The position numbers and the translations under genes are program-made. A stretch of DNA of 29,367 bases from a virus. Shown one piece after another: positions 1 through 29,367 of this stretch (positions within the stretch are counted from its first letter, which is position 1; each line of letters opens with the position of its first letter). Where the stretch lies: positions 1 through 29,367 of IMG/VR virus record IMGVR_UViG_3300010045_000008; one strand, given 5' to 3'. The notes beneath the pieces are model-generated. The model ran no database searches. It worked only from the letters and a program-made list of their open reading frames with translations, and was not told where the DNA came from.

Positions 1-13
1 GTTCCCTCCAGGG

Positions 14-331
14 ATGGCACAGCTTGACGCGGAGATGCAGAAGTTCCTGGTGACCAAGGCCCGCCGGGTGCAGCGCAATGCGCGCCGGATGGCGCCGGGC
101 CGCATGGGTAAGAGGGTCAAGGCCGTGGTCGTCGGGAAACATGTCCGGATCGAGTCGACGCATGCGGCCACAATGTACGTGATCAAGGGGACCCGGCCAC
201 ACATCATCCGGCCCAAGACCAAGAAGGTGCTGAAGTTCCGGGTGCATGGCCGCGTCGTGTTCGCACGCGTCGTCCATCATCCCGGGACGAAGGCGAATGA
301 CTTTCTCACGAAGTCCCTGCGCATGGGCTAG
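14..331 (+). CDS. HK97 gp10-like head-tail joining / tail completion protein
   Basis: This small basic protein (105 aa from the first ATG) carries the signature of the HK97 gp10 family: a YVIKGTRPHII stretch, a charged LKF..G.VVFAR strand and the HPGTKANDFL motif close to the C-terminus. Family members sit at the head-tail interface or help complete the tail. The frame stays open to the left edge of the window and no Shine-Dalgarno sequence is visible before the ATG at 14, so the true start may lie outside the window. It directly precedes the tail assembly chaperone, so the major tail protein that usually lies between them must be upstream or elsewhere. The family call is fairly sure; the exact role is inferred. 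Confidence 0.75.
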   Translation: MAQLDAEMQKFLVTKARRVQRNARRMAPGRMGKRVKAVVVGKHVRIESTHAATMYVIKGTRPHIIRPKTKKVLKFRVHGRVVFARVVHHPGTKANDFLTKSLRMG

Positions 332-369
332 GGAGTGATCAAGGTACTCCCCGGGATTATGCTTCCGCC

Positions 370-804
370 ATGGGTGATCTCAAGGACTTCAGCAAAAAAC
401 GCAAGCGGCTACAGTTCACGGTCGATGACGACACCTTCGAGGCAGCGGCGGCCATCCCTGCTGAGGTGATGATCCAGTTCGCGGAACGTGTCAGCACCAC
501 GGATCCGAACGCCATGTCCCCCAAAGAACAGGTGGGGATCTTCCGGGAGATGCTGGAGACGGTCCTCCTCCCGGACTCGATGGCCGTGATGCGCAAGCGC
601 ATGGCCGATCCGCGCAACCCGGTCGACATGGAGCAGCTCGACAGCATCATCACCTGGCTGTTCGAGGAGTACGGCATGCGCCCTACACAAGAGTCCAACA
701 GCTCCTCGGCTGGGGACTCCATCCCGGGACCTGGAACTACCTCGATGGCACCTACGCCGGACATGGTGTCGATCTCCGCAGCCTCCCCCTCGACAGCTTC
801 CTGA
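370..804 (+). CDS. Tail assembly chaperone, unshifted product (lambda gpG-like)
   Basis: An acidic 144-aa protein lies immediately upstream of the tape-measure frame, where long-tailed phages encode their paired tail assembly chaperones. The N-terminal 105 or so residues look folded (MGDLKDFSKKRKRLQFTVDD onward, ending near EYGMRP), and the tail is a low-complexity Ser/Pro/Gly/Thr stretch typical of the unshifted product. In this family the protein coats the tape measure and recruits major tail protein during assembly, and is not part of the virion. No strong ribosome binding site is seen, so the start is provisional. The call rests mainly on position, size and the overlapping -1 frame; sequence similarity was not tested. 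Confidence 0.75.
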   Translation: MGDLKDFSKKRKRLQFTVDDDTFEAAAAIPAEVMIQFAERVSTTDPNAMSPKEQVGIFREMLETVLLPDSMAVMRKRMADPRNPVDMEQLDSIITWLFEEYGMRPTQESNSSSAGDSIPGPGTTSMAPTPDMVSISAASPSTAS

Positions 805-1046
805 ACGTTCTGTACGTCGAACGGATGAAGGCGCAGGACGTCGGGGAGCGAGAGGACGCACAGACCGTCATGCAGAACCTCGACAACGAACTGGGTGTAG
901 GCGAGTGGTGGACGCCGATCAACCGCCGGAGGCCTGAGCACTCCGGACCCCGGGTGAACGAGGACGGTCTGAAGGTTCCGGCGTGGTGGACCGATGACGA
1001 GACCGAGAGCCAGCAGTGGCTGGCCTCACAGGGAGTGATCCTCTGA
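370..1046 (+). CDS. Tail assembly chaperone, -1 frameshift extension product (gpGT-like)
   Basis: The -1 frame is open beneath the end of the short chaperone and continues to a stop at 1044-1046. Its residues look like real protein (GTWNYLDG, then GVDLRSLPLDSFLNVLYVER) and it has no good start of its own; the ATG at 825 falls in the middle of this domain. A shift at the CCCGGGA heptamer (723-729) would join 120 residues of the short form to 105 residues of the -1 frame, giving about 225 aa. In lambda the longer form links the tape measure to major tail protein. The stop codon overlaps the ATG of the tape-measure gene (TGATG), which suggests translational coupling. The frame is clear; the exact slip point is inferred. 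Confidence 0.7.
723..729 (+). other. Candidate -1 ribosomal frameshift heptamer CCCGGGA
   Basis: The zero-frame codons read atC CCG GGA, so the heptamer has the canonical X XXY YYZ phase for simultaneous P- and A-site slippage. After slipping, translation would enter exactly the frame that codes for the downstream chaperone domain. CCCGGGA is not a commonly described heptamer, so efficiency is unknown. I found no other XXXYYYZ site in the right phase between about 640 and 800. Confidence 0.55.
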
Positions 1047-4000
1047 TGCCGAGCATCCTGGTAGCCACCGGGTTTGTCCGCATCGACTCGGACACGAAGC
1101 CCGCCCTGAAGGCCATCAAGGCTCTCGGTGCCATCGGTTCGAGCGCCCTGAGCACATCTCTCCTGCCCATCACCGCTGCCGTCACTGCCGGTCTGGCGGC
1201 CGTGGCTGCCTCTGCCGCTGTGGCCGGTGGTGCACTCGCGGTGTACGGCGCAGCCGTTAAGCCTCAGTTCGCCGACATCACCAAGGCGATGCAGCAGCAA
1301 TCCGTTGCCGAGGACTCCCGCACCAAGGCAGCGGTGAACGCGTCCCTGGCGCAGGACCTCGCCGCCAAGTCGGGGTTCAAGTACGGCAAGCAGGTCGAGA
1401 TCACCAAGGACATGACCGAGGACGCCAAGATCCGGGCGCAGGAGTACAACACCGCGTTGTCGGCCTCCAAGTCCGCGTCCACCACGGCGGGCAAGGCACA
1501 GGCACTGTACAAGAGCCAGCTTGAGGGGATGCCCCCCGCAACCCGGAAGACCACTGAAGCTCTGTCCAGGCTGAAAGAGGCGAACACGGAGTGGTCCCGC
1601 TCTCTGGCCTCCAGCACCATGCCCGTGTTCACCAAGGGCATCGACTTCATCCGGAACCTCCTGCCCAAGCTGACCCCCATCGTAAAGAGCGTCGCGAAGG
1701 AGATCGACGGCTTTGTCTCGCACCTCGGAGAGGGATCGGCCGGGAAGATCTTCAAAGAGTTCGGGAACAACGTCACCAAGTCAGGTGCCGGCGCACTACG
1801 CAACTTCCTGGAAGTCGGGAAGAACATGATCGCTGGGGTCCTGGGAATCCTGAACGCCTTCATGCCGATGTCCAAAGGCGTGACCGGCGGGCTCCAGGAA
1901 ATGTCCGAGAAGTTCGCAGACTGGAGTGCCAACCTCGGTGAGAGTCAGGGCTTCGGCACGTTCATCAAGACAGCCAGGGAGGCCGGCCCTCAGATCAAGA
2001 GCGTCCTGTCTGATGTGGCTCGCGCTTTCATGGCGATTTCCTCAGCAGCCGGGCCTCTGTCCGGAATCGGACTCAAGGTACTGGGAATATTTGCTGACCT
2101 GGTGGCTGCCATACCTACGCCCGTACTCCGGCTCCTCGTTCCCGCCATCATCGCGGTGAACCTCGCGATGAAGGCCTACGCGATCTATGAGGCAGCAGCG
2201 TCGGCAGCGACCTGGCTGTTCGGGACTGCGGTCACCACGAGCAACGGCGCCATCGCGTCCAGCCGGTTTGCCCTGATCCTCTTCCGGATCCAGATGGTCG
2301 CCTACGCCGTGGCAAGCGGGATCATGACAGTCGCCACGACCATCGCCACAGCAGCCACCTGGGCTCTGGGTGCGGCGATTGCGTTCGTTACCTCACCCAT
2401 CGGTATCGTGATCATCGCCATTGGTCTGCTGGTCGCCGCGTTCGTGATCCTATGGAAGAAGAGCGATGCCTTCCGGAACTTCTGGAAGACGGTCTGGGAA
2501 GGGATCAAGACGGCCGCCCTGGCCGTGAAGGACTGGTTCGCCGGACCCTTCCTGAACTTCTTCACCAAGACGATCCCCGCCGCGTTCCAGTCCGTTCTGG
2601 ACTGGGTGCGAAAGAACTGGCCCTGGATCCTCGGTGCCCTCGGAGGACCCATCGGTCTTGCTGTCGTGGCGATCATCAAGAACTGGGACAAGGTCACCAA
2701 ATTCTTCAGCTCCTCCTGGAACTGGCTGAAGAACACCGTCTTCTTTCCCATCGGACGATTCTTCACCACCACGATCCCCGGATGGGCCGGGTCCCTGCGG
2801 GACGGTGTCGTGAAGTACTGGCGAGGTATCCAGACTGGTCTGTCCGGTGTATACACGAATATCCGGAACTGGGTGTTCAATCCGATCGGCCGGTTCTTCA
2901 CCGTTACGATCCCTGGCTGGGCAGGCGCAGTCCGCAACAGGGTGAGTGACGCATGGAAGGGGCTCCTCACCGGCCTGGTGAACGTGTACGGCAGCATCCG
3001 CAACAGGGTCTTCCACCCCATCAGGGATTTCTTCGTATCCACGATCCCCGGATGGGCCCGGACCCTGAAGAGCAAGGTCACCGGATTCTTCGGCGACATG
3101 GCCGACGGGGTCGGACGTACATGGGACCGGATCAAGAACAAGACCAAGTCGCCCATCAACTGGGTGATCCGGAACGTGTGGAACGACGGGATCGTCAAGG
3201 TCTGGAAGAAGATCACCGGATGGATCGGACTGGGTAATAAGCTGGGTGAGATCAAAGAGCTGGCCGCCGGTGGCTCTGTCGGCAAGGCTGTACCGGGCAT
3301 GTTCAACAAGCCGACGGCGATCGTCGGTGAGGGCAATCCCCGGTACCCGGAGTACGTCATCCCCACGGACCCGAAATACGCCACCCGGGCCAAGGGGCTG
3401 TGGAACGCGGCCGGCGCGCACTTCATGGCGAATGGCGGAGTCCTGGGAGGCATCACCAACTTCCTGGCCAACCCCACCGAAGCGACCAAGAATCTCTTCA
3501 AGCCGATCCTCGGTAAGCTCGGAGATCTGGGGAACAACCCCTGGGCCAAGATGGCGGGACGGTTCCCGGTCATGGCTGTAGATGGGCTCAAGGGCCTCGT
3601 CGGCAAGGCAGCTCAAGGGCTGCTCGGGAGCATCGGCCTCGGACCGTCCAACAACGGCAGTGGGGTACAGCGCTGGTCCGGCGTTGTACAGCAGGCACTG
3701 CGGATGGTCGGTCAGCCTCCGGCGTACGTCGGCATCACTCTGCGCCGGATGAACCAGGAGTCCGGAGGCAACCCGACTGCTGTCAACCGGACCGACAGCA
3801 ACTGGACCGCCGGTCACCCTTCCGTCGGCCTGATGCAGGTGATCGGCCCGACGTTCAAGGCCTACGCGGGGATCATGAAGAAGACGGGCCCGTTCATGTA
3901 CGGGACCTCGGTCAATCCACTAGCCAACATCTACGCGTCCATGAAGTACGCCCTCTCCGCGTACGGCTCGCTGCCGCGTGCGTACAACCGGGCCGGAGGC

Positions 4001-4252
4001 TACCGCAACGGCACCAACGGGACCGCCGGAGGCATGCACCTGTTCGGCGAGAACGGGCCGGAGATGGGGTACAGCCCCTCCGGGTGGCGCATCCTGAACG
4101 CGCAGCGGACCGCCGGACTCGGTGGCGGAGGCGGACTTCACATCGACCGTCTGGTCCTTGAGAACCATGGTGTGATCGGCAGTCAGCACGAAGTGGAAGA
4201 CTGGCTCGTGTCCAGTCTCACCACGCTGAAGCGGAAGGGACGGCTGACCTAG
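1046..4252 (+). CDS. Tape measure protein with C-terminal lytic transglycosylase (SLT) domain
   Basis: The 1068-aa protein is the longest in the window and follows the chaperones, as tape measures do; its length sets the tail length. The ATG at 1046 overlaps the chaperone stop and has GGGAG ten bases upstream, so it is preferred over an in-frame start at 1016. The N-terminal part is Ala- and Lys-rich helix. Hydrophobic segments lie in the middle, followed by three copies of a 45-residue Trp-rich repeat containing TIPGWA (nt 2732, 2867, 3002; exactly 135 nt apart). Residues ~875-1000 form an SLT domain: the MNQESGG motif with candidate catalytic Glu905, then GLMQVIGPTF and a Tyr/Ala-rich helix. 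This domain probably cuts peptidoglycan during DNA entry. Confidence is high. Confidence 0.95.
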   Translation: MPSILVATGFVRIDSDTKPALKAIKALGAIGSSALSTSLLPITAAVTAGLAAVAASAAVAGGALAVYGAAVKPQFADITKAMQQQSVAEDSRTKAAVNASLAQDLAAKSGFKYGKQVEITKDMTEDAKIRAQEYNTALSASKSASTTAGKAQALYKSQLEGMPPATRKTTEALSRLKEANTEWSRSLASSTMPVFTKGIDFIRNLLPKLTPIVKSVAKEIDGFVSHLGEGSAGKIFKEFGNNVTKSGAGALRNFLEVGKNMIAGVLGILNAFMPMSKGVTGGLQEMSEKFADWSANLGESQGFGTFIKTAREAGPQIKSVLSDVARAFMAISSAAGPLSGIGLKVLGIFADLVAAIPTPVLRLLVPAIIAVNLAMKAYAIYEAAASAATWLFGTAVTTSNGAIASSRFALILFRIQMVAYAVASGIMTVATTIATAATWALGAAIAFVTSPIGIVIIAIGLLVAAFVILWKKSDAFRNFWKTVWEGIKTAALAVKDWFAGPFLNFFTKTIPAAFQSVLDWVRKNWPWILGALGGPIGLAVVAIIKNWDKVTKFFSSSWNWLKNTVFFPIGRFFTTTIPGWAGSLRDGVVKYWRGIQTGLSGVYTNIRNWVFNPIGRFFTVTIPGWAGAVRNRVSDAWKGLLTGLVNVYGSIRNRVFHPIRDFFVSTIPGWARTLKSKVTGFFGDMADGVGRTWDRIKNKTKSPINWVIRNVWNDGIVKVWKKITGWIGLGNKLGEIKELAAGGSVGKAVPGMFNKPTAIVGEGNPRYPEYVIPTDPKYATRAKGLWNAAGAHFMANGGVLGGITNFLANPTEATKNLFKPILGKLGDLGNNPWAKMAGRFPVMAVDGLKGLVGKAAQGLLGSIGLGPSNNGSGVQRWSGVVQQALRMVGQPPAYVGITLRRMNQESGGNPTAVNRTDSNWTAGHPSVGLMQVIGPTFKAYAGIMKKTGPFMYGTSVNPLANIYASMKYALSAYGSLPRAYNRAGGYRNGTNGTAGGMHLFGENGPEMGYSPSGWRILNAQRTAGLGGGGGLHIDRLVLENHGVIGSQHEVEDWLVSSLTTLKRKGRLT

Positions 4253-7087
4253 ATGGCCATCGCCTTCGTCGCCGCCGGCACCCGGCTCAAGGGCGACGTT
4301 TCCGCCACCGGGAGCCCGCAGAGCGTAGCACTCCCAGCCGGTCACCTCTCCGGCCACTGGCTGCTCCTGATCGTCGTCACCGACGACAACACGGGCCCGT
4401 CCACCCCGTCCGGCTGGTCGCTGCTTGGAGGCTTCTCCCCCGGGGCTTCCACGGGGACCCCGTATACAGGGCGTCCGCACGTCAGGCTGTTTCACCGCAT
4501 CGACACCGGCGCCCTGGGCTCCAGTGTCAGTGTCCCCTTCAACACCAGCTCGTGGCCGGTTGGGGACCCGTGGGTCCTGGCCTGGACGATGGCTTACTCC
4601 GGCGTGGACACTTCGGGTCCTGTAGAGCTGATCACTGGCAACTCGGTCACCTCCACGGCGTCTGCTCACGCACACCCCACTCTGACCACCGTCGTCGCCA
4701 ACGACTGGCTGCTGAGCATCCGGGCCATTATCGGCGAAGCCGCGTCCACCTTCACCATCGCCGGGGGCACGAACACCGAGCGCGTGGACGACAGCCACGG
4801 CGCGTACGCGGCACCCTCCGCTGCCGCATACGATGCCGGGCCGCTGGTTGCGGGGGTGCAGACCCAGCGCACCACGACAGCCAGCGGGACCGCTACGTAC
4901 GGCTCCGTGGCGGTGAGTCTTGCCATCAAGCCGGCACCCGTGGCTGGCAGCGCGTTCGCCAGTCCGACAGCTGCCGAAGCGACAGCCACGGCACTGGACG
5001 CGACAGTGGTCACGTCCAATGGCTCATGGGAACTGTGCACCGTTGACGGTCTGCCGGAGTACTCGGTCATGATCGACTGGGACAATCTGCCGACCCCGCT
5101 CAACCCCAACTGGACCTTCGAGGACAGCGGCGCCGGATGGACCGCGTTCGGCGGGGGCACGTACGCACGCTCCTCGCTTCAGGCGTACGAGGGCATGTGG
5201 TCCGGACAGCTCACTACCAACGGTGGTGCCAACCCCAGGTTCGAGTCGGACAAGTTCACGGTCATCCCGGGGCGCCGGTACAAGGCCTCGGGCCGGGTAT
5301 TCCCGGATGCGGCTCTGCCGTCCACGGTCAGCTTCAGCATCAACTGGTACGACGCGGGGAACGTCTACATCTCCACGTCGTCCAACGCCTTCACCCCGCT
5401 GACAGGGAGCTGGCTGTACGCCGATGGGTTCTATGTCGCCCCGCCGACAGCGGCCACCGGAGCTGTTCTGCTGGACGTGAGCGGGAGTCCGTCGGCAGGC
5501 ATCCACGTCTACGGCGACCTGATCCGTCTGGACGATGACGAGGACACCGACCACTTCACCCGTGGCAACCCGACGGAGGAGACGTCACCGGACATCATCA
5601 GCGAGGTATCGATCTCGTACGGTCGCGACCAGGACCGGCAACTCTCGCCGGCAGCTGTGGGTTCAGCCGCGTTCAAGGTGATCAACGCGGACCGCAAGTA
5701 CAGTCCGGAGAACTCCGAGTCCGCCCTGTCCGGGAACCTCAGTCCCGCCAAGGACACCAAGATGGAGGTCACCTGGAACGGGAACGTCTACCCCCTGTTC
5801 CGTGGCCGGCTCGACGACTACAACATCCAGGCGGACTTCTCCGATCGCACCGTGGACTTCACCTTCCTGGACGGGCTGTCGTTCCTCCAGGGGGTTCAGC
5901 TCTCCACGGGTGTGTACGCGTCGATGCGGACGGGGGAACTGATCGGGACTGTACTCGACCTCGCCGGCTGGACCGGACCTCGCGATCTGGATTACGGCGC
6001 CACGTTCGTCCCGTTCTGGTGGGCCGAAGGTGTGGACGCCTTCACCGCCATCCAGGATCTCGTTAAGTCGGAGGGCCCGCCGGCGGTCGCCTACCAGGCG
6101 CCCGACGGCACATTCGTCTTCCGGGACAGACACCACCGTCTCCTGCGGACCGAATCCCTGGAGAGCCAGGCCACCTTCTCAGCAGCGGAGATCAGCTGCG
6201 ATTCCCCGGCCGTGTCGGGCTACGGGCTGGCTAAGCCGTTCTCCTACGCGCACGGCCTGCGGGACATCGTCAACAAGGTCAGCTTCGACGTGACCGAGCG
6301 TTCTCCCAGCGCGACCCTGGCAGCGGTGTGGACGTCTGACAGCAGCTACGCTCTCGCCATCGGCGAGAGCGTAGAGATCAGCATCAGCGGTTCGGACCCT
6401 TTCCGGGACGCTGTCACACCGGTGGTCGGAACAGACTTCACCAAGACCGGAGCCGGGACTGTCAACGCCACCCTGAACCGGACCTCAGGTGTCAGTGTGA
6501 AGATCACACTGTTGGCCGTGGGAGGTGCGGTCGTGGTGTCCGACCTCCAGCTCCGGGCCCGGCCGATCCCCGTGGGCAGGACTGTTCAGATCATCCGTCA
6601 GGACACCGCGTCCATCGGGCAGCACGGAGAACGTTCCTATCCGGACGCGGCCCCGTGGGCGAACGCACAGGACGCGGCGGCCATCGCCAATATGGTCCTG
6701 CTGCACTACGCGCAGCGACGTCCCACAGTCCAGGTGCGCATCGTCACCACAGACCCGGCGCACTTCATCCAGGTACTCCTGCGCACTGTGAGCGACCGGA
6801 TCCACATCACCAACAACGAGATGCGCCTTGACGACGACTTCTTCATAGAGCGCGTGACACACACCATCCAGCGGATTAACCAGTCCGGCAAGCCACCCGT
6901 TCACTCGGTCGTCCTCGGCTGCGAGAAGCAGCTCAGCCTGACCTCCAACCCGTTCACGTTCGACAAGCGGGGCGCCGGCTTCGACGACGGTGTGTTCGAT
7001 CCCGTCACCGCTGACAGTGCGTCCACTGTGTTCATCTTTGACCACCCGGTCCAGGGCCAATTCGACACCGGCCTGTTCGGTACGTGA
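4253..7087 (+). CDS. Large minor tail / tail-tip (Dit-Tal-like) protein
   Basis: A 944-aa protein begins on the base after the tape-measure stop. Residues ~1-225 form a beta-rich repeat domain (LLLIVVTDD, WVLAWTMAYSGVDT) of a type common in phage tails and secreted actinobacterial proteins. Residues ~285-425 resemble a CBM4/9-like jelly roll with a WTAFGGG..A..G..S motif, suggesting carbohydrate binding. The remaining part (from about residue 440) has the pattern of baseplate hub proteins: ISYGRDQDRQLSPA, FRGRLDDYNI, an FTAIQDLVKSEG segment and DGTFVFRDRHHRL. No separate distal tail gene is seen, so this protein may combine baseplate hub and receptor binding. The tail-tip role is supported by position; the domain names are inferred from pattern only. 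Confidence 0.8.
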   Translation: MAIAFVAAGTRLKGDVSATGSPQSVALPAGHLSGHWLLLIVVTDDNTGPSTPSGWSLLGGFSPGASTGTPYTGRPHVRLFHRIDTGALGSSVSVPFNTSSWPVGDPWVLAWTMAYSGVDTSGPVELITGNSVTSTASAHAHPTLTTVVANDWLLSIRAIIGEAASTFTIAGGTNTERVDDSHGAYAAPSAAAYDAGPLVAGVQTQRTTTASGTATYGSVAVSLAIKPAPVAGSAFASPTAAEATATALDATVVTSNGSWELCTVDGLPEYSVMIDWDNLPTPLNPNWTFEDSGAGWTAFGGGTYARSSLQAYEGMWSGQLTTNGGANPRFESDKFTVIPGRRYKASGRVFPDAALPSTVSFSINWYDAGNVYISTSSNAFTPLTGSWLYADGFYVAPPTAATGAVLLDVSGSPSAGIHVYGDLIRLDDDEDTDHFTRGNPTEETSPDIISEVSISYGRDQDRQLSPAAVGSAAFKVINADRKYSPENSESALSGNLSPAKDTKMEVTWNGNVYPLFRGRLDDYNIQADFSDRTVDFTFLDGLSFLQGVQLSTGVYASMRTGELIGTVLDLAGWTGPRDLDYGATFVPFWWAEGVDAFTAIQDLVKSEGPPAVAYQAPDGTFVFRDRHHRLLRTESLESQATFSAAEISCDSPAVSGYGLAKPFSYAHGLRDIVNKVSFDVTERSPSATLAAVWTSDSSYALAIGESVEISISGSDPFRDAVTPVVGTDFTKTGAGTVNATLNRTSGVSVKITLLAVGGAVVVSDLQLRARPIPVGRTVQIIRQDTASIGQHGERSYPDAAPWANAQDAAAIANMVLLHYAQRRPTVQVRIVTTDPAHFIQVLLRTVSDRIHITNNEMRLDDDFFIERVTHTIQRINQSGKPPVHSVVLGCEKQLSLTSNPFTFDKRGAGFDDGVFDPVTADSASTVFIFDHPVQGQFDTGLFGT

Positions 7088-7095
7088 GGAGACCC

Positions 7096-7506
7096 ATGAC
7101 GTTCGAGACACCGGCCGAGACCGCCCCCCGCGCACGTGCCTACGTGTACGGCGGGGAGTGGGTGGCGGACTGCCCCCGGCCGGGACCGGAGCCCGGTACG
7201 CAGGGCTGCGGGAACGTGGAGTACCTGTACCGCCCCGTGGCGCCCAACGGGCCCCGTACCGTCCCCCTGGACTTTTACATCTGCTCGTACTGCGGGTGCC
7301 AGGCAGCGATCACCTGGCCCCGGAGGCGCGAAGAAATCATGATGGCACTCATGGTCAGGCCCGTCCCGCACAACCGGAACTGGTACCCGGCCGATCACCC
7401 GGTTGCGGTCAACTTCCGGATCCCGCACGGGCAGAGCATCGCCGAACTCCTGGATGAGAACGAGGAGCACGGCGTGTCGAATGAGTCCCTGAAAGGACTG
7501 CGCTGA
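7096..7506 (+). CDS. Small Cys-containing protein of the tail operon, function unknown
   Basis: The 136-aa product starts at ATG 7096, which has GAGGAG four to five bases upstream; an earlier in-frame ATG at 7084 overlaps the previous gene and lacks a ribosome site. It contains WVADCP, GCGNVEYLYRP and FYICSYCGC, so four or five cysteines could bind zinc, followed by an ITWP segment, an NRNWYPADHP motif and a GQSIAELLDENEEHG end. Proteins with this arrangement are common in the minor-tail region of actinophages, where they remain uncharacterised. The stop overlaps the next start (TGATG). A structural or assembly role is inferred only from position. Confidence 0.7.
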   Translation: MTFETPAETAPRARAYVYGGEWVADCPRPGPEPGTQGCGNVEYLYRPVAPNGPRTVPLDFYICSYCGCQAAITWPRRREEIMMALMVRPVPHNRNWYPADHPVAVNFRIPHGQSIAELLDENEEHGVSNESLKGLR

Positions 7507-8045
7507 TGGCCTGGTCGTCGCCAATGACTGCGGTTGCCGGAGCGACATTCACCGCCGCGCAGTTCAACCAGTACGTACGTGACAATCTCAACGCGACCGC
7601 TCCCGCCCTCGCAACGGCGGCATCCCAGATCCCCGTGTCGACCGGTGCCAACGCCATCGCGATGCGAACCCCGGCGTCTTCATCCGTGGCGGCGAGCCAG
7701 AGCACAGCGGTTCAGACCTACACCGACCTGGCTACCCCGGGACCCGCTCTCACCACCACCACGGGAACGATCGCCATCGTCCTGTTCGCGGCAGGCATGG
7801 CGAACAACACGAATAACAGTCTGACGTGCACCAGCGTGGCCGTGTCGGGTGCATCCTCCGTCGCGGCTAACGACGCCTGGATGGCTTCTCTGGATGGAAA
7901 CCAGGCAGGCAACTTCAGCCGGATTGGGGGGGTCCACGTCTTCACTGGTCTCACCGCGGGATCCAACACCTTCACTCTGAAGTACCGGGCGGGGTCCAAT
8001 ACCGCGTCCTTCCAGAACCGCGAAATCAATGTCATCCCTCTGTAA
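7506..8045 (+). CDS. Minor tail / fibre-like protein, copy A
   Basis: The 179-aa protein starts inside the previous stop codon. Its N-terminus has the MAWSSPMTAVAG..FTAAQFN..VRDNLN motif (about 30 residues) that recurs at the start of phage tail appendage proteins and probably serves to attach or trimerise. The rest is Ser/Thr/Ala-rich and beta-like, with VSGASSVAANDAW and LTAGSNTFTLKYR motifs. A clear paralogue with the same motifs in the same order lies at 8621-9154, so this gene is one half of a duplicated cassette. A receptor-binding or decoration role is inferred from location. Confidence 0.75.
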   Translation: MAWSSPMTAVAGATFTAAQFNQYVRDNLNATAPALATAASQIPVSTGANAIAMRTPASSSVAASQSTAVQTYTDLATPGPALTTTTGTIAIVLFAAGMANNTNNSLTCTSVAVSGASSVAANDAWMASLDGNQAGNFSRIGGVHVFTGLTAGSNTFTLKYRAGSNTASFQNREINVIPL

Positions 8046-8054
8046 GGAGTGCAC

Positions 8055-8312
8055 ATGCCGTACATGGAAGCGATGGATAGTCAGTTCCTCAAAGGGGATT
8101 TCCGTCGGATCACGGTGCTGTACAACATCTCCGACTGGTACATCATGGGCGACGTCCCCGGCGGGAACTACCTGTTGACAGGCGCGACGGATGCCACAAG
8201 TGCTATGGCAGATGCTCTGACATGGCTGTCCAACAATGGTTACCAGCAGATCACCTACTGGTCGGAGCGCTCCAGTACCGAGACGCACAGCGTCTGGTTC
8301 CTCCCCGCCTGA
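8055..8312 (+). CDS. Small protein of the tail cassette, copy B
   Basis: An 85-aa protein starting at ATG 8055, placed five bases after the strong AAGGAG at 8044-8049. A GTG at 8049 in the same frame overlaps that ribosome site and is rejected. The sequence has an aromatic beta hairpin (ITVLYNISDWYIMG) followed by a helix (TSAMADALTWL) and an ITYWSERSS strand. The same order of elements appears in the 85-aa protein at 9168-9425, suggesting common descent. Its position behind fibre-like copy A suggests that it works with it, perhaps as chaperone or tip subunit, but no function is known to me. Confidence 0.7.
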   Translation: MPYMEAMDSQFLKGDFRRITVLYNISDWYIMGDVPGGNYLLTGATDATSAMADALTWLSNNGYQQITYWSERSSTETHSVWFLPA

Positions 8313-8327
8313 CATAGGAGACAGCCC

Positions 8328-8618
8328 ATGGCCACCCTGAAGACGTACGCGAAGCAACTCTGGAGTGTGCAACGTTCCGTCTGCGAGAAGCTCGGGGTCC
8401 AGATCGCATGGGCTCCGCTGGATCAACGCGCGGCGATGCTCAGTTCAGACGTCACCACGGCGATGATCATCAAGCTCCTCACGGACAAGGGCGTCATCAC
8501 TGATGCAGAGCTGCTGGCACTGGCCAACCAGGTCAAGGCTGCTGATTTCCCGCAGCTCGCAGTCAGTGTCACCGCGAATGCGGACGGCAGCATGCCTGAC
8601 CCGGATCTGGGTGGTTGA
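8328..8618 (+). CDS. Small helical protein between the duplicated tail pairs
   Basis: A 96-aa protein with a good ribosome site (TAGGAGAC) seven bases before ATG 8328. It is predicted mainly helical (MATLKTYAKQLWSVQRSVCE, then TAMIIKLLTDKGVITDAELL), with a flexible end DGSMPDPDLGG. The GVITDAEL segment resembles short motifs found in small phage tail proteins that follow fibre genes. It has no transmembrane segment. It sits exactly between the two copies of the duplicated fibre pair, and I see no second copy of this gene. Function unknown. Confidence 0.65.
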   Translation: MATLKTYAKQLWSVQRSVCEKLGVQIAWAPLDQRAAMLSSDVTTAMIIKLLTDKGVITDAELLALANQVKAADFPQLAVSVTANADGSMPDPDLGG

Positions 8619-8620
8619 TC

Positions 8621-9154
8621 ATGACTTGGACATCGCCGATGACCGCGATTGCCGGGTCGGTGTTCACGGCTGCGCAGTTCAACACCTTCGTTCGGGACAA
8701 CCTGAACGAGTGTCCGGCTTCCAAGGCTGTGACTCCAGGTAGCTACTTCGCGACCTCGGACACGAACCAGCTCTCAGAGAGGGTACTAGCAGAGGCGGCC
8801 GTGGAGACCTCTGAAGGAACGACCTCCACTTCGTACACCGCGCTAGCGACACCCGGCCCCAGTGTCACAGTAACCACAGGGAACAAGGCTCTCGTCTGGG
8901 TGACGGCCGACCTGGTATGTGGCACAGCAGGTCAGTCCGCTCGTACGACATTCAACGTGTCGGGAGCTTCCTCAGTCGCGGAGAACGATGCCCTGGCTCT
9001 TCGGAACGTCACCAACGCGGTGATCCGGGCGACTGCGGGGCCCACGATCGCTGCGCTGACTCCAGGCTCCAACACGTTCACAATGACGTACCGGACATCC
9101 GGCGCGTCCACCAGCACATTCATCAACCGACGGATCGTAGTCATGCCGTTCTGA
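8621..9154 (+). CDS. Minor tail / fibre-like protein, copy A' (paralogue)
   Basis: The 177-aa product is a paralogue of the protein at 7506-8045: MTWTSPMTAIAG..FTAAQFN..VRDNLN at the start, TALATPGP in the middle, then VSGASSVAENDA and LTPGSNTFTMTYR, ending in an I.RRIVVMPF strand. ATG 8621 is chosen over an in-frame TTG at 8615 because it directly follows the preceding stop. The central region has diverged far more than the two ends, which fits selection for variety in a receptor-contact region. The ribosome site is weak, so translation may be coupled to the upstream gene. Confidence 0.75.
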   Translation: MTWTSPMTAIAGSVFTAAQFNTFVRDNLNECPASKAVTPGSYFATSDTNQLSERVLAEAAVETSEGTTSTSYTALATPGPSVTVTTGNKALVWVTADLVCGTAGQSARTTFNVSGASSVAENDALALRNVTNAVIRATAGPTIAALTPGSNTFTMTYRTSGASTSTFINRRIVVMPF

Positions 9155-9167
9155 GGAGGAAACGATT

Positions 9168-9425
9168 ATGGAGTTCGATCAAGCCGTGGGCGTAGCGCTC
9201 GGGATCAGTTTCGAGACCGTTCACGTCTACTACGTGATGCAGGACAGCACATGGAAGATGTTGGCTTCGTCCGTAGGATCGGAGCAGTCGCTGTCATCCA
9301 GCTCCCTGACCGAGGCGCAGTCGGATGCGGAGGACTGGATCGTCACCAACATCTCACGTCGGGTGATCTCCAACTGGAACAACTCCGGTGGAGACGAGTC
9401 CGGGTCCAAGGCCGTCTACGCCTGA
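9168..9425 (+). CDS. Small protein of the tail cassette, copy B' (probable paralogue)
   Basis: The 85-aa protein has the same length and element order as the one at 8055-8312: an aromatic strand pair (VHVYYVMQDSTWKML), a Ser-rich loop, a helix rich in Ala and Asp (SDAEDWIVTNI) and a final strand (RRVISNWN). A strong ribosome site (GAGGAAACG) precedes the ATG. It follows copy A' just as copy B follows copy A. Sequence identity between the two is low by eye, so common origin is likely but not certain. Confidence 0.65.
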   Translation: MEFDQAVGVALGISFETVHVYYVMQDSTWKMLASSVGSEQSLSSSSLTEAQSDAEDWIVTNISRRVISNWNNSGGDESGSKAVYA

Positions 9426-9444
9426 CCGGGAAGAAAGGAGCCCC

Positions 9445-9762
9445 GTGGATTACAGCGCGTTCCTGACCCCAACCCTTGGGGCGACCGGACTTCTGGCTCT
9501 GGTCGTTGTGATGATCCTGAGGGGCGCCCTCGTTCCCCGGTCGACTTTCGACAGCATGCGAGAGGACAAGGACAAGCAGATCGAGGTCTGGCGCACGGCG
9601 TACATCTCATCCGTATCGGTACAGGATGTGCAGCGGGAACAGATCTCCGCGCTGCTCGAAGCCAACAAGGTCACGACGCACGTGGTCCAGTCCCTGCCGC
9701 GCGCAGCCGGAATCAGGGGGAGGGATGACCACCATGAACTGGCTGAAGCGGAAGGGGAGTAA
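9445..9762 (+). CDS. One-TM membrane protein of the lysis cassette (holin-like)
   Basis: The 105-aa protein starts at GTG 9445 with AAAGGAG eight bases upstream. Residues ~10-28 form a single transmembrane helix (GLLALVVVMILRGALV), followed by a charged coiled-coil region (DSMREDKDKQIEVWRTAY) and a helix with QREQISALLEANKVTTH. This plan, one N-terminal helix plus a cytoplasmic coil, is frequent in actinophage lysis cassettes next to the endolysin, where such proteins are considered holins or holin partners. It overlaps the next gene by 38 bases. The lysis role is inferred from context. Confidence 0.65.
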   Translation: MDYSAFLTPTLGATGLLALVVVMILRGALVPRSTFDSMREDKDKQIEVWRTAYISSVSVQDVQREQISALLEANKVTTHVVQSLPRAAGIRGRDDHHELAEAEGE

Positions 9763-9946
9763 GCGCCCGGAGCCCCTGAGCAACGGGGAGTGGGAAGCGC
9801 ACCGTGCTGTTGCCCGAGAGGAAGAGAAGCTGCGGGAGGTCCATGCGGAGACCTCTGAGATTATGGAGGCCGTGGAGCGTCTCAAAGCGCTCGGGACCCA
9901 GAACGATTTCGCGCGGAAGATCTACAAAGCGATGGGAGGTGCGTGA
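9725..9946 (+). CDS. Small charged helical protein of the lysis cassette
   Basis: A 73-aa (or 70-aa) protein overlaps the end of the preceding gene. Both ATG 9725 and ATG 9734 are possible; the GGGGAGGG just upstream is better spaced for the second. The protein is a single long charged helix (WEAHRAVAREEEKLREVHAE, then an EAVERLKAL heptad pattern) ending in NDFARKIYKAMGG. Similar short proteins commonly lie between membrane proteins and endolysin in actinophage genomes and are uncharacterised. The stop overlaps the start of the next gene. Confidence 0.65.
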   Translation: MTTMNWLKRKGSKRPEPLSNGEWEAHRAVAREEEKLREVHAETSEIMEAVERLKALGTQNDFARKIYKAMGGA

Positions 9947-10263
9947 TGGTCCCGTTCGAGATCATGTACCTCATCTTCGGTGGGCATCTCGTACTCTCCG
10001 GGGTCAGCATGGTCGTGGCCTACAGCCTGTCGTACCCGTGGTGGAGGGAACACCTGGGACGGATGCTGGTGACGTACGCGGTCGCGGAGATCCTGATGTC
10101 CGTCCTGCTCTTGGTGACCGTGGTCGGACACGTCAGCCCGCACTGGTTCCGGGCCGTGTGGTTCGCTCTCCAGGTCATCGTCAGCGGAACGTTCTGGTTC
10201 CAGTTCGCCACCATCATCCGACTGCGCCGGCAGCGGCTCAGCAGAGAAAGGACAGAGACATGA
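9946..10263 (+). CDS. Three-TM membrane protein, probable holin
   Basis: The 105-aa protein has three hydrophobic segments: ~residues 4-27 (YLIFGGHLVLSG..), ~40-62 (TYAVAEILMSVLLLVTVVG) and ~70-90 (FALQVIVSGTFWFQF), followed by a short Arg-rich tail (IIRLRRQRL). Small size, several membrane spans, a positive C-terminus and the position directly upstream of the endolysin, overlapping it by ATGA, fit a class I holin that opens the membrane at the time of lysis. GGGAGG lies six bases before ATG 9946. It is the better holin candidate of the two membrane proteins in this cassette. Confidence 0.7.
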   Translation: MVPFEIMYLIFGGHLVLSGVSMVVAYSLSYPWWREHLGRMLVTYAVAEILMSVLLLVTVVGHVSPHWFRAVWFALQVIVSGTFWFQFATIIRLRRQRLSRERTET

Positions 10264-11135
10264 GCTGGTGCCCCTTCGCCACCCGGATGGAATTGCAGCC
10301 CGAGTCGGACAGTCAACCGGCGATCATCCCGGACCAGTTCATCGTGCACTCTCTCGCCGCCCCGTGGACAGCGCGGCGGACGTACGAGTACTGGCGGGAC
10401 AGCACGAACCTGGAGTCCCATTTCGCCGTCGGGTACGAAGGTGATCTGGGACAGTTCATCGGCACGCAGACACGAGCGGACGCGAACGGCGTTGCGAACC
10501 GGCGGTCTAACGGCCACGGTGCCGTCAGTCTGGAGTCGGCCAGCAACTCCGGGGCCACTGACCCGTGGACGCCGGAGCAGGTAGACGTGATCGTCGACAC
10601 GGGCATCTGGCTGCACGAGGAACACCCGACAATCCCGCTCCGGATCTGCCGGACATGGGACGATCCCGGGTACGGCTATCACCGGCTCTTCAGCGAGTGG
10701 AACCCGAACGGGCACGCCTGCCCCGGCAACGCGCGGATCAGTCAGTTCATGGATGAGATTTTCCCAAGGATCAAGAACGGAGAAGGATCAATGGCAGCAG
10801 TAGATCTCACTGACGCAGCCGTCGCCGCCGTCGCCCTGGCGACCGCGAACAAGCTGATCGCTGGAGGTGGTGTCCTGGAGACGACGGACGTCACCGCCGT
10901 TGCGACGGCGACCGCGAACAAACTCACGGCGGCCGGGGGTGTGCTCGATGTGATCAAGACGCAGTCCGCATCGAACGGGACCGGGATCAGCGGGCTCGGA
11001 CTCTCGCTGGTCTCCGCGCACGCGAAGCTGGACGCGGTCCAGGCAACGCTGGACGCCATCGACCTGTCCGACCTCCCGGCAGAGATCGCGGCCAAGCTGA
11101 ACGGTCTGCGGTTCGTCATCCAGGAAGGGGTCTGA
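10260..11135 (+). CDS. Endolysin, N-acetylmuramoyl-L-alanine amidase (Amidase_2 type)
   Basis: The 291-aa protein overlaps the holin-like gene by four bases. Residues ~20-165 match the Amidase_2/PGRP fold: FIVHSLAAPW with the first zinc His, a YW...NLESHFAVGYEG segment, GHGAVSLES, the WTPEQVDVIVDTGIWL helix and the final NGHACPGNARI with the second zinc-binding His. It would cut the amide bond between muramic acid and L-alanine. Residues ~178-291 form a separate Ala-rich domain with an internal repeat (ATANKLIAGGGVL / ATANKLTAAGGVL), perhaps for cell-wall binding or oligomerisation. A ribosome site lies before an internal ATG at 10791, exactly at the domain border. Confidence 0.9.
   Translation: MSWCPFATRMELQPESDSQPAIIPDQFIVHSLAAPWTARRTYEYWRDSTNLESHFAVGYEGDLGQFIGTQTRADANGVANRRSNGHGAVSLESASNSGATDPWTPEQVDVIVDTGIWLHEEHPTIPLRICRTWDDPGYGYHRLFSEWNPNGHACPGNARISQFMDEIFPRIKNGEGSMAAVDLTDAAVAAVALATANKLIAGGGVLETTDVTAVATATANKLTAAGGVLDVIKTQSASNGTGISGLGLSLVSAHAKLDAVQATLDAIDLSDLPAEIAAKLNGLRFVIQEGV
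10779..10793 (+). promoter_or_regulatory. Internal ribosome binding site and start inside the endolysin gene
   Basis: GGAGAAGGA followed after three bases by ATG 10791, in frame with the endolysin. Translation from here would give a separate 114-aa C-terminal domain, an arrangement known for several endolysins that assemble with extra copies of their binding domain. The site sits at the border between catalytic and C-terminal domains, where an accidental ribosome site would be a coincidence. Confidence 0.45.
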
Positions 11136-11137
11136 TC

Positions 11138-11392
11138 ATGTCAGTTGCCGGTCAGGTGATCGCGCAGGTACGAGAACTGATCGAGGAAGCGGCCTCCGTT
11201 CTGCACCGGAAGGACGCGGCACAGGACAAGCGGATGGACGCGATCGAAGAGCGGCTCGGTGCACTGGAGTCTCCTTCGACGTCAGCGGCGACGGCGGCAC
11301 CGCGCGCCCGGAAGAACGTTAAGGCGCAGGCCGGTACTGCCGAAGGCACCGCGTCCGCGTCGTCCGCCCGTGGAGAGGCATCGTCCGCGTGA
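11138..11392 (+). CDS. Small coiled-coil protein, function unknown
   Basis: The 84-aa protein starts two bases after the endolysin stop. Residues ~1-45 form an amphipathic helix (QVIAQVRELIEEAASVL, then QDKRMDAIEERLGALE) of coiled-coil type; the rest is an Ala/Ser/Thr-rich tail with a basic patch (RARKNVKAQ). No membrane segment is seen. The stop overlaps the GTG of the following glycosyltransferase gene, so the two are probably translated together. Some actinophages have a similar short coiled-coil gene after the endolysin; its role is not known. Confidence 0.6.
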   Translation: MSVAGQVIAQVRELIEEAASVLHRKDAAQDKRMDAIEERLGALESPSTSAATAAPRARKNVKAQAGTAEGTASASSARGEASSA

Positions 11393-12453
11393 GAGTGAAG
11401 GTCTACCCGGCGGATGAAACTGGGTGCGGGTACTTCCGTCTGATATGGGTGAGTGAGGCACTGCGCGCAGCCGGTCATGACGTGGAAGTCCGGCCGCCGG
11501 GAGCACGGGACATCCAGCTCCGCATGAAGGGGGAGAAGGTCTCCGAGATCCTCAACGTGGACGGTGACGTCTACGTCTTCCAGCGGCTCACGCACAACCG
11601 GATGGCACAGGCTGTCCCGCTGCTGCGGGAGCAGGGGGTGGCCGTGGTCGTGGATGTGGACGACGACCTGTCCTCGATCCATCCACGCAACCCCGCGTAC
11701 GACGCCTACCACCCGCACCGGGGAGACCCGCACCACTCCTGGCATAACCTCGCGGCCTCGTGCCGGGACGCAACTCTGGTAACCGTGTCGACGCCGGGAC
11801 TCCTCGGGGTGTACGCGAAGCACGGCCGGGGGCACGTGCTGTACAACCATCTGCCGGACCACTACTACGGGGTCCCACACACGGACTCCGATCTCCTCGG
11901 CTGGCCGGCCGCGTTGCAGTCCCACCCGGACGATCCGTCGGTCCTGGGTGGCGCTGTCGCCAGGCTGTGCGGAGCAGGGCGGCGCTTCCATGTGGCAGCC
12001 GACCCGACGGGAACGGAGGAAGCTTTCGGTGTCTCTCAAGGGCTCACAGGGCTTTCGGCTGTGGCCGGGATCCTGGAGTGGCCGAAGGCGGTGACGGAGC
12101 TGGGGATCGGTCTCGCCCCCTTGGCGGACACCCGGTTCAACGCCTGCAAGTCCTGGCTCAAGCCTCTGGAGATGAGCGCGCTCGGGGTGCCGTGGGTCGG
12201 CTCTCCCCGGACTGAGTACTCCCGACTGCACCGGATGGGAGCCGGCGCCCTGGCCGATACTCCGAACCGCTGGTACAAGGAGCTGCGCCGTCTCTCGGAT
12301 TCGCCAGCGCTCCGGCTGGAACGGGCGGAGCAGGCACGCGCCGTTGCCGAGCAACTGCGGATCCGTGACAATGCGTGGCGCTGGATGGAAAGCTGGGAAA
12401 AGGCTCTCCAGATCCAGCACGGCCACTCGGTGCAGAAGCAGTTCGTGGGCTGA
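11389..12453 (+). CDS. GT-B fold glycosyltransferase-like protein
   Basis: The 354-aa protein starts at GTG 11389, overlapping the previous stop. It shows a GT-B pattern: MRVKVYPADETGCGYFRLIW and EALRAAGHDVEV (first Rossmann domain), VVVDVDDDLSSIHP, a TLVTVSTPGLLGVYA segment typical of the domain linker, and a second domain with IGLAPLADTRFNACKSWLKP and LEMSALGVPWVGS, the region that binds the sugar nucleotide in GT4-type enzymes. No signal peptide or membrane helix is seen. It is the last forward gene and converges on the reverse arm. Three further glycosyltransferases in this window suggest that sugars are attached to phage or host molecules; the target is unknown. Confidence 0.8.
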   Translation: MRVKVYPADETGCGYFRLIWVSEALRAAGHDVEVRPPGARDIQLRMKGEKVSEILNVDGDVYVFQRLTHNRMAQAVPLLREQGVAVVVDVDDDLSSIHPRNPAYDAYHPHRGDPHHSWHNLAASCRDATLVTVSTPGLLGVYAKHGRGHVLYNHLPDHYYGVPHTDSDLLGWPAALQSHPDDPSVLGGAVARLCGAGRRFHVAADPTGTEEAFGVSQGLTGLSAVAGILEWPKAVTELGIGLAPLADTRFNACKSWLKPLEMSALGVPWVGSPRTEYSRLHRMGAGALADTPNRWYKELRRLSDSPALRLERAEQARAVAEQLRIRDNAWRWMESWEKALQIQHGHSVQKQFVG

Positions 12454-12456
12454 CGG

Positions 12457-12672
12457 TCAGACGTCCGCTGTGTACAGCTCGGTCTGGTCATGGTCCTTGC
12501 ACCGGAGCCGGATCTCCTCGATCCGGCACTGGAGAGCCGCGCACTCCTCGTTCAGACGGCCGCGTACCCGGTCGGACGCGGCTGCCCGGACCCGGCGCCG
12601 ATAGGAGACGAGGACGTCTTCCAGTCGTTCGGCGTGCGCGAGGATGTCCTCGTACGTGAGTGTCCCAGACAT
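12457..12672 (-). CDS. Small charged helical protein, function unknown
   Basis: The 71-aa protein overlaps the stop of the WhiB gene (TGATG) and has GGAGGAG ten bases before its ATG. It is predicted to be a long charged helix (YEDILAHAERLEDVLVSYRR, then NEECAALQCRIEEIRLRC). It ends four bases from the end of the convergent glycosyltransferase gene. Coupling to the WhiB-like gene suggests that the two are expressed together. No recognisable domain. Confidence 0.6.
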   Translation of the reverse strand: MSGTLTYEDILAHAERLEDVLVSYRRRVRAAASDRVRGRLNEECAALQCRIEEIRLRCKDHDQTELYTADV

Positions 12673-13058
12673 CAGTGATGCTCCTCCATGGTCATTGTCT
12701 CCTGTATCTCAGCAGCGTGCGCGATCGGGATGACCCATGACCGGCCGCACGACGCACAGATCTGACTCTGATCAGACGTGATCAGGTTGACGCTCTTGCA
12801 CAGCGGGCACTTCTTCCGGCGCTTGAGGGACCGGAGCTTGGTCCGTTCGGATGTCAGCGTCCCTCCCCAGTAGCCCTTCCACCCGTTCCTCAGGGCCGTG
12901 ACCAGGCACTCATCCCGGACAGGACACAGGTTGCAGAACCCTGACTTCGCGACCTCCAGCTCGATGGCCGACTCGGCATCCGGAACGAAGTCGAACTTCG
13001 ATCCACGGCATTCCGCATTCTTCATCCAGTCACGGAGACGCAGGACTTTGATCTCCAT
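12672..13058 (-). CDS. WhiB-family iron-sulfur regulator with an extra C-terminal zinc ribbon
   Basis: The first 76 residues have the four WhiB cysteines (Cys17, Cys42, Cys45, Cys51; the CNLCPVRDEC spacing is typical) expected to hold a [4Fe-4S] cluster, and the GYWGGT turn at residues 62-67. After a basic stretch (LKRRKK) comes a second Cys4 module, CPLC at 84-87 and CASCG at 101-105, which looks like a zinc ribbon; ordinary WhiB proteins end after the basic tail. WhiB proteins act by binding sigma factor region 4, and phage versions can repress host WhiB2. AGGAGAGGAG lies before the ATG. A promoter and an inverted repeat lie just upstream. Confidence 0.9.
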   Translation of the reverse strand: MEIKVLRLRDWMKNAECRGSKFDFVPDAESAIELEVAKSGFCNLCPVRDECLVTALRNGWKGYWGGTLTSERTKLRSLKRRKKCPLCKSVNLITSDQSQICASCGRSWVIPIAHAAEIQETMTMEEHH

Positions 13059-13080
13059 ATCCCGCTCCTCTCCTGATTTG

Positions 13081-13109
13081 ACTATCCCTACTTATGTGAC
13101 CTGTGTCAC
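13081..13109 (-). promoter_or_regulatory. Candidate promoter and operator of the WhiB-like gene
   Basis: On the reverse strand GTGACA (13109-13104) is followed after 17 bases by GATAGT (13086-13081), a reasonable housekeeping-type promoter ending about 20 bases before the start codon. The -35 box is part of the inverted repeat GTGAC-CTGT-GTCAC (13096-13109), a possible operator. The -10 box is weak, so this is tentative. Confidence 0.4.
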
Positions 13110-13125
13110 TCGCCTGAAATGCGTA

Positions 13126-13154
13126 GAACCCCGGCCTTGTGGCGGCCGGGGTTC
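13126..13154 (-). terminator. Strong hairpin behind the DUF397 gene
   Basis: GAACCCCGGCC and GGCCGGGGTTC form a perfect 11-bp stem with a 7-base loop between the DUF397 gene and the WhiB promoter. No long U-tract follows on the reverse strand, which is common for actinobacterial terminators. It would separate the DUF397 transcript from the WhiB unit. Confidence 0.65.
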
Positions 13155-13184
13155 ACGTCCGTCAGGTGGTGCTGGACGGAGTGG

Positions 13185-13382
13185 TCAGGCGCGGACGTGC
13201 TCGATGAGAGCACTGAACGCGGCCGGGGACAGGTTCAGCACCGGCGCCCCTTCCCGCCCCCAGCGGAACTTGCTGTCGGTGATGTCGAGCGCCGTGGGCT
13301 GCTCGGACCGGACCTCCACACATGCGTTCTGCACGGTGTAGCTGGACTTGGTCCAGTTGGGGGTGCCTCCGAGTGCGATCAC
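13185..13382 (-). CDS. DUF397 family protein
   Basis: The 65-aa protein starts at GTG 13382 with AGAGGAG eight bases upstream. It has the DUF397 hallmarks: WTKSSYT near the start, NACVEVR, a DSK motif, then PVLNLSPAAFSALIEHVR at the end. DUF397 genes are abundant in Streptomyces chromosomes, usually beside XRE-family regulators, but no such partner lies next to this one. Finding it in a phage suggests capture from the host and a possible interference with a host regulator of that kind. The family call is confident, the role inferred. Confidence 0.85.
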   Translation of the reverse strand: MIALGGTPNWTKSSYTVQNACVEVRSEQPTALDITDSKFRWGREGAPVLNLSPAAFSALIEHVRA

Positions 13383-13426
13383 TGATGACTCCTCTGATAG
13401 AGATCATGGACTGTACGTATGGTGCG

Positions 13427-13515
13427 TGGACCCGGCAGGATTTGAACCTGCGACCTCCCCTCGCACCCCTCGCGAGGCCCCGGGTGGGGGCGCTCTGCCA
13501 CTGAGCTACGGGCCC
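13427..13515 (-). tRNA. tRNA-like gene with an aberrant anticodon region
   Basis: The acceptor stem (GGGCCCG with CGGGTCC), the D arm (GCTC AGTGGCA GAGC) and the T arm (GCAGG TTCAAAT CCTGC) are all well formed. The section between D and T arms is about 40 bases, some 17 longer than in a class I tRNA. It can fold as an extra hairpin (GCCCC CACCC GGGGC) followed by a perfect stem CCTCGC/GCGAGG with a 7-base loop GAGGGGT; that would give anticodon GGG (Pro) but lacks the invariant U33. The amino acid is therefore unassigned. No CCA is encoded. Confidence 0.6.
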
Positions 13516-13522
13516 TTGTACT

Positions 13523-13696
13523 GGTGGTGCGGTACCGGACGTACATCCGCCCGCCATCCGAAGATGTGGTTTGACCCGTACCGCTACCACCATCCTGCGT
13601 CCCTCTCCGGGGACCAGCCGGAGAGGGGGGACCGGATCCCCCGAAGCTGGGGGCAGGAGATCCGGTCAGGCCGGTGTTGGGGGGTACTCACCGGCC
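13523..13696. other. Four tandem inverted repeats in a non-coding gap
   Basis: The 360-base gap between the DUF397 gene and the next reverse gene holds the tRNA-like gene and this cluster. Stem 1: 13523-13535 with 13578-13591 (13 bp, one bulge), with an inner ACATC/GATGT pair. Stem 2: CCCTCTCCGG (13601-13610) with CCGGAGAGGG (13618-13627). Stem 3: GACCGGATC (13630-13638) with GATCCGGTC (13659-13667), with an inner CCCC/GGGG pair. Stem 4: GGCCGGTG (13669-13676) with CACCGGCC (13689-13696). No open frame on either strand looks like protein. It could be a structured RNA, a recombination site or a multiple terminator. Confidence 0.6.
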
Positions 13697-13742
13697 GTCT
13701 GTGGGATTCATTACGACTGCTGTGCCATGATCCTGTCGGCGA

Positions 13743-14042
13743 TCACTGGCTGGTTAGCTCAGCGCAGTAGAACGCGAACTTCCAGCTATAGTCGGAATGC
13801 CCGACTGCCAACCGCTCGACGCGGACGATGTCGTCGACCGACACAGGCGAGAGTCCCCGTTCAGTCCGGATCTCATTGACCGCGTTACGCATCCGGGCAC
13901 GTTCATAGGCTGCCCACTCGCATTCCGGGCCGTCCGGAGTGTCGATGAGTTCGGGACGACTCGATCGCTCTTCCTGTGCAGCGATGAGGATGTCGTACAG
14001 AACACCAGTGGTTGCCCTCAGGCTGTGAGAAAGCATGGTCAT
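13743..14042 (-). CDS. Protein of unknown function, first gene behind promoter P1
   Basis: The 99-aa protein starts at ATG 14042, with AGGAGG eight bases upstream; a second ATG at 14036 is less well spaced. It looks helical and charged (TTGVLYDILIAAQEERSSRP, RARMRNAVNEIRTERGLSP, VDDIVRVERLAVG) with a C-terminal aromatic segment (YSWKFAFYC). I see no known motif. A promoter with the shared palindromic operator lies about 30 bases upstream, so it is probably co-regulated with the operons behind the other three such promoters. The tRNA-like gene and the inverted-repeat cluster lie downstream in the same direction. Confidence 0.6.
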   Translation of the reverse strand: MTMLSHSLRATTGVLYDILIAAQEERSSRPELIDTPDGPECEWAAYERARMRNAVNEIRTERGLSPVSVDDIVRVERLAVGHSDYSWKFAFYCAELTSQ

Positions 14043-14073
14043 CTTCTGGTCCTCCTGGTCATGGAGTCTGACT

Positions 14074-14112
14074 GCTTTAGCTAAATCTAGGGGGCCGGTC
14101 CCTGAAGAGCAA
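14074..14112 (-). promoter_or_regulatory. Promoter P1 with palindromic operator
   Basis: On the reverse strand TTGCTC (14112-14107), a 17-base spacer and TAGATT (14089-14084). The -10 box overlaps GATTTAGCTAAAGC (14087-14074), a one-mismatch copy of the palindrome GATTTAGCTAAATC found at P2 and P3. Confidence 0.65.
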
Positions 14113-14129
14113 GACCCCGGCGCCCTCGG

Positions 14130-14486
14130 TTATGAACGGAACAGACCCGTCAACTGAACCAGGCCGACGAACACGGCGTAGCAGGTACTGACGGCGACGA
14201 CCACGGCGAAGGGCAGACCGTTCCCCGTGGAGTAGATCTCCGTTCCGACACGGTACGCGGTGAAGACCGCCACGGACAGGACGATGAGCAGGAGGAACCA
14301 TCCTGACCGGTTCAGGTCGTGGGGGTTCTTCGCCGGCTCCAGGTTGGCGGTCGCCACCCAGTACCCGTCGCTCTTGCGCGCGGTCCGTACCATCCAGGTG
14401 GTTCCGCCGTGACTCTCCTCGCGCACCTGGACGATCTGTCCCGTCCGGATGTCCTTCGCGAATGAGCCCCGCTTGGGGAAGGCCAT
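14130..14486 (-). CDS. Two-TM membrane protein, function unknown
   Basis: The 118-aa protein starts at the second ATG of an ATGACCATG start box, because AAGGAG lies nine bases before it and only three before the first. The N-terminal half is soluble (a small SH3-like beta pattern: RTGQIVQVREESHGGTTW, then DGYWVATANLEPA). Two hydrophobic helices follow (~residues 63-80, WFLLLIVLSVAVFTAY, and ~92-112, FAVVVAVSTCYAVFVGLV). It is the last gene of the P2 unit, just downstream of the tRNA-Arg. Function unknown. Confidence 0.6.
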   Translation of the reverse strand: MAFPKRGSFAKDIRTGQIVQVREESHGGTTWMVRTARKSDGYWVATANLEPAKNPHDLNRSGWFLLLIVLSVAVFTAYRVGTEIYSTGNGLPFAVVVAVSTCYAVFVGLVQLTGLFRS

Positions 14487-14520
14487 GGTCATTTTCTCCT
14501 TGATCGGATTTGATGGTACG

Positions 14521-14589
14521 CGGATCCGCCCGGAGTTGAACCGAAGCCTCCCCGCCGTACGGGGCGCGCATCCAGAGCGCTACGGATCC
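14521..14589 (-). tRNA. tRNA-Arg (anticodon ACG)
   Basis: GGATCCG pairs with CGGATCC in a perfect 7-bp acceptor stem. The D arm is GCGC TCTGGAT GCGC, the anticodon arm CCCC GTACGGC GGGG with U33 and anticodon ACG, and the T arm TTCGG TTCAACT CCGGG. The discriminator base is G and no CCA is encoded. At 69 bases it is short but complete. It sits between two reverse genes, so it is probably processed from their transcript. Confidence 0.85.
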
Positions 14590-14623
14590 TTGACGGGATG
14601 TACGGCGCCCGTCCGCCGTCATG

Positions 14624-14944
14624 CTACTGCGCGAGGATCTCGGGGATCTCGAACTCCCGGATCCGGAACAGCTTCCGCGCGATCCGGCGGACGTCCGGGT
14701 CCGTGACGTACGGCTGGTTCTTCCAATGCGGGTTGCTGTCCGTGGGGGAGAGCAGGGCCCACGTCCAACGGTAGGCGTCCAGCTGGTCACGCGACAGCCG
14801 GCCCTGCGAGTGCCGGTCCTCGATCTGTCCGAGGTTCAGCCGGGACATGTACTTGACGTCACAGTCCTCGCAGCGTCCCTCGAAGTGGTAGTTGTCCGGC
14901 TCGTCCACGATCGGACACGAGACGGTCTCTTCGGTGTGCAGCAT
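14624..14944 (-). CDS. Hypothetical protein with a CxxC motif
   Basis: The 106-aa protein has AGGAG seven bases before ATG 14944. It contains CEDCDVKYMSRLNLGQIEDR and a single upstream Cys, then a helical aromatic stretch (DQLDAYRWTWALLSP), a PHWKNQPYVTDPDVRRIARK segment and an acidic end. A metal-binding knuckle is possible but not convincing. The preceding reverse gene also has clustered cysteines. No known family recognised. Confidence 0.55.
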   Translation of the reverse strand: MLHTEETVSCPIVDEPDNYHFEGRCEDCDVKYMSRLNLGQIEDRHSQGRLSRDQLDAYRWTWALLSPTDSNPHWKNQPYVTDPDVRRIARKLFRIREFEIPEILAQ

Positions 14945-14954
14945 GGTGGATCTC

Positions 14955-15206
14955 CTAGTTCCTCAGCGATTCGATCAACTGGTCCGCGAACACCCACCGG
15001 GCAGTCAACTCCAGGTCGTCCGACTTCCGGCACGGCTGCTGTGCCAGACACAGGGCGCAGTTCCCGCAGTGCTCCGACAGCTCCAGTACCGGCAAGCTGC
15101 TTGGCAGGGTCTCGATGAACCACTCCTGCGGGACGTCGAGCGACAGGAACTCGCCGGCGACCATCTGCCCGAGGAGGTTCAACGTCGTGTCGTCGGTCCT
15201 GTTCAT
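14955..15206 (-). CDS. Small Cys-cluster protein, function unknown
   Basis: The 83-aa protein starts at the second ATG of an ATGACCATG box, seven bases after GAGGG. Its centre has CGNCALC followed by a further Cys seven residues on (QQPCRKSDD), a spacing that could hold zinc or an iron-sulfur cluster. The flanks are helical (LNLLGQMVAGEFLSLDVPQE and LTARWVFADQLIESLR). It resembles in size and Cys pattern the N-terminal part of WhiB proteins, but the GxWGG turn is absent, so I do not call it one. Confidence 0.55.
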   Translation of the reverse strand: MNRTDDTTLNLLGQMVAGEFLSLDVPQEWFIETLPSSLPVLELSEHCGNCALCLAQQPCRKSDDLELTARWVFADQLIESLRN

Positions 15207-15240
15207 GGTCATTCCCTCAGTTGAAGGGGGTGGTGCTGAG

Positions 15241-15350
15241 TGCCCCCGGCCCGACTCGAACATGGGCCGTACTCCGACGTGGACCAACTCAATGGCAACG
15301 CGCGCATCCACGGCCGCCTGTGCTGCGCGGCCTCCGTCTGTAGCGGGGGC
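15241..15350 (-). ncRNA. tRNA-like cloverleaf of about 110 bases, low confidence
   Basis: GCCCCCG (15350-15344) and CGGGGGC (15248-15242) form a perfect 7-bp closing stem with discriminator A. Inside are three hairpins: GGCCGC/GCGGCC, CGTGGA/TCCACG, and GGCCC/GGGCC whose loop contains TTCGAGT, as in a T loop. The D arm is not recognisable and the size exceeds any ordinary tRNA. It fills the otherwise empty gap between two reverse genes. It may be a decayed or altered tRNA, or chance in GC-rich DNA. Confidence 0.3.
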
Positions 15351-15384
15351 GACCGGATCACGGTTCCGACCGGACCGTCGTGCG

Positions 15385-15813
15385 TCAGATCTCTTCGAGA
15401 CCCTCGAAGCGGCGGATCGCATTGACGAAGCCGATCGGGTCTGCGTCGACTGCCGTTCGCAGCGTGCCCTTCAGGTCCCTGAAGTCATAGAAACCCGACT
15501 CCTGGAGGTACCGGTCCGCTGTGAGCTTACGATCCCTCCAGGCAAGCAGTTCAGCGTTGAAGAGCTGAGCCACACCCTGCCGGGAGTACTTCCGCCCCGC
15601 AGTCGTCGCCCACTCCTTTCGGTCCCGGATGTCGAACTCCGTGGAGATCATCGACAGCCGTTCACCGTTCAGACTCTCCACCGTGATCTTGAATCGAGCC
15701 ACTGCCGTGACACGTACGGGGGTGATCTTTTCTTCCTGGTACCGGCCGCCCGGTTGCACGACGACCAGTTCATCCCCAACCTCGGGGCGGGTGAACTCGG
15801 GTTCCTTGCTCAT
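15385..15813 (-). CDS. Hypothetical protein with an N-terminal beta domain
   Basis: The 142-aa protein starts at ATG 15813, eight bases after GAGGAG; a longer frame from 15894 overlaps the upstream gene and lacks a ribosome site. The N-terminal part looks like a small beta barrel (VGDELVVVQPGG, ITPVRVTAVARFKITVES, a DIRDRKEW turn), the C-terminal part is helical (AQLFNAELLAWRDRK, AVDADPIGFVNAIRRFEGL). No family recognised. It lies in the P2 unit. Confidence 0.6.
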   Translation of the reverse strand: MSKEPEFTRPEVGDELVVVQPGGRYQEEKITPVRVTAVARFKITVESLNGERLSMISTEFDIRDRKEWATTAGRKYSRQGVAQLFNAELLAWRDRKLTADRYLQESGFYDFRDLKGTLRTAVDADPIGFVNAIRRFEGLEEI

Positions 15814-15832
15814 GATCAGATCTCCTCGCGCG

Positions 15833-16552
15833 TCAGTGCACTGCGTCGATGTGGAACTGAAGGGCCTCGGTGTCCACGAAGTCCGTTGCGCCACAGGTCA
15901 GGCACTGGTTCGACTTTGCGGCGTTCTCGTCCCGTCCCTCACCGGTGAGGACGTAGTCGACAGCACCGTCCCACCAGCCCTCGGAACGTTCCTTGCCAGG
16001 AGTGCCGTAGATTTCCCGTGCGTCACGGAGCACGTCGATGATCCGGCCGGAGACGGTCAGGTCTTCGTCGTCCTGAACCTTCATGACCGACTTCTCCGCG
16101 TGCACGTTGTTCGGAAACAGTGCGTCGAACTCCTCAGCACCGATCTTCTCCCGCAGACGGGCCGCGACCTCCCGGCCTGCGTCCCCGTACAGGGGCTCAC
16201 CAACCGGCGGGCAGTCCATCCGGGCGGACCCACGCGGTGACGGGGCGGCGATCGCGGGACACCCGAGGACGTGGATGTCTGTGTCCTGCATCCCGGCCCG
16301 ACGCGCGGAGCAGGTGCAGCGTGCCGCGCGCTCCTGCCGGATCGCCCGCATGCGTCGCTCCGCCTCCGACATCTCCGACTGCTCGTCGATGGCGGCGAAG
16401 ACGCCTGCCTTGTCGAGAGCGGCGAAGGACCGCACCAGCTGGGCGATCTCGAACAACTGCTGCTTGGTCGGAAGACTGGTGATGATCTCTATTGCCTTCA
16501 TGGATCGACGTGCGTTGGCGAGAGCTTCGATCGTCTTGTCGTCGTACTGCAT
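15833..16552 (-). CDS. Hypothetical protein with a C-terminal C2H2-type finger
   Basis: The 239-aa protein starts at ATG 16552 with AAGGAG seven bases upstream. The N-terminal helical part (MKAIEIITSLPTKQQLFEIA, then a charged DEQSEMSEAERRMRAIRQER helix) leads into CTCSAR and an alpha-rich region (GREVAARLREKIGAEEFDAL). The last 25 residues contain CLTCGATDF followed by HIDAVH, a Cx2C...Hx4H spacing like a zinc finger. It may bind nucleic acid or protein. It is the largest protein but one of the P2 unit. Confidence 0.55.
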   Translation of the reverse strand: MQYDDKTIEALANARRSMKAIEIITSLPTKQQLFEIAQLVRSFAALDKAGVFAAIDEQSEMSEAERRMRAIRQERAARCTCSARRAGMQDTDIHVLGCPAIAAPSPRGSARMDCPPVGEPLYGDAGREVAARLREKIGAEEFDALFPNNVHAEKSVMKVQDDEDLTVSGRIIDVLRDAREIYGTPGKERSEGWWDGAVDYVLTGEGRDENAAKSNQCLTCGATDFVDTEALQFHIDAVH

Positions 16553-16638
16553 GGCCGTTCTCCTTGGTCCGAGGGAGAGTCGAGACGTAAGCCTCAGCCA
16601 ACCACCGGCCCGGGGGCCGGGAGCTGGAGCGGTCTGCG

Positions 16639-16818
16639 TCAGCGGTTCCCGCGCTTCGCGACGTACCGGACCCGGCGCCGGGGATCTGACGCACACAGGC
16701 TGTCGGTGGCGAGTGCCTTCGCCTCACCACGGGAGCCGGCGCGGACGGGGACCTTCACCGTCTTGTTCCCGTCGATGATGAAGGTGAGCGTGTACTCACG
16801 GATCTGGAAGCGGTTCAC
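16639..16818 (-). CDS. Small basic beta-rich protein, function unknown
   Basis: The 59-aa protein probably starts at GTG 16818, six bases after AAGGAG; an ATG at 16836 inside the conserved AATGACCA element would give 65 aa. Two strands (YTLTFIIDGNKTVKVPV), a helix (SRGEAKALATDSLC) and an Arg-rich tail (PRRRVRYVAKRGNR) suggest a small nucleic-acid-binding protein, but this is only a guess from charge. Confidence 0.5.
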   Translation of the reverse strand: MNRFQIREYTLTFIIDGNKTVKVPVRAGSRGEAKALATDSLCASDPRRRVRYVAKRGNR

Positions 16819-16876
16819 GGTCTGCTCCTTGGTCATTGTCTGCGTATGGCGTGATCGTGTACTTCGATGGTTCAAG

Positions 16877-17665
16877 TCAGTCGCTGTTGCGGAGGACGTT
16901 GCGGCCGTTCGGGATGTGCGACTGGATCGCTCGGGACGCTTGCGCGTACTCCTCCAGAGTCGGTTCCGCAGCTTCTCGTCGTGCCTGCTCACGATCAGCC
17001 TGGTCGCTGGGAAGTTCGACGTCTTCCAGGGTGGGAGCTGCCTCCGCTGATGCAGCGTGGCGCTTCTGGTCGCTCACCCACGTGCGCGTGGCAGCTTCGA
17101 TCGTGTCCCAGTGCCAGGAACGCGGGGTGCCTCCGGTCGCGATCAGATGTGCGATGAACCGGCCCTGATCGGTGAGGTAGCCGAACTCGGTGGCCAGTCC
17201 TCGGAGGTACAGCGCGTGCTGTGTCTTCGGGTGGCTCATGATCATGGCCTGCTTACCATTGATCTCGATCGTGAGACCGAGTGCGTCCGCCATCTTGGGT
17301 GTGATGTTGATCCGCTTCATCGCGGGGCGCTTGATCGGCTCCGGAGTCGTCTCGGTAGCAGCGGGGACAGGACGACGCTCGATGCAGTAGCTGTGCAGGC
17401 ACTCGTCACCGATCTCCTTCGGGTGGCCGTTCTCGCACAGCTCGAACGTGCCAGGGGCGTACCACTCAGCACCGTACTTGTTGCCGTTGATGCCGTCTGC
17501 AACTACGGCGTCGATGGAGCCACGGATGCGGCCCTGCACCTTGTTCTCGTCGCCCTGCCACCGGCCAAGGTCGGTGCCGTTCAGCGTGACGCGCGAGTAA
17601 CCGAAGTCCTGGCCGCGCCCCTTGACGATCCGGATCTTGCGGCCCTGGTAGGTTTCCGTGATCAT
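16877..17665 (-). CDS. Hypothetical protein, first gene of the P2 operon
   Basis: The 262-aa protein starts at the second ATG of an ATGACCATG box, with AAAGGA seven bases upstream. The N-terminal part (GRKIRIVKGRGQDFGYSRV, GTDLGRWQGDENKVQGRIRG) looks like a small beta domain, followed by FELCENGHPKEIGDECLHSYC, a possible metal site. The second half has a helical region around QHALYLRGLATEFGYLTDQG and WHWDTIEAATRTWVSDQKR, then an acidic C-terminal helix. No family recognised. It is the leader gene behind a near-consensus promoter, so it is expected to be well expressed when derepressed. Confidence 0.6.
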   Translation of the reverse strand: MITETYQGRKIRIVKGRGQDFGYSRVTLNGTDLGRWQGDENKVQGRIRGSIDAVVADGINGNKYGAEWYAPGTFELCENGHPKEIGDECLHSYCIERRPVPAATETTPEPIKRPAMKRINITPKMADALGLTIEINGKQAMIMSHPKTQHALYLRGLATEFGYLTDQGRFIAHLIATGGTPRSWHWDTIEAATRTWVSDQKRHAASAEAAPTLEDVELPSDQADREQARREAAEPTLEEYAQASRAIQSHIPNGRNVLRNSD

Positions 17666-17692
17666 GGTCATTTCCTTTTCTGCTTGCCGGTC

Positions 17693-17732
17693 GATTTAGC
17701 TAAATCATAGGACCCCAGGTAGGGGGTGTCAA
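17693..17732 (-). promoter_or_regulatory. Promoter P2 with perfect palindromic operator
   Basis: On the reverse strand TTGACA (17732-17727), a 17-base spacer and TATGAT (17709-17704), close to the housekeeping consensus. The -10 box overlaps the perfect 14-bp palindrome GATTTAGCTAAATC (17706-17693). A protein bound there would block polymerase. A CCCC/GGGG inverted repeat lies in the spacer. Confidence 0.85.
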
Positions 17733-17740
17733 GCGCTTCG

Positions 17741-17776
17741 GACAGAAAGAAGACCCCCTGTTTCCAGAGGGTCTTC
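17741..17776 (-). terminator. Rho-independent terminator of the P3 unit
   Basis: GAAGACCC and GGGTCTTC form an 8-bp stem; on the reverse strand TTTCTGTC follows directly. It lies 17 bases after the stop of the acidic protein gene and just before promoter P2, so it separates two transcription units. Confidence 0.75.
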
Positions 17777-17792
17777 CAGCCGACGTCGTCAG

Positions 17793-18077
17793 TCAGTCTC
17801 CACTCTTTGACGTGTCCGTGGAGGAGAAGTACCGACCACCGGTCCACGTGTCCAAGGCAGCCGTGAGAATGCCCTCGTACGTGATGACATCGTCATCGTC
17901 GATCTCGTCACCCTCGAACTCGTTCCACGTCTCGTTCAGCCACGAGGCGAACGGTCCTGCGCTGAACGTAGGGAGTGCACCACCGTCGGGCGAATCCGCC
18001 CACTTGAGGATCTCGGTATACCCGAAGGCATCCGACTCGAAGTCGACCTGGTCTGTCAGTGCAGGAACGTTCGGCAT
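17793..18077 (-). CDS. Very acidic small protein
   Basis: The 94-aa protein has about 20 Asp/Glu against three Lys/Arg, with a cluster at EGDEIDDDD. GGAGAAG lies before ATG 18077. Aromatic residues are spread through it (WADSPD, WLNETWNEF, WTGGRYF). Strongly acidic phage proteins of this size include DNA mimics that inhibit restriction enzymes or nucleoid proteins, but no specific match is claimed. It ends the P3 unit in front of a terminator. Confidence 0.6.
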   Translation of the reverse strand: MPNVPALTDQVDFESDAFGYTEILKWADSPDGGALPTFSAGPFASWLNETWNEFEGDEIDDDDVITYEGILTAALDTWTGGRYFSSTDTSKSGD

Positions 18078-18118
18078 GATCTTCTCCGGTCTCTGGGCTG
18101 ATGTATCTGGGAACGTGG

Positions 18119-18250
18119 TCAGCCGTTCGGATTGATCTTTGAATCGATCTCCGTCTGGAGCTGAGCCGGATCGAACAGCTCCGGCGCCGGCTCGAACTCC
18201 ACGGTGCGGGGGTAGCTGTCCTCGGTGTTCTGGTCGTGTCGGTCCGTCAT
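18119..18250 (-). CDS. Small acidic protein of 43 aa
   Basis: ATG 18250 follows GGAG by nine bases, directly behind a copy of the AATGACCA element. The product begins MTDRHDQNTEDSYPRTVEFE, continues with a helix PAQLQTEIDSKI and ends NPNG. Proximity of the conserved start element and good spacing support a real gene despite the small size. It lies between the 195-aa and the 94-aa proteins of the P3 unit. Function unknown. Confidence 0.5.
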   Translation of the reverse strand: MTDRHDQNTEDSYPRTVEFEPAPELFDPAQLQTEIDSKINPNG

Positions 18251-18318
18251 GTGATCATCTCCTGGTCATTGTCAGTTGTCGAAGCCGGACCATTCTGTGA
18301 CTGGCACTTCGAGCGTGG

Positions 18319-18906
18319 TCAGGTCGATGTCCCCTCTGTCACGGGGGTGTCTGCGATGATCTCCTTGAGCCGCTTCAGGGATGGAGCGTCGCGCCACGGC
18401 CCTTCGCTCTCACGGAGCAGTCCGCTCCGGAACATCCGGGCGCCACCGCCCTTGTCGGCTGACCAGGTCAGCTTGAACGTCCACCGGTCATTCCGGAGCA
18501 TGATCCGAAGCATCGCCGATGTCTCGTCCTCTTCGTCGACATCCCAGGCCCGGTCTGTCCGCCAGCCGTGGGCCGTGGCCAGCTCGAACAGTTCAGCGGC
18601 CGGGACAGGTACCGAGAAGCCTTCCGGGGTGTACCTCGCGAGCTTCGTCTGAGCGGTGAGCAGCTCTCGCTCCAGATCCCTCGCGACGCTCTTCCAGTTC
18701 GTCTCGCCCTTCCGTGCGGCGTCCAGGTTCCACTTCATCCGCCGGACCTCGCGGTACTGCTCGTTCGGCGAGAGCACGTGGAACCACTCGGTCGCCACTT
18801 GCTCATCCTTGGTCAGCGGATGGTCGTAGTAAGTGATCCGCTCGCTGGTGCCGTCCGGCCGGATCACTGTCCGGCCGCCGGTTGGAATGCGGTTCTCTTC
18901 AGTCAT
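18319..18906 (-). CDS. Hypothetical protein of the P3 operon
   Basis: The 195-aa protein follows the WYL-domain gene. It contains an extended N-terminus (GGRTVIRPDGTSERITYYD), a coiled-coil helix (NEQYREVRRMKWNLDAARKG to DLERELLTAQTKLAR) and a C-terminal alpha-beta domain (AAELFELATAHGWRTDRAWD, LRIMLRNDRWTFKLTWSADK). The last domain reads like a small RNA- or protein-binding fold but is not recognised. A weak ribosome site (GGAAGAGAC) lies before the ATG. Confidence 0.55.
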   Translation of the reverse strand: MTEENRIPTGGRTVIRPDGTSERITYYDHPLTKDEQVATEWFHVLSPNEQYREVRRMKWNLDAARKGETNWKSVARDLERELLTAQTKLARYTPEGFSVPVPAAELFELATAHGWRTDRAWDVDEEDETSAMLRIMLRNDRWTFKLTWSADKGGGARMFRSGLLRESEGPWRDAPSLKRLKEIIADTPVTEGTST

Positions 18907-18962
18907 GCTGTCCGTCTCTTCCTTCGAAGATCACGCCGTACCTGCGCATATAGCGCAGATGG

Positions 18963-19448
18963 CTAGTTTGCGTCCACCATCCGCAGCCGCACGTCACGGC
19001 CCTCGGTATGGAAGGCCACGCGTTGCTCCGGGATCGCCCTGGTCCACATCTCCCGGTGCATCTCGGTGCGCGTCTCCTGCGAGACCTGCGAGGGGACAGC
19101 CAGCCGCGCCTTCAACCACGCCGCATCCGCGACGGTGAAGCTGGTCCGGTGGATCGTGTACGCCGCGATGCGGTCGATCCTCCAGGACTTGACCTTCCCG
19201 TCCTTGCGGTCGGCGGCACGGACGATCAGGTTTCCGTCCTTCGTCTCACGGATCTCCGTCGGCTCGACCGTACGGACGGTCTCCACCAAGATCTTGTTTC
19301 CGGCCTCGTCCTTGCGCCCGGTCCGCTTGCCGGTCTCCGCGTCCTTCTCCTCTTCGAGGTAAGACAGGGTCACCGGCTGCTCGCGCTTGATGGCCTTCTC
19401 CAGACGGCTCTGCGTGAGAGCGGTCTGAGCTGAGGTGGTCCTGATCAT
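18963..19448 (-). CDS. WYL-domain protein
   Basis: The 161-aa protein starts at ATG 19448, six bases after AGGAG; the longer frame to 19508 runs into the promoter. Residues ~15-105 read as a WYL domain: REQPVTLSYLEEE, a G...E insertion, VRTVEPTEIRETKDGNLIVR and AADRKDGKVKSWRIDRIAAY, where the Arg-rich end matches the ligand-binding patch. WYL domains sense nucleic acids or nucleotides and are often attached to a winged helix; none is present here, so this is a stand-alone domain with a helical C-terminus. It is the first gene of the P3 unit. The family call is likely, not certain. Confidence 0.65.
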   Translation of the reverse strand: MIRTTSAQTALTQSRLEKAIKREQPVTLSYLEEEKDAETGKRTGRKDEAGNKILVETVRTVEPTEIRETKDGNLIVRAADRKDGKVKSWRIDRIAAYTIHRTSFTVADAAWLKARLAVPSQVSQETRTEMHREMWTRAIPEQRVAFHTEGRDVRLRMVDAN

Positions 19449-19479
19449 GGTCTGCTCCTGGTCCGAGCGGGTGTTTCTA

Positions 19480-19520
19480 GATTTAGCTAAATCATAGAGG
19501 CCGGACACGATAGGTGTCCA
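19480..19520 (-). promoter_or_regulatory. Promoter P3 with perfect palindromic operator
   Basis: On the reverse strand TGGACA (19520-19515), an 18-base spacer and TATGAT (19496-19491). GATTTAGCTAAATC (19493-19480) overlaps the -10 box, as in P2. The spacer holds the inverted repeat GGACAC-GATAG-GTGTCC (19503-19519), which may also serve as terminator hairpin of the upstream SDR gene. Confidence 0.8.
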
Positions 19521-19540
19521 GCCCCTTTGACCTGCGTCTT

Positions 19541-20458
19541 TCAGATACCGAGTGCCCGGGTGATCCCTTCCTCGATCGAGATCTTGGGAGTGTAGTACTC
19601 GATCATGCGTGTCGGATCACCGACCCGGTATGCCACCCCCTGCGGAGCGTCGGGGTTCGCGGTGACCTCCCGGTCGACCTGTCCGTCCGCATCGAGCATG
19701 AGCCGGGCGAGACCATAGAACGACGTCGGCCGCCCGGTACAGAGGTTCACCGGATCCTCGGTCCCGGACTCAGCGATGGCGAGGGCGCCGGCCACGAGGT
19801 CATCCACGTGGATCCAGTCCCGTGTGCAGTCCCCACACCAGAGTTCGAGCGGCTGACCAGGCTGAAGTGCCTTCACCCGATCGAGGATCGCCCGGAACGG
19901 GTAGGACGGATCCTGGTCCGCGCCGTACCCGGAGAAGGGACGGACCACGGTGACAGGGACACCGGCCTGTCGGAGCTTCCCGGCGAGGAGTTCCCCGGTG
20001 ACCTTGGACCAGCCATAGACCTCGTCCGGCATCATGATGTCCGTGTCCCCGTTGTTCCAGATCTCGTCTTCCTGGAGAGCCGATCCCCCGGGTCCTCTCT
20101 GAAATGCAACCGGATACGCAGCCGACGAGCTGAAGTACAGCACCCGGCCCGGCCGCGCGACCGCTGCCCACCGGAACATCTCCGCGTCGATCGACAGGGA
20201 CTCCGCCGTCGCCAGCGGGTCCCGCTCGATCATCTCCCGGCCGCCGACCACGGCCGCGCAGTGAACGACGAGGTCGTACGGGCTGTGTTGTTCCCTGGCA
20301 CTGCCGAGCCATCCGAGGTCCCGCCTGAAGTATGCCCGGCAGTCCTGCGTGGGAGTGACCTTCGTGTCCAGGCCGACGACGTCCCACCCCCGGCGATTCA
20401 GCTCCGCCGTGAAGTGGCGTCCCAGGAAGCCTCTGTCCCCCGTGATCAGTGCTCTCAC
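19541..20458 (-). CDS. NAD-dependent epimerase/dehydratase (extended SDR)
   Basis: The 305-aa protein starts at GTG 20458, overlapping the previous stop by GTGA. It opens with RALITGDRGFLGRH, a GxxGxxG Rossmann motif at residues 7-13. It also has the DLVVHCAAVVGG strand, a catalytic Ser in YFSSSAAYP and the YGWSK pair (YxxxK). The C-terminal part has RDWIHVDDLVAGAL and NLCTGRPTSF, typical of nucleotide-sugar epimerases and 4,6-dehydratases. It would modify a sugar nucleotide for the glycosyltransferases of the same operon. The exact reaction cannot be told. It is the last gene of the long P4 unit. Confidence 0.9.
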   Translation of the reverse strand: MRALITGDRGFLGRHFTAELNRRGWDVVGLDTKVTPTQDCRAYFRRDLGWLGSAREQHSPYDLVVHCAAVVGGREMIERDPLATAESLSIDAEMFRWAAVARPGRVLYFSSSAAYPVAFQRGPGGSALQEDEIWNNGDTDIMMPDEVYGWSKVTGELLAGKLRQAGVPVTVVRPFSGYGADQDPSYPFRAILDRVKALQPGQPLELWCGDCTRDWIHVDDLVAGALAIAESGTEDPVNLCTGRPTSFYGLARLMLDADGQVDREVTANPDAPQGVAYRVGDPTRMIEYYTPKISIEEGITRALGI

Positions 20459-20691
20459 TTCGGGATCCCCGTCCGGTCGAAATTGATCACTGCTTCGTCC
20501 CACATGTACGAGCAGTTCACGCACTCCCGGTGGATCCGCTCGTTCGGTGAGAACCCCAGCACCTCCAGCATCATGCCGCCATGGACGCACTCCCCATATG
20601 CCATGTACTGAGGCGTGGCGCCGTCGTACCCGCACTTCACGCACTTCGGGTCCAGACCGCTGTAGGGCGGTAGCTCTTCTTCCTGCTTCAC
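20455..20691 (-). CDS. Small zinc-ribbon-like protein
   Basis: The start is placed at GTG 20691, overlapping the stop of the micro-gene upstream by GTGA; a frame from 20718 would overlap that gene needlessly. The 78-aa product begins MKQEEELPPYSGLDPKC and has CVKCG, a further Cys in GECVHGG and CVNCSYMW, so two CxxC pairs could hold zinc. The EVLGFSPNERIHRECVNC segment is typical of small metal-binding adaptors. It lies among sugar-modification genes. Function unknown. Confidence 0.6.
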   Translation of the reverse strand: MKQEEELPPYSGLDPKCVKCGYDGATPQYMAYGECVHGGMMLEVLGFSPNERIHRECVNCSYMWDEAVINFDRTGIPK

Positions 20692-20801
20692 CACAGGTCC
20701 CTTCCGCAGTCGATGCACTGTATGCCGTCGTGCTCAACACGACAGCCGCGCCACCAGCAGACGAACAGCTGGTAGCACAGTCGGGTGAGCCAGTCCCTCA
20801 C
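20688..20801 (-). CDS. 37-aa Cys-rich micro-protein
   Basis: GTG 20801 overlaps the previous stop by GTGA, and its own stop overlaps the next GTG the same way. The product begins MRDWLTRLCYQLFVCWWRG, an amphipathic aromatic helix, and ends EHDGIQCIDCGRDLW with a CxxC pair. Both overlaps at exactly four bases in a chain of such overlaps argue that it is translated. Confidence 0.6.
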   Translation of the reverse strand: MRDWLTRLCYQLFVCWWRGCRVEHDGIQCIDCGRDLW

Positions 20802-20950
20802 CAGTCCGCCCTGAACTTCGGAGGGAGTCCCTGGAGGATGCGGGCCGCGTCGTCGAGTCCCTGTCGGTACCCGGCCTCTTCATCATCCGGACCGGGGTCC
20901 GGGTACCTGTCGATCTGGTCCTGGATCTTCTGTAGTTCCTCGTCGCTCAC
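20798..20950 (-). CDS. 50-aa charged micro-protein
   Basis: GTG 20950 overlaps the stop of the glycosyltransferase gene by GTGA. The product reads MSDEELQKIQDQIDRYPDPG, continues with an acidic DDEEAGYRQGLDDAARILQ helix and ends PPKFRADW. The clean acidic helical composition and the two four-base overlaps support a real gene. Function unknown. Confidence 0.65.
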   Translation of the reverse strand: MSDEELQKIQDQIDRYPDPGPDDEEAGYRQGLDDAARILQGLPPKFRADW

Positions 20951-21555
20951 CACCGGTCACCACGCCCTGAGGTGTTGCCACCGGGGCCGCTGCTCCAGTG
21001 CCACAGCCACGTGCGCCGGTTCAGGTGTTCGATCTTCGCACCCGCGTCCCGGACCTTGATCCAGGCGTTCCAGTCCTCACAGGGGCTGGCTCCCGGCGCG
21101 GTGCTGGTGTTCCGGTCCTCGAATCCCCCGACGTACTGGATCAGCTCCGTCCTGATCAGCACGGTGACCGGGATCGTGTTCCGTGTCTCCAGGAGATCCG
21201 GATCGAACGGCTGTCCTTCACGGTCTGGGAACGGGTCCCATCCCTCGGGCACCGTGAACCAGGGGTACACCATATCCGCGCCCGTCTCCATCGCGTGTGC
21301 GTACAGGAGCGCGAGGTGGTCCGGAAGGAGTTCGTCGTCATCATCCAAGAACGCTGTCCACTCGGTGGTGACCTTCTTCAGTCCACGGTTCCGAGTCACG
21401 GCCGCGCCGGCGTGCTCCGTGTCGAACTCAATCACGATCGCATCGGGCAGGAGATCCTGTTGAAGGACGGAGTCGACGGCACGGTGCAGATGTTGGTGCC
21501 GTCGCGGCGGTATGGAGGGGATGACGACGGTGATCCCCAAGCTGAGGCTGCTCAC
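20947..21555 (-). CDS. GT2-family (GT-A fold) glycosyltransferase
   Basis: The start is GTG 21555, overlapping the methyltransferase stop by GTGA; the long frame to 22254 is antisense noise. The 202-aa protein begins with LGITVVIPSIPPRRHQHLHR and has RAVDSVLQQDLLPDAIVIEF, then TRNRGLKKV and the metal-binding FLDDDDELLPDHL. Asp residues of that DxD-type motif coordinate the sugar nucleotide. A CEDWNAWIKVRDAG segment near the end fits the acceptor-side catalytic region. It is a paralogue of the protein at 28068-28718. No membrane helix; it is probably cytoplasmic. Confidence 0.88.
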   Translation of the reverse strand: MSSLSLGITVVIPSIPPRRHQHLHRAVDSVLQQDLLPDAIVIEFDTEHAGAAVTRNRGLKKVTTEWTAFLDDDDELLPDHLALLYAHAMETGADMVYPWFTVPEGWDPFPDREGQPFDPDLLETRNTIPVTVLIRTELIQYVGGFEDRNTSTAPGASPCEDWNAWIKVRDAGAKIEHLNRRTWLWHWSSGPGGNTSGRGDRW

Positions 21556-22154
21556 ACGCACATCCAGAATTGGAAGGTGTAGGTCTGGTCCGACGCCGGC
21601 ACGAACACCACGTGGTCGACCGGCGACCAGTCCGCTTCTACGAGCATCTGGCTCATGTCGTCCACGGACCACGACCAGTAGTGCTCGGCGTTCCCGTAGT
21701 GCAGCGGCTCGGAGACCGGCGTCGACAGGAACAGGTACTTCGACTTCATCCGGAGCTGCTGGAGAAGGAAGTCGGGGTCGTCCATGTGCTCGATCGTCTC
21801 GGAGCACACGTACAGATCGACGCCCGGTGTGAGAGACCCCAGGGTGTCCGGGAGGGGGCCGACGATGTGAAGTCCCTCCTGACGGTTGATGTCCCCGAGG
21901 ACGAGGCGGCCGGCCCGCAGGGACAAGGACAGCTCCCGGGGGATGGTGCCGTCCCCACAGGAGAGATCGGCGATCGAGTCGACGATCAGCCCGCCCTCTT
22001 CCACCCAGGTACGAATGAACTTCACCGACGCGGCGACTCGTTCGACGTGGTCCGGCCAGACCGTGTGCTGATAGCCGTCCGGGTACGTGCGCATGTAGAA
22101 CTGCCGCTCTTCCTGTGTGGAAGAACGGCTGTCCCGGATCCTTGTTCTGGTCAC
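21552..22154 (-). CDS. Class I SAM-dependent methyltransferase
   Basis: The 200-aa protein starts at GTG 22154, sharing one base with the previous stop. Motif I is IADLSCGDGTIPREL, followed by an acidic residue after the second strand (RLVLGDINR) and the post-I/II region LYVCSETIEHMDDPDFLLQQL, which is typical of Methyltransf_11/23 proteins. The C-terminal half holds STPVSEP and an HYWSWSVDDMSQML segment. Located between two glycosyltransferases, it probably methylates a sugar or glycan intermediate. It could also act on another small molecule. Confidence 0.88.
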   Translation of the reverse strand: MTRTRIRDSRSSTQEERQFYMRTYPDGYQHTVWPDHVERVAASVKFIRTWVEEGGLIVDSIADLSCGDGTIPRELSLSLRAGRLVLGDINRQEGLHIVGPLPDTLGSLTPGVDLYVCSETIEHMDDPDFLLQQLRMKSKYLFLSTPVSEPLHYGNAEHYWSWSVDDMSQMLVEADWSPVDHVVFVPASDQTYTFQFWMCV

Positions 22155-22873
22155 TAGATCCTGTACTCCTCACGGATCTTGTCCATGGTCTCGGAGAACT
22201 CGCCCTCGGGTGAGGCGTACCGCTGCCATGCCGTGCGATCGGCGGTGTCAACACTCGGGGAGTTCACCACCGCGTAGCGCTCGTCCAGCGCAGCCTTCCC
22301 GGCCGCCGGGTGCAGGTGCTCGATGATGACGTCTTCCAGGTAGGTCAGCTCGAAAGCCCTTCCCAGCTCCATCCAGAAGTTGTCCACGTAGAGGTGCATG
22401 AGCGTCGGGGGCGCCATCCACCCCATCGCCTTGACCATGCGCATGTGCATGAACGCGGCTGTCGCGAGATTCTCCCTCTGGAACAGATCGTTTCCGTACG
22501 CCACACACGGCAGGCGGGCGTCGTTCAGGGCCTCGATCACCCTGTCTTCCCAACCTGTGGTCCGGGGCATGTGGTCGTCGCCCATGAAGCCGACGTAGCG
22601 GTACGCGTCCCGGTAGATCGCTGCCGCACGGTTGAGCGGACGGACCATCCCGGACTGCGCGCTGTCCCCGGGATCCGGGCCGAAGGTCACCATGCTGTGC
22701 ACCACCCCCTCTTCCAGGAGCGTCTTGTACGCGGTCAGCTCCGGGTCGTCCCAGTCCGTGACGAACACCAGATCCGCGTGCTGGGTGCCGGTGTCTCGCC
22801 ATCCCTCGGAAAGCCGGGCCGCGTTCTGCGGACGGCCACGGGTCGGGACCAGGACCACCAGATCCTTCTTCAT
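22154..22873 (-). CDS. Glycosyltransferase-like protein (GT-A type)
   Basis: The 239-aa protein has GGAAGAGG five bases before ATG 22873. It starts KKDLVVLVPTRGRPQNAARL, continues with DLVFVTDWDDPELTAYK, and has a central GFMGDDHMPRTTGWEDRVI in which the GDDH acts as the metal-binding motif. Later VDNFWMELGRAFELTYLEDV and HLHPAAGKAA look like the acceptor region. The plan matches GT-A glycosyltransferases found in phage genomes. It opens the sugar part of the operon directly behind the membrane-protein genes. Confidence 0.75.
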   Translation of the reverse strand: MKKDLVVLVPTRGRPQNAARLSEGWRDTGTQHADLVFVTDWDDPELTAYKTLLEEGVVHSMVTFGPDPGDSAQSGMVRPLNRAAAIYRDAYRYVGFMGDDHMPRTTGWEDRVIEALNDARLPCVAYGNDLFQRENLATAAFMHMRMVKAMGWMAPPTLMHLYVDNFWMELGRAFELTYLEDVIIEHLHPAAGKAALDERYAVVNSPSVDTADRTAWQRYASPEGEFSETMDKIREEYRI

Positions 22874-22875
22874 GG

Positions 22876-23268
22876 TCACCTCTTCCTTGTTGCTGCTGAA
22901 CGTGCCAGATCCCGCAGTGCGCGCGACTCGGAGTGAGAACGCAGCAGCAGTACGAGAACGACACCGAGGAGTGCTGTCCCGACGATGCACCCGAGAACCA
23001 CCAGGAGGATCATCGCGACAGCGGCGAAGGCAAACATCAGCACCACGGTAACTCCCGCGATGATGATGATGCCTCCGAGGAACATCACGTAGTACGGCGC
23101 GTACTTCTCCAGGACCGACTGCCCGGGATTCTGGTCAACTGGCGCGTTCGATATCACCGGTGCCGCGTAGTGGTGATGAACGTGGATGTGGTTTCCGCCC
23201 GTCGTTTCCGGCGGAGTCGGGTTGGTCCGGAAGTACTGGGTGATCTCGTTCAGCCGGTCCTCGTCCAT
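22876..23268 (-). CDS. Two-TM membrane protein with His-rich N-terminus (Spd-like)
   Basis: The 130-aa protein starts at ATG 23268, six bases after AGGAGG. A soluble N-terminus (RLNEITQYFRTNPTPPETTG) leads into HIHVHHHYAAP, then two long hydrophobic helices (~residues 65-90 and ~92-115, ending LVLLLRSHSESRALRDLA) and a basic tail. Short proteins with a Pro/His-rich head, two helices and a basic end occur in the spread (spd) genes of Streptomyces conjugative plasmids. The assignment is by architecture and neighbourhood only. Confidence 0.6.
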   Translation of the reverse strand: MDEDRLNEITQYFRTNPTPPETTGGNHIHVHHHYAAPVISNAPVDQNPGQSVLEKYAPYYVMFLGGIIIIAGVTVVLMFAFAAVAMILLVVLGCIVGTALLGVVLVLLLRSHSESRALRDLARSAATRKR

Positions 23269-23270
23269 GG

Positions 23271-23396
23271 TTATCCTCCTTTCATGTCCCACAGCATGAC
23301 GACCGTCAGGAATATCAGGACGGTCACGGTCAGGATGATTCGATACTCATTCCTTGAATGCCCCCGGGAATTCCAGCGGCGCCTTCGCTTAGCCAC
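23271..23396 (-). CDS. 41-aa single-TM micro-protein
   Basis: GTG 23396 overlaps the end of the previous gene. The product starts with a strongly basic head (MAKRRRRWNSRGHSRNEYR) and continues with one transmembrane helix (IILTVTVLIFLTVVMLW). Its last codons contain the AGGAGG that serves the following gene, so the two are coupled. The positive-inside rule puts its head in the cytoplasm. It fits the string of small membrane proteins downstream of the translocase. Confidence 0.6.
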   Translation of the reverse strand: MAKRRRRWNSRGHSRNEYRIILTVTVLIFLTVVMLWDMKGG

Positions 23397-23586
23397 TGCG
23401 TCCGCTCCTGGTGACGAGAGCGAGGAATCCCGTGGGAATTCCCACCAGAACCGCGAGGACGATGGTCCCGAGGACGTTCGTGTTGACGTTGTCGCCCGGC
23501 ATGAGGGATGCCAGGATGGCGACTTCGACCAGCACCATGACCCACATCACGGCTCGGCCTGTGCTCATCTCCTGCTGCTTGCTCAT
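23389..23586 (-). CDS. Small two-TM membrane protein (Spd-like)
   Basis: The 65-aa protein has GGAGGA seven bases before ATG 23586. Two hydrophobic helices (AVMWVMVLVEVAILASLM and VLGTIVLAVLVGIPTGFLAL) are separated by a short polar turn (PGDNVNTN), with a basic end (TRSGRSG). It is the first gene after the repeat region that follows the translocase gene. Small membrane proteins in this position are the rule in Streptomyces tra-spd operons, where they help spread of the plasmid in the mycelium; direct homology is not shown. Confidence 0.6.
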   Translation of the reverse strand: MSKQQEMSTGRAVMWVMVLVEVAILASLMPGDNVNTNVLGTIVLAVLVGIPTGFLALVTRSGRSG

Positions 23587-23601
23587 GATCTGTTCCTCCT
23601 T

Positions 23602-23749
23602 CTGACAACACCTGACAGGGTTCCGTGACTGTCACAGGAAAAGTCCCTAAGGCCAGATGGTCTGTCAGGGGGTGCTGACAACCCCCTGACACACCGCCTG
23701 ACAGGGGACCTGACACGGCCTGACAACGACCGTGACAGGGACCCTGACA
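23602..23749 (-). repeat. Helically phased TGACA repeats behind the translocase gene (clt-like)
   Basis: TGACA, mostly within CCTGACA, starts at 23603, 23613, 23676, 23687, 23699, 23711, 23721, 23733 and 23745; the last seven are 10-12 bases apart, one per helical turn and all in the same direction. Inverted copies give GTGAC-T-GTCAC (23625-23635) and a hairpin TGTCAGGGGGT/ACCCCCTGACA (23663-23691, 11-bp stem). The block fills the gap between the translocase stop and the next gene. Streptomyces plasmids carry short direct repeats bound by TraB, the clt locus, in such a position. Confidence 0.8.
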
Positions 23750-23753
23750 CTTC

Positions 23754-25742
23754 CTACGCGGCGGGACTCTCGCCCTCTGCTTCCGCCTCGAAGACGGCGC
23801 GTGCCTTGATGCGGTACGGGGGCTTGCCGTTGAGGTCGACCAGGCGGCCGGCCGTTACGAGCTGACGCAGTTCCTTGTACACCCACGGGCGGGACCGGCC
23901 GACTTTCTCCGGGAGTTCCGCCACATCCGCGTAGGAGACGAGATCCTTCCCGTCGTTCTCCAGCTCCTGGAGAATGTCCTCCAGGAGTTCGCGTGCCTCT
24001 TCGATCGGGACCTCGTCCTTCTGGTCCGCGCCGAATGTGATGTTCGACTTCGACCGCTTGACGAGCGGCTCTTCGATATTCACTTCACCCTCCTCCGTGG
24101 TCCGTGTGGTCATGTTCACCTCGGTGTCTTCGCCGTCGTCCTCGTCTTCGTCCTGCGGAATTCCAGGAAGACCGGCAAGGAACTGCTCGTCCTGGAGTTT
24201 GATTCCCCGGGACAGAATAGCTTTCGTACCGGGATCCATCGTGGCCCGAAATCCCTTCGACGCTTCGAGTGCCGCACGCTTCTGCTCGTACGTCATCCTC
24301 ACCGCGCGGCCATCCTCCGACCACGAATCGTGCGGAGTTCCGACCACCTCCGCGTAGAGGGAACCAGCGAAGTCATTCCCCCACTTGGTCGGATCGGCGC
24401 CGGCCGCGAGCGTCTCGGGTGAAAGGGAGAACCTTGCGTCCTGTGTTTCCTTGCACCCATGACACAGGCTCTGGCCGAATTGTCCTCGGGTCTTCCGGCT
24501 GAGGTTGTCGTGGGGAACGGTCTGCATCGAGAGGTTCATGTGGACGCCGATCGACCGCAGCTTCCGGACCGCCTCGTCCAGTTCGTCATCCATGAGGGAT
24601 GCGACGTCGGCCGCCTCCTCGATGTCGATGAACACGGCCGGGACTCCGTGGTCGGTGTAGCACTCAGGGATCCACTGCTTGTACCCAGTACCACCATCCG
24701 CCCTGGTCAGAGACCCGAGCAGACCGGCCCGGTACTCCACGAGGGACGGAAGGTTCCGGATCAGGGTCAGCGTCTCTGTCTTCGTCTTGGCCGCGATGTC
24801 GATCGCATCCGCGATGTCCCCGAAGGACTGCGCGAACTTCGCCGGGTCCGCCACGACGACGACCACATCCGTACGCTGCCGCATCTCCACGATCGCCGTG
24901 CAGATGGTCTCCGTCTTGCCGGATCCGGTCATCCCCGTGGTAATGGTGTGTGAGAGCTGCCGGGGGTTCTCGTTGTCCGGGTCACCCACGATCCACCACA
25001 GGATGTCCGTCCCGTCCGTCCGGTTTCCGAGGAAGACCGGAGCGTCCGCGATGGACTTCCGGAAGGCATACGGACCCGTGTACACCAGGGGCTTCGAAGT
25101 GTCCCGCATGGGAGCGAAGACGATGTCCACCTGATCCGCGCGGCCCTTGACCGGGCGGACCTTGATGTCCTCCTCACCCATGCCGACCGCGCTCGCGATG
25201 CTGCCTCGTGACTGCTGCACATCGTTCGCCGTGTCCTCGCCCTGCTTGAGCTGGACACGTGCCGTGACCTGGGCATCTGTCGCTTCGACCTTTTTCTCAC
25301 GGGCGTTGCGCAGTGCGGCGACCTTCCCACCCAGGACGCCAGCGCCCTCGCCGGAACGGTCCGCGTCGGAAGCCGGCGTGTTGCTCGCGTGCCGGATACC
25401 CCATGCCACGCACAGGAACAGACCGCCCACGACCCACGCCGTAAGCGTGTCCCTGGACCAGGGAGTACCGACGCCGGCGAAGAGGATCCAGCCAAGCACG
25501 AAGGCAGTGAAAACGGTCATGACCACCTGGGTGTGCTTGTGCCTCTTTCCCCAGGTCAGGTACGTCATGCCGGTGACGAGCGTCGCCAAGATGGCGAACA
25601 CCGCCACCCACACTGGGTTCCCTGCGATCGTGAAGTGGATCACGATCGACGCGGGGAACGCGAGGATCACGAGGATGAACGGGACCACGTACGGAACCGT
25701 CTTGGTGGCGAACCATCCGCCGATCGACATACGACGGGTCAT
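23754..25742 (-). CDS. Membrane-anchored FtsK/SpoIIIE-type DNA translocase, TraB-like
   Basis: ATG 25742 (GGGAGGG five bases upstream) is preferred over an ATG 11 codons earlier. The 662-aa protein has four N-terminal membrane helices (~residues 17-39, 42-62, 73-90, 98-114), a charged linker, then the motor: Walker A GMTGSGKT at 270-277, VVVVVADPAKFAQ, and Walker B AVFIDIEEAAD at ~369-379, followed by SMQTVPHDNLSRKTRGQFGQ. After an acidic linker, residues ~585-650 form a winged helix (VSYADVAELPEKVGRSRPWV, LRQLVTAGRLVDLNG). This order, membrane anchor, RecA-like motor and DNA-reading winged helix, is that of TraB, which moves double-stranded DNA between Streptomyces cells. Confidence 0.88.
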   Translation of the reverse strand: MTRRMSIGGWFATKTVPYVVPFILVILAFPASIVIHFTIAGNPVWVAVFAILATLVTGMTYLTWGKRHKHTQVVMTVFTAFVLGWILFAGVGTPWSRDTLTAWVVGGLFLCVAWGIRHASNTPASDADRSGEGAGVLGGKVAALRNAREKKVEATDAQVTARVQLKQGEDTANDVQQSRGSIASAVGMGEEDIKVRPVKGRADQVDIVFAPMRDTSKPLVYTGPYAFRKSIADAPVFLGNRTDGTDILWWIVGDPDNENPRQLSHTITTGMTGSGKTETICTAIVEMRQRTDVVVVVADPAKFAQSFGDIADAIDIAAKTKTETLTLIRNLPSLVEYRAGLLGSLTRADGGTGYKQWIPECYTDHGVPAVFIDIEEAADVASLMDDELDEAVRKLRSIGVHMNLSMQTVPHDNLSRKTRGQFGQSLCHGCKETQDARFSLSPETLAAGADPTKWGNDFAGSLYAEVVGTPHDSWSEDGRAVRMTYEQKRAALEASKGFRATMDPGTKAILSRGIKLQDEQFLAGLPGIPQDEDEDDGEDTEVNMTTRTTEEGEVNIEEPLVKRSKSNITFGADQKDEVPIEEARELLEDILQELENDGKDLVSYADVAELPEKVGRSRPWVYKELRQLVTAGRLVDLNGKPPYRIKARAVFEAEAEGESPAA

Positions 25743-25784
25743 CGAGACCCTCCCTTCGTGCTTCGTACTGGTCATGACCTGGGG

Positions 25785-26279
25785 TTACTTTCCGCCACGG
25801 TTGACGGTGAAGCCGGATCCCCGGCCGCCGCGCCGGGCGCGGGACGGGCGGCCGTTGCCACCGTCCTCGATGTCCTGGATGAAGTTGTCCATGAAGGACC
25901 AGGCGGCCACGGCCTCAGCCGCGCCGTCACCACAGTCATCCGCGACCGCGTCCAGCTTCCTACCGACCTTCCGCAGGACCGTCCGCAGGACGATGCGCTG
26001 CTTCACGGTGAGGCCGCCTTCGGACGCCTCACGTGCCGCCCTGCGTGCGTGCACCTTCATCTGGCCGGCGGCCATGGCCACGGTGACCCCGAGGAAGTGC
26101 AGCAGCTTGCGGATCGCCTCACAGAACTCACGGAGGTCGTCCGAGTTGGCGAGGTCGAGATCCAGCATGGAGCGCTGGAGCTGGTCGATCATGCTGAGCC
26201 GGGATGTCGCCGTCTGCTGGCTGGTGCCGTCCCCGTTCTTCTGGGTGGACGTCTTCGGTGTGGTGTCGGTGGATGCCAT
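25785..26279 (-). CDS. Helical protein beside the translocase, possible transfer-accessory protein
   Basis: The 164-aa protein starts at the second ATG of an ATGACCATG box, eight bases after GGAGG. After a polar N-terminus it is helical: MIDQLQRSMLDLDLANSDDL, EFCEAIRKLLHFLGVTVAMA, a basic KVHARRAAREA stretch and LRTVLRKVGRKLDAVADDCG. It ends in a Gly/Arg tail (GRPSRARRGGRGSG). Proteins of this shape, helical body with a short basic tail, accompany traB genes in integrative elements of Streptomyces, but I cannot confirm homology. It may bind DNA or the translocase. Confidence 0.55.
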   Translation of the reverse strand: MASTDTTPKTSTQKNGDGTSQQTATSRLSMIDQLQRSMLDLDLANSDDLREFCEAIRKLLHFLGVTVAMAAGQMKVHARRAAREASEGGLTVKQRIVLRTVLRKVGRKLDAVADDCGDGAAEAVAAWSFMDNFIQDIEDGGNGRPSRARRGGRGSGFTVNRGGK

Positions 26280-26291
26280 GGTCATTTCCTC

Positions 26292-27350
26292 CTATGCGCT
26301 CTTGGCCAGTGCCCTGCGCACGGCCGTGTGAAGGGTGTTCTTCTTTGTGTCCTCAAACCCGGGGGTCGCGAGGACAGCGGACTTGATCGCATCGGAGTTG
26401 TCCCCGACCTGTCCACGGATGTCCTCGATCAGCGCGGGCAGCTTCCGGCGTGAGGACAGCTGGTCTGTCGTTGTCCTCGGGGACACCGGAGCCTTGTCCT
26501 CTGCGGGGACAGGAGCGGGGGTGTAGTGGTACGCGTCCGAGGACACGGTGTCCTCGGCAGTGAGGACACCGTCCGTCCCGTACATCCAGTCCGGCCGGAC
26601 CGGGATCCTGTCCTCAGAGGACACGAGGATGTCCTCGGGGACATCGAATGCCTTGGCGATCAGGGACGCGGCTCTGTCCCCGGCCGTCTGTCCTGTCCTT
26701 ACGGTGAGGATGTCCCCGGGGACAGACTCTGTGTCCTCTGTCCTCGCGGGGACAGGGAGACCGGCTCGGTACGTCTTGTCCTCGAACACCCAGCGCGTGT
26801 CCTTGTCCTCTGAGGACGGGACGTGGACACGGTCTGTGTCCTCTGTCCTGTCCTCTGTGAGGACAGCGTTGAGGACAGCGGCGGAGGCAGGGGACACGGC
26901 GAGATGAAGCAGGTGTCCGAGGACAAGAGCCGGGATGCAGGACGCGACGATGGTCAGCTGCGTCTGGTACCCGCTGATCAGATCGCGCTGGTAGAGGTGC
27001 GCGATCGGCTGTGCGGCCATGGCCACGGCAATGGACAGGATGGCCCCTGCTACAGCCGTGCGCTTGCCGGGTGACCCCTTGGGACGTTTCGTGGCCACGA
27101 CAGCGGAGATACCCGCGTACGCGGTCAGGACGAAGGGCATTCCCCATGCGAGCCTCGTGGACCAGCCGGCGGTGTGCGCGAGGTAGTGCTCGCCCGGTGC
27201 GCACATGGTGAGGACAACAACGGCGACGACGGGACGTCCCCAGTTCGTGAGGACATCGACCCACCAGGGAGTGTCATACCCCGAGGACACCGGGCGTGCC
27301 TTGTCCTTGCGCCGGAACTTGTCCCCGAGGACACGAAGAGGCTTGATCAT
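26292..27350 (-). CDS. Four-TM Spd-like membrane protein with an ED-rich C-terminal region
   Basis: ATG 27350 follows GAGGA by seven bases. The 352-aa protein has a basic head, four membrane helices (~residues 38-58, 66-86, 98-116, 131-155; for example VLTAYAGISAVV) and a long soluble tail full of Glu-Asp pairs (LTEDRTEDTDR, SSEDKDTRW), caused by GAGGAC repeats in its DNA. The last 50 residues (LPALIEDIRGQVGDNSDAIK and LHTAVRRALAKSA) look like a small helical DNA-binding unit. Four helices plus a C-terminal DNA-binding part match the plan of SpdB2-type proteins that work with TraB. It opens the P4 unit. Confidence 0.65.
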   Translation of the reverse strand: MIKPLRVLGDKFRRKDKARPVSSGYDTPWWVDVLTNWGRPVVAVVVLTMCAPGEHYLAHTAGWSTRLAWGMPFVLTAYAGISAVVATKRPKGSPGKRTAVAGAILSIAVAMAAQPIAHLYQRDLISGYQTQLTIVASCIPALVLGHLLHLAVSPASAAVLNAVLTEDRTEDTDRVHVPSSEDKDTRWVFEDKTYRAGLPVPARTEDTESVPGDILTVRTGQTAGDRAASLIAKAFDVPEDILVSSEDRIPVRPDWMYGTDGVLTAEDTVSSDAYHYTPAPVPAEDKAPVSPRTTTDQLSSRRKLPALIEDIRGQVGDNSDAIKSAVLATPGFEDTKKNTLHTAVRRALAKSA

Positions 27351-27369
27351 TGTCCTGTCCTCTCTGGTC

Positions 27370-27421
27370 ATTTACCTAAATCAGTTTGGCTAATGTACTG
27401 TCCCCGCTGTCCTCGTGTCCA
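27370..27421 (-). promoter_or_regulatory. Promoter P4 with degenerate operators
   Basis: On the reverse strand TGGACA (27421-27416), an 18-base spacer and TACATT (27397-27392). Behind it lie TTAGCCAAA (27393-27385) and ATTTAGGTAAAT (27381-27370), each a variant of the P2/P3 palindrome. It would drive the Spd-like gene and the long operon to the SDR gene at 19541. Confidence 0.6.
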
Positions 27422-27436
27422 GTGTCCTCGGGGACA

Positions 27437-27469
27437 AAGAAACGAGGACACCCATTCCGGGTGTCCTCG
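27437..27469 (-). terminator. Rho-independent terminator made of the heptamer repeat
   Basis: CGAGGACACCC (27443-27453) and GGGTGTCCTCG (27459-27469) form a perfect 11-bp stem with a 5-base loop. On the reverse strand TTTCTTTG follows directly. It ends the unit above and lies 15 bases before the -35 box of P4. Confidence 0.85.
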
Positions 27470-27516
27470 CAGCTGTCCCTGTCCCTTGTCCTTGTCCTCG
27501 CGGCTGTCCTCTGTCC

Positions 27517-27723
27517 TCACTTCGGGTAGAGGACATCCAGGAGTTGTCCTCGGAGTTCTGTCCTCGCTCTGTCCCATGCGATCACGGAGGACATGTCCTC
27601 GGGGACAAGCCGTACTGTCCCCACATTGCGGATCAAGGACAACAGATCGGCTGTCCTCTCCGCGTCCTCGGCCGTTGTCCCCTCTTCGAGGACAACGACA
27701 GACGCGATCACTTGTCCTGCCAT
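27517..27723 (-). CDS. Small protein of unknown function
   Basis: The 68-aa protein starts at ATG 27723, six bases after GAGAGGA. It reads as an alpha-beta unit: QVIASVVVLEEG, TAEDAERTADLLSLIRNVGT, then VRLVPEDMSSVIAWDRARTE and a final helix. The strand-helix pattern could be a ferredoxin-like half fold. Its DNA is rich in the GAGGACA heptamer. It overlaps the upstream micro-gene by 16 bases and is followed by a terminator. Confidence 0.55.
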   Translation of the reverse strand: MAGQVIASVVVLEEGTTAEDAERTADLLSLIRNVGTVRLVPEDMSSVIAWDRARTELRGQLLDVLYPK

Positions 27724-27818
27724 GTCCTGTCCTCTCCGGTTGTCCTCTCGGAGAGGACAGCCCACGTGATTCCGAGAACACCGATCAGGGCGACACCACA
27801 GGCACCGACGATGAGCAT
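27708..27818 (-). CDS. 36-aa single-TM micro-protein
   Basis: ATG 27818 overlaps the previous stop (TGATG). The product begins with a hydrophobic helix, MLIVGACGVALIGVLGITWA, and ends in a polar tail SERTTGEDRTWQDK. The start overlap and the overlap of its 3' end with the next gene suggest coupled translation. It may be a membrane peptide or a signal-anchor; the Cys at position 7 is not part of a clear lipobox. Confidence 0.5.
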   Translation of the reverse strand: MLIVGACGVALIGVLGITWAVLSERTTGEDRTWQDK

Positions 27819-28048
27819 CAGCCGCGTGCGTCCTGGTCGGCCGTTTCGACCATGTAACCCAGCTCGCGGAGGTAGAATGCGAAGATCGCGCGGTCCTTCG
27901 GGGCCATCTGACTGATCACCGACTGTGCCTGGTTCGGCTTGTCGTTCATCAGCAGCTGGAGTGCTCGGACCTCCGGTGCACTGACGTCGATGAGCGGGTG
28001 GAATGGGCTCGACTTCTTGGTGTCGCTGATCTCTCCCAGATCTACCAT
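27818..28048 (-). CDS. Small helical protein of unknown function
   Basis: The 76-aa protein starts at the second ATG of an ATGACCATG box, eight bases after GGAGG. An N-terminal polar part (DLGEISDTKKSSPFHPLIDV) is followed by three short helices (EVRALQLLMNDKPNQAQSVI, PKDRAIFAFYLRELGYMVE). No known family is evident. It is the first of three overlapping small genes between the right-hand glycosyltransferase gene and the terminator at 27437-27469. Confidence 0.6.
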   Translation of the reverse strand: MVDLGEISDTKKSSPFHPLIDVSAPEVRALQLLMNDKPNQAQSVISQMAPKDRAIFAFYLRELGYMVETADQDARG

Positions 28049-28067
28049 GGTCATTTCCTCCTTGGTC

Positions 28068-28718
28068 TCAGGCACCGCGTCCGGCGGTGCTTCCTTTATG
28101 TACTTGCCAGTACCAGGTTTTCGCGTCCAGGTGGCCGAACCGGTACCCGGCATCTAGCAGCCGGATCAGGTAGTCCTCGTCCTCTCCCCGGTACCGGCCG
28201 TCCTCCAGGGTGTAGCCGTCCCGGAATCCGCCGATCTCCTTGACGGCCTCCGTCATCACGACGTGCGTCATGGGGATGAAGGACCCCCGGTAGCGCACGT
28301 GTGCCTCGAACTCCGGGCACCAGCGCAGCCCCCACGGAGAGACCGGGAAGCGGCCCTGGTGAGTCGTGGCCGTAGGGTCCGAACCACCGACCATGACGGG
28401 CCGGGGGTAGACGAGGTCGTATCCCATGGGACCGAACAGTTCCCGGACACAGGAGGCGATGTGCGTCTCCTTGAGCCAGTCGTCGTCATCCAGGAACGCC
28501 ACCACGTCCGACGTCACCCGCTCAAGGGCGCGGTTTCTAGAGGCTGCCGCTCCGGTCCGTTCACTATCCCGCTCCACGATGATTTGATCCGGTGGACGCC
28601 GCTGGGACCGGACCGATTCGAGTGCTCGGTTCAGCAGTGCCTCTCTGCCTGGAATCGTAGGAATCACGACGGCGACAGTGAGGCGTTGTCGCCCGGTTGT
28701 CCGCTTGTGCTCACCCAT
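28068..28718 (-). CDS. GT2-family glycosyltransferase, second copy
   Basis: The 216-aa protein starts at ATG 28718, overlapping the stop of the winged-helix gene (TGATG). It has LTVAVVIPTIPGREALLNRA, ESVRSQRRPPDQIIVERDSE, SRNRALERVTSDVV and the metal-binding FLDDDDWLKETHIA. Near the end GEDEDYLIRLLDAGYRFGHL fits the catalytic acidic pair of GT2 enzymes. It is clearly related to the protein at 20947-21555. It is separated from that sugar cluster by the whole transfer-like module. The acceptor is unknown. Confidence 0.88.
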   Translation of the reverse strand: MGEHKRTTGRQRLTVAVVIPTIPGREALLNRALESVRSQRRPPDQIIVERDSERTGAAASRNRALERVTSDVVAFLDDDDWLKETHIASCVRELFGPMGYDLVYPRPVMVGGSDPTATTHQGRFPVSPWGLRWCPEFEAHVRYRGSFIPMTHVVMTEAVKEIGGFRDGYTLEDGRYRGEDEDYLIRLLDAGYRFGHLDAKTWYWQVHKGSTAGRGA

Positions 28719-28966
28719 CAGGGGCACCGCTCCTTTGTCTCGATCGTCCAGACCATGGCGCGTGACGATCCCCCGCAGGGTTTGACCCGCCCCGCCTTGC
28801 GGAGCCGTTCAAGCGCAAGATAGGTCACGGACCAGTTGATCCCCATCCGCTGGCTGATCTGCCGGCGGGACATCGGGCCTTCAGCTTTCAGGAGGTTCTC
28901 GATCGCGTTGTCGCGGTCGATCGTCTCCTGTGTTCTGGGACGGCCCCGGCCTCGTGTCTCTGACAC
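28718..28966 (-). CDS. Winged-helix DNA-binding protein
   Basis: The 82-aa protein is read from GTG 28966, with AGGAAG about ten bases upstream. After a basic arm (SETRGRGRPRTQETIDRDNA) comes a winged helix: IENLLKAEGPMSRRQISQRM, the recognition helix NWSVTYLALERLRKAGRV and a short wing to AMVWTIE. The AT-hook-like GRGRPR motif could add minor-groove contacts. It is a candidate for the repressor that binds the palindromic operators, or for a protein that binds the heptamer array; nothing in the sequence decides between them. Confidence 0.7.
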   Translation of the reverse strand: MSETRGRGRPRTQETIDRDNAIENLLKAEGPMSRRQISQRMGINWSVTYLALERLRKAGRVKPCGGSSRAMVWTIETKERCP

Positions 28967-28993
28967 TCTGATCACTTCCTTTCTGAGACGGAT

Positions 28994-29027
28994 GAAGGGC
29001 GGCCGGGCAGATACCCGACCGCCCTTC
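28994..29027 (-). terminator. Long hairpin behind the SSB-like gene
   Basis: GAAGGGCGG and CCGCCCTTC pair, and inside them CGGG pairs with CCCG, leaving a 6-base loop. It lies 22 bases after the stop of the gene at the right edge. No U-tract follows, but the stem is strong enough for an actinobacterial terminator. Confidence 0.65.
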
Positions 29028-29048
29028 ACTTGGATCACTTCGACAGAA

Positions 29049-29367
29049 CTAGAACGGCGGTTCCTGGTTGTACTGCTGCTCACCGGGGACCGGCTGCGGA
29101 GGCTGGGGCTGGGAGACGTCACCCGCAACAGGACCCGTCGCAGGAGGCGCCGTCGTGCCATAGCCGGGCGTGAAGCCGTTCGGTGTGCCGTTCCCATTCC
29201 CACCAGGCACGGGCTGTCCCGTCCCGGCCGGGATAGGAGGGCCCTGCTGCGCCGGCGGGTAACCGGGCACCGGTGCCTGCTGGTACTGCCCGGAGTGCTG
29301 CGGAGGCATCCCCGAGTGCGTTGCCGGGGCCGACGCCTGCTGCTGTGCCTGAGGCTGCGGGTAGCCA
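29049..29367 (-). CDS. C-terminal tail of a probable single-stranded-DNA-binding protein (partial)
   Basis: The frame runs off the right edge of the window, so only about 105 C-terminal residues are visible. They are an unordered Pro/Gly/Gln-rich linker (GYPPAQQGPPIPAGTGQP, TPNGFTPGYGTTAPP) that ends in QYNQEPPF. Bacterial and phage SSB proteins have just such a linker and a conserved acidic tip ending in PPF or IPF, which recruits replication and repair proteins. The tip here has fewer acids than usual. The OB-fold that would prove the call lies outside the window. Confidence 0.5.
   Translation of the reverse strand, partial: GYPQPQAQQQASAPATHSGMPPQHSGQYQQAPVPGYPPAQQGPPIPAGTGQPVPGGNGNGTPNGFTPGYGTTAPPATGPVAGDVSQPQPPQPVPGEQQYNQEPPF

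Follow-up and report, generated by a model that had tools for sequence, protein, structure and literature searches.

Recognition of a cis-acting locus of transfer (clt) by an element's own TraB translocase is known from few plasmids. In pSVH1, the TRS/clt comprises 8-bp repeats, which are recognised by helix 3 of the winged helix of TraB, an FtsK-like hexamer (reviews PMC4170104, PMC3583192). In pWTY27, the clt spans 16 bp at the end of the translocase gene and the next 159 bp; there are four TGACACC repeats (DC1), which are footprinted by the pWTY27 translocase, and deletions in the clt reduce transfer 10- to 1000-fold (PMC3583192). Streptomyces plasmid-phages that conjugate and also form particles are already known, i.e., pFP4 and pZL12 (PMC4170104, PMC3583192).

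The window analysed here is the whole stretch of 29,367 nucleotides of the virus record IMGVR_UViG_3300010045_000008. Its left half has tail and lysis genes (tape measure, minor tail, endolysin); thus, the record is that of a tailed phage. The window also encodes a TraB-type translocase, and behind traB there is an array of short repeats, which a preliminary description, made from the letters of the DNA, had read as a possible clt. This reading is supported by the sequence comparisons given below, and the location fits that of the clt of TraB plasmids, since the array lies directly 3′ of the gene for a full-length TraB homologue, with a gene for a TraA homologue just upstream.

The array, the translocase and their neighbours

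A non-coding gap of 167 bp (23587-23753) lies between the stop codon of traB at 23754 and the start of the next gene at 23586, both on the minus strand. On the plus strand of this gap TGACA starts nine times (23603, 23613, 23676, 23687, 23699, 23711, 23721, 23733, and 23745), and there are two opposite-strand copies, i.e., TGTCA, at 23630 and 23663. The consensus unit on the traB strand is TGTCAGG, in which TGTCA is found in 9/9 copies, the first of the last two bases (G) in 8/9 and the second (G) in 7/9. A Markov model of the window predicts 0.11 occurrences of CTGACA/TGTCAG in the gap, whereas nine are observed (about 80-fold; Poisson probability about 6e-15), and none of 200 Markov shuffles of the region reached 11 TGACA. 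The longer word CCTGACA has seven copies on the plus strand of the whole window, six of them inside the array region. The repeats behind traB are confirmed.

The preliminary description had listed seven CCTGACA-type copies at 23676-23749, spaced by 10-12 bp in one orientation, together with a short dyad and an 11-bp hairpin, and these are all present (Table 1): the spacings of the seven-copy run are 11, 12, 12, 10, 12, and 12 bp, and its orientation is uniform. Its further claim, of a single helix face shared by all copies, is refuted. The period of the run is 11.5 bp (resultant 0.97) and not 10.5 bp (resultant 0.44), so the run is out of phase with the helix turn of 10.5 bp, and neighbouring copies are rotated by roughly 34 degrees.

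Table 1. Positions of the features discussed, numbered along the window
Feature	Position	Strand	Detail or basis
Tail tape-measure protein with lytic transglycosylase domain	1016..4252	+	PHROGs tape measure families, Pfam SLT
Three small membrane-protein genes after the repeats	22876..23586 (23389-23586, 23271-23396, 22876-23292)	-	Hydropathy, relatives in other phage loci
Second, small run: two copies, repeat and orientation as in main run, 10 bp apart	23602..23619	+	
Dyad GTGAC-T-GTCAC, GTGACTGTCAC, containing the second inverted copy	23624..23634	.	
Core element GGCCTTAGGGACTTTT, between the two runs	23639..23654	-	PWM
Inverted copy (TGTCA on + at 23663) in 11-bp hairpin TGTCAGGGGGT/ACCCCCTGACA	23663-23673 / 23681-23691	.	
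Main repeat run, seven copies, CCTGACA-type (traB strand TGTCAGG)	23675..23750	+	Spacing 10-12 bp
TraB-type translocase, 673 aa: N-terminal transmembrane segments, FtsK-like motor, linker, C-terminal winged helix	23754..25775	-	
C-terminal winged-helix domain of TraB, residues 591-657	23805..24005	-	AlphaFold2
Recognition helix of TraB, residues 629-642, GRSRPWVYKEL	23850-23891	-	
TraA-like gene, 166 aa, just upstream of traB	25785..26285	-	

The translocase is, as judged from its sequence, a full-length relative of the TraB of Streptomyces plasmids. It matches the NCBIfam model plasmid_TraB (NF041214) over residues 23-657 of 673 with an E-value of 8.5e-111 and 371 bits; because the equivalog cut-off of this model is 800 bits, it is a TraB homologue and not an equivalog. 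By tblastn it matches 50 plasmids with 24-46% identity, pWTY27 being one of these. It has N-terminal membrane segments, seen by hydropathy, a conserved Walker A motif (GMTGSGKTE, residues 281-289), and a motor that matches the FtsK motor in the PDB, with E 1.5e-4 in the profile comparison and E 1.6e-11 in the fold comparison. The AlphaFold2 model of the entire protein is of moderate quality only (pLDDT 68), whereas that of the C-terminal domain reaches pLDDT 87 with its elements in winged-helix order; the PDB matches of this domain are weak and are to GntR-type winged helices (best E 0.03). PHROG 24831, the listed function of which is unknown, also matches the translocase (E 1.9e-56), and can be annotated as a TraB-type translocase, which suggests a function for this family.

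The TraA-like gene falls below the cut-off of the NCBIfam model plasmid_TraA (NF041213; E 4e-9), and profile-profile comparison with plasmid TraA gives a probability of 96.8 (E 3e-10). In plasmids, too, traA precedes traB. The three small membrane-protein genes stand where plasmids often have spd genes; they have no family match, and can be called Spd-like by position only.

Comparable arrays in plasmids and phages

The plasmid pWTY27 (NC_013667) resembles the window in several respects: its clt is directly 3′ of the translocase gene, it has two runs of repeats, and between these an inverted copy and a CCTAGG-like stretch, and a TraA gene lies upstream of the translocase gene. Its unit TGACACC, reverse-complemented, gives the GGTGTCA of the window, and the repeat CCTGACACC of pWTY27 and its relatives likewise gives GGTGTCAGG. 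Thus, the repeat is not foreign to known TRS sequences, as had been supposed at first, but matches the footprinted clt unit of pWTY27. There are also differences: on the traB strand the plasmid array reads TGACACC and that of the window TGTCAGG, i.e., in the opposite orientation, the plasmid has about five copies compared with the 7+2 of the window, and the identity between the two translocases is only 26%. About 0.8 kb behind its traB, pWTY27 has a phage major capsid gene (L009:4040-4392), as the authors of the work on that plasmid also pointed out.

Exact CCTGACAC/CTGACACC arrays are found behind traB in further plasmids, and pRL1, pCQ3, an Amycolatopsis plasmid, and others have the word CTGACA in that position. 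In pJV1 and pSN22, direct repeats with a spacing of 8-13 bp come right after traB, and, like the window, pSN22 and its relatives have two runs, which in these plasmids lie about 43-51 bp apart; however, the repeat is CCGCACA and the recognition helix RDRSWVSK, compared with RSRPWVYK in the window. The repeat of pSVH1 described by Vogelmann et al. in 2011 is reportedly unlike that of the window. As for the plasmid-phages, pFP4 has phage genes, ParA, and a distant FtsK/TraB-like gene, but its translocase is 24% identical and its repeats are weak, whereas pZL12 has another tra system, with no match to the TraB of the window. Because the comparison with pWTY27 and the other plasmids agrees in place, form, and word, the array of the window is probably a clt on all three counts.

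Relatives were gathered by alignment-based scans, which gave 29 IMG/VR contigs with this TraB. Two of these contigs are also in the genome collection (Streptomyces africanus NRRL B-24243 and Streptomyces sp. NRRL S-455), and one is the plasmid pS1D4-14.2 of Streptomyces sp. S1D4-14. Of the genome contigs, only the alignment-based scan yielded relatives; a single-sequence scan gave none. Among deposited phages, a DNA-level search with the window gave no match, and none of 50,697 deposited phage genomes matched in a protein search with its TraB at 1e-5.

The preliminary description would have been contradicted by related phages that keep the translocase while the array is lost or not conserved. 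It withstood this comparison: short repeats stand directly behind traB in nearly all contigs inspected, and TGTCAG is retained in the window's orientation by the closest relatives. In L026 (motor 69% identical), L036, L059, L068, and L073, these are TGTCA(G) arrays in the orientation of the window, mostly with a spacing of 10-13 bp: TGTCAGA is found in L026, L036, and L068, and eight times in L073, and L059 has TGTCA six or seven times. As repeat word, the pS1D4-14.2 group has CTGACG/A, L067 and L074 have TGATCAG, L075 has CGTGATCAC, and L035 and L079 have TTCGG/CCGGA, while L003 and L037 each have TGTGAG four times at near-identical positions (8, 19/20, 31, and 45). In L003, L038, L082, L035, and L031, the repeats are few or ill-defined and unremarkable by simple counts, the commonest 5-mer count behind traB being a poor test where there are only four copies (e.g. 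L003). Spacings of 10-13 bp predominate in phage and plasmid arrays alike.

The sequenced extrachromosomal element pS1D4-14.2 (98.8 kb), a Streptomyces phage-plasmid, has its genes in the order seen in the window: HTH, glycosyltransferase, TraA, TraB, array, membrane genes, and sugar genes. It differs in its words, CGTCAG and TGTCGG, and in an additional winged-helix gene after the array. This stand-alone second copy of the TraB winged helix (L004:9217-9666, also in L028, L029, L032, and L033) is 45% identical over 55 aa to the domain of the window.

The core between the two runs (short form GGCCTTAGG) has the consensus GGCCTWAGG among the relatives. On the traB strand, the TTAGGG of the window's core begins 12 bp after the inverted CTGACA, and TWAG at this distance of 12 bp is common to the window, L026, L059, L068, and L073. 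A PWM trained on 11 loci recovers the element in 8/11 held-out phage loci (background fraction at most 0.018), one of these eight matches (L067) lying inside a reading frame, where it may be due to chance. The PWM also matches plasmid pCQ3, and the PWM scan found the core absent from most plasmids. Our guess is that it could be a binding site for a further partner of TraB. The core was also considered as a sigma-70 promoter; this was not supported, as the upstream CTGACA is at 12 bp, a distance that is too short.

Repeat word and recognition helix

If the translocase reads the repeats, the recognition helix of its winged helix and the repeat word should vary jointly. Across 28 phage loci, similarity of the repeat word follows identity of the recognition helix once motor identity is controlled for (partial r 0.36, permutation p 0.0005), whereas the partial r for the rest of the winged helix is 0.07; with the plasmids added, the partial r of word and helix is 0.22 (p 0.001). 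The window and pWTY27 have a common repeat word, and both recognition helices have SRPWV.

The helices can be sorted into classes: R-H-R-T-W is paired with TGTGA (3/3), other R-x-R-x-W helices with TGAC (18/19), T-P-(G/Q)-W with GATCA (3/4), and R-R-P-x-W with TTCGG/CCGGA. The presence of Arg or Pro two residues before Trp is associated with the repeat word (Fisher p 0.007). As the classes were defined after inspecting the data and the loci are related by descent, these counts are a lead and not proof.

The preliminary description had named the winged-helix protein at 28718 as a candidate binder beside the C-terminal domain of the translocase. The gene is kept in most relatives, but no link between it and the repeat word was found, and it is not preferred. 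The C-terminal winged helix of TraB is the preferred candidate because its recognition helix co-varies with the motif; the 28718 protein is less likely as binder of the array.

Probable transfer site, rival explanations and kind of element

The array is, with high probability, the clt of this phage, at which the winged helix of its own TraB would read TGTCAGG, load directionally, and let the motor pump double-stranded DNA into a neighbouring cell or compartment. The winged helix would recognise a unit of 7-8 bp, and several units in the same orientation, 10-13 bp apart, would load TraB one way onto the circular element. The TraB subunits would then assemble as a hexamer around the double strand, and the hexameric motor would drive the DNA, intact and still double-stranded, across a pore in the membrane to the mycelial cell or compartment next to it. 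The pore may be situated at hyphal tips or cross-walls, and the small membrane proteins perhaps take part. The comparisons establish the repeats and their location, their match to a footprinted clt unit, the retention of arrays with traB in relatives, and the joint variation of word and helix; we infer the binding by the TraB of the window, the direction of loading, and the transfer of the phage genome. Points that speak against the clt reading are the TraB score under the equivalog cut-off, the array orientation, which is the reverse of that in pWTY27-type plasmids, and the relatives with few or ill-defined repeats.

An operator of the downstream membrane-protein operon, bound by the 28718-29203 winged-helix protein or by a stand-alone TraB winged helix, is a very unlikely function of the array. 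The array indeed separates traB from the next gene, the pS1D4-14.2 group has the second TraB winged helix just behind it, and the conservation of the 28718 gene in most relatives would also agree; however, a set of at least nine copies in 150 bp is large for an operator, no stand-alone winged-helix copy is encoded in the window, and in pWTY27 it is the translocase itself that footprints such units (PMC3583192). A regulatory side function may exist beside that of clt, above all in the pS1D4-14.2 group.

It is highly improbable that the array is a replication origin with iterons bound by a Rep protein of the phage. Direct repeats about 11.5 bp apart with a hairpin do look like iterons, and pWTY27 owns an iteron locus; this locus, however, is separate from the clt and differs from it in sequence and place (PMC3583192). 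In addition, there is no rep gene beside the array in the window or in pS1D4-14.2 (where a primase is about 17 kb or more away), and the array tracks traB across elements with unrelated replication systems: arrays stand behind traB in plasmids of the rolling-circle type (pJV1 and pSN22), in pWTY27, which has theta replication, and in phages, and so accompany traB rather than the genes for replication.

Plasmid centromeres can have one-orientation repeats near 11 bp, as the array does, and ParA is encoded by some relatives (5/16), but a parS-like centromere, bound by ParB or a small ribbon-helix-helix or winged-helix protein, has the least chance of being correct, for the array is present in contigs without detectable ParA (11/16 without a hit) and at traB in plasmids, no parAB adjoins it in the window, and the ParA and ParB of pS1D4-14.2 are far from it. 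The origin and the partition site, which the preliminary description had kept as other options, are thus both disfavoured, because the array follows traB and not rep or par genes.

The major capsid gene of pS1D4-14.2 is found in 13/16 contigs tested (57-100% identity), and the three contigs without it are the shortest ones (54-69 kb); a tyrosine integrase is present in 8/16 relatives. In pS1D4-14.2 there are portal, capsid, terminase, tape measure, ParA, a ParB-like gene, and integrase. As the window is a 29-kb fragment, a plasmid state of its phage is deduced from these relatives. The phage of the window, which comes from Streptomyces-like bacteria, would join an already known kind of element, the conjugative plasmid-phages of Streptomyces.

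A wider proposal is possible, though less likely than not: a broad clade of Streptomyces phages of 80-99 kb would rely on TraB and a self-specific clt for carrying the double-stranded prophage-plasmid, unpackaged, through the mycelium, and would spread as virions too; the pairs of helix and repeat (R-H-R-T-W/TGTGA, R-x-R-x-W/TGAC, T-P-G-W/GATCA, R-R-P-x-W/TTCGG or CCGGA) would give a recognition code; and the core GGCCTWAGG, 12 bp from the inverted copy, would be the site of the further partner. With this family, a whole clade of tailed phages joins the few Streptomyces elements that may travel in particles as well as by conjugation-like transfer. The phage family adds dozens of natural TraB/clt pairs in which the motor is conserved and the recognition helix changes, so that a helix-to-repeat rule is directly testable; such a rule would let clt sites be predicted for any TraB element.

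Two other features of the region were observed. Glycosyltransferase, methyltransferase, and epimerase genes (19541-22990 and 28068-28727) flank the tra module in nearly all relatives, and form a conserved sugar-modification set. The block at 26292-27781 is a stronger 5-mer cluster than the TraB array, with 76 of the window's 194 GGACA/TGTCC words in 1.5 kb, i.e., 28 per 500 bp as against about two elsewhere. The words are in both orientations, mostly within reading frames upstream of traA, and form ten palindromes such as TGTCCTCGGGGACA. These palindromes were likened to the sps of SpdA, a comparison that was dropped since sps is CGTCACGTGACG; a second TraB site was also rejected, as the word GAGGACA is unlike the clt word and varies independently among the relatives. 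A comparable GGACA block is found at the equal position in 12/16 relatives, and in the others a different word is dense at this place, e.g. CGAAAGC in L004 and L034, TCCGGAA in L036, and CGTCTC/CGTCCC in L035.
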